Below, piece by piece: positions 1 to 64,000 of a DNA stretch of 64,000 nt; position 1 is the first letter of the stretch, and each line of letters begins with the position of its first letter. The stretch is from positions 372,001 through 436,000 of the forward strand of contig JAHCIQ010000003.1 in assembly GCA_026129135.1 (NCBI GenBank). Direction: 5' to 3'. A model generated the notes under the pieces. That model was not told the origin of the DNA. It saw only the letters and a list, made by a program, of their open reading frames with translations, and did not search any database. A program made the position numbers and the translations under genes. The DNA comes from Cyanobacteria bacterium TGS_CYA1 (GTDB lineage Bacteria > Cyanobacteriota > Vampirovibrionia > Obscuribacterales > Obscuribacteraceae).

Positions 1-2
1 TG

Positions 3-890
3 GTAGAAAAATTTTCCAAATTAGACAAAGACGGTCCTACAGATGAAATTCTCCTTTTAGCTCAGATTCTTATGCCGGGACTTGCAGGGCAGACTAGCGA
101 ATCTGCAGATATGAAGAGAGAGCATATGCTCAATTTATTGCGCGGCATAATAATCAAGTCCTATTTCATCCCTTTCATGACTGTCAGTTGCAGTACTTAC
201 TGGGGACTCTGGCAAATAAACGTTTTGTCGCTCATTCAGACTTTAGGCTCTAATCCCAGTCTTGCTAATATTCCGCAAGGACTTTTAGCCAGACAAATTT
301 GCATGCCATTGCTTGAATTTACTATAGTTGTCGACATTACTATTGCGATGCTTGGTTATATTTCTTCCTGCCGATTGCTTGATACTCAATTTACTTCTGC
401 CGATCCGGGCCCTTGCGGTTGGATATCTGCATTGGCTTGTTATCCGCCTTTTAACCTGGTTTTCGAGACCATGCTTTTAAATCATATTTGTTTTGATCCA
501 CATGAAATGAATCTCTACCTTCAAAGTCCTGCGGTATTAATTGTAGTGTCAGTTATTTGTCTCGTTTTAATTTCAATTTACAGTCTTGCCACAGTTATGT
601 TCGGGCTAAGATTCTCGAATCTAACTAATCGCGGCATTATATCGAGCGGGCCTTACAAAATCGTTCGCCATCCAGCCTATATCGCAAAAAACATTTTCTG
701 GTGGTTCGCTCTGATGCCATGGTTTATGGCAAATGGTGCCAACTCTCTGGGTCCTGTTCTCATACTCATTGTTTTGAATTTATTCTATGTATGGCGTGCG
801 CTAACAGAGGAAAAGCATTTGATGCGAGAAGAACATTATCAAGAATATTGCAAACAGGTTAAATGGCGTTTTATCCCGGGTTTGGTTTAA
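3..890 (+). CDS. ICMT/phospholipid-methyltransferase-like membrane protein (5' partial)
   Basis: The frame is open from base 3 with no stop before the first ATG at 72, so the gene very probably begins left of the window and 72 is an internal Met. The product has about five hydrophobic segments. The last 90 residues carry the isoprenylcysteine carboxyl methyltransferase/PEMT-like signature: a G-P-Y-x-x-V-R-H-P-x-Y stretch (about bases 649-681), then an E-E at about 808 before a Y-x-x-Y-x-x-x-V-K-W-R-F-I-P end. In this superfamily these residues bind SAM near the membrane face; the substrate may be a prenylated or lipid thiol or amine and cannot be told from sequence. Family assignment of the C-terminal part is firm; the N-terminal part is unrecognised. 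A hexanucleotide repeat begins two bases after the stop. Confidence 0.82.
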   Translation, partial: VEKFSKLDKDGPTDEILLLAQILMPGLAGQTSESADMKREHMLNLLRGIIIKSYFIPFMTVSCSTYWGLWQINVLSLIQTLGSNPSLANIPQGLLARQICMPLLEFTIVVDITIAMLGYISSCRLLDTQFTSADPGPCGWISALACYPPFNLVFETMLLNHICFDPHEMNLYLQSPAVLIVVSVICLVLISIYSLATVMFGLRFSNLTNRGIISSGPYKIVRHPAYIAKNIFWWFALMPWFMANGANSLGPVLILIVLNLFYVWRALTEEKHLMREEHYQEYCKQVKWRFIPGLV

Positions 891-891
891 G

Positions 892-933
892 CACGAACAC
901 GAACACGAACACGAACACAAACACAAACACGAA
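892..933. repeat. Hexanucleotide tandem repeat, 7 copies of CACGAA-type unit
   Basis: Seven consecutive hexamers: four CACGAA, two CACAAA, one CACGAA. It starts two bases after the stop codon of the preceding gene and lies in non-coding DNA, so copy-number changes by replication slippage would not alter a protein. It could affect mRNA 3' end structure or be neutral. Confidence 0.9.
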
Positions 934-973
934 GAACTGTAAAAATAAGTGCCTTTCAAATCGCTGCCTACTT

Positions 974-991
974 CCGCCATTTTCATGGCGG
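974..991. other. Short perfect hairpin, intergenic
   Basis: CCGCCAT and ATGGCGG form a perfect 7-bp stem with a TTTC loop between the repeat and the next gene. No T-run follows on either strand, so it is not a standard Rho-independent terminator. It may be a 3' end stabiliser or part of the leader of the gene at 1029. Confidence 0.45.
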
Positions 992-1028
992 TGCTAAGTT
1001 CGAATTAGGCGGGTAAGAGGGTGGCGAA

Positions 1029-1490
1029 ATGCTTGCAATTAAGTTTTTGCCTGTTTGGGTTTTGAACCCAATCAGAATTTTGGGTTGGCTTGGGCTGTCT
1101 GCAGCCCTGTTTTTGTGGGGAATATATATTCAGATGTGGCGCTTTGGCATCATCAAGTATGCGTGTATGCAAGAGTTCACGCCAGAGATGAATCAGCATC
1201 TATACTTCGTTTATCATCCTCTGGTAGCAGTTGAGAGTCAGATCGCGATTTGGCTTTCTGGATTTGTTCTGGCCATTTTAATTTTAGAGCTTAGATTTGG
1301 TGCGCAAGCGGTTCCTCAGGGTATTTCAATTTTGAAATGGTTCTGGAAACATCCTCTTTGGACTTTTCTTTTTGCTGGAGCAGGGCTCTATTTTTACGGG
1401 CCACCCAATTATTTTCTTCATCCTGGACTGTTTGTATTGAGTGCAATTGCGCCACTCTCTACTTTATTTGCTCCAGGTCGGCGTAGTTAG
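1029..1490 (+). CDS. Small multi-pass membrane protein, unknown
   Basis: 153 residues with about four hydrophobic segments (roughly residues 10-33, 68-88, 108-126, 130-146) and no motif I recognise. The ATG at 1029 is preceded by a purine-rich GAGGGTGG suited to be a ribosome binding site. The 3' end overlaps the end of the convergent methyltransferase gene by 32 bases. Membrane location is read directly from the sequence; function is unknown. Confidence 0.68.
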   Translation: MLAIKFLPVWVLNPIRILGWLGLSAALFLWGIYIQMWRFGIIKYACMQEFTPEMNQHLYFVYHPLVAVESQIAIWLSGFVLAILILELRFGAQAVPQGISILKWFWKHPLWTFLFAGAGLYFYGPPNYFLHPGLFVLSAIAPLSTLFAPGRRS

Positions 1491-2580
1491 CCGTTTGTTC
1501 TAGCCATTGATCGAAAATAGAGCTGAAGTCACAAGCAAGATATAAAGGCTTGATGCGCAGATTTCTATATCCCTGGTCGGTGTGCTCGTATAAAAGAGCA
1601 AATGGTCCTGACTGCCATTGCTCGAAATTATATGTGCCGCTACCATCATGAAAATCGGCTTTGTATGCGCGAATTAGTTCTTTGGGATTGAGTTGATTGA
1701 AGAGCAATTCGCACAATGCTTCTTGCTTGAAAGATAAATCCAGTTCGCTCAGCAAATTTGATTCAGTCAATAAAAATGACTGTAAAATTTCGCTTGAAAC
1801 AGGCTTTTTATCTGCTTTCTTGTAAGAGGCAAAAGCTGGAAGATTGATTTCGTCACCGTCTGCGTTTTCGTATTTGAGCCATCCGGATTTTTCTAAATCC
1901 GGCTGCAGATTCGATTCGTCCAGAGCCTGGACGAAAAATTTTTGTATTTGCGGGTTAGATATTTTTTCGAAGTTGAGCATGATGCCGTTGTCGTCTAGAT
2001 GTCTGTTCAAGCGGTGCAGTTGCTTGATTAGAAAAGGCGAAGTGACTTCGAGGGCTGCCACAGTCAAAATCAAATCGAATTTGATGGTATCATCATTGGT
2101 ATCAGCTTTTACAAAAGAATAGTCTTTGATATCGCCCACTTCAAAAGTTATGTTTGTCAAAGACAATTGTTCTGCCAGTTTGCGCGCCTGTTCTATGCCG
2201 GCTTCGCTAATGTCGATGCCGGTCACTCTGGCTTTGGGAAAAACTTTTGCCAGATAACAAGTCAAAATTCCATTTCCACATCCGGCATCGAGAATATGTT
2301 TGGGCATTGTTTCACCAAGTACCGCACAAAGCCAGTCGGTGGTTGCTTTATACAGGTCTATTCTCAGTCGTGAGAAAGTGAGCGCGAGATCGAAATCTGC
2401 AAATATTGCTTCGTAAAAGCTCGCTTCATCGTTCTCTTCGAGTTTCGCGTAGGCACGCTCGAGTTCCTTGACCTTTTGAGGTGGATATTTGTTATCCAGC
2501 TCGCGCCAGAACTGATGCAAGCTTTCAAAAGGCTTGAGCTTCAGTTCGTCTAAAAAATCTTGAATACAATAAGAATTCAC
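1459..2580 (-). CDS. Class I SAM-dependent methyltransferase
   Basis: 373 residues from a GTG start. The Rossmann-type SAM-binding motif I is clear: L-D-A-G-C-G-N-G at about residues 96-103, followed by an acidic residue at the end of the next strand (V-T-G-I-D-I-S) and a motif resembling D-L-I-L-T-V-A-A-L-E-V. About 90 residues precede the catalytic fold and about 150 follow it; I recognise neither extension. The substrate is not predictable. The gene is monocistronic, with its end overlapping the convergent membrane protein gene. An ATG further in is not obviously better, so the start is moderately sure. Confidence 0.85.
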   Translation of the reverse strand: MNSYCIQDFLDELKLKPFESLHQFWRELDNKYPPQKVKELERAYAKLEENDEASFYEAIFADFDLALTFSRLRIDLYKATTDWLCAVLGETMPKHILDAGCGNGILTCYLAKVFPKARVTGIDISEAGIEQARKLAEQLSLTNITFEVGDIKDYSFVKADTNDDTIKFDLILTVAALEVTSPFLIKQLHRLNRHLDDNGIMLNFEKISNPQIQKFFVQALDESNLQPDLEKSGWLKYENADGDEINLPAFASYKKADKKPVSSEILQSFLLTESNLLSELDLSFKQEALCELLFNQLNPKELIRAYKADFHDGSGTYNFEQWQSGPFALLYEHTDQGYRNLRIKPLYLACDFSSIFDQWLEQTANYADLEQIK

Positions 2581-2644
2581 AGTTGTCCATTTATTAATAC
2601 AAGCAGTATGCAGTCGGTGCTAAATTTGTACCTGACATCTCTTG

Positions 2645-3592
2645 ATGTCTTCGTTGCACCAAAACCCGGTAGATATTATGAAGGCAAAATCCTACGAAGC
2701 GGCTAATGTAAGAAAAATGGCAAGAAAAAATATGGGTAGTGCCTCTGGGGGGCAACAGTTTCCAGTAAACAATACTCCCAGTAATAAGCAGTACGACAAT
2801 CTGGGTTTGGCACTTTTCATCACCGCTCTTACACTTTCTCTTTGTGCTCTGGTAGGTGGTTCTTATTACTGTATAAGCCAGTTCGTGCAGGCTATTACAG
2901 CCCAGCCTATTCAGTGGATGACATGCATTTTGATGACTGGATTTCTGGTCGTCGCTCTGTACACTGCTCGTACACTCTTGTGGCTTGGATTTTTCGGTAC
3001 AGTAATGATGTGCTCACGTATGGGAGCCTGGAAGCGCGCTGAAGAAACTGCGACGCTTGGCATAAAACTTGGCAAATTCATGCCAAACGGTACTGGATGG
3101 GCGGCGATGGCGTTGAGCCAGAGTCTTTTGCAACGCGGTTTGTTCAAGGAATCGCTTGTGGTTGCAGAAGACGAGTGGCAAAGAAATGGAAGCAATCCAA
3201 AGCAAGCAATAAACATGGGACCGCTTTGCGCATGCGCAGGCATGGCGAATCAGGTCGAGGGAAATATCAAACAAACACTGGTCTGGAACGAGCGCGCATT
3301 GAGTTCGCTCAATTACATGTATCAGGAATACAGCGACCCTGCAAAAGAAAAGGGTCTGATGCGCAGAATTACAAAATCGCAGTCAGCAGAATGGCTCGGT
3401 CAAATAAGAATGCAATTGGCGGCCACTCACTTCAATAATGCCACCATTCATATGGGCGCAAACGACCACAGACGCGCTAAAGAAAGCTTCAAAAAGGCGG
3501 TCGAGTTTGCAGTTCAAGCTCCAGACTTTCCTCAAAAAACAGAAATTTTGAAGATGAGCAAAGATCAATTGGGTCGCCTAAAGCATTCCTAA
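2645..3592 (+). CDS. Membrane-anchored protein with TPR-like C-terminal region
   Basis: Two transmembrane helices (about residues 50-80 and 95-120) follow a polar, Gln/Asn-rich N-terminus. The remaining 200 residues are helical with TPR-like spacing (W-A-A-M-A-L-S-Q-S-L-L-Q-R-G near the first unit and R-A-K-E-S-F-K-K-A-V-E-F near the last). This suggests a cytoplasmic or periplasmic scaffold tethered to the inner membrane. Start is uncertain: TTG at 2642, ATG at 2645 and ATG at 2678 are in frame and none has a strong Shine-Dalgarno sequence. Function unknown. Confidence 0.72.
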   Translation: MSSLHQNPVDIMKAKSYEAANVRKMARKNMGSASGGQQFPVNNTPSNKQYDNLGLALFITALTLSLCALVGGSYYCISQFVQAITAQPIQWMTCILMTGFLVVALYTARTLLWLGFFGTVMMCSRMGAWKRAEETATLGIKLGKFMPNGTGWAAMALSQSLLQRGLFKESLVVAEDEWQRNGSNPKQAINMGPLCACAGMANQVEGNIKQTLVWNERALSSLNYMYQEYSDPAKEKGLMRRITKSQSAEWLGQIRMQLAATHFNNATIHMGANDHRRAKESFKKAVEFAVQAPDFPQKTEILKMSKDQLGRLKHS

Positions 3593-3693
3593 TATTTACA
3601 CCTTATATATTGCGCAGCTATTATTTGCGCCAGTAGCCACAATCTGTGTTATAAAAGCATTGATACGATGAGCTAGATGTGAGGAAAAATCCA

Positions 3694-3888
3694 ATGAAGC
3701 GCGTACTCTCAGTACTATTAGTTGCCGGTTTAGTAAGTTTCGCTTGCGCCAATTCCGCCTCAGCAGAAGACAACAAAGTCAAAGCTGGAGCTAAAAAAGT
3801 GGGCAACGCCATTGTTTGGCCCTTCAAAAAGATGGGTCAAGGCATGAAAGCCATGGGCGAAAAAACCAAAAAAATGTTCAAGAAGTAA
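3694..3888 (+). CDS. Small secreted lysine-rich protein
   Basis: 64 residues from ATG 3694, chosen because GAGGA lies 9 bases upstream; an in-frame GTG at 3679 would place that ribosome binding site inside the gene. A signal peptide ends at about A-S-A-E (residue 24). The mature part of about 40 residues is strongly basic, with repeated K-K pairs and G-x-x-M-K spacing, and looks like an amphipathic helix. It could bind membrane, nucleic acid or cell-wall polymer. A good terminator follows directly, so it is probably a single-gene unit. Confidence 0.68.
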   Translation: MKRVLSVLLVAGLVSFACANSASAEDNKVKAGAKKVGNAIVWPFKKMGQGMKAMGEKTKKMFKK

Positions 3889-3909
3889 GAACATCGACTA
3901 ACAAAGTAT

Positions 3910-3953
3910 GAAAACGTCAGACTCCTGTAATTCAGAGGCTGACGTTTTCGTTT
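3910..3953 (+). terminator. Rho-independent terminator after small secreted protein gene
   Basis: GAAAACGTCAG (3910-3920) pairs perfectly with CTGACGTTTTC (3939-3949), 11 bp, with a further CTC/GAG pairing inside the loop, and the 3' arm is T-rich and followed by GTTT. It lies 21 bases after the stop of the 64-residue gene. Confidence 0.78.
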
Positions 3954-3964
3954 AGAATACATGC

Positions 3965-4297
3965 ATGGAAATCAGCCCCACACAATTGAAAGAGCGACTT
4001 GACAGAGGAGACCAGCTTATTCTGCTCGATGTTCGCGACGCGCATGAATTGAGAATTGCTAATATCGAAGAAGCGATAAGCCCTATTCATATCCCCAAAG
4101 GCGAGCTCAAAGAGCGTATTTCGGAAATTGAACCGTTCAAAAACGATAAAGATATTGTGGTTTATTGTCGTACTGGCAAGCGAAGTGTCGAATGCAGCGC
4201 GATATTGAAAGAACTTGGTTTCAGCAGGATTTTGAATCTTACAGGCGGACTGCATGCCTGGTCTGATGATGTCGATTGTTCGGTTATGAAATACTGA
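3965..4297 (+). CDS. Single-domain rhodanese-like sulfurtransferase
   Basis: 110 residues forming one rhodanese domain: L-L-D-V-R near residue 20-24, the conserved I-P-K-G-E at 43-47, and the active-site loop Y-C-R-T-G-K-R-S with catalytic Cys68. The C-x-x-G-x-R loop fits sulfur transfer from thiosulfate or persulfide carriers. No transmembrane or signal segment is seen, so it is cytoplasmic. It stands alone between two terminators, so the pathway cannot be read from context. Confidence 0.9.
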   Translation: MEISPTQLKERLDRGDQLILLDVRDAHELRIANIEEAISPIHIPKGELKERISEIEPFKNDKDIVVYCRTGKRSVECSAILKELGFSRILNLTGGLHAWSDDVDCSVMKY

Positions 4298-4326
4298 TTT
4301 GACTAGCACCATTTCAATCTGATCTG

Positions 4327-4364
4327 TTGTGAAAGAAAAACTGCTGTATTTCTTTCACAATTTT
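4327..4364 (+). terminator. Rho-independent terminator after rhodanese gene
   Basis: TTGTGAAAGAAA (4327-4338) and TTTCTTTCACAA (4349-4360) form a perfect 12-bp stem with a 10-base loop, followed by TTTT. It also separates the rhodanese gene from the convergent gene ending at 4365. Confidence 0.8.
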
Positions 4365-4859
4365 CTACGGCACTGAGATGTCGCCTCGGGCGTCGATTTC
4401 AATTGTTGTCGTTTTGTAGTCGCTCGACAAAATAAATGATGATGGCTTTTCTGGCACGCCGGCTGGCGGCATGAAAGTGACAAGACCACCAAGACGCATG
4501 CCTTCTGCCAGAGTCATTTCTTCTTTGATTTGACCAGCCACCTTAATTACATATTTGAACCCATTGGGAATCAAGATGGCTAGCCGTTTGCCTGCAAGCA
4601 GACTCGGAGTGCTTTCAGCTGCTTGTACAGTTACAGTCTGCTTGAGCTGCGATGAAAGATTCTTACAGCGGTGCAGGTCGCTCACTAAATCATGGGCGGC
4701 TGCAGCTACTAGTAATTGCACTTGTGTGTATTCGACCACACGTAGGGCAAATAGAGGCACGGCAAAAAACATGAACAAAAAGACCAGAGACTCGAACTTG
4801 CGGATTCTGTGCCATTTTAAATCTGAGATGCGATATTTAGATGTCTTTGCGTCAGACAC
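4365..4859 (-). CDS. Single-pass membrane protein, possibly pseudopilin (GspH/FimT)-like
   Basis: 164 residues with one hydrophobic helix near the N-terminus (about residues 25-47) and a beta-rich remainder. The layout of a helix running into D-L-H-R-C-K-N-L-S-S-Q, a later G-x-V-T-F-x-P-x-G, and an end like I-x-I-D-A-R-G-D-I-S-V resembles GspH/FimT minor pseudopilins. However, the prepilin peptidase motif (G/A before F-T-L-x-E) is not visible; only F-E-S is present. The GTG start lies 3 bases after the stop of the upstream secreted-protein gene, so the two are co-transcribed. Pilin relationship is a weak inference. Confidence 0.62.
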   Translation of the reverse strand: MSDAKTSKYRISDLKWHRIRKFESLVFLFMFFAVPLFALRVVEYTQVQLLVAAAAHDLVSDLHRCKNLSSQLKQTVTVQAAESTPSLLAGKRLAILIPNGFKYVIKVAGQIKEEMTLAEGMRLGGLVTFMPPAGVPEKPSSFILSSDYKTTTIEIDARGDISVP

Positions 4860-4862
4860 AAA

Positions 4863-5153
4863 CTACATCGGGAAAACTTCAGGGCCGCCTAAGATCAAAA
4901 CTTTGTCTTGTTTTTTCGAATCAACTACCTGGCTATCACGGTTGGGTTGATACTTTTTACGTCTTTCTCTTTGTTCGACCGCTTTGTCGAAGTCATTCAA
5001 AACTTGGTTGTTGTCGACTTCAGCCGGTTTGACTACATTGGTCGGCAGTGCCGATGACAAAAGAATTTGTGACTCTGTCTTGGTGTCGCTCACAGGTGCG
5101 ATGGCGCTTGTGAGAGCTGTCGACAGGGCTAAAATAGTGGATACAAAATGCAT
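4863..5153 (-). CDS. Small secreted protein, unknown
   Basis: 96 residues. A hydrophobic N-terminus (residues 4-19) looks like a signal peptide with cleavage near A-I-A-P. The mature part is polar, with a basic cluster R-E-R-R-K-K-Y and no motif I recognise. First gene of a two-gene unit with the pseudopilin-like gene, separated by 3 bases. Confidence 0.6.
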   Translation of the reverse strand: MHFVSTILALSTALTSAIAPVSDTKTESQILLSSALPTNVVKPAEVDNNQVLNDFDKAVEQRERRKKYQPNRDSQVVDSKKQDKVLILGGPEVFPM

Positions 5154-5206
5154 GGTTTTTAAACCTTATCTATGTGTGGTCCGCAATCTGTCCGTAACCT
5201 AACCTG

Positions 5207-5235
5207 AGTATAAGTGTGCAGTCGCTCAATTGAAA
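5207..5235 (-). promoter_or_regulatory. Possible sigma70-type promoter for the secreted/pseudopilin-like pair
   Basis: On the minus strand a TATACT -10 (plus 5207-5212) is 17 bases from a weak TTTCAA -35 (plus 5230-5235). The -35 matches the consensus at only three positions. The rest of the 280-base intergenic stretch 5154-5433 holds no other convincing signal. Confidence 0.33.
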
Positions 5236-5433
5236 GAAAAGATAGGAATCTCTTAATTATCATTGCAACACTAAAACCAAGCACCAACGGGCATTTGCCC
5301 TCTTCCTAAAGTATTTCTCAGGAAAAATAATCTACTTTTCAACTAGTGCTCGACGGGCTTGTCAAGCGATACTTAGTTAGTAGCACTTCCATTAGTACCG
5401 ATGCGCAATTTTGCCAATTTGTAGTGGAAACGC

Positions 5434-5913
5434 TTACTGGACGCGCGATCTGACTTTTATGTAACCGCCTTGCTTATATCTGCTTGTGGAAGGGTGGGTG
5501 TAATGTACCAGCCCGCCCTTCTTATTCCATATGTATTCACCTGACACATCGACAACATCGCCAGGTTGAATGTTCAAATAGCTGCCCAAATTGGTGTTGT
5601 GGGCAATGAGTACCGTTGTGTTATTGGACAAGCGCAAAAGAAATTTCTGGTGAGGAATGCCTTGAGTATCGTCTGGCAATAACTTGTAGACCACAGCTTC
5701 AAAGGTAACGTGCACTTTGCTTTGTTGTTTGCTTTGGGCGTCAAGCACTTCCTGGTCGGCACTTGTTTGAGTATTCGAATCAAAATAGGTCTGTTGCTCA
5801 GCTTGAGCCGTCTGCTCCCCTTGCGTCGAGCAACCGAAAATACTTGCAAGAACTGGCAAAAATGTGACTATTACAAGGAAGAATAGGTATGAAATATGTT
5901 TTCTGGGGTGCAT
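5434..5913 (-). CDS. DUF3465-family secreted protein or lipoprotein
   Basis: The C-terminal 100 residues carry the DUF3465 pattern: H-Q-K-F-L-L-R-L, then L-I-A-H-N-T-N-L, G-D-V-V-D-V-S-G-E-Y, W-N-K-K-G-G-L-V-H-Y-T-H. The fold may be an OB-like barrel; function in the family is unknown. A hydrophobic N-terminal segment ends in S-I-F-G-C, an imperfect lipobox, so outer-membrane or periplasmic anchoring is likely. ATG at 5913 is chosen because CAGGTC lies 6 bases upstream on the minus strand and gives a normal signal sequence; an ATG at 5946 is also in frame. A Gln-rich linker joins signal and domain. Confidence 0.82.
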   Translation of the reverse strand: MHPRKHISYLFFLVIVTFLPVLASIFGCSTQGEQTAQAEQQTYFDSNTQTSADQEVLDAQSKQQSKVHVTFEAVVYKLLPDDTQGIPHQKFLLRLSNNTTVLIAHNTNLGSYLNIQPGDVVDVSGEYIWNKKGGLVHYTHPSTSRYKQGGYIKVRSRVQ

Positions 5914-6053
5914 TTTTGACCTGCGATATATAGGCTTGATGCCCAAGGATAGCCAATTGATATGGATTTTGATTTTGCCTGGCGTGGTATATAGTGGAAT
6001 AATAGTTGGAGCCTCATGCTACCTAGAATAGAGTACACGAGAGATTAAATGCG

Positions 6054-7202
6054 ATGCTAGCTTCTGTTTATCTAACTGGCGATACTATCAACGACAAAGA
6101 TGGCATTGCACTTGCGCGCGATTGGAAAAACGAGCTTCGCATGGGTTCGGGAGCCTCGTATGCTTCATATGCAGTAGATTGGCGCTCTTTTGCTTTCAAT
6201 AGACTTGAAAGCTATGGCTTCAAGGTCGTAAACCCACTCAGTATCACTTACATAAATCCGAGCGCAGGCAAAGACAGCCGCGAAGTTGGCGTTGGCGAGA
6301 CTAATGATATGCGAGTCAGACGTGCACTGGATTTAATCGACCAGAGTGATGCCCTTCTAGCCAATCTGGAAGAATCAAACGTTGGCGTAGCCATGGAAAT
6401 TTTTTACGCCCACAGACGCGGAAAAATGGTGACAGTGGTTGGTCCCTCTCCGTTCAGCCCCTGGGTACTTTCGCATTCGCAAGCTAGATTCAACGATATA
6501 GACAAAGCAATCGAATACATCGCCGAAGAGCAGCCACGCACCGCCCCTGCCAGTTGGGCAATTCAGTACGAAGCACAGTTGTCAGAGCGATATGAGCAGC
6601 TTCCACCGCATGGTGAGCCCGACTACAAATTTATGGGTGGCGAGTTTCCGTTCCTGGTCCTTTCTCCTCACGCCACGGCATACTGGCATGAAGGCGAGTT
6701 CATGGAGCCAGATTCATTTACTGGATCGCTAAGTTCGGTAATAAACAAATCGTCCGATTGTCACGCCATGATTTCTAATTTCTGTGCAGTGGCAGACCCT
6801 TGCTGGTATCTGGAGACGCCTTTTAGAAGAGCGATTACAGATATCGTTAAAACTGGAAAAATTGGTATGGTGATGATTGTGCTCGGTTCGAGCAGTCGTG
6901 AAACTGCAGGAATCCAGATGACTTATCACGGCAGTCAAAGCAGTGTTTGCAACAATTACTATCACATGCTCAAAAATAGACTGGCTGCATTCGAGCCGGT
7001 TCTAGAAACCGAAATGGACTTACAAGCCCGTCCGCTTGCGACATTTTTGAGTGACGAACTTCAAACACCAACGGTGGTGCTCCGGTTGAGTAAGCGTTAT
7101 CGCATGCCTCGTTTACAGCCAGAATTGTTTTCTAAAATGGCTGATACGCTTAGCGCCTTTGCGCGCTCGGTAGGTGAAGATCTTTTGTGGGGTCAAAAAT
7201 AA
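6054..7202 (+). CDS. Fusion: deoxyribosyltransferase-like domain + N-formylglutamate amidohydrolase-like domain
   Basis: 382 residues. Residues 1 to about 165 resemble the nucleoside 2-deoxyribosyltransferase fold: an opening A-S-V-Y-L-T-G strand, a D-x-S-D-A-L-L-A-N strand, then V-G-V-A-M-E-I-F-Y-A with the glutamate that would be the nucleophile, and G-K-M-V-T-V-V-G-P. From about residue 195 the sequence changes to S-P-H-A-T-x-x-W-H-E-G, D-x-x-x-x-E-T-P-F-R-R-A and V-L-G-S-S, reminiscent of N-formylglutamate amidohydrolase (HutG-like) zinc hydrolases. The usual C-terminal signature of that family is not evident, so the second assignment is tentative. cutA follows 2 bases later, suggesting co-transcription. 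Substrate unknown; nucleotide-derivative processing is a guess. Confidence 0.75.
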   Translation: MLASVYLTGDTINDKDGIALARDWKNELRMGSGASYASYAVDWRSFAFNRLESYGFKVVNPLSITYINPSAGKDSREVGVGETNDMRVRRALDLIDQSDALLANLEESNVGVAMEIFYAHRRGKMVTVVGPSPFSPWVLSHSQARFNDIDKAIEYIAEEQPRTAPASWAIQYEAQLSERYEQLPPHGEPDYKFMGGEFPFLVLSPHATAYWHEGEFMEPDSFTGSLSSVINKSSDCHAMISNFCAVADPCWYLETPFRRAITDIVKTGKIGMVMIVLGSSSRETAGIQMTYHGSQSSVCNNYYHMLKNRLAAFEPVLETEMDLQARPLATFLSDELQTPTVVLRLSKRYRMPRLQPELFSKMADTLSAFARSVGEDLLWGQK

Positions 7203-7204
7203 AA

Positions 7205-7540
7205 ATGAGCGAAATAGTGGTATTAGTGACCTGCCCTCAAGATGGAACGGCAGACACTCTTGCCGAAACGCTTGTCAATTCACGATTGGCTGCATGTGTT
7301 AACGTGATCTCGGGAGTGAAGTCGATTTATCGCTGGAAAGACGGTGTTGAAAAAGACAGCGAAGCGCTGCTCATCATCAAAACTACCAGTGATGTTTGGA
7401 CTCAGCTCGAAAATAAAATCCATGAAGAGCACCCATATGAAGTGCCTGAAATTGTTAGCGTTCCCATCGAGCGTGGCTGCGAAAAGTATCTCGGCTGGCT
7501 CAATGAGTGCGTAGTGAAAAAGGAGCAAGTGAATTCGTGA
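7205..7540 (+). CDS. cutA: Divalent-cation tolerance protein CutA
   Basis: About 112 residues matching CutA1 along its length: the N-terminal V-L-V-T-C-P strand, L-A-A-C-V-N-V, the S-x-Y-x-W-K-D-G-x-x-x-K-D-x-E turn, and H-P-Y-E-V-P-E-I near the C-terminus. CutA is a small trimer linked to copper/divalent metal tolerance, though its biochemical role is unsettled. ATG 7205 is preferred over the in-frame GTG 7187 because it follows the stop of the upstream gene. The stop overlaps the GTG start of the acyl-CoA synthetase gene. Confidence 0.93.
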   Translation: MSEIVVLVTCPQDGTADTLAETLVNSRLAACVNVISGVKSIYRWKDGVEKDSEALLIIKTTSDVWTQLENKIHEEHPYEVPEIVSVPIERGCEKYLGWLNECVVKKEQVNS

Positions 7541-9381
7541 GCGATAAAGCCGAAACGACTTTAGTCGACATTTTCTGGAGACGCGTAGAACAAACGCCAG
7601 ATCGGACTGCAATCATGTTTAAGCAAGGCGGTTCGTACCAGAATATGAACTGGAAAACTCACGGCGAGAAAACTGCTCAATTCCAACGTGCTCTGATGGC
7701 ATGTGGGGTCGAACCTCAGAACAAGATAGGTATCATGAGCCAGAATAGACCAGAGTGGACCTGGGCAGACATGGCGATACTTTCGTGTGGAGCGGTGACT
7801 GTTCCCATTTATCCCACGCTCAATTCCGAAGAAGCTTCTTTTCAAATCGATCATGCTGACCTTACTGGAATCTTTGTAGAAAACGAAAAGCAGTTAGCCA
7901 AGATTCTCGAATCATGTGAGATTCCGCATAAGTCGCTAAAGTTCATTGCTATGTTCGAAGGCGATTGTCTGGACAAACCAAACGAGATTCTGATTTATAA
8001 CGCCTTCGATTTTCCAAATTTAGGCAAAGGCCAGATCGACGACAAAGAGCTTGTTAAAAGGCGCGAGCAAGTAAACCAAAACGATTTGGCAAGTATCGTT
8101 TATACCTCTGGAACCACTGGTGTTCCAAAAGGTGCAATGCTTTTACATCGCAATATCTATGCCGTGCTCAAAGATATGGGCGAGCTTTGCAAGTTCAACG
8201 AGAATGATGTGGCTTTGTCTTTCCTCCCCTTTTCGCACGTGTACGAAAGAGTGGGAGGGCAGTTTCTCACTATATTTCAAGGTATTCCATTGGCTTATGC
8301 CGAGTCGATGGAAAACGTGCCTCAAAATTTAGCCGAGGTGAAACCTACAGTTTTGAATGCGGTACCACGCTTCTATGAAAAAGCGTATCAACGCGTTCAA
8401 GCTCAGATTCGCCATCTTCCAGCTGCTCAACAGTCTTTCACGCGCTGGGCGATTGGCATAGGCACTCGTGCCACCAGACAAAAAGTGAAAGGAAAAGTTG
8501 CTCCAGACATTCTTGATCGCATTTATAAAACTGAGCTTCGGATTGCCGACAAACTGGTATTTTCCAAAATCAGAGAACGCTTTGGCGGCAGACTTCGCAT
8601 GATGACTTCTGGCGCAGCTCCGCTTGCTAACGAAGTGCACATCTTCTTTGAAGCAATCGGTATGCAAATAATCGAAGGCTATGGACTGACCGAAACCTGT
8701 GCACCACTTGCTTGCAATACACTCGAAGACAACAAGTTTCATACTGTTGGAAAAGCGCTTCCTCACTGCGAAGTGAAGCTTGGAAAAGACAATGAGCTAC
8801 TGGTGCGCGGTGACAATGTTTTTGCTGGTTATTACAAAAACGAAGAAGCGACAAAAGAGGCATTCGACAAGGACGGATTTTTCAAAACCGGTGATATAGC
8901 CGAAATCGACGACAATGGTTATATAAGAATTACCGACCGCAAGAAAGATATTATCATCACGTCTGGTGGTAAGCACGTGGCTCCGCAACTAATCGAAAAC
9001 CTCTTCAAAGGCGAGCCTTTGATTTCGCATGTCGTCATATATGGTGACAGACGCAAATTCATCACTGCTTTGATTTCGCTCAATCAAGAAGGCGTCAAGC
9101 ACTTCTTGGAAAAGGGTGGTACCAGTTTCACCACCCTTGAAGATGCAATCGAAAATGATAAGCTCAGAGCCGAAATAGATAAGACTGTTCAAGCCAAAAA
9201 CAGCAAACTAGCGAGCTTCGAAAAAATAAAGCATTACTGCATCTTGAAAGACGAGTTTTCGGTCGAAAACAACGAACTTACCCCAACTATGAAGGTAAAA
9301 CGAAAAGTCGTAATCGAAAAACACAAAGAACTGCTCGACAATCTTTACGAAAAGGACGATTTGCAAGCGCAAAAGGCTTAA
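7537..9381 (+). CDS. Long-chain fatty acid-CoA ligase (AMP-forming)
   Basis: 614 residues of the ANL superfamily, long-chain type. Visible motifs: phosphate loop Y-T-S-G-T-T-G-V-P-K-G (from residue 189), E-G-Y-G-L-T-E, the hinge-region T-G-D and T-D-R-K-K-D-I-I-I-T-S-G-G-K. It activates fatty acids to acyl-AMP and then acyl-CoA for phospholipid synthesis or beta-oxidation. The GTG at 7537 overlaps the cutA stop (GTGA) and has AGGAG 11 bases upstream, which decides the start over an upstream in-frame GTG at 7507. Probably the last gene of the 6054-9381 unit. Confidence 0.93.
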   Translation: MSDKAETTLVDIFWRRVEQTPDRTAIMFKQGGSYQNMNWKTHGEKTAQFQRALMACGVEPQNKIGIMSQNRPEWTWADMAILSCGAVTVPIYPTLNSEEASFQIDHADLTGIFVENEKQLAKILESCEIPHKSLKFIAMFEGDCLDKPNEILIYNAFDFPNLGKGQIDDKELVKRREQVNQNDLASIVYTSGTTGVPKGAMLLHRNIYAVLKDMGELCKFNENDVALSFLPFSHVYERVGGQFLTIFQGIPLAYAESMENVPQNLAEVKPTVLNAVPRFYEKAYQRVQAQIRHLPAAQQSFTRWAIGIGTRATRQKVKGKVAPDILDRIYKTELRIADKLVFSKIRERFGGRLRMMTSGAAPLANEVHIFFEAIGMQIIEGYGLTETCAPLACNTLEDNKFHTVGKALPHCEVKLGKDNELLVRGDNVFAGYYKNEEATKEAFDKDGFFKTGDIAEIDDNGYIRITDRKKDIIITSGGKHVAPQLIENLFKGEPLISHVVIYGDRRKFITALISLNQEGVKHFLEKGGTSFTTLEDAIENDKLRAEIDKTVQAKNSKLASFEKIKHYCILKDEFSVENNELTPTMKVKRKVVIEKHKELLDNLYEKDDLQAQKA

Positions 9382-9422
9382 ATGCGTAAATATAATAAAT
9401 AAGGCTGTAATATTAAATACGC

Positions 9423-9451
9423 TTTACATTCTCTTGGCAACTGTATACAAT
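9423..9451 (+). promoter_or_regulatory. Sigma70-type promoter for the DUF6159-like gene
   Basis: TTTACA (9423-9428), a 17-base spacer and TACAAT (9446-9451). Transcription would start near 9458, giving a leader of about 98 bases before the ATG at 9556. Confidence 0.6.
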
Positions 9452-9474
9452 AATGGCGGCAAATTGTTTTTCAA

Positions 9475-9497
9475 GTTTTGCCAAAACCGGGCAAAAC
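9475..9497 (+). promoter_or_regulatory. Leader hairpin upstream of DUF6159-like gene
   Basis: GTTTTGCC (9475-9482) and GGCAAAAC (9490-9497) form a perfect 8-bp stem with a 7-base loop within the predicted leader. It is not followed by a T-run, so attenuation is not evident; it may stabilise the mRNA or bind a regulator. Confidence 0.42.
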
Positions 9498-9555
9498 CCA
9501 CTTACTAAAAACCCAAGAGAATTCCGCAAAAGGCTCAGCCGAGGAAAATCTAGCT

Positions 9556-10563
9556 ATGTTTGAATCAATTGGACGAGGATTTAGGCTCATTTGGGCCAGC
9601 GTCAAAATGGGCTGGCACGACAAACGCCTTTTGCTACCCTCCGTTCTCACTGTCGTGAGCAACTTCTTCTTCGCCATTTTGATGTTCTTGCAAGCCAAGA
9701 CAGGGTTTGGCGGACAGTCCTCAGCTGCAAACCAGTTCGCTACCCAGGGGGGCAAGATTTTCTCTCCAGGCGGCAACCTTCATGAGAAAATCGGATTTCT
9801 GGGACTCAATGGTCCAATGGACCCATCTGGAATGGCTGGGCTGAGCGGAGCCGTTTCAAACGATGCGGTCATGGCAGTCACAGGCATCTTATGCGTCTGG
9901 TGGCTTACAAACCGAGTTCTAGAAGGAATTACTACTGCCCTTGTATATAGTCATTTGACCGAAGGCAGAGGTTCGGGACGCTTTTCTACAGCTGCCCTTG
10001 CTGTCCTTACCAGCCTTCCAGCCATTATCATGTTGGGAATTGTGACATTGATAGCCAAACGAATCGCTGGTTGGCTTCGCCATAAACAGAATTCGGGTGG
10101 TATGTTCGGATTTGGTTTCAGTTTCCTGGCTGGAATTATAGAAATATTCTGGACCCTCGCCCAACATTTAATTCTTCCTGCCATAGTTATTGAAGGCACT
10201 TCTTTTGTAGGTGCAATGAAACGTGCAGACAAAATGGCTCAGGGTAATTTGCTCACTATTGGTGTGGGCGAAGTTGGCGTTGACGTCATTTGTCGTGGTT
10301 TCAGTGCTCTGGTTTATGCAATCGGAGTTAGCGGATTTGGGGCTTTCTATTATCTGCAAATTCCAATGACCGCGCCCCCTGTGATTGCAGCGGGAGCCGC
10401 CTGGATGGTCTTGCTCATTTTCACCACCGCCCTATCCATATATATACGCGCCGCCTTTTACACTTGCTTATACGTCTGGGCAATCACCGCAGAGGAAGTC
10501 GAAGAAGCAATGCGTCATGACGTCGCTCCACCAGCTCCGATTGCAGCGGCTCTGGCCCGATAG
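9556..10563 (+). CDS. Polytopic membrane protein, DUF6159-like
   Basis: About 335 residues with five to six hydrophobic segments. The opening (F-x-x-I-G-R-G-F-R-L-I-W-A-S-V-K-M-G-W, then D-K-R-L-L-L-P-S) matches my recollection of DUF6159-type integral membrane proteins: a short amphipathic helix before a pair of membrane helices, then A-L-V-Y-S-H-L, and later F-W-T-L-A-Q-H-L-I-L-P-A-I-V-I-E. ATG 9556 has GAGG 11 bases upstream and gives this standard N-terminus. Function unknown. It is monocistronic with its own promoter. Confidence 0.72.
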   Translation: MFESIGRGFRLIWASVKMGWHDKRLLLPSVLTVVSNFFFAILMFLQAKTGFGGQSSAANQFATQGGKIFSPGGNLHEKIGFLGLNGPMDPSGMAGLSGAVSNDAVMAVTGILCVWWLTNRVLEGITTALVYSHLTEGRGSGRFSTAALAVLTSLPAIIMLGIVTLIAKRIAGWLRHKQNSGGMFGFGFSFLAGIIEIFWTLAQHLILPAIVIEGTSFVGAMKRADKMAQGNLLTIGVGEVGVDVICRGFSALVYAIGVSGFGAFYYLQIPMTAPPVIAAGAAWMVLLIFTTALSIYIRAAFYTCLYVWAITAEEVEEAMRHDVAPPAPIAAALAR

Positions 10564-10593
10564 CACCAGATTTAGTACTGATCTGAAATTGCC

Positions 10594-12168
10594 TTACAAA
10601 TCTTTGGCAAGAAATATTGGCGAATCGCTTTTCTTTTGCGATTTCTCTTGCGCCGCTTCAAGAGCGCCAAGCAAAAGACCCAAATTCGATCCATCGTGTG
10701 GGAAGCATGCAACGCCCATTGACTTAACTAGGAGCTTGCCTGGTAATGGATTGGCTTGTGTTGCTCTGAGCACACGCTCAGCAATGTTTGCTGCTGCAAA
10801 ACTATTAAGACCGGAAATGCTTACAACAATGTCGCCTCCGTCGTATTGAAAAACCACACCATTGAACTCCGGCACCGATTCAATGGTTTTTACAAGATCG
10901 CGATACTGATTGGCGATATTGATTCGGCTTGTATTTCCGGGATTGGCTTTTTCTTGATAAGGCGAATTTTGCAGTTTGCACAAAAGAAGAGCTAAATTTT
11001 GATTGGGCGAAAATTTGATTGCATAATCGGTCAAAAACAAAAATGCCTGGTAAGTATAAAGACCAGAAATCTGGTTGGTCAGCTGATTGTGAATAGACGA
11101 AATTGCAGACGAATCGAAAACTTTGGCGTTAATCTTGGTCTTCTTTTCGGCTGGTTTGCTAGACCCTATTTTCAGTACTTTTGTTTTGAGCAAATTTGTA
11201 AAGGCGTGAATGCGCAAGCTGTCTGGCATTCGAATGATAGTGCACAAATCTTCAATTGTTTTTTTGCCGTCAACTTGCAAATAAATTGTCTTGAGCAAGC
11301 GCAAATCTACAGGTTCGCCTTTGGTCACAATCTCCTCAAACTGTGACTCGGACAAATTAGGGTCACTTCGTTGCAGAACGGCTTCTGGAGAGTAACCGGC
11401 ACCTTCGAGGAAATCGTTGAAGTCCATCAGTAAGACGCCTTCAAGAATTAGAAGCTCGAGGCTGCGGTTGATAGTGGATTCCTTTGTCGCTACCTGTTCT
11501 TCAAAAGTAAAATCGCCTGTTTTCCAGCTTATTATTTTGAGGAAACATTCTTCGCCCTGACCTTTATTGCCTTCGGCGTGTACCGCTCTGCCGTCGTTGA
11601 AAAATATTTGAACGGACTCTCCTGGACGTGTGATTGAGAGTTTCCCGGACATGCGTCCAAGCGAAATTGACTGAAGTAAATTAGTGATATTAAGAACCTT
11701 CAAATTGCCGTTGAGTGCAGCTTTTTTGACTGTCAGCTCTTCTAATTCTTCTGAAGGAACACTATCGTATGTTTTTTCTAAAATCTTGCGCGCGGCACTC
11801 ATGCGTGCAGTCGTCATTTCGAATGGCTGGGGTCGTTGACCTGTAGAGGTTTTTTGATCTTCGCCAGGATTGTTCACGCTTTGAATGATGCGGTCGACAA
11901 TTGTGGTCGCGCTATCACTTACTTCGGTCCAAACTTTGACCTTTTCGCCGTTTTTGACAAAATGCAATGTCCATTCAAACGAATAAGTCTTAGCCATATA
12001 CTTGACTGAAAGCTGGTATTCGCGCTGCAAAGTATTTTCTTGCCAGCCAAAAGTCGCCTTGACGCCCTGCCTTTGCGAACTTTGCGCCATGATGCGCTTA
12101 AGCGTAGCAAAATCAGGTCTGGCATCCAGACGTTGAACCTTATCGACTTCTCCTGGCCATTTAAACAT
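10594..12168 (-). CDS. DUF4388 (PatA N-terminal-like) protein with degenerate GGDEF-like C-terminus
   Basis: About 524 residues. A DUF4388 domain lies in the middle (L-N-G-N-L-K-V-L-N-I-T-N-L-L-Q-S, G-K-L-S-I-T, then I-F-F-N-D-G-R-A-V-H-A, C-F-L-K-I-I-S-W-K-T-G-D-F-T-F-E), as in PatA-type signalling proteins. The last 150 residues contain F-Q-Y-D-G-G-D-I-V-V and S-M-G-V-A-C-F-P-H-D-G at the spacing seen in diguanylate cyclases, but the GGDEF signature reads GGDIV, so catalysis is unlikely. It may be a signalling adaptor. ATG 12168 has GGGGGAT about 10 bases upstream; an ATG at 12228 is also in frame. Divergent from ruvX. Confidence 0.8.
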   Translation of the reverse strand: MFKWPGEVDKVQRLDARPDFATLKRIMAQSSQRQGVKATFGWQENTLQREYQLSVKYMAKTYSFEWTLHFVKNGEKVKVWTEVSDSATTIVDRIIQSVNNPGEDQKTSTGQRPQPFEMTTARMSAARKILEKTYDSVPSEELEELTVKKAALNGNLKVLNITNLLQSISLGRMSGKLSITRPGESVQIFFNDGRAVHAEGNKGQGEECFLKIISWKTGDFTFEEQVATKESTINRSLELLILEGVLLMDFNDFLEGAGYSPEAVLQRSDPNLSESQFEEIVTKGEPVDLRLLKTIYLQVDGKKTIEDLCTIIRMPDSLRIHAFTNLLKTKVLKIGSSKPAEKKTKINAKVFDSSAISSIHNQLTNQISGLYTYQAFLFLTDYAIKFSPNQNLALLLCKLQNSPYQEKANPGNTSRINIANQYRDLVKTIESVPEFNGVVFQYDGGDIVVSISGLNSFAAANIAERVLRATQANPLPGKLLVKSMGVACFPHDGSNLGLLLGALEAAQEKSQKKSDSPIFLAKDL

Positions 12169-12262
12169 CAATATGATCATCCCCCAAAAGTCCCGAGAAC
12201 AAACGCTGCCAATAATTCGAAATGGCATTCCTAGGGGAAGAATTTAATTGTAAGATTAGGGC

Positions 12263-12703
12263 ATGAGTAATGCAAAACCAAGAATTATAGGACTTGACAT
12301 TGGCGATAAGCGCATCGGTGTAGCCATCTCAGACCCGCTTGGTTACACAGCGGCGGGGCTTGAGACCATCGAGCGCGTCCGTATCAAAGATGATGTGCGT
12401 CGGGTCAAAGAGATTGCCGAGCGTCATGGTGCCATAGAGATTGTCATTGGTTTGCCTTACAACATGGATGGCTCTTCGGGCGAGCAAGCCGAAAAGGTGC
12501 GATCGTTTGCAAGTAAGCTGGCACGTGCCTCTGGACTTCCCATTATTTATGAAGACGAGCGCTTGAGCACGGTCTCGGCTATTCGCTCTCTAGTTATTCA
12601 GGGTGTGAACACTGGCAAAGAACGAGGACTGGTTGATATGCAGGCTGCTGCAATTATTTTGCAGAAGCATCTGGATAGAAAGACTCCTCAGCCTTCAGCT
12701 TAG
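12263..12703 (+). CDS. ruvX: Putative pre-16S rRNA nuclease / Holliday junction resolvase YqgF
   Basis: 146 residues with the RNase H-like YqgF fold: L-D-I-G-D-K-R-I-G-V-A opening (catalytic Asp12), I-V-I-G-L-P-Y-N-M-D-G strand-turn, Y-E-D-E-R-L-S-T with the catalytic Glu, and V-D-M-Q-A-A-A-I-I-L with the final Asp. Family members process 16S rRNA 5' ends and are related to RuvC-like resolvases. Full length. A TAAGAT close upstream of the ATG could be a -10 element, which would give an almost leaderless mRNA. Confidence 0.94.
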   Translation: MSNAKPRIIGLDIGDKRIGVAISDPLGYTAAGLETIERVRIKDDVRRVKEIAERHGAIEIVIGLPYNMDGSSGEQAEKVRSFASKLARASGLPIIYEDERLSTVSAIRSLVIQGVNTGKERGLVDMQAAAIILQKHLDRKTPQPSA

Positions 12704-12711
12704 AACTGTCT

Positions 12712-13653
12712 TTATTTGGAATCACTGCCCATGGTGGCATAAAGTGGCATTTGGGAAGCCTTGAGTTTTCCATCGCGTACATATTTGATTGACGCCTCGT
12801 ACAGCTCTATTAGTTTGGCGCTCTCAGATCCAGTACTGCATTGTTTGGCAAAAGCCAATTCATTCTCGGCAGAAGCGAGTTGATTATTGAAAATGTGATA
12901 TTTGACCAATTCCAGACGTGCCAGAACAAATCTTGGGTTATTGTACAAAGCTATAAGAAAACCGCCATGGCGCGGTGTGATGCCAGTTGCTTTACAGTGT
13001 CTGGGAGCGTAAAAGTTTGCAGCAGTAAAATTGTTATTGAATTGTTCTGGGTTTTCCACCACATAGGCATCGCGCAAGAATTGTTCAAAGCTTGTACCGT
13101 CAGGAGAGTTTGAAACATTCAAGTCGGCAATGAGTATCTTGCCGTGCTTTTTGCGCAGTTTTAAATCAAGTGTGAACTCCTTGATTGGCATGTTGTTTTT
13201 AGACGGTTCAAGAATAGTCATTCGTCGTGAGACTCTGGTCCCCCGCCCTTCGACGCGAATCACTTGCAGAACGGGATTATCTATATTGGGAACTACTAAG
13301 ACATTTACAGGAACGAGACAGATTTTGTTGTTTTGAAAAATCTCGCCACCTGCAGGTAGAAAAATCTGGTCAAATTTAGCCTGTGCCTTTTTGGTCATCA
13401 TCGAATGAACATTAGAAAGCCACACATCTTGTTTGGTGTAATTAGAGCCAAAGACTACATCCAGGAACTGGTCAGTGATAGCAGTTGAAGCCTGAGACAC
13501 TTCAATAATCACAGCTTGTTTGTGCTCTTCGCAGGCATTGTAGACATAGGCGATGGTATAACCAACCATTCCTATAAAAAGACCGATTAAGGCAAAGACG
13601 ATGTATGGCTGTTGTCTGAAAGCCATAAGGCGCGCTAAATGTTGTAAAAACAT
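12712..13653 (-). CDS. Membrane-anchored protein of unknown function
   Basis: 313 residues with one N-terminal transmembrane helix (about residues 17-38) and a large extracytoplasmic part. The central region reads as beta strands with a V-E-G-R-G-T-R-V-S-R-R-M-T-I turn; the C-terminal 80 residues look helical and TPR-like (A-R-L-E-L-V-K-Y-H-I-F-N-N-Q-L-A-S-A-E). I do not recognise the family. It is the last gene of the long co-directional minus-strand run that begins with the histidine kinase, though about 97 bases separate it from the AAA ATPase gene. Confidence 0.7.
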   Translation of the reverse strand: MFLQHLARLMAFRQQPYIVFALIGLFIGMVGYTIAYVYNACEEHKQAVIIEVSQASTAITDQFLDVVFGSNYTKQDVWLSNVHSMMTKKAQAKFDQIFLPAGGEIFQNNKICLVPVNVLVVPNIDNPVLQVIRVEGRGTRVSRRMTILEPSKNNMPIKEFTLDLKLRKKHGKILIADLNVSNSPDGTSFEQFLRDAYVVENPEQFNNNFTAANFYAPRHCKATGITPRHGGFLIALYNNPRFVLARLELVKYHIFNNQLASAENELAFAKQCSTGSESAKLIELYEASIKYVRDGKLKASQMPLYATMGSDSK

Positions 13654-13750
13654 AGTATGAAATACCCGCGGGGACGGTTACAAAAAGAAGGATATTTCTA
13701 TATTAAGCGCAAAGCGAAATTTTGTCGGTATTGCAGATTACGCATAGAAG

Positions 13751-15109
13751 TTAATTTGTAAGTTTGCCTATCGATCCACCAAGCAATTTGACATTGAGTG
13801 TGCCACCTGCAAAAAGCATGTCTTCCAAAGCCTGGTCGAAAATCGATTGATTGAGCTTTTCTTTATCGCCAGATCTGATTTGAAATTGCGCTGCTCTTCT
13901 CATCAATTCTTTGATAAAGGCTGGCGTCGCACCACTGGTTTTTTGCACCAGCATCTTTATAATTTCTTCTGTCAAAGTCATTTTGCACGAATAAAGTTTG
14001 ATCAATTTTTCTCTTCCAATCTCATCGGGCAGTGGAAACTCAATTGCCTGGTCGACTCTACCTGGTCTTGAGGATAAAGCCGATTCTATTTGCTCGGGTC
14101 TGTTGGTTGTGAGAATGAACATGATAGAAGCATCTTCGCGCAAACCATCCATCTCATTTAAAAGCATGTTGAGCAGGCTCTCGGCACATGGATTATTCAT
14201 CGATTCGCGTTCTCTTGCAATTAAGTCGGCATCTTCAATAATGATCAAAGCCGGCTGAAGGAAGCGAGCAAGCAGACAGTATTCTTCAAGCAGACCCACT
14301 TGTGCTGCTGTTATCAACAAAGTAGTATGCTCGGGCAATCTATTCGCCAGATAATGGATAGTATGAGTCTTGCCAGTTCCGGGAGGTCCATAGAATAAAA
14401 GCCCTTTTTTGACTGGCATACCGAGTTCTTTGAGCTGTTCTCGGCTATCGATAAAGTCCATTATGTTTCGCTCGAGCAGCTCTAAAGTTTTGGCAGGTAA
14501 AATTACATCATGCCTGTCTACACTTCTCAGTTTGTGCACTTTCACGGAACCTGCTTTGCCAGAGTAGCGCGAGGCTTGTTCTAGAGAAATCACTTTTCCT
14601 TTGTAGGAACCGGCGGCATAAACGAGTTTTTCAAGATTTTCAAGAAATTCATAAGACATCGCCTCCCCGTCTGCTCCCGGGGGAACCACAATTTCAATGT
14701 TTACTCCATCGATGTCCGAATATCTGTCAGAAATGGTCAGCATCAATGCAAATGGAATGTTTTTGAAAGTCGATAACCACAGACCGTTTTTTAAGCATCG
14801 TGCTGGAATTTTTTCTCCTGTATCTACTTCGTCATATTGAACTGGCCCAACCAGAACCGGGTCATGACTATCATCTAAAAATGTAGATAAAGTAAGTCCG
14901 CCCACAGGATAGCTGCGAAACAATCCGACTAGTTTTCCTTCATATTGATTCTTGAAAATGTCTTCTAGAGCTAATTGCAAATCTGCTCTGAGCGTACTTG
15001 GAAATTTTCGCTGCGCTGTATAAAGCTCGTCAATTTCAAGTCCGGGAAAGTGAGTGTGAATCAAAGAGGATGCCAGTTTTTTGTTGCTTTTTTTCTTCAT
15101 GATAGCCAT
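13751..15109 (-). CDS. AAA-family ATPase (CDC48/FtsH-like AAA domain)
   Basis: 452 residues. The AAA domain has Walker A G-P-P-G-T-G-K-T (241-248), Walker B L-I-I-I-E-D-A-D, a sensor-1 region ending in T-T-N-R-P-E and the arginine-finger stretch S-S-R-P-G-R-V-D, typical of hexameric AAA remodelling ATPases. The first 210 residues are a private N-domain that may recognise substrate. No membrane helix or protease motif is present, so it acts as a chaperone or unfoldase rather than FtsH. AAGGAG lies 7 bases before the ATG. It follows the lipoprotein gene by 27 bases. Confidence 0.88.
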   Translation of the reverse strand: MAIMKKKSNKKLASSLIHTHFPGLEIDELYTAQRKFPSTLRADLQLALEDIFKNQYEGKLVGLFRSYPVGGLTLSTFLDDSHDPVLVGPVQYDEVDTGEKIPARCLKNGLWLSTFKNIPFALMLTISDRYSDIDGVNIEIVVPPGADGEAMSYEFLENLEKLVYAAGSYKGKVISLEQASRYSGKAGSVKVHKLRSVDRHDVILPAKTLELLERNIMDFIDSREQLKELGMPVKKGLLFYGPPGTGKTHTIHYLANRLPEHTTLLITAAQVGLLEEYCLLARFLQPALIIIEDADLIARERESMNNPCAESLLNMLLNEMDGLREDASIMFILTTNRPEQIESALSSRPGRVDQAIEFPLPDEIGREKLIKLYSCKMTLTEEIIKMLVQKTSGATPAFIKELMRRAAQFQIRSGDKEKLNQSIFDQALEDMLFAGGTLNVKLLGGSIGKLTN

Positions 15110-15136
15110 ACTGCTCTCCTTTGAAAAATAGTTTCG

Positions 15137-15976
15137 CTACAATTTGTTCATTGCTCGTATTTGGGGCCAGTAAGGGCTTTCGTAGAGCTGGTCCATTATT
15201 TCTTGCCAGGCTTCTGCCTTGCCCTTGTGTTTCTTAGGCCATGCTTTATCGAAAAATTGTCGAGCTTCTTTAGCTCTGCCCAGATAATATCGATTGATTA
15301 CTTCATCAGCTAATTCAGCTGGCACGTCATCTGGATCCTGGTGCATCTCGAAAGCATCCTTGATGCTTTGAACATCACCAAGCTCAGCCTCTTTGCCTCG
15401 TTCTTTCATTATTTGAGTATCTAGAGTGAGCTCGCCTTTTTTATATTTTAGTGCCACGCATGGTGCTATGGGTCTTGCCCCCGAATCTGGAAAAGGCTCT
15501 AAAAATACTACAGTGAATTCACCGTTCTTTGGACCTTTTACGATTTCTGGCGGATCGTTGAAACATTTGAAGACTTTGTCTACCTTCGCCTTTTCGACAT
15601 CGAGTGGAATAATCATATATTCATATACAGATCCTGGATTGATTACCTGCACGACCATCAATTTCTCTGGCCCAAATTTATCCGGTTCAAATAAAGAAGC
15701 TTGGGCATCAGGTTTTATATCAATGTGCAAAAGCGAATCACTTTCGTGACTGATATCGACCGAACCTTTCAAGGTTTTGGTGCCAGATTTCATTTTTACG
15801 TTGTAGTCGCCAATTGTTTCGGTTGTTTCGCGAGGTTCCTTTTTTGATTCAAAAGTAGTTTCTTTCTTCTGGGTGACGACCTCGACGCCTTTGGTCGTGG
15901 ATGTACTCTTGTTACATGAAACAAGAGTCATAGAGCAGATGGAAATAAGAATTGAAAGCGCGACTCTAATTTTCAA
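15137..15976 (-). CDS. Lipoprotein of unknown function
   Basis: I place the start at TTG 15976, which overlaps the stop of the upstream gene and has AAGGA about 9 bases before it. This gives a textbook lipoprotein signal (basic start, hydrophobic core, lipobox L-V-S-C), whereas the longer reading from 16030 buries it. The mature protein of about 260 residues has a Lys/Glu/Thr-rich linker and then a soluble domain I do not recognise, ending in a helical region (Y-Y-L-G-R-A-K-E-A-R-Q-F-F-D). Translational coupling to the spermidine-synthase-like gene is likely. Confidence 0.75.
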   Translation of the reverse strand: MKIRVALSILISICSMTLVSCNKSTSTTKGVEVVTQKKETTFESKKEPRETTETIGDYNVKMKSGTKTLKGSVDISHESDSLLHIDIKPDAQASLFEPDKFGPEKLMVVQVINPGSVYEYMIIPLDVEKAKVDKVFKCFNDPPEIVKGPKNGEFTVVFLEPFPDSGARPIAPCVALKYKKGELTLDTQIMKERGKEAELGDVQSIKDAFEMHQDPDDVPAELADEVINRYYLGRAKEARQFFDKAWPKKHKGKAEAWQEIMDQLYESPYWPQIRAMNKL

Positions 15977-18164
15977 TCTGAGAATCCTTGATTTTGAGCA
16001 TGCACAAAAACGAGATTCCATAAATGACAATTGCTATCAAAAGCAGACTTCTGATTCCAGTATAGGTTGCCACATATTCAAGCAAGCCACCAATCACGGC
16101 GCCAAGCATGTTGAATGCAAGACCAACGCTAGGTGTTTTTTCTTTGTTGAATGAACCCGAAAAAATGAGTCCAGCAAAAAATATTGGTATCGCCGAGAAT
16201 ATCGCCGCAATACTGCCACCAACTACCATTCCAATCGAGGTAAAGCGCTCGAGCGGGGTGAAATATGTAAGTATGAGAGTAATTATCAAGCCGGAATAGA
16301 GTATTTTAGGTTTGTACAAATCTGGCTTTTTGATAATTGCCATGTTGGACAAAATGATGGCAATCAGAACAGACAAAATACAAATAGAATTGACCAGCCA
16401 GGTGGTGCCAAATACCAGAGCGAGTCTATCTATAATTGATAACTCAAGTAATAGAAAACCGGAGCCCAGGAAATAAAGCTGCCAGCGCGCTGGGTTTGCA
16501 TTGGCTCTGACACGTTTGCCACAAGCAAGCCAGGCAAGTGCAAGAACGAGTACGTTTACCCCTAGATAAAGCGGGTCGAAGGCAGTTGGGTTCAGGTACA
16601 AAAATGGCCAATCGTCTGTGGATGGACGAACACCCTGTGTATCCATTTCGGTGAAATCTTCAAAACCCTGGTCTTTGAGCGCGTCTATTTTCATTTTTTG
16701 TTCTGGCGTTACAGGAGCCATCAAATGCCAGACCGATGTTTCGCGCTTCTTGAATATTATTGGCTTGGTTGTGTCACCAGCTGCGATGCGCAAGTTGGAC
16801 GCAATACGCTTGGATAGATAATCTTCCATCGCCGAGTATGAAATGCTCAAAAGTCCGCCAGGTGCAACGTGATTGAGCGCGTCGCGCAGACCATCTGCAG
16901 TATAGACATAATCGTCCAAACGCACTGAAAGCGAGTTTCCTGCAACTGTATGCGAATCTAGCAACCCGGTGAGGACCAGGTCATATTTCTTGTCGGGGTT
17001 TTGTCTCAAGAAAGCACGACCGTCGTTTACTATTACATTCACACGCGGATCGTTATAAGCTTTCTCAGGGTGCACCTCGTGACCAAGTTTTGCCATTAAA
17101 GGGTCGATTTCAACCGCGTCTACATGCTCTACACCATGACGCAGAGCTGCTGCAACGTCGTTTCCGGTGCCTGAGCCAAGAACGAGGACTGTCTTTGGTT
17201 TTATCAATTCATAGGGCAAATTGTATTGATTAAAGGCAAATTGTTCTAAGAATTCTTTGCGTGAAGATTTATCGATAAAGTCTTTGGATAAGTTGAGAGG
17301 CTCTTGGAAAAAGGCTTTGTTTACCGTGATGTTTTGTCCGATTTGCTCGCTCTTGTTTTTATCTATAAATATTGGAGATACTTCAAAGCGGTGATAAGGC
17401 GACCACATGGTGCGCGCTTTAGAATTGAATTCATCTGCTCCCACGACGCCGCGGCTGGGCACTGCTAGTGGTATTACAGCGGCTAGTGCAAGAGCGATGA
17501 TTGCTGGAATCTTTTTAGAATTTTCGTCTTTTAAAATTATCCAAGCGGCTGGAATTCCAGCTAGAGCCAACCATAAAGATGGTGGTGTGCAAAAGAAAGA
17601 TAGAAACGCGAAAGTGAGAATTCCAAGCGTAGAGCCAACCAGATCTATTGCATAAGCATCGAGCGATTTGAATTCATTGAAGAGCTTACCTAGTTTTTCT
17701 CCAATGGCTGCGAAGGTCACTGCAATAAGAGTGATGAAGAAAAAGAATACAACGAGCGATATCGCCATATAAGAAGTTACATCGCTCAATGCCATAGCCG
17801 GTGGGTGAGTGGTATCCCACCAGGAAAAACTTATCTGCGACCTCATACCTGGTGCCATTACCCAGGTAAGTCCAGTCCAGTCGCATGTGGCTACTAGTCC
17901 TACGAATAATAAAAGTAAGAAAGGAAAATATGTGAAAAGATTGAATTTGCGATTGCTAGTTTCGGCATCGCGCATGAAGCCAAATCCAAGTCCGACATAA
18001 CAGGCAATGAGAGGGAAATTCTTATAGATACTAAAAGCTCTTATTTCAGAACCCAGCCAGCGAATGACTACAAGCTCCAGAAAGAGACCGACGAAGCTCA
18101 GCCAGAATAGCTGCGCTGCGACACTCTTTTTTGATTGGAGTTTTAGCGTGATTTCATCAGACAT
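15966..18164 (-). CDS. Membrane-embedded spermidine-synthase-like protein
   Basis: 732 residues in three parts: an N-terminal block of about seven transmembrane helices, a soluble Rossmann domain in the middle (V-L-V-L-G-S-G-T-G-N-D-V, then V-D-A-V-E-I-D-P and a D-G-R-A-F-L turn) of the spermidine synthase/methyltransferase type, and a C-terminal block of about six helices. Such fusions are widespread and their substrate is generally unknown; a polyamine product is not proven. The start is 5 bases after the stop of the TPR gene, with GGAAGAG upstream, so it is part of the same operon. Confidence 0.87.
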   Translation of the reverse strand: MSDEITLKLQSKKSVAAQLFWLSFVGLFLELVVIRWLGSEIRAFSIYKNFPLIACYVGLGFGFMRDAETSNRKFNLFTYFPFLLLLFVGLVATCDWTGLTWVMAPGMRSQISFSWWDTTHPPAMALSDVTSYMAISLVVFFFFITLIAVTFAAIGEKLGKLFNEFKSLDAYAIDLVGSTLGILTFAFLSFFCTPPSLWLALAGIPAAWIILKDENSKKIPAIIALALAAVIPLAVPSRGVVGADEFNSKARTMWSPYHRFEVSPIFIDKNKSEQIGQNITVNKAFFQEPLNLSKDFIDKSSRKEFLEQFAFNQYNLPYELIKPKTVLVLGSGTGNDVAAALRHGVEHVDAVEIDPLMAKLGHEVHPEKAYNDPRVNVIVNDGRAFLRQNPDKKYDLVLTGLLDSHTVAGNSLSVRLDDYVYTADGLRDALNHVAPGGLLSISYSAMEDYLSKRIASNLRIAAGDTTKPIIFKKRETSVWHLMAPVTPEQKMKIDALKDQGFEDFTEMDTQGVRPSTDDWPFLYLNPTAFDPLYLGVNVLVLALAWLACGKRVRANANPARWQLYFLGSGFLLLELSIIDRLALVFGTTWLVNSICILSVLIAIILSNMAIIKKPDLYKPKILYSGLIITLILTYFTPLERFTSIGMVVGGSIAAIFSAIPIFFAGLIFSGSFNKEKTPSVGLAFNMLGAVIGGLLEYVATYTGIRSLLLIAIVIYGISFLCMLKIKDSQIEN

Positions 18165-18169
18165 TCTTA

Positions 18170-20215
18170 TTACTCTTCCTGTTCTTCTTGTTCATAAGCT
18201 TTTGCAAGTTCAGTTAAATTGCCCATGATGCGCTGCAACATGTATTGCGATTCTTCCATCATGTCGGCTTTTATTTGTTCATCGGACGGCTTGGGAATGG
18301 AGTCTGCCATCTCATCGTAATTTTGTGCTTCTTCCTGTTTGTCTTGCGAACGACATATTGAAGCAAGTCGCATCAACAAGCCTCGCACTCTCCAGTGGTT
18401 TGCACCTTGTTTTTGCATTCTAATTTCCATGGCTTTTTTGAGCAGACCCTCCACCATCGAAATTTCTTGCGCCGACTCATAAAAGGTAGCAATGCGCTCA
18501 TAGGTGCCAGCATACTGAAGACTTGATTTTACTGCTTCTTCATTTTTGGAAAAAATATCCAGTACGCGAGCTGAAAGCTCAATCGCTTTTTCGAATTCCT
18601 GCCCGCTCCACGCCATTGTAGCCTGGTCTATCAGTTCTTGAGCCAGCTCCAGGGTATTGTCGCCATGAAGGACAGTGAGTTTTTCGAGATATTCTTTTTG
18701 CACCAAATTCGCTTCGTCGTGCAGACCGCGTTTTGACAGAGTGTATGAAAGCATACGCAGAGATTCGACTACGGTTTTGTGATTTTCACCATATTTTTGT
18801 TTGAATACTTCTACTTGTTTGCGCATGAGCATCTCGGTGCTGTCAGGCAAAGAATGCTTTTTGTCTATGATATCGGCTTGAGCCTTGACTAAATTAGACG
18901 CTTCGAAATCTCCTTCCATAGACAAGCAAAGAGACAGATGACGCAGCGATTTTGCAAGGTCTGGATTATCCATTCCAAGTATTTCTTTTTTTGCGCTCAC
19001 TGCTTTGGCAAAGTGACCCTGAGCACTTGAATAGTCTTTGAAAGTGACATAGATACTGCCAGCAGAATCATGCATATTGGCGCATTCGATACTCTTTTCG
19101 CCATAGACTTTTTTCATGCGCTCTATGCCCGATTCAATCACTTCGATTGATTTTTCTTTATTCTTTTCTCTCGAGTGTAAATCAGAAAGAAGAATGAACG
19201 ACATGGGATCGCTATGATTTTCGTCTTTGATACTGATTTCAATTAACTCTTTGACGCGGTCTGCCATGGCTTGTGCGTCTTTGTCGCGTCCCAGTTTTCT
19301 GTAGACGAGGGCTACGTTATTTATAATTTTTATCAGTGCTGGATTGTTTTTGCCAAGAAATTTTTCACGTGCTGCAAGAGCTATTTCGAAGTACCCAACG
19401 GCATCCTTGTATTTGCCTTGCTCGAGAAAAATGCCACCAAGATTGTTTGATACGAAAGATTTAGTAAGACTGTTAGCACCATAAGCAGTATCGCAAATAG
19501 TAAGTGCTCGTTTAAGCAGTGTTTCGGCTTCTTCGAATCTGCGCAAGCGCTGGCTAATCATTGCCAAATTTGAAAGTGTGCAGACAAGCTCTGGATGCAC
19601 TCTTCCAAGTGCGTCTTCTTTTATTTGCAAAGATCGCTTTTGCATTTCCTCCGATTCTAGCAATCGACCATCGGCATACAGAATTAGCGCGCAATTACCA
19701 AGCGATCCTCCATAATAGCGCCCTTTCTGACCGAAGATTTGCTCTCTTTTTTCTAGCCCTTCCTTGAAATACGACTCGGCATCGCGAGCATTTCCCTGTC
19801 GCCATGCTATTTCACCTAGCTGGTCTGTGGCTGTGCCCAATTCTTCTTTGCAGTCTTTTAGTTCTTTATCGTCTAATAGTTCGCGAAGCAATGCAATAGC
19901 ACTCTTATATTCTGACTCTTTCATGAAAATACTCGATAAATTGATTTTGGCTTTTGCTCGATATTTAAAATTCGACTTGTCTTTGCTTTTATTCAGCTCA
20001 CCAACAGCATCATTTAATTCTTTTTTGCCTGTCTCGAAATCGCCAATTTCGCTACAAGTAGAGCCGAGTTCTGTCTGGATAATGGCTATTTCTACGGGGT
20101 TTGCTTTTTCTTTTCGTGCTTCTTCAAGCGCTTCTTTCAGTATTTGAAGAGACAAGACATAATCACCCTCTTCAAAATGCTTGACGCCTTCTTTCAGTTT
20201 TTCGTGGTGACCCAT
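18170..20215 (-). CDS. Large tetratricopeptide repeat protein (kinesin-light-chain type)
   Basis: 681 residues, nearly all TPR of the 42-residue kinesin-light-chain type: repeated units such as E-E-A-E-T-L-L-K-R-A-L-T-I, G-x-x-H-P-E-L-V and L-x-N-L-A. At least eight units can be followed. No signal peptide or membrane helix, so it is probably a cytoplasmic scaffold. The C-terminus is acidic and Glu/Gln-rich. It lies between a smaller TPR gene (6-base gap) and the spermidine-synthase-like gene (5-base gap), so all three are expressed together. Confidence 0.88.
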   Translation of the reverse strand: MGHHEKLKEGVKHFEEGDYVLSLQILKEALEEARKEKANPVEIAIIQTELGSTCSEIGDFETGKKELNDAVGELNKSKDKSNFKYRAKAKINLSSIFMKESEYKSAIALLRELLDDKELKDCKEELGTATDQLGEIAWRQGNARDAESYFKEGLEKREQIFGQKGRYYGGSLGNCALILYADGRLLESEEMQKRSLQIKEDALGRVHPELVCTLSNLAMISQRLRRFEEAETLLKRALTICDTAYGANSLTKSFVSNNLGGIFLEQGKYKDAVGYFEIALAAREKFLGKNNPALIKIINNVALVYRKLGRDKDAQAMADRVKELIEISIKDENHSDPMSFILLSDLHSREKNKEKSIEVIESGIERMKKVYGEKSIECANMHDSAGSIYVTFKDYSSAQGHFAKAVSAKKEILGMDNPDLAKSLRHLSLCLSMEGDFEASNLVKAQADIIDKKHSLPDSTEMLMRKQVEVFKQKYGENHKTVVESLRMLSYTLSKRGLHDEANLVQKEYLEKLTVLHGDNTLELAQELIDQATMAWSGQEFEKAIELSARVLDIFSKNEEAVKSSLQYAGTYERIATFYESAQEISMVEGLLKKAMEIRMQKQGANHWRVRGLLMRLASICRSQDKQEEAQNYDEMADSIPKPSDEQIKADMMEESQYMLQRIMGNLTELAKAYEQEEQEE

Positions 20216-20221
20216 AGAAAT

Positions 20222-20818
20222 TTAGTCTCCCAGATCCTGTCCTTGACCAGTCAATCGTGCAACTTTGTTTATTGTTTGTTTTTGAGCCAGAGCCTGTTCA
20301 TTTTCAGGTTCAAGTTCCAAAATGCGGTCTATATATGTAATCGCGTTTTTATAGTCCATTTGAATGGCGTCACAATTTGCTAGATGCAAAAGTGCGTTTA
20401 TATAACAAGGATTCAGTTGAATAGCTTGCTCGAGCAATTTCCTTGCTTCAGCAATGTCGCCTTCGTTCAATATTAAGCTGGCAAGATTACTAAAGGGCCA
20501 CTCGAAGTCTGGATATTCTTCAGTCAATCGCCACCAGATTTGTTTTGCGGCTTTTGGGTTTGTAAGCATATTGTTGTAGCCTTCAATATTTGCTGCAACG
20601 GCTTCTTGTGGCACCTCTTTTAGTGGCAGTCTTGTTTTCATGAAGGTAAGAGCTTTCTGGGCAATGTTACCTTTATCGTCGCACTCCATAGCCATTTGCA
20701 AAGCTTTTCTAGAATGACCAATCCAGCCTATCGCTTTATATTGTTTTCCCAGCTCAAAATATTCGCTTGCGCTCAGGTCGCGGGGCACATCTTTGGGTGG
20801 TAGTTGGGAATCCATCAT
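20222..20818 (-). CDS. TPR-repeat protein
   Basis: 198 residues from an ATG at 20818 that overlaps the histidine kinase stop (ATGA); the longer reading from 20914 lies inside the kinase gene and is less likely. It has TPR-like helices throughout, clearest at the end: A-R-K-L-L-E-Q-A-I-Q-L-N-P-C-Y-I-N-A-L-L and A-I-T-Y-I-D-R-I-L-E-L-E-P. The tight coupling suggests it works with the kinase as an adaptor, which is inference. Confidence 0.83.
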   Translation of the reverse strand: MMDSQLPPKDVPRDLSASEYFELGKQYKAIGWIGHSRKALQMAMECDDKGNIAQKALTFMKTRLPLKEVPQEAVAANIEGYNNMLTNPKAAKQIWWRLTEEYPDFEWPFSNLASLILNEGDIAEARKLLEQAIQLNPCYINALLHLANCDAIQMDYKNAITYIDRILELEPENEQALAQKQTINKVARLTGQGQDLGD

Positions 20819-23100
20819 GAACGACGTGGAAGCGAAATTGACATGGTTGTACCTCCACCCTCCTTGCTTACTGCATTTATTTCGCCTTCGTGCGCGTCCA
20901 TAATTTGTTTGCACAGGTAAAGTCCAAGCCCTGTCCCAACAGCTTGACCCTTGCCTTTTTGGCTGCGCCAGAAGCGCTCGAACATGAATGGTAATTCTTC
21001 TTCTGCTATGCCGATGCCTGAATCCTTAACGAAAATGCTCACTACATTTGGTGTCTCTTCGCCCCAGATTTTTATGCTGCCTCCCTGAGGAGTGAATTTT
21101 ATAGCGTTATCGAGTAGATTCAAAATTACTCGACGTATTGCAAATACATCGGCAGTGACACTTCCATGATTGCGTGGCAATTCGACTGTAAGTTCTATAT
21201 TTCTTTGACTGGCCAACACCGATAATTCTTCTACGCAGTCTGCCGCTATATCGAAAGCAAACGTCGATTCAAGCGCGAGATCTGGTTTTGAAAAGTCGTA
21301 TCTATTTACTTCAATCAAATTCTGCACCATCCGCAAAATGCCTTGATTACTGCGTCTGAGCATGGTCAAAACTTCAGATTGCGATTTGTCCATATCGCCG
21401 ATGGTTCCATCCATCAATAGTTCGAGCGTCTTATCAGCTCCTATTAAAGGTGTTTTCAAGTCATGCACGAGCGTAGCTACGAAGTCTTCTTTTTGCTTGT
21501 CGCTGACGTTTTTCTCTTCGACTTCCATAGTTGATATGCAAACGCCAATGACTTGCTTATATTTGTCTTTAAGCGGCCACGCTGCTAAGTCCCAGAATAC
21601 ATGTTTGCGTCCATTGCCATTAGCTTCGCCATATTCTATTTTTTGTCCGTTTAGTTGCAAAGTTTCTTGTTTGGCTAATACCATTTGCAAGAACTCTTTG
21701 CTAACAGCTGGTACCACTTCGTAAAAAGCCTTGCCCACGAGATCTCCTGGCTTGAGCCCCAGCTGGTCCACTACTGCAGGTGGTGCTTTAGTAATGACAA
21801 AATTTGTGTCTAATTTCCAAACACCAATTGGTGAATTGTCCATGGTCGAAACAGATTCTTCCGCTCTTGCAGACGAGCGCGATATAGTTTCGAACACCAG
21901 TTTGGGTGAGCTGATTTTTTGATTTTGCTGACTGTCCTGTCTGTAATTAGTCACACCTGATTCACCAATATCGGTGCAAAATCCAAGATGTCCAAGAAAT
22001 TCATTTTCATCGCCAAAAAGTGGAGTTCCCGACTCCATGATGGTTCGGTAAGAATTGTCGTTTCGTTTCATTCTGTATTCGGCATTGAATGCTGCACGCT
22101 CGCTTATTGCTTGCTGCCATACCGATTGAGTTTTTGCTTTGTCCTGCGGATGCATGTTAGACAGCCAGGTATCATAGTTCAAGCTATTCGATTCGATGCC
22201 GATGAAATCAAGCCAGGCTTTGTTGAAATATTTGCGCGACCCATCGGAGTCGGAAATAAAGATCATCTTACTGATTGAATTTGCCAGTTGTTTTGTACTT
22301 TCGCGATAGCCTGAAATCTCCAAAGCATTTCTGATCTTCTCGGTCATATCGCGAAAAATGATCATAGTTCCAACCACTCTCTTGGAGCGGCTGTGCAATG
22401 GCGAATAGTAGGGCTGAAAATGATATGTCTGCCCTTTATTCACAAGCATCTTGTTTTGTCCGACAAAACTGTAACCTTGCAGAGTGCGAGCTATTTCGAT
22501 GTTCATCTCGTCGATGTCGAAGGTTTCATAAGACACGACTATATTGGCAAGAATGTCCGAAAGCACTTTACCTAGCACTTCTTGATGCTTGTAGTTGAAC
22601 ATGCGCTCCATCGCATGGTTCCAGAGCATGATGCGATTCTGCAAGTCGAGCACCACGATGCCATCGAATGTGTTTTTCAAAATCAGGTCGCTGGCTTGAG
22701 AAAGAACCTGGACATTTGCAAGCGACCGTTCGTAAACACGATAAATAGTTTTGATTAGTTCGCTGCGAGATAGTTGGCTTTGCGAAATTACGTCTTGAGC
22801 GCCAAGCCTTATCAGTTCGAGCGCTTCACCTTCGCTTTGAGACTCTGAAATGATGATAATCGAACTTCTGGGTGCAGCAGAATGGATTTTGGCAAGAGCC
22901 TTGCTTGGATCTTCGCCAGTTAAAGACGAATCGAGAATGACCACATCGAAATTGTCGTTGCGCAGCTTAATCAAACAATCGCGCGGAGACAAAGCATGAT
23001 CCACAAAAAAGGATGTCGTGCTTTCCTGAAAGCTGTTTTCGAGCATGTTTAAAATGTCGTCAAACTGCTTTTGTTCGACTGTAGCTACTAAAACTTTCAC
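20815..23100 (-). CDS. Receiver-PAS-PAS-PAS sensor histidine kinase
   Basis: 761 residues from a GTG start. Order: receiver-like domain (1-120) with a candidate phosphoacceptor Asp57, three PAS domains (about 130-250, 270-380, 415-525), HisKA with V-H-D-L-K-T-P and phosphorylated His546, then HATPase with N-L-L-D-N-A-I-K-F-T-P, D-S-G-I-G-I-A and G-T-G-L-G-L-Y-L. No transmembrane helix, so it is a cytoplasmic sensor. The receiver lacks the usual acidic pair near the N-terminus and the conserved Lys after D-V-I, so it may not be a normal phosphoacceptor. It heads a long co-directional gene run; no partner response regulator is adjacent. Confidence 0.92.
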   Translation of the reverse strand: MKVLVATVEQKQFDDILNMLENSFQESTTSFFVDHALSPRDCLIKLRNDNFDVVILDSSLTGEDPSKALAKIHSAAPRSSIIIISESQSEGEALELIRLGAQDVISQSQLSRSELIKTIYRVYERSLANVQVLSQASDLILKNTFDGIVVLDLQNRIMLWNHAMERMFNYKHQEVLGKVLSDILANIVVSYETFDIDEMNIEIARTLQGYSFVGQNKMLVNKGQTYHFQPYYSPLHSRSKRVVGTMIIFRDMTEKIRNALEISGYRESTKQLANSISKMIFISDSDGSRKYFNKAWLDFIGIESNSLNYDTWLSNMHPQDKAKTQSVWQQAISERAAFNAEYRMKRNDNSYRTIMESGTPLFGDENEFLGHLGFCTDIGESGVTNYRQDSQQNQKISSPKLVFETISRSSARAEESVSTMDNSPIGVWKLDTNFVITKAPPAVVDQLGLKPGDLVGKAFYEVVPAVSKEFLQMVLAKQETLQLNGQKIEYGEANGNGRKHVFWDLAAWPLKDKYKQVIGVCISTMEVEEKNVSDKQKEDFVATLVHDLKTPLIGADKTLELLMDGTIGDMDKSQSEVLTMLRRSNQGILRMVQNLIEVNRYDFSKPDLALESTFAFDIAADCVEELSVLASQRNIELTVELPRNHGSVTADVFAIRRVILNLLDNAIKFTPQGGSIKIWGEETPNVVSIFVKDSGIGIAEEELPFMFERFWRSQKGKGQAVGTGLGLYLCKQIMDAHEGEINAVSKEGGGTTMSISLPRRS

Positions 23101-23210
23101 GATTAACTATATTTCCAACGCGTCGATCAGGTTTTATATACACACCTTATGTCTAAGACAAAACACTTTACTTAGACACTGACAAAACTTTGTTTGGCGA
23201 GCCAATGGGG

Positions 23211-23216
23211 TATAAT
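23211..23216 (+). promoter_or_regulatory. TATAAT -10 element just upstream of secG
   Basis: A perfect TATAAT ends 9 bases before the secG ATG. The -35 region 17 bases upstream (CTTTGT) is weak. If used, transcription starts near 23223 and the mRNA is practically leaderless. Confidence 0.48.
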
Positions 23217-23225
23217 TTCGAGCTT

Positions 23226-23459
23226 ATGAGTCCCATTTACATCGCATTACTAGTTATCACTACCCTGCTTGCCGTAGGAATGATCGCCCTGATTCTGGTC
23301 CACTCGCCAAAAGGCGAAGGTATGGGCGGTATTGGCGGCTCAGCCTCCATGTTTTCGACAAAACGTGGCGCCGAAGCAGGTCTCGACCGTATAACCTGGG
23401 GCTTCAGCATCGCTTTTCTCTTATGCTGCATAGTGCTGGGCTTCGGTCTGGTCAAATAG
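23226..23459 (+). CDS. secG: Preprotein translocase subunit SecG
   Basis: 77 residues from ATG 23226: two membrane helices (about 3-25 and 53-75) separated by the characteristic loop G-E-G-M-G-G-I-G-G-S-A-S-M-F-S-T-K-R-G. SecG assists SecYE in protein export. The reading from 23190 would put the TATAAT element inside the coding region, so the shorter start is preferred. ubiE begins 2 bases after the stop. Confidence 0.93.
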   Translation: MSPIYIALLVITTLLAVGMIALILVHSPKGEGMGGIGGSASMFSTKRGAEAGLDRITWGFSIAFLLCCIVLGFGLVK

Positions 23460-23461
23460 CC

Positions 23462-24202
23462 ATGGCATTGCCTGCGCAAGAACAAAAACACGCTTTCGTG
23501 CATGCGCAGTTTGAGCGTATTGCTGCAAAATACGACCTTACGAACGACGTAATCAGTTTTGGCATGCACCGACTCTGGAAAGAGCGCGCAGTCCAGATTT
23601 TGCTCAGAAGCCCCACAGGTTCGCAAAGTCGCTCTTATCTCGACGTTTGCTGCGGAACGGGCGATTTGTCCCTTCGAATCGCAAGTAAGCTTAAAAAACA
23701 AGACTCTGTCACGGGACTGGATTTTTCGGGCAATATGCTTGCCTGTGCCGCTCAGCGTTTAGAGAAGGCGGGTAGGACAATTGCTCCAAGCGTGAATTGG
23801 GTAGAGGGCGATGCTCAAAATCTGCCTTTTCAAGCCGCTCACTTCGATGGCGCCATTATCAGTTTTGGTCTTCGCAATCTAACTGATTTGCCCAGAGGTA
23901 TTGCCGAAATGGCTCGTGTTGTAAAGCCAGGCGGGCTTGTGCTCAATTTAGATCTGGGCGAGGCAGAAGGTCCTATTTTTGCGCCGCTTTTCGCCATCCA
24001 TTTCGATATGGTTGTGCCATTAATAGGTCAGGTCATGCAGAATGACCGCAAAGCCTACACTTATTTGCCGGAATCAAGAACCACATATCCAAAACCCGAG
24101 GGAATCAGCAAGATTTTCAGTGACGCGGGGCTGGTCGATGTCAAGCATATTTCTCTAGCTGGCGGTTCTGTTGCTCTGCATACCGGCAGGGTGTCAGGTT
24201 AG
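23462..24202 (+). CDS. ubiE: Demethylmenaquinone/ubiquinone C-methyltransferase
   Basis: 246 residues matching the UbiE/MenG family: the N-terminal F-x-x-I-A-x-K-Y-D-L-x-N-D-V, SAM motif L-D-V-C-C-G-T-G-D, then I-S-F-G-L-R-N-L and the late Y-x-Y-L-P-E-S-x-x-x-Y-P. It methylates the quinone ring late in menaquinone or ubiquinone synthesis; which quinone is not shown by the window. Start at ATG 23462 follows the secG stop by 2 bases; lpxB follows after 9 bases. Confidence 0.92.
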   Translation: MALPAQEQKHAFVHAQFERIAAKYDLTNDVISFGMHRLWKERAVQILLRSPTGSQSRSYLDVCCGTGDLSLRIASKLKKQDSVTGLDFSGNMLACAAQRLEKAGRTIAPSVNWVEGDAQNLPFQAAHFDGAIISFGLRNLTDLPRGIAEMARVVKPGGLVLNLDLGEAEGPIFAPLFAIHFDMVVPLIGQVMQNDRKAYTYLPESRTTYPKPEGISKIFSDAGLVDVKHISLAGGSVALHTGRVSG

Positions 24203-24211
24203 GTCGGTCCT

Positions 24212-25411
24212 ATGTCAAAATCGATTTTGATTTCAGTTGGTGACCCCTCTGCCGACAAGCATGCTGCTGCCATCATAAAAGATCTCAAACAAATCTATCC
24301 CGACCTCAAAGTTCGCGGAATGGGCGGTTCCAAGATGGAAGATGCCGGGGCAGAGTTGATTTATAACCTGAACGATTTTCATGTGATTGGTGTTATCGAG
24401 GTTGTAAAGCACATTCCGCGGATTTTAGCGATGGAAGAGCGCATCGTAAAAGAAGTAGAAGAATCAAAACCAGACCTTGTTTTGCTTGTGGATTTTGGTG
24501 GCTTCAATACTCGTCTTGCCAAAAAATTGCGGGCAAAATTTGCCAGTCTTCCTATTTTGTATTTCATTTCGCCCCAGGTCTGGGCGTCAAGACCCTGGCG
24601 TGCCAAGGCTCTAGCTAGAGTAGTTTCTAAACTGCTTGTAATTTTTCCATTCGAAGAGCGATATTATGAACAAAGAGGGATCCAAGCAACCTTTGTAGGG
24701 CACCCGCTTTTGAAGCAAATTGGCGAAATTTCTTCTTACCCTACCAGAGAAGAATTTGCCAAGAAAATTGGCTTCAATCCTGATAATGAGCTAATTTCAA
24801 TTTTCGCCGGCAGTCGTAAATCTGAAATCAGAAATCATATGCCGCACATAATACTGGCTATGGAAGAGCTTCTTTCTAGTCGTCCAGGTATACAGTTCAT
24901 TTTGTCGATGGCTGGTGCTGAATTGCGTTCTATTGCAGAGAGCATGATTAAAAGCTCATCTGTGTTAAACGAACAATTAGGTAAAGCAATTTTCCTGATT
25001 GAAAATGAGGATAATTTCAGCGCCATGAACGCCGCAGACGTAGTCTGGGCCAAGTCTGGCACCACTACACTGGAAGTAGCATTGTTTGGCAAGCCGATGA
25101 TAATTTTCTATCGAGGCAACTGGATATCCTATTTTCTTGTTATCCTTGTCAAAACGATTAAAAATTTCGGGATGCCGAACATTCTGTCTAATCGGCAATT
25201 GGTCCCTGAATTGATTCAATTCGATTGTCGCGCCCAGCAATTTATTCGATACACAAAAGATATGCTCGACGTGCCTGGACTGCGCAATGAAATTTCTCAA
25301 ACACTTTTGAGCCTTAGAGCACAACTTGAAATGGGCGAGAAAAAAATAGATTACGTAAAATCTTGTGCAAGTGAGATAGACAAGTTCCTTGAGGTCGCAA
25401 GTTCGAATTGA
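24212..25411 (+). CDS. lpxB: Lipid-A-disaccharide synthase
   Basis: 399 residues, glycosyltransferase family 19 over the full length: G-M-G-G-S-K-M, I-S-P-Q-V-W-A-S-R, G-H-P-L-L and K-S-G-T-T-T-L-E. It joins UDP-2,3-diacylglucosamine and lipid X at the inner membrane. The N-terminal loop reads G-D-P-S-A-D where most LpxB proteins have G-E-x-S-G-D, a modest departure. Its stop overlaps the TTG start of the msbA-like gene, which fits a shared role in outer membrane lipid A biogenesis. Confidence 0.93.
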   Translation: MSKSILISVGDPSADKHAAAIIKDLKQIYPDLKVRGMGGSKMEDAGAELIYNLNDFHVIGVIEVVKHIPRILAMEERIVKEVEESKPDLVLLVDFGGFNTRLAKKLRAKFASLPILYFISPQVWASRPWRAKALARVVSKLLVIFPFEERYYEQRGIQATFVGHPLLKQIGEISSYPTREEFAKKIGFNPDNELISIFAGSRKSEIRNHMPHIILAMEELLSSRPGIQFILSMAGAELRSIAESMIKSSSVLNEQLGKAIFLIENEDNFSAMNAADVVWAKSGTTTLEVALFGKPMIIFYRGNWISYFLVILVKTIKNFGMPNILSNRQLVPELIQFDCRAQQFIRYTKDMLDVPGLRNEISQTLLSLRAQLEMGEKKIDYVKSCASEIDKFLEVASSN

Positions 25412-27168
25412 AAAACGGATTTACTCAAGGACTTATGGCAGGCGCCAAACTTTATGGACGTCTGCTCAGTTATATCAAGCCGTACCTGACGATGTTCATC
25501 ATCGGCTTGCTTGCTGCAATTCCATCTGGTGCCATGGATGGTGTCATTTCATTGCTCGCGGGTCAGGGCGTACAAAAAATTCTGGTTGAAGGTCATAAAT
25601 CCAAACTTTATTTTATTCCTATTGCTGTGATGGGAATTGCTGTTGTTCAGGGCTTCTTTCAGTTTCTTGAAACTTATTGCATAAGAAAAGTAGGAGCTAG
25701 CGCAATCGCCGATTTGCGCAATGAGCTTTTCACCCATTTAGAAAAACAACCAATTCGCTATATTCTTTCCACTAAATCTGGCGTACTCGTCAGTCGCATT
25801 ATTAACGATGTAAACATTATCGAGAACGCGATATCGCAAGCGTTTCAAACAATGATATCGCGATTCATCACACTCATTTCGCTTGCTTTCGTTTTGATTT
25901 ATCAAAGCTGGTATTTGAGTTTGATCGCACTGTCTATTTTTACTTTGATTGTGCCACCAGTCGCATATCTTGGTTCTAAAATAAGGAAAGCATCAAAGCG
26001 TGGTCAGGAAGCCATAGGCGACCTTTCTGCAGTTTTGACAGAATCTATACAAGGTTCCAAGATTGTTACTTCTTTCAATTTAGAAGAATATCAAATCGGC
26101 AAGTTCAAACAAACAAATCGCGATTTCTTGCGCAGCATGATTAAGGCTACAAAATCAGAAGCGATTCAATCTCCTATTCTTACTTTGATTGGTGCTGCAG
26201 GTATTGCAGCTGTCGTGTATGTCGCTGGTCATCAGGTTGTGAATCACGAACTTACAATTGGTGCACTTACTTCGTTTATTATCGCCTTGATTCTTTTGTA
26301 TTCTCCGCTAAAAACAATGGGGCGTGTTAACGGAATCGTGCAACCCGCACTTGCTGCTGCTACTAGAATTTTCGAAGTCTTAGACAAAGAGCCAGAAATG
26401 GTAGATTCGCCTGGTGCAATCGATTTGCCTCAAGGCTCGCACAATCTCAAACTGGACAAAGTAGGCTTTGTTTATCCAGGTCAGGAAAAACGGGTTTTGG
26501 ACGATATTACAATCGATATTCCGTCTGGAACAGTGGTTGCTTTGGTCGGACTCTCTGGAGCTGGAAAATCTACAATTGCTAATTTAGTCCCTCGATTTTA
26601 TGATGTCACTAATGGTGCCATTTATATAGACGGAAAAGCTTTGCCTGAGTACACGATGAAATCGCTTCGTAGGGAAATCGCAATGGTGACTCAGGATAAT
26701 TTCTTGTTTCATACTACTGTGGGTGAAAATATTCGGCTTGGCAAAGTAGGCGCTACAGAAGAAGAAATAATAGAAGCTGCAAAAGCTGCTTATTGTCATG
26801 ATTTTATTATGGCATTGCCCGATGGCTATAATACCGAGATTGGTGAGCGCGGCGTGCGACTATCTGGCGGTCAGCAACAACGTGTTGCTATTGCCAGAGC
26901 CATCCTTAAAGATGCCCCGATTTTGATTCTGGATGAAGCCACGAGTTCGCTCGATAATGAATCTGAAGCTTATGTGCAAAAAGCACTCAATAATCTGATG
27001 AAGAATCGCACCACCATCGTAATAGCGCACAGATTGTCAACTATCAGAAATGCAGATAAAATTCTGGTTTTAGATCAAGGTAAAATTGCCGAGCAAGGCA
27101 CACACTTGCAGCTGGAAAAACAAAATGGCATCTATGCAAGACTGCTTGCAGCTCAGTTTGAGCCCTGA
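25408..27168 (+). CDS. msbA: ABC transporter, MsbA-type lipid A flippase
   Basis: 586 residues: six membrane helices, then a nucleotide-binding domain with Walker A G-L-S-G-A-G-K-S-T, Q-loop, signature L-S-G-G-Q-Q-Q-R and Walker B I-L-I-L-D-E-A-T-S-S-L-D, followed by the H-loop I-A-H-R-L-S-T. This is the half-size exporter architecture of MsbA, and the 4-base overlap with lpxB supports lipid A-core transport. Other lipid exporters share the fold. The TTG start is supported by the overlap and by GAGGT about 9 bases upstream; an ATG at 25435 is the alternative. Confidence 0.9.
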   Translation: MKNGFTQGLMAGAKLYGRLLSYIKPYLTMFIIGLLAAIPSGAMDGVISLLAGQGVQKILVEGHKSKLYFIPIAVMGIAVVQGFFQFLETYCIRKVGASAIADLRNELFTHLEKQPIRYILSTKSGVLVSRIINDVNIIENAISQAFQTMISRFITLISLAFVLIYQSWYLSLIALSIFTLIVPPVAYLGSKIRKASKRGQEAIGDLSAVLTESIQGSKIVTSFNLEEYQIGKFKQTNRDFLRSMIKATKSEAIQSPILTLIGAAGIAAVVYVAGHQVVNHELTIGALTSFIIALILLYSPLKTMGRVNGIVQPALAAATRIFEVLDKEPEMVDSPGAIDLPQGSHNLKLDKVGFVYPGQEKRVLDDITIDIPSGTVVALVGLSGAGKSTIANLVPRFYDVTNGAIYIDGKALPEYTMKSLRREIAMVTQDNFLFHTTVGENIRLGKVGATEEEIIEAAKAAYCHDFIMALPDGYNTEIGERGVRLSGGQQQRVAIARAILKDAPILILDEATSSLDNESEAYVQKALNNLMKNRTTIVIAHRLSTIRNADKILVLDQGKIAEQGTHLQLEKQNGIYARLLAAQFEP

Positions 27169-27190
27169 CTTGATTTTAAAAGGAGACCTT

Positions 27191-27673
27191 ATGTCTTTCA
27201 ATAAATTGGCTATGATTGTTCTTTTAGTCTCCAGTCTGAACGCTTCTGCTTTTGGAGCTGACATCAAGGTTCAATCGAATAAGTTGCCAACTGTTCTGCG
27301 TCCGGCAGTTGAAAAACTAAAGGATTCAAAAACACCAGTGATGCTTCCGACCTGGTTGCCTTCGTCGTGTATTGGACCCGTCGGGGTGGGTGGTGGTCCC
27401 TTTCAAGATGGTTATGAAATCTGGCTTGGTACTTGCAGTGCCGACACCACTTTCTTTACCAGTGGTGGCAAGGGTAAAGCTACTAAAACAAAGCACGCAG
27501 TCAAACTGATAAATGGCAAAACTGCATATGTCCAGAATCTCAAAGATTTTTGCATAGAGTGGACAGATAAGTCGTATGTTTATCGCGTCGGTTATCCAAG
27601 CCGAGGAGCCAAAAGCGATAGTGAGATCCTAATAAAAATAGCCAATTCGATGAAATTGTTAGAATCGAAATAG
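27191..27673 (+). CDS. Secreted protein, unknown
   Basis: 160 residues from ATG 27191, which has GGAG 7 bases upstream. A signal peptide ends near A-F-G-A-D (residue 24). The mature domain has three Cys, a Y-E-I-W-L-G strand, a K-L-I-N-G-K-T-A-Y-V-Q turn and ends L-I-K-I-A-N-S-M-K-L, a pattern like DUF4367-type secreted domains, without firm match. It follows msbA by 22 bases and may be co-transcribed. Convergent with the MscS gene, one base apart. Confidence 0.72.
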   Translation: MSFNKLAMIVLLVSSLNASAFGADIKVQSNKLPTVLRPAVEKLKDSKTPVMLPTWLPSSCIGPVGVGGGPFQDGYEIWLGTCSADTTFFTSGGKGKATKTKHAVKLINGKTAYVQNLKDFCIEWTDKSYVYRVGYPSRGAKSDSEILIKIANSMKLLESK

Positions 27674-27674
27674 T

Positions 27675-29330
27675 TCAGGAATTTGGGTTCGATTTGGTCA
27701 GGTCCACCACGAATGGTGGCTGCTTATAATCTTTTGGCATGTAATTTAGTGGAATGGAAGTGAGATTGCCATCGCGCAAACAAATGTATTGTGGAGACAT
27801 GATCTCGACCTGTGCTTCGTTGAATTTGTCAAGGATTTTTAAATGCAGATCAGAATAAACTCGCGGTAATTCACTTGCAAGTTTGGTGAATGCATTTATT
27901 TCATAGGTTATATAATAATCGTCGAGTGAGGTTTGGAGCACAAATGGTTTTGGATCTTTTTCGATTCCAGGACATTCCAATGCCGCATTAATAAGCAAAT
28001 CCTGAATTTGTCCATAAGGTGACTCGTACCCGATAGTTACGGATGTGTAGACAGTCAGTGTGCCAGTTCTTGCATTCACCGAGTAGTTCATTACATTCGT
28101 GTTCAATATCTGGGCATTTGGAATCGATACCACTTCGTTTTTGGGAGTCTTTAATCTAGTGACGAAAAGTGTTTTCTCTACTACGTCGCCAGTGCAGTCG
28201 CCAATTTTTACCCTATCTCCCAACTTGAATGCATTAGTGTAAGTAAGCACTGTACCTGCCATTACGTTACCTACAACGCCAGTGGATCCAAGTGATACCA
28301 GTAAGCCAAGCAACAGACCAACCTGGTTGAATGCAGGCGAACCCCAACCAGGCAGATATGGCAATGCCACCATTATTGCTATCACGAAAATGAGACCTCG
28401 CACGAGCTTATATGTTGGCTCCGCCCAGTCGGGGTCGAAGTCGGCGATGCGAATAGTCGAATCTTCGAGTGCGTTGAAAATGAAATGAGCAAAACTATTT
28501 ACCAGATATGCAATAACGATAATGCCTATAAGTGCAAGTGTTTCTGGGATGAAATCAATCACGCCATCTACAAAAGCATGGAGCGGCGCGATGGCATTAG
28601 CAATAATTGCTTTGGTTAGATAACGCGTTCCAGGAAAGAACGACAGGCACTGCAATACGTAGCCAATTATTATGATTATGATAAGTGCTATCTGTCCAAA
28701 TCGAACCAGACTGACGACCAGCTCGTATAGTGCGTGCTCGCCTATCAATTCGGCTTGTTGTATTTTAATTGCTTTGATGTAATGTCCACGCCAGTTTTTC
28801 AACTTTATGAACAATGAAGTTGTGAGTCTTGATACAAGAGCAACTATAAAGATCAGAATAATGGTGCAAATTGCAGTAAGACCAATAGCGGTGGCAATAG
28901 ACCCTGCATTTACCTTTTCGATTCTTTGAGCAAGAGCATAGCGAATTTTAGCTGCAAAATCTCGCGACAATTTTGACGACGAGCTTTGCGCAATTCTTGC
29001 ATCTTCACCACATACAGTGGCAATACGCTTGGTTCCAGACATAATGTCTGTACCTTGTGCGGTCTCTAATGTTTCGATAGAATTTATGTCAAAGTCGGGC
29101 TCTTCAGACAATTGTCTCAAAATATTCGATGTTCGCTCCGCTCGCTCGAGCGGTGAGAGACCATCAAAACTTGAATAAAAAACAAATAGTCTCTTGCCGT
29201 TAACAACTACTGCGGCACCCTGGTTTTCTTGTGCTGAGGGAGAGTCAGCAAAGACTGGCGATGACAAAAAGCAAGAAATAAATATAGCTAGTAAGCTGGC
29301 ATAGACTTTGAGCCGTGAAATTCGGGTCAT
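27675..29330 (-). CDS. MscS-family mechanosensitive ion channel
   Basis: 551 residues. A signal peptide (to about residue 28) is followed by a periplasmic region of about 110 residues, then four to five membrane helices. The pore/beta domain is clear: G-N-V-M-A-G-T-V-L-T-Y, F-K-L-G-D-R-V-K-I-G and V-S-I-P-N-A-Q-I-L-N-T-N-V-M-N-Y-S, and the C-terminal alpha/beta domain follows. MscS channels open under membrane tension to release solutes. The extra N-terminal region makes it one of the large MscS relatives. Own transcription unit. Confidence 0.9.
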   Translation of the reverse strand: MTRISRLKVYASLLAIFISCFLSSPVFADSPSAQENQGAAVVVNGKRLFVFYSSFDGLSPLERAERTSNILRQLSEEPDFDINSIETLETAQGTDIMSGTKRIATVCGEDARIAQSSSSKLSRDFAAKIRYALAQRIEKVNAGSIATAIGLTAICTIILIFIVALVSRLTTSLFIKLKNWRGHYIKAIKIQQAELIGEHALYELVVSLVRFGQIALIIIIIIGYVLQCLSFFPGTRYLTKAIIANAIAPLHAFVDGVIDFIPETLALIGIIVIAYLVNSFAHFIFNALEDSTIRIADFDPDWAEPTYKLVRGLIFVIAIMVALPYLPGWGSPAFNQVGLLLGLLVSLGSTGVVGNVMAGTVLTYTNAFKLGDRVKIGDCTGDVVEKTLFVTRLKTPKNEVVSIPNAQILNTNVMNYSVNARTGTLTVYTSVTIGYESPYGQIQDLLINAALECPGIEKDPKPFVLQTSLDDYYITYEINAFTKLASELPRVYSDLHLKILDKFNEAQVEIMSPQYICLRDGNLTSIPLNYMPKDYKQPPFVVDLTKSNPNS

Positions 29331-29415
29331 GAAAGATTGCTATCCCCATTTAAGGCAACTGAAGGCAACAATTATTTAGTGCCACCAGCGGAATTTTCGA
29401 AATCCCATGACAACC

Positions 29416-29682
29416 TTAGTGCAAATTCCCTACCAAGAGCGCAATAACCGCAATAATTCCCCATAAAGTTGCCAGTCCCAGAGAGAGCGCTCGATTGGGC
29501 TTGTCTTTAGACATCAATACAAGTAGTAAAAAAATGACAGCAAAGCTGAGGGGCAATATGAATTTATTCTGCTTCGGCAAGAAATCGCAAAAATAGGCAA
29601 TTGGAGCCAAGATAATGGCAAACATTACCGGGGGCGTTTTAACCGCTTGTATAAGGCTGTCTTTGTTTAAATCGTCAGGCAT
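29416..29682 (-). CDS. Small membrane protein, unknown
   Basis: 88 residues with three hydrophobic helices (about 15-32, 40-57, 65-86) and short polar loops. No recognised family. ATG 29682 is preferred because it gives a short polar N-terminus; an in-frame start at 29718 is possible. It is divergent from tex, so 29683-29773 should hold both promoters, though no clear -35/-10 pair stands out. Confidence 0.58.
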   Translation of the reverse strand: MPDDLNKDSLIQAVKTPPVMFAIILAPIAYFCDFLPKQNKFILPLSFAVIFLLLVLMSKDKPNRALSLGLATLWGIIAVIALLVGNLH

Positions 29683-29773
29683 ACACCAAATGTTCCCCAG
29701 TGAGCTGTTTTTTACCACTTAAGAGAGGCGAAACCTTGTATCATCTTTCAATCGTTTCAGGAACTTAGAACCA

Positions 29774-31936
29774 ATGACCACAGCTAGTTACGCCAATCAA
29801 ATCGCCCAGGAATTAAAAGTTAATCAAAGCCAGGTCGACGCCACCTTGAAACTTCTGGCAGAAGATTGCACTGTTCCTTTTATCGCTCGTTATCGTAAAG
29901 AAGTTACTGGCTCTCTTGATGAGGTTGTTATTACAGCCATTCGAGATGCCAACGAGCGCATGATTCAGTTCGACAAGCGCAAGGCAGCCATTATTAAATC
30001 ACTGAGCGAACGCAATTTACTTACAGATGAATTGTCTAAGAAAATTGACGCTGCTTCGGGAATTAACGAACTGGAAGACATTTATTTGCCTTACAAACCA
30101 AAGCGAAAAACAAGAGCAAGTGTTGCTCGCGAAAAGGGGCTTGAACCACTTGCGCTGGATATTTTTAACTATAAAATCAAAGAAGTAAACAAAGCCGCCG
30201 AAGCCTTTGTAGACAAAGAAAAAGGTGTCGAGAATGTCGAGCAGGCACTTGATGGTGCTTGCGATATCATGGCTGAGTGGATGAGCGAGCACGAACAGCT
30301 GCGCAAACAGTTGCGTCAGTATTGGGCGAAGAACAGCGTCATCACATCGACTTTAGCTAAGGGCAAAGAGCAAGACGGTCAAAAATTTAAAGACTATTTC
30401 GACTGGAGTGAAAAGGTTACTGCTGCCCCATCTCATCGAATCCTTGCGATGTATCGTGGTGAAGCCGAAGATATTTTGAAGATTGCAGTTTATCCAGATT
30501 ACAAAGCTGCTTTCGATATGATGCGTAATATCTTTATCAAAGGAAAAGGCGAATGCACCGACCTGATTGAAGAAACAATCGAAGATGCTTATGAAAGACT
30601 TCTGTCACCATCCATGGAGTCGGAGCTTCGAGCAGAACTAAAGACACGTGCAGATGTAGAAGCTATAAAAGTTTTTACCAAGAACTTGCGTGAATTGCTC
30701 ATGGCACCGCCGCTGGGGCAAGAGTCTATGGTGGCATTGGACCCAGGATTCAGGACCGGATGCAAACTCGTTTGTTTGAGCCCGCAAGGCGACTTACTCA
30801 AGCACGATGTTGTTTATCCTCATATGGATGGTGCTGGCGAAGGCGCTAAGCAAGCCAAAATTAAAGCTGAGCAAAAGATTCTAGATATTGTTAAAGAATT
30901 CAATGTTACTGCAATTGCCATCGGTAATGGTACCGCTGGTCGCGAAACAGAAGAGTTTGTCCGAAGCATAGACTGGGCTAAAAACAAGGTTGAGCCACCA
31001 CAAATAGTGATGGTAAACGAATCTGGTGCTTCAATTTATTCGGCATCAGAAGTCGCTCGAGACGAATTTCCAGATCACGACCTTACTGTACGCGGTGCGG
31101 TGTCTATCGGCAGACGATTGATGGATCCGTTAGCCGAATTGGTTAAAATCGATCCTAAATCGATAGGTGTTGGTCAGTATCAACACGATGTGGACCAGTC
31201 GGCACTGCAAGCAAGTCTCGATGATACTGTCATGAGTTGCGTCAACTCTGTTGGAGTTGAATTGAATACAGCTAGCAAACAGTTACTTTCATACGTATCT
31301 GGACTGGGCAATCAGATTGCAGCAAACATCGTCAAATATCGCCAGGAAAATGGACCTTTCAAATCCAAAGCCGAGCTTAAAAAAGTCACTCGTCTAGGTC
31401 CTAAAGCATTCGAGCAAAGTGCAGGCTTCTTACGTATTCGCGGTGCCAAAAATCCACTCGATGCAAGCGCTGTTCACCCTGAAAGTTATGGCGTAGTAGA
31501 ATCTATGGCAAAAGATCAGGGCGTGAAATTAGCCGAACTTATGTCTGATTCTGATGCTCGCAAAAAAATAGACCTCAAGCAATATGTCAATGACAAAATT
31601 GGTCTGCCGACATTGAACGACATTATGCAGGAACTCGAAAAGCCTGGTCGTGACCCGCGTGCCAAGCTTGAAGCGATGAAATTTGCCGAAGGCGTACATT
31701 CTATGAACGATTTAAAAGAAGGAATGAAGTTGCCTGGAATCGTCACTAATGTCACTGCTTTTGGTGCTTTCGTAGATGTCGGCGTTCACCAGGATGGACT
31801 GGTGCATGTAAGCGAATTAGCAAATAAATTCGTCAAAGATCCTAGTGAAGTCGTCACTGTTCAGCAAAAAGTGCAGGTAACAGTACTTGAGGTTGACGTC
31901 AATCGCAAGCGCATTTCACTTAGTATGAAACGTTAA
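29774..31936 (+). CDS. tex: Tex/YhgF RNA-binding transcription accessory protein
   Basis: 720 residues, full-length Tex: N-terminal helical region with P-F-I-A-R-Y-R-K-E-V-T-G, a YqgF-like domain (A-L-D-P-G-F-R-T-G-C-K), helix-hairpin-helix segments (Y-V-S-G-L-G-N-Q-I-A) and a C-terminal S1 domain (G-I-V-T-N-V-T-A-F-G-A-F-V-D-V-G to I-S-L-S-M-K-R). Tex binds nucleic acid and affects transcription and RNA turnover. AGGAAC upstream of the ATG can serve as ribosome binding site. Confidence 0.94.
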   Translation: MTTASYANQIAQELKVNQSQVDATLKLLAEDCTVPFIARYRKEVTGSLDEVVITAIRDANERMIQFDKRKAAIIKSLSERNLLTDELSKKIDAASGINELEDIYLPYKPKRKTRASVAREKGLEPLALDIFNYKIKEVNKAAEAFVDKEKGVENVEQALDGACDIMAEWMSEHEQLRKQLRQYWAKNSVITSTLAKGKEQDGQKFKDYFDWSEKVTAAPSHRILAMYRGEAEDILKIAVYPDYKAAFDMMRNIFIKGKGECTDLIEETIEDAYERLLSPSMESELRAELKTRADVEAIKVFTKNLRELLMAPPLGQESMVALDPGFRTGCKLVCLSPQGDLLKHDVVYPHMDGAGEGAKQAKIKAEQKILDIVKEFNVTAIAIGNGTAGRETEEFVRSIDWAKNKVEPPQIVMVNESGASIYSASEVARDEFPDHDLTVRGAVSIGRRLMDPLAELVKIDPKSIGVGQYQHDVDQSALQASLDDTVMSCVNSVGVELNTASKQLLSYVSGLGNQIAANIVKYRQENGPFKSKAELKKVTRLGPKAFEQSAGFLRIRGAKNPLDASAVHPESYGVVESMAKDQGVKLAELMSDSDARKKIDLKQYVNDKIGLPTLNDIMQELEKPGRDPRAKLEAMKFAEGVHSMNDLKEGMKLPGIVTNVTAFGAFVDVGVHQDGLVHVSELANKFVKDPSEVVTVQQKVQVTVLEVDVNRKRISLSMKR

Positions 31937-31939
31937 GTC

Positions 31940-32590
31940 ATGGAACTAAGGTCACTCAAAGAGTTGATTAATCTTGAAGAGCCTGCTTGGCCGTATGTCC
32001 AAGAATGGATTGAGTCCGGCAGGAATCATGTTGAGATATTACCTGTGACGCAAAAAAAACGTGAAGAAGCCCTGGTAAAAGCTCAGGTGACCACGCGATC
32101 TCCTATGGGCGCGATAATCTATGAAACTGGTGGCATATTAGTCGACCATGGTTGGCTTCGTATATACGGATCTGGTCATGAAAAACTGAATCGCTCGCTT
32201 CCCTTTTGGAACGAAGAAGCCCTCGAAACGAGTTTGTATGAGGTGCCGTATCTTCTTGTCGCTGACGATGCAATTGGCGGATTTTATGCCGTGGACAATG
32301 GATTTTTTGGTGCACCGCAAAAGGTTTTTTATTATGCTGGGGATATTCCTGGATGGGAAAACTTGGATATGGGCTACAGTGATTTTGTGGCGGCAATGTT
32401 CGACGTTGACTTTGGTGAATATAACGGCTCATTTAGATGGACTAATTGGAAGGAAGACGTAGCCGAACTAAATGGCGATCAAGGCATACATGCATATCCA
32501 CCTTACTGGGCTGAATTTCCAAAAGACAAGGAACGTTCACGAAAAGCTGTTCCAGTCAAAGAACTATTTACTCTGACTTTAATTCAGTAG
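31940..32590 (+). CDS. DUF2625-family protein
   Basis: 216 residues matching the DUF2625 pattern from end to end: L-I-N-x-x-x-P-A-W-P-Y-V-Q-E-W, then T-G-G-I-L-V-D-H-G-W-L-R-I-Y-G-S-G, G-G-F-Y-A-V-D-N-G-F-F-G and W-E-N-L-D-M-G-Y-S-D-F. The family is typical of immunity-like or stress-associated small soluble proteins, but no function is established. It starts 3 bases after the tex stop, so it is expressed with tex or by coupling. Confidence 0.85.
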   Translation: MELRSLKELINLEEPAWPYVQEWIESGRNHVEILPVTQKKREEALVKAQVTTRSPMGAIIYETGGILVDHGWLRIYGSGHEKLNRSLPFWNEEALETSLYEVPYLLVADDAIGGFYAVDNGFFGAPQKVFYYAGDIPGWENLDMGYSDFVAAMFDVDFGEYNGSFRWTNWKEDVAELNGDQGIHAYPPYWAEFPKDKERSRKAVPVKELFTLTLIQ

Positions 32591-32596
32591 TTTATC

Positions 32597-33790
32597 CTAT
32601 TTGCGCTGACTGACGATATTCATTTTTGCAGCCCATTTGTTCAAGTCTTGTTTGAGCAGTGCTTGTGCCATCATGTCTGGAAACAAATCAGGCGTGCAGG
32701 CAAAGGTCGGAATATCGAAAGAGGCGAAGCTAGCCGCATTCTTATGGTCATACATCGGTGCGCCTTCGTCGCTGAGTGCAAGCAGGCAAACTACTTTAGT
32801 TCCGTTTTTTGCGATTTGTGCTGCACGTTTCAACATTTCTTGCTGATTTCCGCCTTCGAACAAATCGGTGATCATTACAAGTACTGTTTCGGTGGGACGC
32901 CTGATAAGAGTCTGACAATGTGCAAGGGCTCGATTAATATCTGTGCCACCGCCAAGCTGTGTTCCAAATAAGACTTCTACCGGGTCTTGCAGCATTGGTG
33001 TCAAATCTACGACTGAAGTATCGAATACCACCATCGATGTGTTTATAGCGGGTAAAGATGCAAGCACAGCAGCAAAGATGCTTGAATATACAACAGATGT
33101 CGCCATCGATCCGCTCTGGTCTACGCACAAAATGATGTCGGCAAGACTGGAGCGTTTTCTGCCAAATCCGATTTTTCGCTCTGGAATAATTGTTTTATAT
33201 TCGGGTTGATAATGTTTGAGATTAGCTCTGATTGTTCTGTGCCAGTCGATTTCGTTGTGGCGCGGTCTGAAATTACGCTGAGCTTTGTTTAGCGCGCCCA
33301 TCACCGCTTGCTTTGTGGGGCTGGCTAATTTTCTCATTAACTCATTTACTACTTTGCGCACCACTTGTCGTGCTGTGTCTTTAGTCTTGTTTGGCATCGC
33401 CCGACCAAGCGATATCAGAGTCGATACCAGATGAACATCCGCTTCTACAGAGGCTAAAAGCTCTGGCTCAAGCAGCATTTTTTGAATATTCAAGCGCTCG
33501 AGCGCGTCTTTTTGCATAACCTGCACAACGCTTGTAGGAAAATAAGTTCTGATATCTCCCAGCCATCTTGCAATTTTGGGCGCAGACGAGCCTAGCCCCG
33601 CATTCAGTCCTTGAGATTTAGTATCTTCATTTGGCTTTGATTCTTCAATGCGAGTATCATACAGAGCCGATAAGGCTCCATCTATTCGTGCATCGTCAGT
33701 AGATAATTGAATACCTATGCCGTCGCACTGACTGCTACCAAGAATAAGGCGCCAGCGTCTTAAGCGTTCTTCGGCATCTACAATACTCAC
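32597..33790 (-). CDS. VWA-domain protein of the SWIM-MoxR cassette
   Basis: 397 residues. The C-terminal half is a von Willebrand factor A domain with a complete MIDAS: D-x-S-G-S at 214-218, a Thr in G-G-G-T-D-I and an Asp in M-I-T-D-L-F, so metal-dependent ligand binding is possible. The N-terminal 200 residues are helical (CoxE-like arrangement). The GTG start overlaps the DUF5682 stop (GTGA). VWA proteins of this type pair with MoxR ATPases to remodel or activate targets. Last gene of the five-gene cassette. Confidence 0.9.
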   Translation of the reverse strand: MSIVDAEERLRRWRLILGSSQCDGIGIQLSTDDARIDGALSALYDTRIEESKPNEDTKSQGLNAGLGSSAPKIARWLGDIRTYFPTSVVQVMQKDALERLNIQKMLLEPELLASVEADVHLVSTLISLGRAMPNKTKDTARQVVRKVVNELMRKLASPTKQAVMGALNKAQRNFRPRHNEIDWHRTIRANLKHYQPEYKTIIPERKIGFGRKRSSLADIILCVDQSGSMATSVVYSSIFAAVLASLPAINTSMVVFDTSVVDLTPMLQDPVEVLFGTQLGGGTDINRALAHCQTLIRRPTETVLVMITDLFEGGNQQEMLKRAAQIAKNGTKVVCLLALSDEGAPMYDHKNAASFASFDIPTFACTPDLFPDMMAQALLKQDLNKWAAKMNIVSQRK

Positions 33791-36144
33791 TCGCCCTCCA
33801 AAGAAAGACCCAGCAGTAATGCCACCGTGGGTAAAACCAGGCTTCCACGCTCGTGGTTTATATCGAGCGATTTCTCCTGCTTTCTTGCGACCACTTGCCC
33901 TTGCTTTATACGCTCGCCTATCTGGCGGCGTTCGGGTGGAGTGAATGAAGAAAAAGTGCGGCGCATCAAAGGAAGAATTTGCTTGAATTGTTCTTCGCCA
34001 AGCCCACTAACCCAGGAATCGACAATTTCAAGCAATGCCACGTCATGTATTAAAACCAGACCGCTTCCTTGCAAAAAGCCCTCCGCAAAAGATGCTGCGC
34101 GCCCTGGCTCCTGTGCAAGTGAAAGTGCAAGACCAAAATATCGTTTTATTTCGTCCGTTGTTATTACCTTTGCATCAAGCAAGAGGCGTGCAGCTCGACC
34201 AGAAATCAATCCGTGCATGTTCGCGTCTAAAAGCAATTTTTGCAAACACTCATACCAGAGATTTAGCTGGTCCTGCTCGTTAAGCAAACTAATAGCAGAA
34301 TTCACTTGAATTATACTTTCGAAAACTAATTGTGCAGCATCGTCATTCAGTGCCGAACAATAAGCAGGAAGACCTGCGCAAATGCGTGCCACCATGCTTG
34401 CTATCACTTCGCTTACTGTTTCTACATCGGTCTTGCGCACGTTGCCGTAACGCGCAATTTGAGCCAGTGGCATCAGTGCATGCATCAAATGTGAAATATC
34501 ACTTGCTGTGGCTGACACCGATTTTACTTGTTCCATCACATACCGAATAGAATTCGTTAGGTCGGCTAACAAAACTTGGTCTAATAACTCGGTCAAATCT
34601 TGGAGGCTCGGGTCTTTATCGGCTTGGTCTTTTGCTTTTGCTTCACAAGCCTCAAGCACAGTCCGCCCCCAGACGCTCGCCTCGATGAGAGCAATAGAAA
34701 ATTCTGGCTCCCAGCGCAGATTCCACACTTCATGGAAAGTGCCGCTCTTGCGTTTGCTTTTTTCGATGATGCCCCATTTGATCCCAAGCAAGCTTAGCCT
34801 GTGTAATAAATGGCTTCTTCCTCTATCAATGTCTTTGCGCAAATCGAGGTCGAGTATTTTTTCGCCAGTTTCTGCTTTCATTCGCAAGCTCTTTTGTTGA
34901 GCCTCTAAGTCTTTTGCAAGTGGCGTACCTTGTGTCTCGGCTGGCACTTCGCCTAACCTGTCACCGATAATCAGTTCTTTATAAATGAGCTTGAGAGGTG
35001 TATCGTCTCCAAAGCAAAGCACTGCTTTTGTCGCTTCGTTCAGCTCACTGAGCCCTGCAGCCGAGTGTCCGCGCATTGCTGCAAGTGTTTCTGCCAGGCG
35101 TACTGTTTCAATAATATGGGCAGATGAAGCATCGAGATCTTTGTCACGTAAAAAGCGGGCTACTTTGCTCATCCATTTTTCGACTATTTTTTCGTCATGG
35201 TCCCAGAGGTGCTGATACCATCCGGGTGAAACTATTCCTGCACCATAACCGCTTTCATAAGACAATCTGCTATGAGTCCAGGGAATCCAGGTTGCCACCA
35301 CTTTGGTCTTGGGCAAGCCTTTAAGTAGTTTTGCGTCTTCTGCAGCTGGTGGCATATTGGAGAGTGCAGGTGTGTGCCAGGCACCACAAATGACGGCAAT
35401 ATTTTTGTAGCCATCTTTTCGAGCTTGTCTTATTGTTTGTCTCATGTGAGCTTCGCGATAAGGTTCGTCTGCATCGTGCTTGTCTGCGGGCTCGTCTTTG
35501 AGCGATTCGCGCAATCCAGACATCGCTTCGTTTAATGCGGCAAATAAATCTTTAGTGTCGCGTCTTTGCTCGACCATCTGCTCCCACCAGCGCTCGCCAT
35601 CTGAGACGTTTGCAGCGCGAGCAAGCCACGAAAGTGGGTCTTTAGAAATTGAAGGCATTTTGTCTTTAGATTCAGGATGAAAGCTTTCGCTGGTTTTAAC
35701 TATTTCATCTGCTTCGCTTTCATCGTTGTGGTTTTCATCATCGTCATCATCTTCTTCTTTGAGCGTTTTTTCAATCAGTTCGAATATTTCTTTCCTGCGC
35801 TGTTCTTCCAGTGCCATCGAATTAGTCATGGGCAGGTCCATGAATTTGACCGGGATATAGTTATTGACACCATATCTGATTGCCTGCCATTCTGGCGAAA
35901 ACTGGGCGAATGGATAATAGACTGCTTGCTTGGGATTATCTGGACTGTATATTAGTAATGCAACTGGTGGCTTCATATCTTCGCGCTCGACGAAGGCTAC
36001 CAGTGAATCTGCCTCTGGTGGTCCTTCTACTAGAATGCAATCGGGCTTGAGTTCTTTTAGAGCTGCTAAGACACTGCGTGCAGAACCAGGTCCGTGGTGA
36101 CGGATACCAAATACTTGTACATCATCTGTTTCTGCTTTGGGCAA
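33787..36144 (-). CDS. DUF5682-family protein of the SWIM-MoxR cassette
   Basis: 785 residues. The N-terminal 330 residues have F-G-I-R-H-H-G-P-G-S-A-R-S, C-I-L-V-E-G-P-P-E and later V-I-C-G-A-W-H-T-P-A-L, which resemble the His/Glu motifs of the EreA/ChaN/TraB hydrolase-like superfamily. This is inference beyond the DUF5682 label. An acidic D/E run lies near residues 142-160. The C-terminal 400 residues are helical. TTG start at 36144 with GAGGTC upstream; the stop overlaps the VWA gene. Possibly the effector or enzyme of the cassette. Confidence 0.85.
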   Translation of the reverse strand: MPKAETDDVQVFGIRHHGPGSARSVLAALKELKPDCILVEGPPEADSLVAFVEREDMKPPVALLIYSPDNPKQAVYYPFAQFSPEWQAIRYGVNNYIPVKFMDLPMTNSMALEEQRRKEIFELIEKTLKEEDDDDDENHNDESEADEIVKTSESFHPESKDKMPSISKDPLSWLARAANVSDGERWWEQMVEQRRDTKDLFAALNEAMSGLRESLKDEPADKHDADEPYREAHMRQTIRQARKDGYKNIAVICGAWHTPALSNMPPAAEDAKLLKGLPKTKVVATWIPWTHSRLSYESGYGAGIVSPGWYQHLWDHDEKIVEKWMSKVARFLRDKDLDASSAHIIETVRLAETLAAMRGHSAAGLSELNEATKAVLCFGDDTPLKLIYKELIIGDRLGEVPAETQGTPLAKDLEAQQKSLRMKAETGEKILDLDLRKDIDRGRSHLLHRLSLLGIKWGIIEKSKRKSGTFHEVWNLRWEPEFSIALIEASVWGRTVLEACEAKAKDQADKDPSLQDLTELLDQVLLADLTNSIRYVMEQVKSVSATASDISHLMHALMPLAQIARYGNVRKTDVETVSEVIASMVARICAGLPAYCSALNDDAAQLVFESIIQVNSAISLLNEQDQLNLWYECLQKLLLDANMHGLISGRAARLLLDAKVITTDEIKRYFGLALSLAQEPGRAASFAEGFLQGSGLVLIHDVALLEIVDSWVSGLGEEQFKQILPLMRRTFSSFTPPERRQIGERIKQGQVVARKQEKSLDINHERGSLVLPTVALLLGLSLEGE

Positions 36145-36154
36145 GACCTAGACC

Positions 36155-37255
36155 TCAGGACATTTCGCGACAAGAGCGATAAATATCTTTCCAGCCATCA
36201 CGTTCTTTTATGACAGTCTCGAGATATTCTTTGAAGACTATTTTGTCCTGAATAGGATCTTTTACCACAGCACCATTTATCCCTGCGGCAATATCGCGTG
36301 CGATCATTTTTCCGTCGCCAAAATGGCTTGCAAGCGCCATTCCGCTCGTTATGACCGAAATGGCTTCGGCCGTGCTCATTGTTCCTGTAGGTGACTTGAT
36401 TTTGGTCTTGCCATCTTCGGTGATACCATTGCGCAGTTCTCTAAAAATAGTGACCACGCGACGAATTTCTTCAAGTGCTGGTGCTTCAGCTGGCAGTTCG
36501 AGGGCTCTGCCGATTGATTCTACTCTGCGAGTGACAATATCTACTTCTTCCTCGATGCTATCTGGAACCGGCAGAACAATTGTGTTGAAGCGCCGCTTCA
36601 ATGCACTGGATAAATCGTTTACACCTCTATCGCGGTCGTTCGCTGTGGCTATCACATTGAATCCTTTGTTAGCCTGAACTTCTTCATTCAATTCTGGAAT
36701 AGGTAGAGTCTTTTCAGAAAGAATAGTGATGAGAGTATCCTGCACTTCGGCAGGAATTCTGGTCAATTCTTCTATGCGAGCAATTTTTCCTTCGCTCATT
36801 GCTCGCATCACAGGCGATGGCACGAGAGCCTGGAGGCTTGGTCCTTCAGCCAGAAGTTTTGCATAATTCCAACCGTAACGTATAGCCTCTTCGGGTGTTC
36901 CAGCTGTTCCTTGCACTATCATTGTCGAATCGCCAGATATCGCTGCTGCAAGATGCTCAGAAAGCCAGGTCTTGGCAGTACCTGGAACCCCAAGCAGAAG
37001 AAGCGCTCTGTCGGTCGCAAGCGTTGCGATTGCTATTTCTACAATACGTTCTTTGCCGATGTATTTAGGCGCTATCTCGAAGCCATTTTCGAGTTTGCCA
37101 CCAAGAATATATTTGGATACCGCCCAGGGAGACAACTTCCAACTTGGAGGCTTTTGTTTTTTATCGACACGCTCTAACTCTGCCAACTCGTTAGCATATT
37201 GCTGCTCTGCATGTTCGCGCAGTACGCTTTTTACTCTGGTGGCTGTCTCGGTCAT
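36155..37255 (-). CDS. MoxR-family AAA+ ATPase of the cassette
   Basis: 366 residues. Walker A G-V-P-G-T-A-K-T at 89-96; sensor 1 V-I-A-T-A-N-D-R-D-R; arginine-finger region A-L-K-R-R-F. The Walker B position reads I-A-R-I-E-E-L, with Glu instead of the usual Asp. MoxR ATPases work with VWA proteins as chaperones, for example in cofactor insertion. Strong AAAGGAG before the ATG suggests the highest translation in the cassette. It follows the DUF5691 gene by 11 bases. Confidence 0.92.
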   Translation of the reverse strand: MTETATRVKSVLREHAEQQYANELAELERVDKKQKPPSWKLSPWAVSKYILGGKLENGFEIAPKYIGKERIVEIAIATLATDRALLLLGVPGTAKTWLSEHLAAAISGDSTMIVQGTAGTPEEAIRYGWNYAKLLAEGPSLQALVPSPVMRAMSEGKIARIEELTRIPAEVQDTLITILSEKTLPIPELNEEVQANKGFNVIATANDRDRGVNDLSSALKRRFNTIVLPVPDSIEEEVDIVTRRVESIGRALELPAEAPALEEIRRVVTIFRELRNGITEDGKTKIKSPTGTMSTAEAISVITSGMALASHFGDGKMIARDIAAGINGAVVKDPIQDKIVFKEYLETVIKERDGWKDIYRSCREMS

Positions 37256-37266
37256 CTCGGTCTCCT

Positions 37267-38802
37267 TTAAGATGATGCACTTGTCGCTAAAATGTTTTTT
37301 CTTAACGTAATTAAAGAGTGAATGCGACTGATACTGGTATCACTAAGATAAGCACAGTCGCTCGTGCTTTTGTCTAGACTATCTAATATAGAACTGTCTG
37401 CATAAGTTGCAACAGTCAATGCAAGTGGCGCCAGGAAATATTCGTTATTTTTTTCTGTAAGCATTTTTTGCATGGCAGTCATGATTTTGTCGCTCATTTT
37501 GCGACTCCATGGATATTCCATGCGATTGATGCACTCTATGTGTCTAAAACCGTTATGCGCAGCCATAACATTACCGCTGCTTTTCTCTACCCAGCTTGCC
37601 ACCACTTTTTCTTTATTGGCATCTAGTAATTGACCAAACATTTCTATTTCCAACAAATACGGAATATCCGACAGCAACATTGAAAGCAAGAGTTCTTGAT
37701 TTTTGAATTTAATTGCAGCCTGCGCAAATCCAGTGAGCAGCGTATCCTTCCATTCACTTTCGGTAATTATTTTTAAAAGCTTGTCTGCAGCAAAACCACT
37801 CGATTTGATTATGTGTTCGGGATTGATGTAATTTAGAATTTGGACCAGTAATCCTGCTTTTTCACCCTGGACATAGTCGATCTTTTGGCTGATACCATCT
37901 CGCTTCATTTCTTTGTTGTATTCGAAATTGACATTTACTTCAATTTTGCTTGAAAGAATTCCTTTTTTGATGTTGACGATGTTTTTAAAACGTTCATACA
38001 TTCTCTGATTAAAAGCAGCATCTGGCAGAAATGCAAGAAGATCTGCTGCAGCCTGACGCACTTCCATGCGAGAATCGTCTAAAGCAAATTCGAGTAAAGG
38101 TTCATCTTCTGCACTCAATTTATTTTCTAGCATCTTGATGAATGCAGTCTTTTCCGCTGGTATATTTTCTTGCCAGGTATTTTTAATCAGGTCACGGGCT
38201 TGGGCGGGGTCTTCTTCGCGGATAAGTTCAAGCGCCTTACACCTGGCATTAAAATCACCGGTCTCGAACAAACTTGGATTTGCCGAAATTATTTTGTCGC
38301 CAAGAATCTTCCACTCTGGATTCAAATTGCACAGCCATTCTCCCCGCGGTCCAATAACTCGCTTCAAGATCTTTGGATCTATTGGTGGTTGCTTGTGAGT
38401 TGTTAAAAAATCTAGCAGTTCTGGTAATAAATCTTCTGGCAATTTCTTCGCCGATTGGTCTATCGTTTTGAACCATTCGTCCAATAATCTAGGAAAATCT
38501 TCGGTCAGTTGTCTGAAAGCTTGCGATAATCTTTCAGCTATGACTGGTCGAGTATCGTTCTCACTTTGCTCGAATTCGCTGGAGTCTTCTGCTTTCAAGG
38601 GAATATAACCAGCTCTTCGATACGAAAACATCAAAGCAGATGCGCTCAACAAGCGAGACTCAACTGTCAATGTTTCACTGGTCAAAGCTTTGTTGATAAG
38701 TGTTTCTAGCTGCGAAGTTTCATCGACATTGCTCAATGGCTCGAGTGAATAATTCTCGGTGCCAAGCAGTGCTGCTGTAACAAGATTATCTTTTACAGTC
38801 AT
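37267..38802 (-). CDS. DUF5691-family helical repeat protein of the cassette
   Basis: 511 residues, opening with L-V-T-A-A-L-L-G-T-E, as in DUF5691 proteins. The rest is helical, with HEAT-like passages (L-L-E-F-A-L-D-D-S-R-M-E-V-R-Q-A-A-A-D-L-L) and a repeated D-P-A-Q-A-R-D-L-I type unit. No catalytic motif is visible, so a scaffold or substrate-binding role is likely. ATG overlaps the SWIM stop by 4 bases, with AGGTGG 7 bases upstream. Confidence 0.85.
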   Translation of the reverse strand: MTVKDNLVTAALLGTENYSLEPLSNVDETSQLETLINKALTSETLTVESRLLSASALMFSYRRAGYIPLKAEDSSEFEQSENDTRPVIAERLSQAFRQLTEDFPRLLDEWFKTIDQSAKKLPEDLLPELLDFLTTHKQPPIDPKILKRVIGPRGEWLCNLNPEWKILGDKIISANPSLFETGDFNARCKALELIREEDPAQARDLIKNTWQENIPAEKTAFIKMLENKLSAEDEPLLEFALDDSRMEVRQAAADLLAFLPDAAFNQRMYERFKNIVNIKKGILSSKIEVNVNFEYNKEMKRDGISQKIDYVQGEKAGLLVQILNYINPEHIIKSSGFAADKLLKIITESEWKDTLLTGFAQAAIKFKNQELLLSMLLSDIPYLLEIEMFGQLLDANKEKVVASWVEKSSGNVMAAHNGFRHIECINRMEYPWSRKMSDKIMTAMQKMLTEKNNEYFLAPLALTVATYADSSILDSLDKSTSDCAYLSDTSISRIHSLITLRKNILATSASS

Positions 38803-40139
38803 TGTTTTCCACCTGCTTCAAGACCGAAATAACGACCGCCGGTATCTATAGACAAAGGTCTCAAGAGCTCGCCGTCCCATTCGCCAAAAACACTTACTGG
38901 CTTGCCACCACTAACTGCAAGTAGGCGTAATTTGTTCAATCTATCTATTTTAGTCTTGAACAAATTTCCGGCAGTATCTCTCAAGCAAAAGGAGCCATTC
39001 ACCACCTGTGGTGACAGGTTCTCGATTGCAAACGGAAATATTTCCAACCATGGATTACTTGCTTTCGCACTTGCATAATCGTTAAGAGCATCATCCGCGG
39101 TTGCATAGACCGGACTTAAAGGACCTGCTAAAGGCTCACCATCTCGTTTTTTCACCAGGGCACGCATTGGTGTCGTTGAAGGAAAATATGCGATCTCTGC
39201 AAGTATATAAGTTCCAGGCATCAAGCTTACATCAAGCGGTTGATTACCATACGCGAAATTTAGCACCATCGCCCATTTATTGGTTTTGCCACCACGAAGC
39301 CAGCTGCGTTTAACTTTGAGCTTATCTTCCAATTCGATACTTTGACCCATCACCTGCCAGATGTCGGCAACGCCTTCGCTAGCTAAAATATCGTCCTGAT
39401 TGACTGTAAGACCCATGACTTGCTTCACTTCAGATTGAAGCTCGGGGCTAAGGCTTGCGAGCCTGCCATAAGCCTGCACGGCAAGATGTATTATGGACAA
39501 ACGCTCCAAGAGTCGTTCTTGCCAGTTTTCTCCAGATGAAGCTATAGACGCGCATGCTCTGATCATTCTCGCCATGCCTGGTGCTTGTGCGTCCACCATA
39601 CGCGCTGCCATACCGTCCCAGAATTCATAAGATTCAGACTGGACTTTGGCAAGTCCTTGCCTGATTCTGTCTGACAACCATCTATCTAATTCGGCAAGTC
39701 CGTCTTCGATATTGGCATGACGCTTAGCCTGGCGCTTGGCTTGCGCTTCTATATCTACAGATGTAGGACCTTCTTTGACTTTGCGTTCTTTCTTCTCTTT
39801 GGACTCGAAACGCTTCTCCAACCATGCAAGTACCCATTCTGGTGATTCGCCTTGTTGTATTGCCGAAGGCTCGTTTACACAAAGAAGAAGCAGTCCAAGA
39901 CCATGTTTGCAAGGAAATTTGCGACTGGGGCAAGTGCATTTGAAAGCCGGCTCGGCAAGGTCGATGCATGTCTGGTACGGTCGCGATCCGCTACCCTGAC
40001 ACTCCCCCCATAGTGAGCGGTCATCAATTCCCAGATTGGACCATTTACGAGTGGTGGCAAGCCCTTCCCCCGCTTTGCGCGAGCTTTCGTCGGGCGCCAG
40101 CGCCAAAACTTGCTCTCGATTGTAGTTGACAGGAGACAT
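38799..40139 (-). CDS. SWIM zinc-finger protein of the cassette
   Basis: 446 residues. The SWIM motif C-x-C-x6-C-x-H is at Cys68, Cys70, Cys77, His79, immediately before a hydrophobic helix, and should bind one zinc and perhaps DNA or protein. A Lys/Arg-rich linker (about 125-150) follows. The C-terminal 250 residues are of unknown fold. First gene of the five-gene cassette; no strong promoter could be picked in 40140-40285. Confidence 0.9.
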   Translation of the reverse strand: MSPVNYNREQVLALAPDESSRKAGEGLATTRKWSNLGIDDRSLWGECQGSGSRPYQTCIDLAEPAFKCTCPSRKFPCKHGLGLLLLCVNEPSAIQQGESPEWVLAWLEKRFESKEKKERKVKEGPTSVDIEAQAKRQAKRHANIEDGLAELDRWLSDRIRQGLAKVQSESYEFWDGMAARMVDAQAPGMARMIRACASIASSGENWQERLLERLSIIHLAVQAYGRLASLSPELQSEVKQVMGLTVNQDDILASEGVADIWQVMGQSIELEDKLKVKRSWLRGGKTNKWAMVLNFAYGNQPLDVSLMPGTYILAEIAYFPSTTPMRALVKKRDGEPLAGPLSPVYATADDALNDYASAKASNPWLEIFPFAIENLSPQVVNGSFCLRDTAGNLFKTKIDRLNKLRLLAVSGGKPVSVFGEWDGELLRPLSIDTGGRYFGLEAGGKQ

Positions 40140-40240
40140 GTTCTATCTATTCATCTTCATCGCTAGCTTATTTTCTCCTGTTTGCAAGCCATATTTTGCG
40201 CCGGCATCAGGATTTAAGATAAAAATTGCCACAAACTTAC

Positions 40241-40261
40241 AGCGCACGAACCTGATGCGCT
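40241..40261 (-). terminator. Weak terminator-like hairpin after the SDR unit
   Basis: AGCGCA (40241-40246) and TGCGCT (40256-40261) form a 6-bp stem with a 9-base loop, 25 bases past the stop at 40286. Reading on the minus strand it is followed only by a moderately T-rich sequence, so termination is unsure. Confidence 0.3.
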
Positions 40262-40285
40262 TGAGAGACATTCTTAGCAAGGAAG

Positions 40286-40636
40286 CTAGTTAGTCTTTTC
40301 TTTTGATAATGCTCCAAAAGCGCCGCCTGCCCAAAGCAGTAATCCCCAGGTTAGAGGCTTGATTGGTTTAGGGCAGAGTGAGATTTTTTTATAAACCGTT
40401 TCGTACGCCAAAGGAAAAACAACCGACCCAAGGGCATAGTGCGCAAGCGCACCAGTTGTCCACTTATTGCTGCCCTCGGGCGGATCGATTTCGTAATTGG
40501 CCTTTGAGCCCAACACCGCAGGAATATCAACCGAAGGCATACCAACATTGTCGGCATTCTCCATGGTATCGCTCATCATTTTGGTGGCAACCGCACCAGC
40601 ATTGATGAGCTGAATCATTCGTGCAAGCTTAATCAT
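40286..40636 (-). CDS. Small membrane protein encoded with an SDR
   Basis: 116 residues with hydrophobic stretches near residues 65-83 and 94-110 and a polar N-terminal half. Possibly two membrane helices. No family recognised. It starts 8 bases after the SDR stop, so the two are co-transcribed and the protein may anchor or assist that membrane-attached reductase. Confidence 0.65.
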   Translation of the reverse strand: MIKLARMIQLINAGAVATKMMSDTMENADNVGMPSVDIPAVLGSKANYEIDPPEGSNKWTTGALAHYALGSVVFPLAYETVYKKISLCPKPIKPLTWGLLLWAGGAFGALSKEKTN

Positions 40637-40644
40637 GTCGACTA

Positions 40645-41658
40645 TTAGACCTCGTTGTTTTTAAGTGAAGCAGCATCAGCCATTGAGGTTAAAACGCTTG
40701 GCGAAAGTTCGCTTGTGCTCTCTCTGCCACTCACCTGTGCCTGACCTATGCCACCATATGCGGGGAGAATTTTGTTTACATGTCCCATTATGTCTGTAAC
40801 TGCACCAGGGAAGATACCATTCAGTTTGCTCAATATTTGAGCTGGCAAGGTTATAATCAACTCGGGGTCACCTCGACGGCAAGCTTCGACGATTTGTTTT
40901 GCGGCACTGTCGCCATCTGCACTCAAAAATGGCATAGAATCGCCAATACTGAACCAGGCAAACTCTTTTTCGTTCTGCCCTTTAAAATGGGCATTAATGT
41001 GGCTGCCTGTGCGCATCAAGCCCGGACAAACTGAAGTGACATAGACTTTGTCACGCAACAACTCCATTCGAAGCCCTTCTGAATAGCCAAGCAAAGCAAA
41101 TTTGCTTACAGCGTATGGAAGTAAATGCGGTACCGCGACTTTGCCACCAATCGAAGAAATATTTACGATACGTCCGGCTTTGCGCATGCGCATTCCTGGT
41201 GAAAACGCCATCGTCATGTAAAGCGGACCCCAGAAGTGTGTCTTCAAAGCAGCTTCATAATCTGTCGTAGTCATCGAATCCATCGGTCCCACTTGAATGA
41301 CACCGGCATTGTTGATAAGAACGTCGACAGAACCATAATGTTCCATCGCATAAGCGGCAGTGTCATTGACTTCGTCTTGATTTGTAACATCGCAAACCCT
41401 TATTGCGACATCGAATCCGGATTCTTGTAATTCAATCTGGGCACGCTCTAACTCAGCCTGGTCACGAGCGATAAGAAAGAGCTTGGCGCCCTCTTTACCG
41501 AGTTTTCGAGCCAATAGAAGCCCTAAACCGCGCGAACCGCCGCTTATTACTACGACTTTGTCTTTGAACGAATATTGGCGTATTAAACGACTGGCTGCCG
41601 TCACTGCGCCTGCAATCAGCAGTCCGCCCACTAAGCCGCGACGAATAAGTCCGTACAT
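40645..41658 (-). CDS. Membrane-anchored short-chain dehydrogenase/reductase
   Basis: 337 residues from ATG 41658, which has AAAGGAG 7 bases upstream; upstream starts are rejected on this ground. An N-terminal hydrophobic segment (about 9-25) precedes the classical SDR fold: S-G-G-S-R-G-L-G cofactor loop, N-N-A-G, catalytic Ser in N-I-S-S and Y-A-V-S-K. The glycine loop with R suggests NADPH. The C-terminal 70 residues resemble lipid-acting SDRs. Likely a lipid- or polyketide-type reductase at the membrane face; substrate unknown. Confidence 0.9.
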   Translation of the reverse strand: MYGLIRRGLVGGLLIAGAVTAASRLIRQYSFKDKVVVISGGSRGLGLLLARKLGKEGAKLFLIARDQAELERAQIELQESGFDVAIRVCDVTNQDEVNDTAAYAMEHYGSVDVLINNAGVIQVGPMDSMTTTDYEAALKTHFWGPLYMTMAFSPGMRMRKAGRIVNISSIGGKVAVPHLLPYAVSKFALLGYSEGLRMELLRDKVYVTSVCPGLMRTGSHINAHFKGQNEKEFAWFSIGDSMPFLSADGDSAAKQIVEACRRGDPELIITLPAQILSKLNGIFPGAVTDIMGHVNKILPAYGGIGQAQVSGRESTSELSPSVLTSMADAASLKNNEV

Positions 41659-41862
41659 GATTAAGCTCCTTTGCCAATGCAGGCCTGGATTGGAGTAGAT
41701 GATAACGGCTAGATAGCATAGACGAAGCTGGGGCATCACGCTTGACTAGGGTTTTGACAATTAACTATGTTTCGAAGCAGAAAGTCAGTATAATTAGAGT
41801 ATCTGGATCTTTTCTGCGAATTATTCACATTTGAGCTCCTAATAATGCACCAAAGGAGCCAC

Positions 41863-42546
41863 ATGATGAATGCCGATGTTAAGTCTTTGCCCTGCAAGAC
41901 TTTGAATCAGTTGCGAAATGACCTTGTAGTTTTGGCGAAATCAAATATTACCGATTTTGAGCAGACCTATATTTTTGCTCCAAATGCGGTACTGTCCATT
42001 CAATTGGACAAGAGACCATCAGGCGAGTTTCATGTTCGAATTAATTCTCCTTTTGGAGAAGAAACGGTTGTGCATGCAAATCACAAGAATATGATTCCGC
42101 AGGTAGTCGGATTTTGTTGGAAAGCAGTTTGCAAAATCATTGCCAAATACGATCTCGAACCTTGTTCCAGTATCGAGCATGGTGGCGCTGATGAGATTCT
42201 AGCTTTGCACAAATCTATCAAAGCTTTCGGGGAGCAAAAAGATAAGGCTCAGTTCTCATCAGTCGAAATTTTTCCAAGTGACAGCTATGAGCTGTTAAAT
42301 ATTCGCATAGAGAACGGTCGTTGCCTTATGACCATAGCAACCAAGCATGTGCATGGCAATCTGATCAAATCGATTGTAGATGTGCAAAATCCAGAACAAA
42401 TTCCTGCACGCGGAAAAACATTGCTTGAAGATTTGCTGGGAAGCTGGTTGCGTCCCTCTACTGTCAGAAGCTATAAAACTCCTGTCAGTACGATGAATCG
42501 CCAGCCTCCAAGTCAATCGCAATTAAGCGACCATATCATTCTTTAG
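41863..42546 (+). CDS. Hypothetical soluble protein
   Basis: About 227 residues. AAAGGAG stands 4 bases before ATG 41863 and 7 before ATG 41866, so one of these two is the start, not the ATG at 41845. The protein shows alternating beta and helical stretches, no membrane segment, and two conserved-looking Cys in the middle; I recognise no family. A TATAAT at 41789-41794 may be the -10 of its promoter. Convergent with the following small gene. Confidence 0.65.
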   Translation: MMNADVKSLPCKTLNQLRNDLVVLAKSNITDFEQTYIFAPNAVLSIQLDKRPSGEFHVRINSPFGEETVVHANHKNMIPQVVGFCWKAVCKIIAKYDLEPCSSIEHGGADEILALHKSIKAFGEQKDKAQFSSVEIFPSDSYELLNIRIENGRCLMTIATKHVHGNLIKSIVDVQNPEQIPARGKTLLEDLLGSWLRPSTVRSYKTPVSTMNRQPPSQSQLSDHIIL

Positions 42547-42549
42547 AAA

Positions 42550-42918
42550 TTACTCGATATTCTTGAACTCGTGAGTGACTTCGATTTCTCCGACAATATT
42601 GTCGTTGAAATTATCCAGGTCTTCTGCTGGAATCCAATATTCTTCGTGTAAATCTTGTGCACCGACTGTTTCGATTGAATATTTAGAAAGAAAATCAGTG
42701 TTTACAGCAAATCGAGTTACGTATCCTTCGTATCCAGAAGCCTCATCTTTTAAATTCCAATCGCGTGCGATTTGAATAGCGTAGGTTTCATTTAAAACTG
42801 GATAGAAAATCGGCTGGTGAAACAAGCGCGGCGGAAAGCGCTTGAAACCCGACTCTTTGATAAGGTCTAGTTCTTTTCTGCCTACAGGTCGATACAAAAT
42901 TGTATAAGAATCTACCAC
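42550..42918 (-). CDS. Small ADP-ribosylation/crystallin J1-type annotated protein
   Basis: 122 residues with the pattern T-I-L-Y-R-P-V-G-x-K-E-L-D-L-I, F-P-P-R-L-x-x-Q-P-I-F-Y-P-V-L, Q-I-A-R-D-W-N and W-I-P-A-E-D-L-D-x-F-N. Proteins of this size and pattern are commonly annotated as ADP-ribosylation/crystallin J1 in databases; that label is from memory and the enzymatic role is unproven. The start is 14 bases after the stop of the protein kinase gene, so it is a natural candidate partner or target. Confidence 0.78.
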   Translation of the reverse strand: MVDSYTILYRPVGRKELDLIKESGFKRFPPRLFHQPIFYPVLNETYAIQIARDWNLKDEASGYEGYVTRFAVNTDFLSKYSIETVGAQDLHEEYWIPAEDLDNFNDNIVGEIEVTHEFKNIE

Positions 42919-42932
42919 TGTAAATAACCTTG

Positions 42933-44171
42933 TTAGTGTACAAAAGCAAAAAATCCGATTGCGCTCAAAACAGCGATAGCTGCGGCAGCAATGCCTGCAA
43001 TTTTAGTTACCTGGGCTCGCTTTCTGGCCAGCATCGCGTTGTCTATAAGCATTTGAACGCGACGAGGAAATACTTCCAGGCGCTCCATTAGCTTTGCCGG
43101 AGATTCGAACCTGGTTTTTGGATCCTTCTCAAGGCACTTTTCGATTATCTCGTCGAGTTCGCCTGGTCGGCTGGGATCATTATTAACGCTAGAAATTCGT
43201 GGTGGCAATTTCAGCGCGTGCTGATTTTTTATTTCCTGATAATTGCCGCCAGTAAAAGGTGCACGTCCGGCTAAAAGAGCATAACCAATATTTCCCAGAT
43301 TATATACTTCGCAATTATCCGTAAAGTCCATATTGCGTGCTTCTTCACCGGAAAGATAAAGGGCGTCCCAACCGGTTAGCGGGGTTTCTGCAAATTTGCA
43401 TTTAGGCAACGCGAAATCTGTCAGCACCACTGACGGTTCTGAATTCATGTCGTCGACGAATATTATATTTCCAGGTCTCAAATCCTGGTGCATAATGCCC
43501 TGCGCCTTAGCGTATTTTAGTGCTTCGCAGACTCCAATCAAAATCTTAATTGCTACATCCGGACTCGGTGTTCCATGCATAGCGATATACTGGTCGATGT
43601 CAAATCCGTCTTTGTAAGCCGAAACTAAATATGGTGTCTGGCCCTGAATGCCGATATCGATTATTTTTGCGATGTTTGGATGTGTAAGGGGCTGATTCTT
43701 TTTGGCTTCGCTTGAGAATGTCGCATGTATAGCGGGTGCAATTCGCTTGAAACATTTCACAACTACTTTTGCACCACGAGCTCTGTCGCGACAAAGTAAC
43801 GTGGTGGCGCGCGGACTATCTCCTAGAAATGCAATTGGAGCGTATTTATCTAAAGGAAAATTTTCCTCTGGCATTTTGATTGATGCAAGATCAAGGGAAA
43901 CAGGATCGCTTTCGCCTTGCTTTAATGTGGAGGCTAATTTCTTTGCATCAGGATTCGGGCACGAGCACAAACCAGGCGATTGATGCGAATTATCGGTATG
44001 CGCCGGTACTCGACGCTTGCACTTACAACAAACATCGATAGAAAACTGAGAGTTTGGAGAATAGGGGCGATTGCATCTGCAAACGTGAAACCATTGTGTC
44101 TTCGGCTCCGCACCAGGCTGAGCGACCGGACGAAAACAAAATTGGCAGGTATCAGAAGTTTGAATAGGCAT
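42933..44171 (-). CDS. Atypical Ser/Thr protein kinase with N-terminal zinc-ribbon and C-terminal membrane anchor
   Basis: 412 residues. The first 75 residues contain paired Cys (9/12, 31/33, 48/51, 69/71) suited to bind two zinc ions. The kinase domain follows: Lys139 in V-V-V-K, Asp230 and Asn235 in H-Q-D-L-R-P-G-N, Asp252 in T-D-F-A. The canonical HRD is HQD and DFG is DFA, and the glycine-rich loop is poor. The key ionic residues remain, so activity is possible. A helix near residues 391-411 anchors it in the membrane with the kinase in the cytoplasm. Co-transcribed with the small gene downstream. Confidence 0.87.
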   Translation of the reverse strand: MPIQTSDTCQFCFRPVAQPGAEPKTQWFHVCRCNRPYSPNSQFSIDVCCKCKRRVPAHTDNSHQSPGLCSCPNPDAKKLASTLKQGESDPVSLDLASIKMPEENFPLDKYAPIAFLGDSPRATTLLCRDRARGAKVVVKCFKRIAPAIHATFSSEAKKNQPLTHPNIAKIIDIGIQGQTPYLVSAYKDGFDIDQYIAMHGTPSPDVAIKILIGVCEALKYAKAQGIMHQDLRPGNIIFVDDMNSEPSVVLTDFALPKCKFAETPLTGWDALYLSGEEARNMDFTDNCEVYNLGNIGYALLAGRAPFTGGNYQEIKNQHALKLPPRISSVNNDPSRPGELDEIIEKCLEKDPKTRFESPAKLMERLEVFPRRVQMLIDNAMLARKRAQVTKIAGIAAAAIAVLSAIGFFAFVH

Positions 44172-44274
44172 GGCAAGATTATACTTTAAATATTCACCGG
44201 TTCAGCGCCTGCTCAAACCGGGTAGAACTGATAAAGGTATCCATTTAATATTTCTCTTTGACGGGGCGAACCGG

Positions 44275-44436
44275 ATGAAAATTCTTGGGATAATCGTAAT
44301 CATCGTTGGCATCTTTCTCTTTTGTGGCAACGTTTTTGGATTCTTCCCAACATTTCCTTTGGTGGGCTGGGGAACGATAGCGCTTGGCGGATTTATCATG
44401 AAGCAAGGCGAGAGTAAGTCTGAGCCACCAGCTTGA
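44275..44436 (+). CDS. Very small membrane protein
   Basis: 53 residues from ATG 44275, two hydrophobic segments (about 2-23 and 27-43) joined by a Gly-Pro turn, and a polar tail. No known family. The longer reading from 44170 adds an unlikely N-terminus that overlaps the kinase start. Real gene status is moderate, resting on the good membrane profile. Confidence 0.5.
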   Translation: MKILGIIVIIVGIFLFCGNVFGFFPTFPLVGWGTIALGGFIMKQGESKSEPPA

Positions 44437-44447
44437 AATGATTGATT

Positions 44448-45557
44448 TTAAGTAAACTGTTGCTTGACGTAAAATCGGTCTTTGCATTTTGTACACAGAA
44501 AGAAATGAAATGTACCATCGTATTGGTCTGAGAAGACCTCTTCTTCTTGGAATTGCATAAAAAAGAACATTTTTTGATTGCAAGTCGGACATCTTAAATA
44601 ATCGGGATTTTGTATCCAAGTTGGAAAACCACCCAACTGAGAATGTTTATATTTAGACCACATAGGAGCGGCGAAGTATGGATTCCTGACTTTTCGCTCT
44701 GTTTTTAGAACTAAATTTCCGACTAACTCCTTCTCCTTTTTAATCCAGTCTGGAACCTCTCCTTTGTAGATATTTCGAGTATCTATTTTTACTTTTTCGT
44801 CTTTCAATAGACTCAAGCTTCCGAAGTTGAAGCGGCAGCATAGATTGCAAAATGGTAACTGTACGTGCGATTTAAATAGACTACCTGGAACTATCTCAGC
44901 TATCGCAGTTGGTGTCAGTTGCAAATGAAGTAAAGATCTCAGGCACAACGGACATTTACTATTTTCAGATGAAGAAAACCTTCTATAATCAATATCTAGC
45001 TCGTAACAAATTGGTGAGAAAAGAAGACGTTTTTGATTGTATTCATCAAGTTCCCATCCAGCAATCTCAGTGTATTGGTGAATTGGAATATGCAATCTTT
45101 TATTCCAGTTCGGCGGATTTTTCTTCCATTCAACAAATTGTTCAAAAGCGCGTTGACTCTTGCACCATGGCAAATATTCCAATAAATAGAGATTCTCATC
45201 AGAAAAATTGGAACTAAAAACCGAGAATAACTTGTCTTCTGTTTCATCACTGGCATCTCGAAATAGAAACCCGTATAAATTAGAATCTAAGGTTTCTAAC
45301 CAAAATAATAATAAGTCGTCTATTTTAATTTCAGTAAAAATGAGAAGGTCGTTTAGTAATTCTTGAATATTAAAATTACTTGCAGAAATTTCTTGCCTTA
45401 TCGCTTGATTTAATTTGGCGTAAAGGTCAGTAGGAATTCGCTTAAATAGCTGTTCACGCCTTTCTTCAACTGTTAGCCGTTTTTCGCGATCATTAATCGG
45501 TTGGTAACTTGCAATCAGTTCTTCGATTATTGAAATGTCGTTATTCATATTTTTCAT
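44448..45557 (-). CDS. Zinc-ribbon-containing hypothetical protein
   Basis: 369 residues. Four C-x-x-C knuckles are visible in two pairs: C-P-L-C with C-N-L-C near residues 200-235, and C-P-T-C with C-T-K-C in the last 50 residues, so two zinc ribbons are likely. The N-terminal half is helical and acidic. No family recognised. The first codons overlap the end of the upstream secreted-protein gene by 17 bases (or 8 if ATG 45548 is used). Confidence 0.72.
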   Translation of the reverse strand: MKNMNNDISIIEELIASYQPINDREKRLTVEERREQLFKRIPTDLYAKLNQAIRQEISASNFNIQELLNDLLIFTEIKIDDLLLFWLETLDSNLYGFLFRDASDETEDKLFSVFSSNFSDENLYLLEYLPWCKSQRAFEQFVEWKKNPPNWNKRLHIPIHQYTEIAGWELDEYNQKRLLFSPICYELDIDYRRFSSSENSKCPLCLRSLLHLQLTPTAIAEIVPGSLFKSHVQLPFCNLCCRFNFGSLSLLKDEKVKIDTRNIYKGEVPDWIKKEKELVGNLVLKTERKVRNPYFAAPMWSKYKHSQLGGFPTWIQNPDYLRCPTCNQKMFFFMQFQEEEVFSDQYDGTFHFFLCTKCKDRFYVKQQFT

Positions 45558-46059
45558 TTTGAGGAGTTGTAAATCTTTTTGGCATTTCCAAGATTTTCAT
45601 TTTATGATTTCTGCAAATTTGTTTAAACACCAAACTACCTCCTGCATCACCAACACTCCTGCAGTTTCTTCTTATATCATCGAGCGCATCCTGTGCTTGA
45701 GGTGTTTGTTTGCTTGCAATAATGTCAATGGTGTGGAAAAAGCATTTTTCTATCGGGTTGTAAATTTCTTCAAGCCCTGCTTCGCTCAGTTCGCACGTCA
45801 TTGTCTCCAGCACGAAAACTAACTTCTTCAAGTCCTGAATTCGTTTCAGGCGTCTAACCGCAATAAGGAATTTTTTTGGAATAATTCGACTGCGGCATTC
45901 TTTTTCGGTTTGAATTATCGCCGCATTTTGTGCTGCATTCATGACTAAATTTAGATGCTGCGCTTCTATTAACGCGTATGTATTAACTTGCGCGATCGCT
46001 GTCTGGGACGAGAGCGCAAAAACTAAAATTATCAAAAAAAGATTTTTCGTCCCGACCAT
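45541..46059 (-). CDS. Secreted protein, unknown
   Basis: 172 residues with a signal peptide ending at A-I-A-Q (residue 24). The mature part is helical with four Cys (in E-K-E-C-R-S-R, M-T-C-E-L, E-K-C-F-F, R-N-C-R-S and a further I-C-R-N near the end), which may form disulfides. AGGAG lies upstream of the ATG. The start overlaps the end of the BaiN-like gene by 28 bases and its end overlaps the zinc-ribbon gene. Confidence 0.68.
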   Translation of the reverse strand: MVGTKNLFLIILVFALSSQTAIAQVNTYALIEAQHLNLVMNAAQNAAIIQTEKECRSRIIPKKFLIAVRRLKRIQDLKKLVFVLETMTCELSEAGLEEIYNPIEKCFFHTIDIIASKQTPQAQDALDDIRRNCRSVGDAGGSLVFKQICRNHKMKILEMPKRFTTPQNEKYE

Positions 46060-47288
46060 TTCCTCGCTCCTATCCCCGCAGCCTTACCTGTGGCAAAGCA
46101 AGCAGTGAGTAAATATCCACCTGTCGGTGCTTCCCAATCTAACATTTCGCCAGCGACAAATATGCCTGGCAAAGATTTCAGCATTAGATCTTCGTCTAGA
46201 GATTCGAAACAGACACCACCTGCGCTACTAATAGCTTCTTCAATAGGACGGGCACGAAGCAAATTCAGAGGAAGCGATTTGATGTTTTTTGCAACCACGT
46301 GCATATCTGAAAATTCTTCTTTGTTCAAGATTTCAAATATCAAAGCTTTCTTGAGTGCATTGTCTCCAATGCAGTTTTGCAGATGGCGCGAAATAGATCT
46401 CGATCCGCGTGGGCGCATTAAAGCTTTGAGCACGTTTTCGAGAGTTTTAGCTGGCAATAAATCCAGGTAGATGCAGGCTTTTCCCTGCTCATTTATTACT
46501 TCGCGAATCTGTTTGGAAAATGCGTAGATAAGGCTTCCCTCTACGCCATATTCTTTTATGAGTAGTTCGCCTTGTTTGGTTTGAGTGATGCCATCGAGCC
46601 CGGTGAATGTTAATGATATCGCTTTTAGTGGCTCGCCTGCAAATTTTTCTTGCATAAGTTTGGACCATTCTACATCGAAGCCACAATTGGCGCCTTGCCA
46701 TCGCGATATGTTCACGCCCCGCTCTTCTAGCCATGGCGCCCAATTTCCAGTAGAGCCAAGTTGTGGCCAGCTGGCGCCACCAAGTGCTAACACAATGGCA
46801 TCGGCTGTGATACTAATTTTTCCGGAGGGCGACTCGAAAATCAAATTGCCACCATCACCAAAGCCGGACCAATAGTGATTTAAATGAAAATTGACACCGG
46901 AATTGCGCAAGCGATGCACCCACGTTCTTAAGAGTGGTGCGGCTTTCATTTCTTTTGGAAATACTCGTCCTGATGTTCCTACAAAAGTATCGATACCTAG
47001 CTTGTGGACCCATTTTCGAAGATCATCGGGTCCAAACTCGTCCAAATATTTTTGCAATTGAACTTGTTTGTCGTCATAGCGTGTGCAAAATTTTGCATAA
47101 TCTTCGCTGTGTGTGATATTTAGACCGCCAAGTCCGGCGCGCAACAATTTACGTCCAAGTGTCGGCATCGATTCATATAAGTCGACACAAATTCCAGCTT
47201 CGACAAGCACCTCGCAAGCCATCAAACCTGCTGGACCACCGCCTACAACGACGGCACGTTTATTCGAGTCGGTATTATGAGAACCCAT
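46032..47288 (-). CDS. BaiN/HI0933-type FAD-dependent oxidoreductase
   Basis: About 418 residues. FAD-binding G-G-G-P-A-G-L-M-A near the N-terminus, the family motif G-R-K-L-L-R-A-G-L-G-G-L-N-I-T-H-S-E, and a C-terminal G-I-F-V-A-G-E-M-L-D-W-E-A-P-T-G-G-Y close to HI0933/YhiN flavoproteins. The R-A-G-L-G-G variant in place of S-G-G-G-R-C fits the TIGR03862-like branch. Electron acceptor or substrate unknown. Start at ATG 47288; an ATG at 47297 is possible. Confidence 0.88.
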   Translation of the reverse strand: MGSHNTDSNKRAVVVGGGPAGLMACEVLVEAGICVDLYESMPTLGRKLLRAGLGGLNITHSEDYAKFCTRYDDKQVQLQKYLDEFGPDDLRKWVHKLGIDTFVGTSGRVFPKEMKAAPLLRTWVHRLRNSGVNFHLNHYWSGFGDGGNLIFESPSGKISITADAIVLALGGASWPQLGSTGNWAPWLEERGVNISRWQGANCGFDVEWSKLMQEKFAGEPLKAISLTFTGLDGITQTKQGELLIKEYGVEGSLIYAFSKQIREVINEQGKACIYLDLLPAKTLENVLKALMRPRGSRSISRHLQNCIGDNALKKALIFEILNKEEFSDMHVVAKNIKSLPLNLLRARPIEEAISSAGGVCFESLDEDLMLKSLPGIFVAGEMLDWEAPTGGYLLTACFATGKAAGIGARKWSGRKIFF

Positions 47289-47372
47289 TACGCGCAATTA
47301 AACCACGAAACTAAAAGCTCTTGCCAACTACATCCCTATATAATGGCTCTTTCCCCGTGTGCTGGCGCCACA

Positions 47373-47960
47373 ATGACAACCAAGAAAGCAAAATCCAAGA
47401 CAGTCGATAAAAATTTGGAGTTGGTTCGCGCCTGCTATGTGCACAGTCTCAATATCATCGACTACGCCGTAGTTAGCGCCATGATTGGTGGAATTGCACC
47501 CGCAGCCTTTGCTGCTGCCCTTTCGTACTGGTTTTTGCAATGCGCTGCGATGTCGCGAGACAAGACAGAACTAGAATTCATGCGCTGGACGAGAGATTTC
47601 GACCTGGTTTGGAATCCTATTGTGGAAGCAACCCTCGATTTTGTCGAACATTTCGAAGGCGAGGCTGATTTTGCCAGCGTCGAGACAATTTTGAACCTTC
47701 AACATAAGTTCGGCATCAAACACATGGAGCTTACTGATGAAGAATTGAATGAGCACTGTAACAGAGCAATTTCAGTAGTCGATTTTCTTTTTGAAAGACT
47801 GAGCGAAGAAAGCATGATTTCGGTCTCAGTTGAGATGGCAATTCTTGTAATGTGGCTCAAAGTTGCAGCCCTCGATGATCAGGCGGATCCCGAAGCTTAT
47901 CCTATCGTTGAGCAGAACATTACTACCGTGGTGCAGCTCTACAGTAAAGTTCTACAGTAA
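47373..47960 (+). CDS. Hypothetical protein
   Basis: 195 residues from ATG 47373. TATAAT at 47339-47344 would start transcription near 47351, which supports this ATG over those at 47277 and 47343. One hydrophobic stretch lies near residues 33-57 (I-G-G-I-A-P-A-A-F-A-A-A); the rest is helical and acidic. No family recognised. Divergent from the flavoprotein gene. Confidence 0.65.
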   Translation: MTTKKAKSKTVDKNLELVRACYVHSLNIIDYAVVSAMIGGIAPAAFAAALSYWFLQCAAMSRDKTELEFMRWTRDFDLVWNPIVEATLDFVEHFEGEADFASVETILNLQHKFGIKHMELTDEELNEHCNRAISVVDFLFERLSEESMISVSVEMAILVMWLKVAALDDQADPEAYPIVEQNITTVVQLYSKVLQ

Positions 47961-48026
47961 ATTCCCTGACGCGGCATTCAGCTTTGAAACGGTGCTAAGG
48001 ATCCATTATCTAAGTGGAGATAGGTC

Positions 48027-49082
48027 ATGATTGGGATACAACGCATCACATTCGCTTTACTTATACTGGCGGTCCTTGCTTTGCCGCACGGTGCAAGCGC
48101 ACAAGCTGTACCGTCGTCGCAGACTGAATCTAGCGAAGTGCTCGACAAAAAGGTCGCCGATGCAATAAGCGAATCGACTGGTGTAGATACTGACAAGAAA
48201 GATTTAGAACCTAAAAAAGCACCACCACTCTCAAAAGTTATAGAGCAATCGGCAGGGTTTGGACTGAATCCGCTCAGAGTTTTTTATGGACCAATTACCG
48301 AAATGCAGGAGACCATCGTAAAGCTAGAACAACAAATCATGCGCTTACAAGGTCCGATTGCAGGTATTCGACAACCGATGCTTGATTTGCGCGAAGACGT
48401 CCGCACTGTGGATGTGAGACTTTTAGAAGTTAATAAAGATATGCGCTCGATTGAAAACAGCATTGTTACTACATCAGAGAAAATTCAATCAACTAACGAA
48501 AAGCTCGATGGTACCAATAAGTCAATTGAAGATACTCGCAAAGTAATGTGCACCACCCGTGATGAATTGTTGAATACCAGACAAGAAGTTACATCGACCA
48601 AGGCAGAATTATCTGGTACCAAGCGTGAAGTCATTGCAACTAATGCAGCAATTCAAAAAACACGTAATCAGCTGCAAAATATGCACAATGTCATATCGAA
48701 TATGAACCATACTTTGAGTGGGCTAGATTCAAGTGTTTCGGGACTTCGAGAGCCTATTACGCAACTCCCGGCGCCGGTCCAAAAAGTAGAAGATCATTTG
48801 ACGCGTCTTGATGCGAACCTAGAAGAGCTGCGCAAATCTGTCGATCGCACCAGCCACATGATTCTGGTTGCAATATTTTTTGTCGGTTTTATTGTTTGTA
48901 TAGGCACACCAGTAGTTGGCATCCTGGTGTTCAAGTTCAGGAAAGAAATACTTGAAATGTTCAAACAGGAGCCAAATCTCGAGGATGAAAAAGTTATTGC
49001 ATTGACATCGCATAATCCCCGCAAAACGTATACCAGTATGAAACCCGAAAGCGCCCCACAGTACAAAGCTAGCGGCAGTTGA
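48027..49082 (+). CDS. Exported coiled-coil protein with C-terminal membrane helix
   Basis: 351 residues. Signal peptide to about residue 25, a long uninterrupted coiled coil (about 85-270) with heptads and many Asn/Thr at a/d-flanking positions, a transmembrane helix near residues 275-300, and a cytoplasmic tail of about 50 residues. The coil would stand in the periplasm. GGAGAT precedes the ATG. It could be a spacer or sensor; no enzymatic motif is visible. Confidence 0.8.
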   Translation: MIGIQRITFALLILAVLALPHGASAQAVPSSQTESSEVLDKKVADAISESTGVDTDKKDLEPKKAPPLSKVIEQSAGFGLNPLRVFYGPITEMQETIVKLEQQIMRLQGPIAGIRQPMLDLREDVRTVDVRLLEVNKDMRSIENSIVTTSEKIQSTNEKLDGTNKSIEDTRKVMCTTRDELLNTRQEVTSTKAELSGTKREVIATNAAIQKTRNQLQNMHNVISNMNHTLSGLDSSVSGLREPITQLPAPVQKVEDHLTRLDANLEELRKSVDRTSHMILVAIFFVGFIVCIGTPVVGILVFKFRKEILEMFKQEPNLEDEKVIALTSHNPRKTYTSMKPESAPQYKASGS

Positions 49083-49117
49083 TCTAATTAATAGTTTAAA
49101 GAGGTTTTTCAAAACTA

Positions 49118-49143
49118 CTCTCAGGGAAATTAAATACTGAGAG
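49118..49143 (+). terminator. Possible terminator after coiled-coil gene
   Basis: CTCTCAG and CTGAGAG form a 7-bp stem with a 12-base loop, 36 bases after the stop. The T-rich stretch lies several bases downstream, so this is weak. Confidence 0.38.
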
Positions 49144-49154
49144 CGGAAACATTT

Positions 49155-49182
49155 TTGTTTGCTGAACTTCTATTACTATAAT
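49155..49182 (+). promoter_or_regulatory. Promoter for the exported hydrolase
   Basis: TTGTTT (49155-49160), 16-base spacer, TATAAT (49177-49182). Transcription would start about 6 bases before the ATG at 49195, giving a very short leader. Confidence 0.52.
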
Positions 49183-49194
49183 CGTGTCTTTGCA

Positions 49195-50220
49195 ATGAAA
49201 AAATTCGCCATCCTATCGTTAATTGCGCTGTTTTTGTCCCTGAGCACTCCGCTCATGGTGAGAGCCGAGCAGCTTGCGGGCGCCAAAGCTGCCATAATTT
49301 GCATTCCGGGGCTAACCCAAAGCTCCAAAACCTATGACAAATTGACTCAAAGCATGGCTCCTCATGGCATTATGGTCAAAGCTATAGACGTTAAGGGTTT
49401 TGCCAACGCTATCGGCGAAGATGGCAAGCAAGAACAGATAAATTTCAACGCGACTATGGACCTGGTCAAGGACACTGCCGACCAGTTGAAGAAGGACAAT
49501 AACGACATCCCTGTTTTTGTACTGGGCGAGTCCACTGGCGGCACTTTTGCCATGTTAATCGCCGACAAATATCCAGGTTATATAGACGGCATTATCTGCT
49601 CGGCCCCTACCTGGAAAGTGACCGGCATGAAGAAGGTTGCCGTTTACCAGATTCTAGACATGACTGTTTTGCGCTCGAGAAAGCGTGGATTGGCTGTTGG
49701 CTCCGTATTTCACCGTGTTACAGACGACAAAAAGCTCCGAAAGGAGCTTGCACAGCTTGAATCACGTCGCCAACGCTTCACTGTTGTGGAAGCCATGAAG
49801 TTTTTGATGTTCACCAAAAGACTGCCGCTTATTGCTAATTCAATCGATAAAATGCCTGTACTTTTCGTGCAGGGCATGAAAGATAAACTTAGTCAGCCGA
49901 CCGAGACAGCTTTGTTGTTTAAAAACATTGCTACCAGTCGTAAGACTTTCATTGTCGATAGTGATGCCGAGCATCTAATTTATGAAGAAGGTCAGTTTTC
50001 AGAGAATTTATTATTGTCGTTGCGCGATTGGGTTCTTAATGCCGCCGGTGGTGCCACCCCTTTGACACCAAAGGGAGTGCTTTTTGCCAAAGAGAATATG
50101 GCGAAAAAGAAAGCTGGTCAGGTTGATAAGGTATTCTCTGCAGCTGGTGTAACACCAGACGATAGCATCGCGCGACAGCAAGTAGACAAAGTTGATAACG
50201 TGAGCGTAGCTAAATTCTGA
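49195..50220 (+). CDS. Secreted alpha/beta hydrolase
   Basis: 341 residues from ATG 49195 with a signal peptide ending near V-R-A-E (residue 24). The hydrolase core has the oxyanion I-C-I-P-G-L, nucleophile elbow G-E-S-T-G-G with Ser113, a D in V-Q-G-M-K-D-K and a H in D-A-E-H-L-I. It resembles monoacylglycerol lipase/lysophospholipase proteins and should act in the periplasm on ester or lipid substrates. The last 50 residues are a Lys-rich low-complexity tail. Own promoter. Confidence 0.86.
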   Translation: MKKFAILSLIALFLSLSTPLMVRAEQLAGAKAAIICIPGLTQSSKTYDKLTQSMAPHGIMVKAIDVKGFANAIGEDGKQEQINFNATMDLVKDTADQLKKDNNDIPVFVLGESTGGTFAMLIADKYPGYIDGIICSAPTWKVTGMKKVAVYQILDMTVLRSRKRGLAVGSVFHRVTDDKKLRKELAQLESRRQRFTVVEAMKFLMFTKRLPLIANSIDKMPVLFVQGMKDKLSQPTETALLFKNIATSRKTFIVDSDAEHLIYEEGQFSENLLLSLRDWVLNAAGGATPLTPKGVLFAKENMAKKKAGQVDKVFSAAGVTPDDSIARQQVDKVDNVSVAKF

Positions 50221-50224
50221 AGGC

Positions 50225-50503
50225 TTACCAGCGATATTTAGATCGATCTGGCGATTCTGAAGAGTTTACGTCGATTAGTCTGCCATCGAGAACGGTTCTA
50301 TTCAAAATGGTGATTGCGTCTGCAGCTGCATAAGCTGAACTCATTTCGACGAATGCAAAGCCGCGTTGGCGTCCAGTTGCTCGATCTAAGGGAATCGCTA
50401 CGGATGAAACAGGACCTGCTTGTTCAAAGACTCGTTGTAACTTCTCTTCCGATACGTTGAACGAAAGGTTGCCCACGTGGAGCTTTTTACTTTTATTGTA
50501 CAT
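50225..50503 (-). CDS. Single-RRM RNA-binding protein
   Basis: 92 residues with one RNA recognition motif: RNP2 L-H-V-G-N-L-S-F and RNP1 R-G-F-A-F-V-E-M. The size and lack of any other domain match the Rbp-type proteins known in Cyanobacteria and some other bacteria, which are often cold-regulated. A 138-base stretch separates it from the divergent gene and could hold a 5' leader; I could not pick a strong promoter there. Confidence 0.93.
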   Translation of the reverse strand: MYNKSKKLHVGNLSFNVSEEKLQRVFEQAGPVSSVAIPLDRATGRQRGFAFVEMSSAYAAADAITILNRTVLDGRLIDVNSSESPDRSKYRW

Positions 50504-50641
50504 TTATACTTCTTTTGGCACTAACGCGCGGCAATCTAACAGTTTCGGCCGCTTCTCTCCAGTACCGGGAGTCATTCCATTATGAAGGAACCTTTGGGGC
50601 GAAAGCCAGGATATTCTTAATAGCGTGACAAATGTTATTGT

Positions 50642-51478
50642 ATGAGCATAATTTGCGCCGAGGAAAATTTTGTGCAAAAAACAGCATGTATGTGGATTCG
50701 AGATGGCGTTCTCATAAATAGAATGCATGTGAATCCTGTCGCCTTTGCTGCCGCTTATTGGCTTCGACTTTCAAAACAAAACAGAAAATCGATTGATATA
50801 GAAACGCTGATTAATTTCGGGTTCGAGAAATCTGGTTATTCTTGCGCCGAAAAAATGCGGCTATTCAACGAAGAAAAAGCCAATTTGCTTGAGGATGTAA
50901 GTTCTGCAGCTGATTTGTACAATGACATTGCAGGAGTGGCTGGAGCCAAATGTAGCTATTTCAATTTTGCGCCTGAATTGCTTCACAAGCTCAGCATGGA
51001 TGGTTGCAAGAACTTTATTACGTCAGCACTTGATCAAAAGATTCTGGATGACTGGATCGCAACCGAGCAGGGATTGGTGATAAAAGATTCTATCGATGAA
51101 ATGCTAGGCAAGCGAGACGGTTTCAGCAAAGGCTATGACCATTTTAAATATTTATCCTTGCAAACAGATGGCGGGCGCATTTTTTATATCGCCGATGCCA
51201 TTTCGGAAATTGCTACTGCTTCCAAGTATGCCACTGAATTTAGTATCACCAAGATTGGTTTTGCTTATCACATCGATGCAGATGCTGTAGAGCAAGCATA
51301 CGATTTAGTGTCATCCTCGCACGAACTTCCAGTGCTTGATAAATCTCGATTGACTTTGCCTGAACCATTCGAGATTGTAGGTGCATTGAAAAGCGCAGGC
51401 GCTGATGCTGTTGTGATGGGCAGTGCCGAGAATATTATGGCTAATCTTGGCGTAAAGCTTAATGCGTTGCGCGATTAA
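50642..51478 (+). CDS. HAD-like fold protein lacking the nucleophile
   Basis: 278 residues. An opening W-I-R-D-G-V-L-I-N-R corresponds to HAD motif I, but the first Asp of D-x-D is Ile19, with only the second Asp (21) kept. A motif II candidate (F-I-T-S) and motif IV-like Y-I-A-D-A follow. This is a possible pseudo-phosphatase, or a HAD relative with another chemistry. A Met at 17 is another possible start. Inferred from pattern; not certain. Confidence 0.68.
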   Translation: MSIICAEENFVQKTACMWIRDGVLINRMHVNPVAFAAAYWLRLSKQNRKSIDIETLINFGFEKSGYSCAEKMRLFNEEKANLLEDVSSAADLYNDIAGVAGAKCSYFNFAPELLHKLSMDGCKNFITSALDQKILDDWIATEQGLVIKDSIDEMLGKRDGFSKGYDHFKYLSLQTDGGRIFYIADAISEIATASKYATEFSITKIGFAYHIDADAVEQAYDLVSSSHELPVLDKSRLTLPEPFEIVGALKSAGADAVVMGSAENIMANLGVKLNALRD

Positions 51479-51891
51479 TGATGTTGAGTATCATCCAGGA
51501 ATTCGCGAATTTTTCTAAGTTCTTTTTTTATTTCAGTTTGTTCTGATCTAAGTTCGTTAGCAATTGTGAAAAAAGAAGTTTCGTCTCGAGCATTCGCAGA
51601 GAAACGTAAAACTTTCAATTGATCCCAAACTAAACGACGACATAAAGTACCAGGTGCAACCTTCAGTTGGTCCGCTACATCCAGCAAGGCAGTCATAAAA
51701 TCTTTATCGGCTCTGAAATGAATAATACCTCTTTCAACTATGCGATTGCGGACTAACATTTTTTCTTTGGCTAAAAGACTTTCCATTTTAGAAGATAGTT
51801 TTTTGTTGGGACGCATTTCGTCAGTGATATCTTCTATTTTTCGTTTGCTCTTCATAGGCTTTGACGCTTTTTTGCGTTGCTTCTCTTGCAT
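51475..51891 (-). CDS. Putative antitoxin of BrnT-like pair
   Basis: 138 residues, very basic at the N-terminus (many Lys/Arg in the first 45). A ribbon-helix-helix-like stretch is found in the middle: H-F-R-A-D-K-D-F followed by L-L-D-V-A-D-Q-L and G-T-L-C-R-R-L-V. It starts inside the 3' end of the BrnT-like gene with 71 bases overlap (or 35 if Met13 is used), as is common for coupled toxin-antitoxin genes. Regulator role is inference. Confidence 0.66.
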   Translation of the reverse strand: MQEKQRKKASKPMKSKRKIEDITDEMRPNKKLSSKMESLLAKEKMLVRNRIVERGIIHFRADKDFMTALLDVADQLKVAPGTLCRRLVWDQLKVLRFSANARDETSFFTIANELRSEQTEIKKELRKIREFLDDTQHH

Positions 51892-52102
51892 GGAAAACTA
51901 CCAACTCTGAGTTTCTATCTTCTATTCCAATTTCGACCAGCGGTAATCTAAAGGAAGTGACACCGATTACTAGAACTCTTTCTCCATAATCTCTTGTTAA
52001 AAGTGGAATTTGGATGTTTGGCAGAAGTAAGCCGAAAAAAACCTCTTCGATCTCTTCGTCTGAAATTTTGTGGTCGTTGTAGGAGGAAGGCAAGCGACGC
52101 AT
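51821..52102 (-). CDS. BrnT-like toxin (putative)
   Basis: 93 residues resembling BrnT: H-K-I-S-D-E-E-I-E-E-V-F near the N-terminus, then a Gly-Glu-Arg turn and V-V-F-H-A-R-E-A-T near the end, in place of the I-S-A-R-x-A of BrnT. BrnT is a RelE-fold ribonuclease. The match is partial, so annotate as toxin-like. It has an excellent own promoter and AAGGT 5 bases before the ATG, and it precedes an overlapping basic protein. Confidence 0.64.
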   Translation of the reverse strand: MRRLPSSYNDHKISDEEIEEVFFGLLLPNIQIPLLTRDYGERVLVIGVTSFRLPLVEIGIEDRNSELVVFHAREATQKSVKAYEEQTKNRRYH

Positions 52103-52130
52103 CGGTTACCTTCTTGAGTTTCTGTAGCAC

Positions 52131-52159
52131 ATTGTATTACACCTGTTGCGAGTTGTCAA
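52131..52159 (-). promoter_or_regulatory. Strong sigma70-type promoter of the toxin-antitoxin pair
   Basis: On the minus strand TTGACA (plus 52154-52159), a 17-base spacer, and TACAAT (plus 52131-52136). This is the best match to consensus in the window. Transcription starts near 52125, about 22 bases before the toxin ATG. Confidence 0.82.
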
Positions 52160-52283
52160 CTTGAGGCTTTTAGAAGCATCCTAGCCGAATTCCATCTGGA
52201 AAAAACATTTTCTGAGAACGAACAGACAAGGCCTTGTGCACTATAATGAGTTCAATTTTTAATCGAAAAATTCGGAGGTTTTC

Positions 52284-53114
52284 ATGCTGCTTAAAAAATT
52301 AGCGACAACCAGTTTCACTAAATGGGCCTTATTTCTTGGTGTCGTATATGGTGCAGCAGCTGGATGCGCTCCTTCCGAAGATGATGCTTCAATTACCGCT
52401 GGCAGACCTAACCCCTTGAATAATACGGCGCCACAGGCAGCTACGACAGCGCCACAGCCAGCTGCAACGCAGTCTGCTGCCCAGTCGACATTGTTGAGTC
52501 GTATTGTCGTTAATCCGCCTCAATTCAAGCATCCTGCTGTAAGTCCAGCGAGCATTCAAGCCGTCAAGAATGCAATTCTTGCGCTCCCCGAGCCCCTTCG
52601 CACCAAGCTCGATGCGACTGAAGCAAGGGTAATTATTTCGCCCAACATGACCGACAGGTGGCCAGAGTCGATGAAAGAGCAGCCTGAAGCAGAAAAGGAC
52701 CCGGCTCCAACACTGGCGGAACAGCCTGGACGTATTTATGGACTTGATATGTGTGTTTATGAAAGACCCAAGAAGCGAGGAACGACCGATTTGGGACCAG
52801 CTCGCAAGCCTGAATATATTCAGCTCCAGGTTGGAGATATGTTGTTTCAGGTGCTCGATGACATGATGATTTTGTCTAAAGACCCCGAGCTTCGCAAAGA
52901 ATGGAATGAAGACAAGAAACACATTCCGGCTGAAATCGCTCCCAAAGTCGGCAATTTCACCAAATTGGACGATTGGGGACCGCGTGAGACATGTGCTGAG
53001 ATGTTTGGCTCGATGATGGGCGGACGCAATGAAAATACAGACAATCTATATAAGTACTTTCCGCGGGTCAAAAAGTGGTTGATTAAGCGTTTGGGGGTCA
53101 CAAATCCCAAGTAA
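52284..53114 (+). CDS. Lipoprotein, unknown
   Basis: 276 residues. Signal sequence ends with lipobox A-A-G-C, giving a lipid-anchored mature protein from about Cys28. An Ala/Thr/Pro/Gln-rich linker (about 40-72) leads to a soluble domain with a D-M-C-V-Y-E-R-P region I do not recognise. GGAGG lies 7 bases before the ATG; a TATAAT at 52242-52247 lacks a clear -35. Function unknown. Confidence 0.75.
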   Translation: MLLKKLATTSFTKWALFLGVVYGAAAGCAPSEDDASITAGRPNPLNNTAPQAATTAPQPAATQSAAQSTLLSRIVVNPPQFKHPAVSPASIQAVKNAILALPEPLRTKLDATEARVIISPNMTDRWPESMKEQPEAEKDPAPTLAEQPGRIYGLDMCVYERPKKRGTTDLGPARKPEYIQLQVGDMLFQVLDDMMILSKDPELRKEWNEDKKHIPAEIAPKVGNFTKLDDWGPRETCAEMFGSMMGGRNENTDNLYKYFPRVKKWLIKRLGVTNPK

Positions 53115-53225
53115 TAGATTTAATAATTAAATCGCCAGGAAAATTGAACTTTTTCATCGCACATATCGTTTTAACTAGTAGTAGAACCTTTTGCGCCGCA
53201 TCCTTATAATCCTGCGAGGTTGACC

Positions 53226-54440
53226 ATGTCTAAGTTGAAATTTCCGGCTCTGCTTGCCTTAGCCGCATTTGGTCTAACAAGCGCGGGCGATGCAAACGCC
53301 CAGAGCGTGACCCGGATCAGTCAGCCAGTCATGAATCAGCAAGGGTTCAATCAAGTAGGCGAGCGCCCTCAGATGCAGGGACGCCAGGGGCGGCGCGGTA
53401 AGCAAAAGAAGATGATGCTGATGCCCGGTGATGTCGCAAAAGAAAATATTCAAAAGGTTACATCTGAAATTCGCTGGAATACCAACCTCAATAGTGCTCT
53501 TGCACAAGCTGCAAGACAGCATAAAATGGTTCTATGGGTCCATCTGGTGGGCAATCTCAGCGGCGCTACCTGAAGTGCCGCAAATAGCTTGAGAGCCGTG
53601 TCGCTCTCGCAAGAACCAGCTTTCTCCGTATTAAAAGACTATTTAGTCTGCGGCTACAAAGATATTTCAAATGATGCCTCCGCGGGATTTTCTGGAAGGC
53701 ATGAGGTTGGAGGAAATGCCATTAATACATCTAATGGCGCAGGTCCCACTAATTTGCAGACTTTCCTGCTTGCCTCCGACGGCACAGTGTTGAGCTGTTT
53801 GCCTGGATTCTGGAATTCAGTCGATTTGGTCAGAGAGATAGAATTTGCCAATCGATTGAATAAAGTCTGGAACGATCCTAAAATGACCCATACTCAAAAG
53901 AACAATGCGTTTAGTCAAATGCATTTGGCTCATATCGGCGAGCATTCAATGCAAATGGTGGCACGCAGTCGTATGCAGTCTTTTGACATGCAGCACGAAG
54001 CAAAAAATAATCTCTACACCTCAGATACAATTTTAGATCGCGCAAGCGCAGCATCAATTCTTTCAGACGAGCGCATGATGAAAAGGTCTGCTATGCAAGC
54101 TTTCAAAACAACGGATAGAATTATGCACGAGCGTATGGCACAAAGACCTTTTGTCGCCTACACCGCATTCGATACCGCAAAATTTGCCAAATATGGACGT
54201 CCTCTCTACGATAAAAATGAGGATTTCAGAACAGCTGATGGCAAATTTATCGATAACGGAAGAATTGTTGATAAGCCACCAGAAGCGGTTAAAGACAAGG
54301 AGCTAATAGGTAAAGTTCCTGATCAGGTAATGCAACGTCGCGAACGTCGCCAGAGAAAAAATGCTCAGGAAGCCTACAACAATAGACTCTGGGGACAGTA
54401 TGAGCAGAACCGAAACGAGGTCAAGAAGTGGGGGCAGTAA
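53226..54440 (+). CDS. Secreted thioredoxin-like protein with in-frame UGA (candidate selenoprotein)
   Basis: ATG 53226 has GAGGT 5-10 bases upstream. The reading frame runs 115 codons to a TGA at 53571-53573 and continues, in the same frame, for 288 more codons to a stop at 54440, so 404 residues if UGA is read through. A signal peptide ends at A-N-A (residue 25). Before the UGA come W-N-T-N-L-N-S-A-L-A-Q-A and V-L-W-V-H-L-V-G, the helix and strand of a thioredoxin fold; the UGA sits just after G-A-T, where the first active-site Cys would be. Sec or nonsense are both possible. The C-terminal 200 residues are helical and basic. TGA is a normal stop in neighbouring genes. Conventional annotation would give two pieces, 53226-53573 and from TTG 53589. 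Confidence 0.72.
53591..53613 (+). promoter_or_regulatory. Candidate bacterial SECIS hairpin
   Basis: GAGAGC (53591-53596) and GCTCTC (53603-53608) form a perfect 6-bp stem with loop CGTGTC; CTT (53588-53590) can extend it with AAG (53611-53613) across a 2-base bulge. The loop begins 23 bases after the UGA and has G at its second position. Both fit the general bacterial SECIS description as I recall it. A hairpin this size can occur by chance. Confidence 0.42.
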
Positions 54441-54458
54441 ATATTTTTCTGTTTGTGC

Positions 54459-55106
54459 TTATTGAAGAGTAATTAGGTCTATGTCCAAAACCTTGTCGGA
54501 TAAACTGTCCGCGTCAAGTTCGCGAAGTTCGTTATACCAGGTTGGAATGAATAACTTGGTATCTGCAAGGTCTACAAACATCGGTGCAATAGTCACCTTC
54601 TTGAAGAGTCGGCGCAGACGAATGTATTCACGCCGCAGCCCGTCAATTTCGTCTTTCATCATATGACGCTCCGACTGAGAATGAACGAAGTCTTCGGCAC
54701 GATCGCGCGGCCAGCCCTGCTCTATCAATGCGCTTATTAAATCGTCTTGCTTCTTAAGAACTTTTGTCATCCCGCAATCATTGTGTCCAATCAAAGCAAA
54801 GTGGCGAACACCTGCGGAGAGTATATAAGCAAGACTGAATTCCGAGCCTACAAGCCTTCCGCTGGCTCGTCGAATTACATAAGCAAACATGCGTGGAATC
54901 GGCAAGGCGTAGCGGAACTCGATACACGCTGCAATTAAAAGTTCGGGTTTTGTGCCTTCTTCGATTTTTTGACCAAAATTTTCAGAACAAATGAGTTTTT
55001 CTATTGGACTATTGCGCCACTCTGGGGGAATGTCGAAAACAGAGCTTATCTCTTGCAGACGACCTCTGTAACGCTCATCGTCGCTGATGCTGGTAGGTAA
55101 TGACAT
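54459..55106 (-). CDS. Beta-carbonic-anhydrase-like protein
   Basis: 215 residues from ATG 55106, chosen because GGAG lies 6 bases upstream. Zinc-ligand motifs: C-I-E-F-R at 61-65 and H-N-D-C-G at 108-112, matching Cys, His and Cys ligands of beta carbonic anhydrases. The usual C-x-D-x-R is C-x-E-x-R here, which changes the residue that gates the zinc. R-x-x-G-x-x-x-x-S-E-F-S-L lies between. Activity is plausible but not certain. Convergent with the candidate selenoprotein gene. Confidence 0.84.
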   Translation of the reverse strand: MSLPTSISDDERYRGRLQEISSVFDIPPEWRNSPIEKLICSENFGQKIEEGTKPELLIAACIEFRYALPIPRMFAYVIRRASGRLVGSEFSLAYILSAGVRHFALIGHNDCGMTKVLKKQDDLISALIEQGWPRDRAEDFVHSQSERHMMKDEIDGLRREYIRLRRLFKKVTIAPMFVDLADTKLFIPTWYNELRELDADSLSDKVLDIDLITLQ

Positions 55107-55212
55107 ACTTTCTCCCGAATGGATGCAGATGTTTATCATACCATCGCTAATAATTGATTCGTTCAGCTCGCGTTCATGTGATTCACCTATGCTCGCTTAA
55201 AAAGGAGCAGTT

Positions 55213-55980
55213 ATGATGGATAAAAAAAGTGATTCAGACGAGCCGGTATACCTAGTGATTGGAGCCTATGGAGGAGTCGGACGTGAGCTGTGTATGAGGT
55301 TGTCAAAGCGGGGCGCGCGACTTGTAATTGCCGGTCGCGACGAAGACAAGTTGAATGCCCTTGCTTCCACTGTTAATGCACATCCAGTTGTCGTTGATGC
55401 TTGCGAATATAATCAGGTTCAAGAAGCCGTTAATTCTGCCCTTGCTGTGCATGGACGGCTCGATGGAGTGGCAAACTGCGTGGGCTCGCTAATTCTCAAA
55501 CCAGCACATTTAACTTCGGTCGAGGAATGGTCTCAGACAATTTCTACCAATCTGAACTCGTCGTTTGCGCTGCTCAAATTCGCTTCTAAAGCCATGATGG
55601 CAACGGGAGGATCTATTGTTTTCGTGTCATCTGCTGCTGCTAAAATCGGTCTTTCCAATCACGAGGCAATAGCCGCAGCCAAAGCAGGAATAGAAGGGAT
55701 GGCGCGCTCTGCAGCTGCATCTTACTCCAGGCAGAAAATAAGAGTCAATTGCGTCGCGCCAGGAATGATTGAAACCCCGCTTACACAATCATTGCGAGCG
55801 AATCAAACTCAATTTCAAGCATCAATTGACATGCACGCGCTTGGCAGAATTGCATCTCCTGGCGAAGTTGCAAGTGTCATAGATTGGCTGTTGGGAGCGG
55901 AGAGTGCGTTTGTGACAGGACAGTCTATTTCAGTCGATGGTGGACTGTCTTCGGTTCGAGCTAAAGCCGCTCAGCGTTAG
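55213..55980 (+). CDS. SDR-family protein lacking the catalytic Tyr
   Basis: 255 residues, Rossmann fold with G-A-Y-G-G-V-G-R, N-C-V-G-S-L and S-S-A-A-A. At the Y-x-x-x-K position the sequence is I-A-A-A-K (Ile153, Lys157), with N-H-E-A directly before. This N-H-E-A-I-A-A-A-K arrangement occurs in a branch of SDRs. The end (G-Q-S-I-S-V-D-G-G) is classical. GGAG lies 5 bases before the ATG. Activity and substrate unknown. Confidence 0.88.
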   Translation: MMDKKSDSDEPVYLVIGAYGGVGRELCMRLSKRGARLVIAGRDEDKLNALASTVNAHPVVVDACEYNQVQEAVNSALAVHGRLDGVANCVGSLILKPAHLTSVEEWSQTISTNLNSSFALLKFASKAMMATGGSIVFVSSAAAKIGLSNHEAIAAAKAGIEGMARSAAASYSRQKIRVNCVAPGMIETPLTQSLRANQTQFQASIDMHALGRIASPGEVASVIDWLLGAESAFVTGQSISVDGGLSSVRAKAAQR

Positions 55981-56011
55981 CTAAAATTGGTTGTTTTCGA
56001 TTTTTGTTCGA

Positions 56012-56017
56012 TATAAT
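56012..56017 (+). promoter_or_regulatory. TATAAT -10 element directly upstream of a secreted-protein gene
   Basis: A perfect TATAAT ends 6 bases before the ATG at 56024, so transcription would begin at about the first codon. No good -35 at 16-18 bases. Confidence 0.42.
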
Positions 56018-56023
56018 GACCAA

Positions 56024-56482
56024 ATGAATAAAAACGCCATTCAAATTTGTTTGAGTATTTTAATTGCAGTTATGCAGCCAGCCATTGCGGGTGATGCAAA
56101 TGTCGACAAATCAAAAGCCACTACAGACAGTGCTTTGCTCCTTTTTGATACGCAGGTTCTAGATCATTTTCAGCAAGGCGACTCGAATCAACCCTCTCGT
56201 GCCTGGCTTGCGTTTCAAGTTCTTCTCAAATCTGGCGTTGCTGCCAGACCTCAGATTGATCAATTGCTTGGTTCGAAAAGCGGTGGAACCCGTCTTTATG
56301 GCGCAATACTTTTGCAGCAAATAGACAGCGCAAAAGCGACTAAGCTGCTCAAGAGCTGGTTAAACGATAAAACGCGAGTTGTGTTCAGTCAGGGCTGCGC
56401 AAAAGAAGAAACCACCGTTGGCGATTTGTCCAAGAGACTGCTCAAAGGCGAGCATCTGGTGATGTTGAAGGATCCTAACTAG
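56024..56482 (+). CDS. Secreted protein with HEAT-like repeat
   Basis: 152 residues from ATG 56024. A signal peptide ends near A-I-A-G-D (residue 22). The mature part is helical, with A-W-L-A-F-Q-V-L-L-K-S-G and T-R-L-Y-G-A-I-L-L-Q-Q-I units like HEAT repeats. No family match. The reading from 55991 would put the -10 element inside the gene. Convergent with the TetR gene. Confidence 0.68.
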   Translation: MNKNAIQICLSILIAVMQPAIAGDANVDKSKATTDSALLLFDTQVLDHFQQGDSNQPSRAWLAFQVLLKSGVAARPQIDQLLGSKSGGTRLYGAILLQQIDSAKATKLLKSWLNDKTRVVFSQGCAKEETTVGDLSKRLLKGEHLVMLKDPN

Positions 56483-56488
56483 GTTTTT

Positions 56489-57118
56489 CTAGGAATCAAA
56501 GAGTTCTATAAGCATATTCTTCACTCTTTTCGATTCGAGAGGTCTTATTCTTGCACCTCCAAGTATCTGTTGCCATACAAGCAAGGACCAGAATGAACCA
56601 CCGACAATGTGGCCTGCTGCAAATGAATCTTTTACCTTTAGTTCTGGGTGCAAGTCAAAATACTTGGTAGCAAGCGCCATACCTTTTAATAGGACAACTC
56701 TCAGATACAATTCGGGCAATTCTGGAAATCTGGCTGATTCGCCAATCAAAATTCTTACCAGGCGTAAATATTGCGGGTCTTTTTCAAGCATCGAAAATTT
56801 TTTGTACATTTTCTCGATAAACTGTCGCGGAGTAAGTTCTGGCAGCAAGTTGGACATAGCATCGAAATCCAGGTTTACTTTTTTGACTGTAATTTCTTCG
56901 ATAATTGCAATGAATAGCTGCTCTTTATCTCTGAAATGGCTGTAAATAGTGGCTTTTATTACTCCGGCGGCTTTTGCTACTTCAGATATGCTCGTGCCGG
57001 CGTATCCGCGCTCTAGAAACACTTCTACTGCTGCGGTAACGATATCATCACGTTTGCTTTGAGGGCGTCCTCTGCGTCGGGGCGAGGGTTTGGCTTCTAA
57101 GATGTTCTTCTTAGACAA
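56489..57118 (-). CDS. TetR/AcrR-family repressor
   Basis: 209 residues from TTG 57118, with AAAGGAAC about 8 bases upstream. The N-terminal DNA-binding domain is complete: I-V-T-A-A-V-E-V-F, G-Y-A-G-T-S-I-S-E-V-A-K-A-A-G-V and A-T-I-Y-S-H-F-R-D-K. The C-terminal ligand domain is of the AcrR type. It is divergent from the efflux operon and very probably represses it, and perhaps itself, at the operator at 57149-57162. Confidence 0.92.
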   Translation of the reverse strand: MSKKNILEAKPSPRRRGRPQSKRDDIVTAAVEVFLERGYAGTSISEVAKAAGVIKATIYSHFRDKEQLFIAIIEEITVKKVNLDFDAMSNLLPELTPRQFIEKMYKKFSMLEKDPQYLRLVRILIGESARFPELPELYLRVVLLKGMALATKYFDLHPELKVKDSFAAGHIVGGSFWSLLVWQQILGGARIRPLESKRVKNMLIELFDS

Positions 57119-57135
57119 GATTGAGGTTCCTTTAT

Positions 57136-57165
57136 TTGACGTTTATACATACCGGTCGGTATTAT
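57136..57165 (+). promoter_or_regulatory. Promoter of the efflux operon
   Basis: TTGACG (57136-57141), 18-base spacer, TATTAT (57160-57165), with an overlapping TATAAT at 57163-57168. The first gene starts at 57197. Confidence 0.55.
57149..57162. promoter_or_regulatory. TetR-type operator between -35 and -10
   Basis: ATACCG and CGGTAT half-sites are inverted around a GT centre, 14 bp in total. ACCGGTCGGT palindromes are common operators of AcrR/TetR repressors. It sits in the spacer of the promoter, so binding would block RNA polymerase. It also lies upstream of the divergent repressor gene. Confidence 0.75.
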
Positions 57166-57196
57166 AATTCAAATTGTCGCCGGTAGATATAAGCGA

Positions 57197-58393
57197 ATGA
57201 AACAAAAACCAAAAATAATCATTTTAATAGTCGTTCTGCTGGGCGCCGCGTTTGCCTTCTATTACTGGAAGAATAGACCAGCAGAAAACGGAAAACTGCA
57301 TGTAAGTGGTCGAGTAGAGGGTTATGAGACTAATATTGGTCCCAAAATTGGTGGACGAGTTGACTTTGTGGCAGCTCGCGAGGGCGACCTTGTTACTAAA
57401 GGTCAATTGCTAGTAAAAATAAGCGACGACGATATTCAGGCTCAAATGAGAGGCGCTAATGCTCGAATTTTGATGGCGAAGGAGCAAGAAACTGACGCGG
57501 CTTATCAAGTTGAAGCAATTAAAAGTCAAATTGAAGAAGCTAAAATAAAGATTCAGCAATCTAAGGAAGAAGCTTCTTCTGAAATTAATCAAGCAGAGTC
57601 GAGCGTCGCTTTGGCACAGGCACGCGTAGCGGAATCGCAAGCCGCTCTGGAACAGTCCCAAGCTGAGCTCGAGCTAGCTAAGAAAAGAAAGCAACGTTAC
57701 AAGATAATGCTCGAGCGTGGAGCTGTTTCTACCGATGAAAACGACCAGGCTCAAACCACATGTGATACCGCTGAGGCAACTGTAAAAGCTAAGCAAGCCC
57801 TTCTTCTTGTCTCGCAACGCGATTTTAAGAAGAGTCAGGCTGCTCTTTTGCAGGCTCGCAGCATGCGCTTGAATCCTCCTATGCGCAATAGTCAAATGGA
57901 AACCTTGCAAAAGCAGCTTATTCAAGCCGAACACAAATTGAAATCTGCTCAGCATGAAATAACAAATGTCAAAGCAAGGCGCGACGAAGTTCAATCAAGC
58001 ATAGATTATCTTACAGTTGAGTCGCCAATAGATGGAGTTGTCACCGCGCGTGCCGTGGAGCCAGGAGCTGTTGTTACTCCTGGACAGACATTGCTTTCTG
58101 TCATCAACTTAGACGAGGTGTATTTGCGCGGATATGTTCCGGAAGCGCGAATAGGCGAAGTCAGAGTGGGACAGCTAGCAAAAGTATTTCTTGACAGTTT
58201 TCCAAGTAAGTCTTTCGAAGGAAAAGTAACTCAAATAGACCCTGAAGGAACTTTTACACCTGAAAACATTTATTTTAAAGACGACCGGGTTAAGCAAGTA
58301 TTTGGTATCAAAATCAGTATCAACCAGAAAGAACACTTTGCTAAACCGGGTATGCCGGCAGATGCTGAAATCGTTTCAAAGAAGAATATGTGA
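57197..58393 (+). CDS. HlyD/YbhG-type membrane fusion protein
   Basis: 398 residues: an N-terminal membrane anchor (about 7-24), a split lipoyl domain (G-R-V-D-F-V-A-A-R-E-G-D-L-V-T-K-G and later V-E-S-P-I-D-G-V-V-T-A), a long coiled-coil hairpin (about 85-255), then a beta-barrel domain (L-D-E-V-Y-L-R-G-Y-V-P-E). It bridges inner-membrane transporter and outer-membrane channel. The stop TGATG overlaps the ABC ATPase start. Confidence 0.92.
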   Translation: MKQKPKIIILIVVLLGAAFAFYYWKNRPAENGKLHVSGRVEGYETNIGPKIGGRVDFVAAREGDLVTKGQLLVKISDDDIQAQMRGANARILMAKEQETDAAYQVEAIKSQIEEAKIKIQQSKEEASSEINQAESSVALAQARVAESQAALEQSQAELELAKKRKQRYKIMLERGAVSTDENDQAQTTCDTAEATVKAKQALLLVSQRDFKKSQAALLQARSMRLNPPMRNSQMETLQKQLIQAEHKLKSAQHEITNVKARRDEVQSSIDYLTVESPIDGVVTARAVEPGAVVTPGQTLLSVINLDEVYLRGYVPEARIGEVRVGQLAKVFLDSFPSKSFEGKVTQIDPEGTFTPENIYFKDDRVKQVFGIKISINQKEHFAKPGMPADAEIVSKKNM

Positions 58394-60315
58394 TGACTCA
58401 GGTACCTGTAGTGCAAGTGCTAGATCTAAAGAAAAACTATGGTGAGACACAGGTTCTCAAGGGTGTTTCGTTCAGTATATATCCAGGTGAGATTTTTGGC
58501 ATCGTAGGTCCGGATGGTGCTGGTAAAACTAGCGCTTTCCACATGCTTGGTGGCATTCTTGATGCCACTTCGGGAGATATCACTGTACTGGGCAAAAAGC
58601 CACGTGATACAAGACTTGAAATTGGTTATCTAACTCAGCTATTTTCTCTTTACCTCGATTTGAGCATCAATGAAAACATTGAATATGTAGCTGGTTTGCG
58701 CCAGGTAAGTAAGAACGATTTGAAGGAGCGTCGCGATAAATATCTAAAGCTAATGGACCTTGACCGTTTTTCAAATCGTCTTGCGGGTCAATTATCTGGT
58801 GGTATGAAACAGAAGCTGGCATTGTGTTGCGCTTTGATAGCACGACCTAAACTTTTACTTTTAGACGAGCCAACAACTGGAGTGGACCCTGTATCTCGTC
58901 GCGAATTCTGGGATTTACTTGCTTCCATAACGCAGGAAGGAGTAACTGTAGCTGTAGCTACTCCTTATATGGACGAAGCCGAGCGTTGTCATCGTTTGAT
59001 ACTTTTGCATGAAGGCTCTATTCAAGATGAAGGACGCCCGCAAGAATTAAAAGATAATCTCAATCTCAAACGTCTTGAACTGCGCTCGAATGATTTAGAA
59101 AAATTGAGCAATCGTTTGCACACGAGCATAGACAAAGCTCAAGCTCATTTTACTGACATTCAAGAATTTGGTGATCGATTGGACGTTTTAACAGACAATC
59201 TGAATATTGCTCAATCGATTATTCAAAAGGAATCTGTCGGTTTGGACTTAAGTATTTCTGCCCAAGAGCCCACGCTTGAAAATGTTTTTGTAAGTAAGCT
59301 CAAGAACGCCGAAGTGAAAGAAACAACAGCACGCTTTCCTTTTGTGCAGAAAGGCGCGCCATCAAATAGCACTGCCATCAAAGCCGAACACGTCTATAAA
59401 GAGTTTGGTTCTTTTGCTGCGGTGAAAGATGTAAGTCTCCAAATAGATTATGGACATATCTATGGACTTTTAGGCGCTAATGGCGCTGGCAAAACTACCA
59501 CTATCAAAATGCTTTGCGGACTGCTTCAGCCCAGCAAAGGGCAAATGAGTCTTGGCGGTGAGAAAGGTAATTTAAGAAGTGCATTGCTTCGCAAAAAGCT
59601 AGGATACATGAGTCAGAAATTTACTCTTTATGATGATCTGACAATACTTGAAAATCTAGAATTCTATTGTGGAGTCTATTGTGTTCCCCAGGATTTAAGG
59701 AGTAAAAGGCTCAATTGGGTGCTTGAAAATACTGGATTACTCGGCGAAGAGAATCGGCTTACAGGAAATTTGCCAGGTGGCTGGAAACAAAGACTTTCTT
59801 TCGGCGCTGCGGTATTGCATCAACCAGAAGTATTATTTTTAGACGAGCCCACCTCAGGTGTAGATCCGCTTGCGCGAAGACAGATGTGGCAGTTGATTCG
59901 TGATTTTGCCAGACAGGGTACAGCGATTCTTGTGACAACACACTTTTTGGAAGAAGCTGAGCATTGCAGTGAGCTTGGATTCATGGTGGCAGGAGAATTA
60001 GTTGCTCAAGGCGCACCTGGAAAAATCAAAGCCGAGCAGCCAGGCTCGCTTATCGAGCTTAGATTCAAAGACAATCAAGCCGCATACAATATGCTAAAAA
60101 CTAAACTTGATTCTTGGCGAGTTTCGATTTTTGCAGATGCCGTTCACTTGGTTTTAGACCATCCCGATATTGAGCTTGAATCAATAATAGAAAACTGCAA
60201 TAGTCAGGGCATAGAGTGTTTTTCAAGTCGCAGACTACCTTTTAGTTTGGAAGACGCCTTCATTGGTATCGTCAAGCGCCAATCGACTGCCAACGCAGAG
60301 GCAAGCGCTGCATGA
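58393..60315 (+). CDS. Double ABC ATP-binding protein (YbhF-type)
   Basis: 640 residues with two nucleotide-binding domains in tandem. NBD1: Walker A G-P-D-G-A-G-K-T, signature L-S-G-G-M-K-Q-K, Walker B L-L-L-L-D-E-P-T-T-G. NBD2: G-A-N-G-A-G-K-T-T, a degenerate signature L-P-G-G-W-K-Q-R and V-L-F-L-D-E-P-T-S-G. The pairing of two NBDs on one chain fits the two permeases downstream. ATG 58393 overlaps the preceding stop; a GTG at 58390 is the alternative. Confidence 0.93.
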   Translation: MTQVPVVQVLDLKKNYGETQVLKGVSFSIYPGEIFGIVGPDGAGKTSAFHMLGGILDATSGDITVLGKKPRDTRLEIGYLTQLFSLYLDLSINENIEYVAGLRQVSKNDLKERRDKYLKLMDLDRFSNRLAGQLSGGMKQKLALCCALIARPKLLLLDEPTTGVDPVSRREFWDLLASITQEGVTVAVATPYMDEAERCHRLILLHEGSIQDEGRPQELKDNLNLKRLELRSNDLEKLSNRLHTSIDKAQAHFTDIQEFGDRLDVLTDNLNIAQSIIQKESVGLDLSISAQEPTLENVFVSKLKNAEVKETTARFPFVQKGAPSNSTAIKAEHVYKEFGSFAAVKDVSLQIDYGHIYGLLGANGAGKTTTIKMLCGLLQPSKGQMSLGGEKGNLRSALLRKKLGYMSQKFTLYDDLTILENLEFYCGVYCVPQDLRSKRLNWVLENTGLLGEENRLTGNLPGGWKQRLSFGAAVLHQPEVLFLDEPTSGVDPLARRQMWQLIRDFARQGTAILVTTHFLEEAEHCSELGFMVAGELVAQGAPGKIKAEQPGSLIELRFKDNQAAYNMLKTKLDSWRVSIFADAVHLVLDHPDIELESIIENCNSQGIECFSSRRLPFSLEDAFIGIVKRQSTANAEASAA

Positions 60316-61415
60316 AAAAAATACTTACTCAATGCAAAAAAGAACTGATTCAGTTTCGTCGAGACAGACTGACAGTGGCGCTTGCTTATTTCTTACCTAC
60401 TCTTGCCATAATTCTTTATGGTTTTGCAACGAGACTGGAAGCAAAGAATATTCCAGTTACTGTGCGAAATTACGATATTGGTTTTTATAGCCGCGAATAC
60501 ATTCACACTCTTTTCAATAACGGACAGATGGTATCAGTTCCGTGGTCAGGAACAAAGGACACCGACCCGCTTGATTTGGGCAAAGCGAGAGCTGTGATTA
60601 TCATCCCTCCAGATTTTTCGCGAGACATACGCAACAATCACAGCGCAAGCGTGCAAGTTTTAGTTGACGCGACTGACGTCAATAATGCACGCGTTATTAA
60701 AAATAGTATCATCGCCACATCGCAGTATTTTCTGCGCAGTGGTGCAATGGAGCAACAGAAAAACTTGATAGTGCCTCAGGTTAGGTTGTGGTTCAATCCT
60801 GGAAGAAAGGAGAGCTTGTCTGTTGCACCAGGCTCTATTGCAGTATTTTTATGGATTTTTCCTTGTCTTTTATCAACGCTCTGTATATCAAGAGAGAAAG
60901 AGCAAGGAACGGTTTTGCAGCTTTACGCATCGTCCATAACATCATTCGAATTGATGGCAGGAAAAGCATTAGCTTATCTGCTGATTGGAATCTCGCAAGC
61001 TATCGTGTTGATAGGCTCTTCATGCATTTTGTTCCAACTGTCTTTTGTTGGTAACGGGCTAGTTTTCGCTCTTGCTACAATATTGTTTTTGGCTTCATCA
61101 GTTTGTTTTGGATTACTTGGCGGTTCTCGCACCAATTCTCAAAGTGCCGCTGTGCAGCTTGTAGCTACAACCGGTTTCACAACTTCTTTGTTGCTTTCTG
61201 GATTCTTATATCCACAACGCAACATTCTTTTTCCACTTTCTCTTTTGTCTAATATTCTTCCAGCTCGTTATTACGTTGAGGCTTGCAGAAATTTCTTTGT
61301 AAGAGGCAGCGGTTTTTTCGACCAGTTTTACATTTTAGTGGCTTTGGGACTGGCTGCGCTTTTAATCTTCAATGGCGCTCGCAAAGTAATGTCCAAAATG
61401 CAGCTTAGCAGTTGA
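60312..61415 (+). CDS. ABC-2 type permease (YbhS/YbhR-like), first
   Basis: 367 residues. One N-terminal membrane helix, an extracytoplasmic domain of about 150 residues (I-I-I-P-P-D-F-S-R-D-I-R), then five helices with the family motif S-R-E-K-E-Q-G-T at the end of the second. ATG overlaps the ATPase stop (ATGA). Confidence 0.9.
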   Translation: MKKILTQCKKELIQFRRDRLTVALAYFLPTLAIILYGFATRLEAKNIPVTVRNYDIGFYSREYIHTLFNNGQMVSVPWSGTKDTDPLDLGKARAVIIIPPDFSRDIRNNHSASVQVLVDATDVNNARVIKNSIIATSQYFLRSGAMEQQKNLIVPQVRLWFNPGRKESLSVAPGSIAVFLWIFPCLLSTLCISREKEQGTVLQLYASSITSFELMAGKALAYLLIGISQAIVLIGSSCILFQLSFVGNGLVFALATILFLASSVCFGLLGGSRTNSQSAAVQLVATTGFTTSLLLSGFLYPQRNILFPLSLLSNILPARYYVEACRNFFVRGSGFFDQFYILVALGLAALLIFNGARKVMSKMQLSS

Positions 61416-62542
61416 AGGTGAGTATTGTGGATTACGCCATTCAACTGAAAGCATTAATAAGAAAAGAGCTTCGACAAATTTTTCGAGACAGAGAATTGCT
61501 CTTTCTTTTATTGTTTATGCCAGTAATGCAGATTACTCTTTATAGTTTTGCCTTGAGTCCTGAAGTAGAGCATCTTCGCCTGGGAGTGATCGATTATTCA
61601 AATTCGACCACAAGCCGCGAGTTGATTGGCAATCTAGTAAGTAATATGGTTTTCGACCTAAAAGACGCAGGTGCAAATGAAGACCAACTTGCTAATAAAG
61701 TCAAAGGCGGCAAGCTCGAAGCTGGGATGATCATCCCCCCAGAGCTTCAAAGACATTTGAAGTCAGGAAATGCCACCAAAGTGCAGATATTCTTAGATGG
61801 GGTCGATGCAAATACAGCAGGTATCGCAGGTGGTTATATAAGTCAAATACTTGCTGCTTTCAATAACAAGCTACAGAGTGGCTCTCAAAGCCCGAAAAGT
61901 GCGGTTCAGCCGAAGGTTACTTATCTGTACAATTCGGGACTCGAAAGCCGTTGGTTTTTCGTTCCTGGCGTTTTAGCACTGGTATTAAATCTAGTGAGTA
62001 CGCTTGTATCTAGCGCAGCTGTGGTTCGAGAGAAAGATACCGGAACCCTCGAACAATTGTTGATGACTCCAGTCAGTTCGTTTCAGATTTTGGCAGCTAA
62101 AGTGATACCACTTTCTGCAGTGCTCATGGTAAACGTTTTAATAAGTCTCTTCGTTGCCGTGGTTTTCTATGGGGTTCCCTTTCGTGGCAACTTCTTTCTC
62201 TTTATGGCAGTTTCATTTCTTGCAATCATCGTCGGTATTTCAATAGGAATTGCTCTAGCTGCCTATTCAGCTAATCAAAGACAGTCGTTATTGACTTCAT
62301 TTTTCATAAATTTGCCTGTAATTCAATTATCTGGTGCTCTCTCTCCAATAGAGAGCATGCCTCAATTCTGGCAAGATTTATCTTGTCTAGACCCTCTTCG
62401 TTACTACGTTACTTGTGTAAAAGCAATCATGCTGAAAGGTGTTGGTTTTCAGGCTATTTGGCCCAATGTGGTTATTCTAGCTGTTTTTGCCATCGTTTTT
62501 CTTTCATTGAGTTCAGCACGATTCAGGAAACAACTGGCATGA
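61412..62542 (+). CDS. ABC-2 type permease (YbhS/YbhR-like), second
   Basis: 376 residues, same layout as the preceding permease: helix, extracytoplasmic domain (I-I-P-P-E-L-Q-R-H-L), five helices with V-R-E-K-D-T-G-T-L-E-Q-L-L. The two probably form a heterodimer. A TTG at 61412 overlaps the upstream stop. Its stop overlaps the next ATG. Confidence 0.9.
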   Translation: MKVSIVDYAIQLKALIRKELRQIFRDRELLFLLLFMPVMQITLYSFALSPEVEHLRLGVIDYSNSTTSRELIGNLVSNMVFDLKDAGANEDQLANKVKGGKLEAGMIIPPELQRHLKSGNATKVQIFLDGVDANTAGIAGGYISQILAAFNNKLQSGSQSPKSAVQPKVTYLYNSGLESRWFFVPGVLALVLNLVSTLVSSAAVVREKDTGTLEQLLMTPVSSFQILAAKVIPLSAVLMVNVLISLFVAVVFYGVPFRGNFFLFMAVSFLAIIVGISIGIALAAYSANQRQSLLTSFFINLPVIQLSGALSPIESMPQFWQDLSCLDPLRYYVTCVKAIMLKGVGFQAIWPNVVILAVFAIVFLSLSSARFRKQLA

Positions 62543-64000
62543 AAAATAGTAAATTCATAAGCAAAGCTCTCTTGTTCTCTTTTCTGCTTTCAAGCAGTTT
62601 TAAACCTTGTGCTGCTCAAGACGAGCAGACTACTAACCTGCGTGGACCAATCACCCTTCAGTCCCCGGTCAATTTGCGTAAAGAAACTGAATCTATAAGC
62701 AAATTATTCGATGATGCAGAAAGTCCCGAGCGAATACGAATCGGCAGTCCTCGTTTGAGTGCTTTGATAACATTAGAGCGCAAATTAGATCCGTTTGGAC
62801 TGGACTCAAGTTCGTCAAAAGTCATGTCTCTTGCAGATGTCGCTAGAAAAACAATCGACTCAAATCTTGATATCGGCATTTCTGATATGGAGCAAAAGAT
62901 TCGCAAAGGAAGACTTTTGTCGAGCATGGGACAGTTTTTGCCCGACCCGAATCTGGGATATAGATATAACTACTTATACGGTACAGCCAATGTTCCGTTT
63001 GGAACGACAGCAGAGCCGCTTCGGTTCGATAATACACTAATTATCGCTCAGGCAGGACTCAGGTGGTATCTATGGCGTGGTGGCAAGGTTCTATATTCTA
63101 CTTTGCGCGATCGAAATCTTTATCGCGCTTCTCAACACTCAAGGCATGCCACCATAAACGATGCATTGCTTGAAGCGGCGCGACTCTATTATGATTTACT
63201 GTTGCAGGAAGCGATTTTGCAGGTTCGAATAAGAGCGGTCGACACATCTGTTTCGCAGCTCAAGCTGAATCAAGATCAAAAAGAAGGTGGTCTTGTAACC
63301 AATCTCGAAGTTTTGCAAGCCCAAACTCAGTTGTCACAAGACCGCCAGAAACTTATAGATCAGCAGATAGAGCGTAGAAATGCGGCTATAAGATTGAGCG
63401 AATTCTTGAATCAATCTCAAGATATAGACATAGCGCCTGCAACTCGAACTCTGGTAAAAACCAGATTGGTATCACAAGATGATGGTCCAAACAAACTAAT
63501 AGATATTGCGATTCGAAATAGACCCGAACTCAAACAATTTGAAGAACAGCGTTTGGCTGCTAAAAAGGATATCAAAGTAGCGGCATCAAAACTCTCGCCT
63601 ACGTTTCAGTTTAATCTAAATGGGCTAGGTATTGGCGAAACACTTGGGTCGAATCACGAAGGTATTGTTGGCTTGAATGGTGCAATCACAAGACGCAACA
63701 AACAAATTACCCCACTTCTTGCAGTAGGCTATCAGGTCAATTGGAATCTGGAAGGTATGGGAACAGTAGATGCTGCAAATACCTATGCAGCGATTATGAA
63801 TGCAAGAAAAGCTCAACTCGAGTGTAATAAAGAATTGAATCTTGTCACATCGCAAGTAAGACGTGCTTATCTAGCCGGACTTCAGACCGAACAAAAAATA
63901 GAAGAGGCTATAGCTCAAGTAAAAAGTTCGGAAGAAGAATTGAATCTTGCCCAAATTAGATATCAAAATGGACTGGCGAAAAATATTGATGTTCTAAAAG
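62539..64000 (+). CDS. TolC-like outer membrane efflux protein (3' partial)
   Basis: The ATG at 62539 overlaps the permease stop (ATGA) and the frame stays open to the right edge, so the gene is cut at codon 487. A signal peptide ends near C-A-A-Q. The mature part has the outer membrane efflux protein pattern: an A-x-x-x-I-D-S-N-L-D-I opening, two long helical regions with L-L-E-A-A-R-L-Y-Y-D-L-L and N-R-P-E-L-K-Q, and a second-repeat A-Q-I-R-Y-Q-N-G-L-A close to the edge. It completes the tripartite efflux system. Confidence 0.9.
   Translation, partial: MKNSKFISKALLFSFLLSSSFKPCAAQDEQTTNLRGPITLQSPVNLRKETESISKLFDDAESPERIRIGSPRLSALITLERKLDPFGLDSSSSKVMSLADVARKTIDSNLDIGISDMEQKIRKGRLLSSMGQFLPDPNLGYRYNYLYGTANVPFGTTAEPLRFDNTLIIAQAGLRWYLWRGGKVLYSTLRDRNLYRASQHSRHATINDALLEAARLYYDLLLQEAILQVRIRAVDTSVSQLKLNQDQKEGGLVTNLEVLQAQTQLSQDRQKLIDQQIERRNAAIRLSEFLNQSQDIDIAPATRTLVKTRLVSQDDGPNKLIDIAIRNRPELKQFEEQRLAAKKDIKVAASKLSPTFQFNLNGLGIGETLGSNHEGIVGLNGAITRRNKQITPLLAVGYQVNWNLEGMGTVDAANTYAAIMNARKAQLECNKELNLVTSQVRRAYLAGLQTEQKIEEAIAQVKSSEEELNLAQIRYQNGLAKNIDVLK

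Follow-up and report, generated by a model that had tools for sequence, protein, structure and literature searches.

The question raised by this locus is whether a TGA triplet that interrupts an otherwise continuous reading frame ends translation or encodes selenocysteine (Sec). The window, i.e., the whole 64,000-nucleotide stretch of DNA that was analyzed, corresponds to G000:C10:372001-436000 of a 4.26-Mb assembly of 16 contigs that is 91% complete. Reading of the frame bore out the claim that it is broken only once, in the same register on both sides: ATG 53226 to TAA 54438-54440 is a single frame interrupted only by TGA 53571-53573, which corresponds to residue 116 of 404. The original prediction took this TGA to be a Sec codon in a new family of secreted selenoproteins using an unaltered genetic code.

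The in-frame UGA and its homologues

TGA is an ordinary stop in this DNA, as had been asserted for the neighboring genes: it terminates 14 of the 49 long open reading frames of the window, after which the next in-frame stop follows 0 to 44 codons on, versus 288 open codons after TGA 53571-53573. The expected good ribosome binding site is recognizable as a GAGG ahead of the start codon (Table 1). That the product is secreted could be upheld only in part, in that the N terminus is hydrophobic and signal peptide-like; this call was made by eye without a predictor, and export itself, which is inferred from such N termini alone, is probable. On the opposite strand, the gene is adjoined at 54459-55139 by a gene for a divergent carbonic-anhydrase-like protein (weak PF00484 match, E 0.033, below the cutoff). 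We found no conserved gene neighbor pointing to a substrate; of the 68 regions compared, 12 at most shared any one neighboring gene.

Table 1. Positions of the gene and its predicted features within the window
Feature	Position	Strand	Basis or remark
Predicted type-A selenoprotein gene	53226..54440	+	404 residues, counting UGA as Sec; read-through homologues in 41/53 genomes of the order
Putative Sec-encoding UGA (U116)	53571..53573	+	Immediately N-terminal to the first helix that follows the central strand; UGA in 69/70 homologues, Cys in 1; UGA in 5 Planctomycetota homologues
RBS-like GAGG	53216..53219	+	6 bases ahead of ATG; sequence
Signal-peptide-like N terminus (MSKLKFPALLALAAFGLTSAGDANAQ)	53226..53303	+	By eye; similar hydrophobic N termini in most homologues
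Predicted thioredoxin-fold domain, residues ~64-215	53415..53870	+	AlphaFold2 pLDDT >90 over most of the domain; Foldseek DsbH/AGR/thioredoxin folds
Predicted helical C-terminal domain	53871..54437	+	Conserved TTDxIMHERMAxRPF; invariant D297, H301, R303
Cys142	53649..53651	+	Kept in 63/75 type-A sequences; possible resolving thiol
Cys191	53796..53798	+	Kept in 70/75 type-A sequences; possible resolving thiol
Bacterial SECIS-type hairpin GAGAGC-CGUGUC-GCUCUC	53591..53608	+	Loop 53597-53602; homologue alignment, codon constraint, covariation, covariance model, bSECIS geometry

Homologues of this gene (here type A) were found in 41 of the 53 genomes of the order Obscuribacterales, often in multiple copies, and in none of the 236 genomes of the same class outside the order; most of the assemblies with the family are MAGs. 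Searches of plasmids, phages, and viral contigs recovered no relative. The window's own genome has a second type-A paralogue (G000:C15:249185-250141) with its UGA and hairpin intact. About 75 type-A sequences were compared, nearly all of which keep the UGA and the RNA signal, and the 70 homologues read through the aligned codon, a check that the original prediction had proposed, have UGA in 69 cases and Cys in one, never TAA or TAG. The in-frame codon is thus either kept as Sec or replaced by Cys, as is required of a bacterial selenoprotein. The motif around it in type A is G-x-T-U-S-A-[AG]-N-S-L-R-A-V-S-L-S.

An overlapping second set of loci came from scanning genome contigs: a first scan with a single protein as the query found nothing, and an alignment query then gave 67 loci, 66 with UGA and one with Cys. 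This set includes five Planctomycetota homologues, all of which retain both the UGA and the hairpin and two of which come from contigs 132 and 162 kb long. The lone Cys homologue (G033:C80, L077) has the codon TGT and a hairpin whose altered loop no longer fits the consensus. Because it nests within the Sec genes in the tree, on a long branch with support of 98/95, its Cys looks like a secondary Sec-to-Cys change, as far as can be judged from the tree. A further type-A gene, L176 (G023:C376), is decayed, with the hairpin and UGA partly kept and the surrounding frame lost, and is either a pseudogene or an assembly error.

The hairpin downstream of the UGA

The hairpin had been described as having six base pairs and a loop CGTGTC, and its geometry was confirmed in every detail: it begins on the 18th base after the UGA (17 bases between), the loop follows after 23 bases, and G is at loop position 2. 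The published model for bacterial SECIS (bSECIS) elements calls for a loop of 3 to 9 nt, a G in the first two loop positions, and a distance of 16 to 37 nt from the UGA (PMC13188914). Loop size, loop G, and spacing are satisfied in 69 of 69 UGA homologues, so that the proposed fit to this model extends to the whole set. The 45-nt stretch from the window folds at -10.5 kcal/mol, versus a published limit of -7.5 kcal/mol (PMC13188914); folded as a single sequence, it is not unusually stable relative to dinucleotide shuffles (z -0.34).

Comparison across genes was more telling. Over the 60 bases 3' of the UGA, 69 genes give a gapless alignment, in which the stem GAGAGC/GCUCUC and the loop CGUGUC are almost invariant. 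The codons that make up the hairpin are nearly fixed (Val GTG in 68/68, Ala GCC in 66/66, and Arg AGR in 68/69), and many codons are used for the same amino acids (Arg, Ala, Val, Ser, and Leu) elsewhere in the same genes, a pattern that, at the level of sequence comparison, clearly points to synonymous constraint on the hairpin. RNAalifold recovered a consensus of only four pairs and no double changes on A2, as the type-A hairpin hardly varies and the variants that do occur retain a stem through a change of register. Examples are GAGGGC-CGUGA-GCC-U-CUC, AAGGGA-CGUG-UCCCUU, GGGA-CGUG-UCCC, and, in a planctomycete, GAGGG-GAGUUA-CCCUU. In the covariation test, 91.4% of the cells were paired, and the score of 0.254 versus 0.180 for shuffled data was reached in 0 of 500 shuffles.

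Clear covariation came from a second, divergent family, family B, which was found from profile matches (E ~1e-7 to 1e-11) and has the motif FC-U-TNARLARTVLFS. A profile comparison (E 2.1e-12) aligns its UGA with U116, and its hairpin, GAGAAC-CGUG[UC]U-GUUCUC, lies at the same distance from the UGA as in type A, with the stem GAGAAC/GUUCUC representing a compensatory change of pair 25-34 from GC in type A to AU. On the basis of these comparisons, family B is predicted to be a distant Sec-containing sister family of type A. One copy, of motif C-U-TNARLARTVLFS, is present in the window's own genome (L173:1668-2636; G000:C1:250830); this third selenoprotein candidate of the genome reads FCUTNARLARSVLFS, and its hairpin is slightly mismatched. 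A covariance-model scan of that genome returned three matches at E <1: the window gene, the type-A paralogue (C15:249398), and the family B gene (C1:250830). The scan is partly circular, as the model was trained on the homologues, and weak matches may be missed. The nearly fixed hairpin could serve directly as a search model for selenoproteins of these genomes.

Selenocysteine machinery and competing readings of the UGA

Decoding of UGA as Sec calls for selA, selB, selC, and selD, whose absence would have counted against the prediction. The genome search that it suggested found all four: tRNA-Sec (75.5 bits versus a cutoff of 47, with ARAGORN in agreement), SelA (E 4e-135), SelB (a 677-aa open reading frame at 251.6 bits versus a curated cutoff of 242), and SelD (E 7.7e-106). 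The genome thus also meets this part of the definition of a bacterial selenoprotein. Across genomes at least 85% complete, selA is present in 28 of 28 that have the family, and 6 of 9 that do not have it lack selA (Fisher p 3.6e-5); every family-positive genome without a detected selA is less than 85% complete. Five genomes of the order (G014, G021, G050, G051, and G052) possess selA but no detected type-A gene, and hence other selenoproteins should be expected there.

If the UGA were a real stop, whether from a recent mutation of a Cys or Trp codon to TGA or from a sequencing error, the gene would simply be broken. The ordinary use of UGA as a stop in neighboring genes and the decayed look of the G023 homologue are compatible with such damage, but it does not explain why homologues in about 40 genomes, and in Planctomycetota as well, share the UGA at this codon, why about 280 residues downstream of it are conserved, why TAA and TAG never take its place, or why the hairpin is kept at the nucleotide level. 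Conservation across two phyla rules out the mutation and the sequencing error at 53571-53573 that the prediction itself had named as alternatives, and we regard a broken gene as practically untenable. Another possibility is programmed read-through or recoding in which a residue other than Sec (e.g., a near-cognate Trp or Cys) is inserted and two forms of the protein are made. Sec insertion generally competes with termination, and a 115-residue product of termination at the UGA is possible; the complete Sec machinery, the correlation of the family with selA, the match of the hairpin to the bSECIS model throughout, and the use of Cys as the substitute in the UGA-free homologue and in cyanobacterial relatives nevertheless leave insertion of a non-Sec residue very improbable.

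Because the UGA is conserved, the hairpin constrained, the Sec machinery complete, the codon replaced by Cys in a homologue, and the sister family alike, we are highly confident in predicting that the window gene encodes an exported selenoprotein with Sec at UGA 53571-53573, in the absence of any experiment showing selenium in the protein. None of the three tests that could have refuted the original prediction (missing sel genes, homologues with neither Cys nor UGA, and a sequencing error) did so when run. Its reading was essentially right; the evidence that takes it beyond chance is comparative, namely, UGA in 69/70 homologues and bSECIS geometry in 69/69.

Predicted fold, chemistry, and relation to known families

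An AlphaFold2 model built from 52 homologues (pLDDT 87) consists of a thioredoxin-like domain followed by a helical domain that reaches the end of the protein. The C-terminal extension proposed earlier accordingly corresponds to a conserved helical domain. The model also agrees with placement of the UGA at the thioredoxin active site, as U116 directly precedes helix 117-126, after the central strand, and hence may occupy the place of the nucleophilic Cys of thioredoxins. With its β-α-β core and its active residue before a helix, the domain qualifies for the thioredoxin fold superfamily. In Foldseek searches, the top-ranked matches of the type-A model were mostly thioredoxin folds (DsbH-type, AGR2/3, and thioredoxin domains) with probabilities of 0.9 to 1; the E values against the PDB were weak, with no match at E ≤0.001, and a sequence search of the PDB retrieved no relative. 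The model of family B agrees with a thioredoxin-type fold.

In the mechanism that we propose, SelB and tRNA-Sec would decode the UGA as Sec, directed by the in-frame hairpin 17 bases downstream, and Sec116 would take the nucleophilic Cys position, with the second CxxC position being Gly or Ala (64 and 11 of the 75 type-A sequences, respectively). Given the lack of a CxxC partner at Sec116, the protein would probably act as a single-selenol enzyme, probably reducing a disulfide, sulfenic acid, or peroxide outside the cytoplasm. Candidates for resolving the selenenyl intermediate are Cys142 or Cys191 in type A, the Cys next to Sec in the CU motif in type B, and an external thiol. Cys142 and Cys191 are each absent from some type-A sequences, and one planctomycete member lacks both; family B has no equivalent of either and instead has a Cys adjacent to Sec. 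The simplest reading, which is an inference, is that the resolving thiol was swapped during evolution.

From the fold and the Sec position, we infer that the protein is likely a redox enzyme, most likely an exported Sec-dependent thiol/selenol oxidoreductase, while the evidence for disulfide-type rather than peroxidase-type chemistry is evenly balanced. A selenoprotein with peroxidase-like activity, in which Gln178, Asn176, and Trp196 assist Sec as in glutathione peroxidases, would be in keeping with the invariance of these three residues in type A and with a single Sec without a CxxC partner. However, the glutathione peroxidase and peroxiredoxin families gave no sequence match, and Gln178 and Trp196 are not kept in type B; the parallel is weak, and we retain it only as a rather doubtful rival to the oxidoreductase.

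The window protein falls outside all Pfam and NCBIfam models, and no entry could be matched to it in the table of 119 prokaryotic selenoprotein families of a 2026 review (PMC13188914), although a listing in the groundwater-MAG survey cited there is not excluded. Among the papers searched, none connects selenoproteins with Obscuribacterales; one reports a single annotated Sec protein, PWT95605.1, from a Candidatus Melainabacteria proteome (PMC9529120). The proteins thus look like a previously uncatalogued selenoprotein family, as the prediction had supposed, and one that occurs in nonphotosynthetic cyanobacterial relatives and some planctomycetes. This would add a large multicopy family in a phylum hardly mentioned by selenoprotein surveys. 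Without Sec-aware gene calling, each of its genes would be split in annotation into two truncated pieces.

Among selenoprotein models, those of the VPGUxxT families (NCBIfam NF041382 and NF041383), thioredoxin-like (seleno)proteins of unknown function, come nearest. Their profiles give weak matches, at E 7.9e-4 for L183 of family B and at a best E of 0.025 for type A, in which 5 of 52 members match, but L183 scores only 18.8 and 17 bits versus curated cutoffs of 350 and 275, the window protein has no match, and the VPGU motif is absent from type A (TUSA[GA]NS), with type B having CUTNA; membership is thus not met. Thioredox_DsbH (PF03190, DUF255), with chlamydial DsbH, resembles the family in fold (matches to 7tkv and 2ju5) and in weak Pfam matches to 6 of 52 type-A and 11 of 18 type-B members. 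The DsbH profile reaches a probability of 86% with family B and a nonsignificant 8% with type A. The window protein has no PF03190 match, and other members attain E 5e-4 at best, falling short of membership. In the same genomes, DsbH-type domains have the motif C-H-W-C, whereas type A has Sec at the apparent first Cys position and Gly/Ala at the second. The UxxC thioredoxin selenoproteins share the thioredoxin fold and a Sec near the nucleophile position; unlike them, type A has neither CxxC nor UxxC (T-U-S-A-[GA]) and carries an added C-terminal helical domain. Other Obscuribacterales genomes encode small secreted-looking thioredoxins with an in-frame UGA and WUGPC or TULQC (L218, L219, and L220), which are probably ordinary UxxC selenoproteins.

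Oxygenic cyanobacteria provide a further parallel. In the phylum sample, the type-A profile gave scores in 11 genomes, and the four of those loci that were read (L214-L217) encode secreted-looking proteins of ~430 residues that are full-length homologues of family B (hhalign E 2e-44 over 342 columns) and more distant relatives of type A. They differ in having Cys at the Sec column, within the motif DLSCANSRFFRVALY, and belong to no Pfam family above the cutoff. Judged by alignment, they and family B form a classic Sec/Cys pair. The wider proposal, for and against which we see about equal grounds, is that types A and B and these Cys proteins constitute one ancient exported redox superfamily of Cyanobacteriota and Planctomycetota, in which nonphotosynthetic Obscuribacterales use Sec as a rule and oxygenic cyanobacteria use Cys, and whose chemistry, either single-selenol (TU) or vicinal Cys-Sec (CU), is unseen in other thioredoxin-like families. 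The Sec forms of Obscuribacterales and the Cys forms of oxygenic cyanobacteria are naturally suited to asking why a lineage would retain or abandon selenium.
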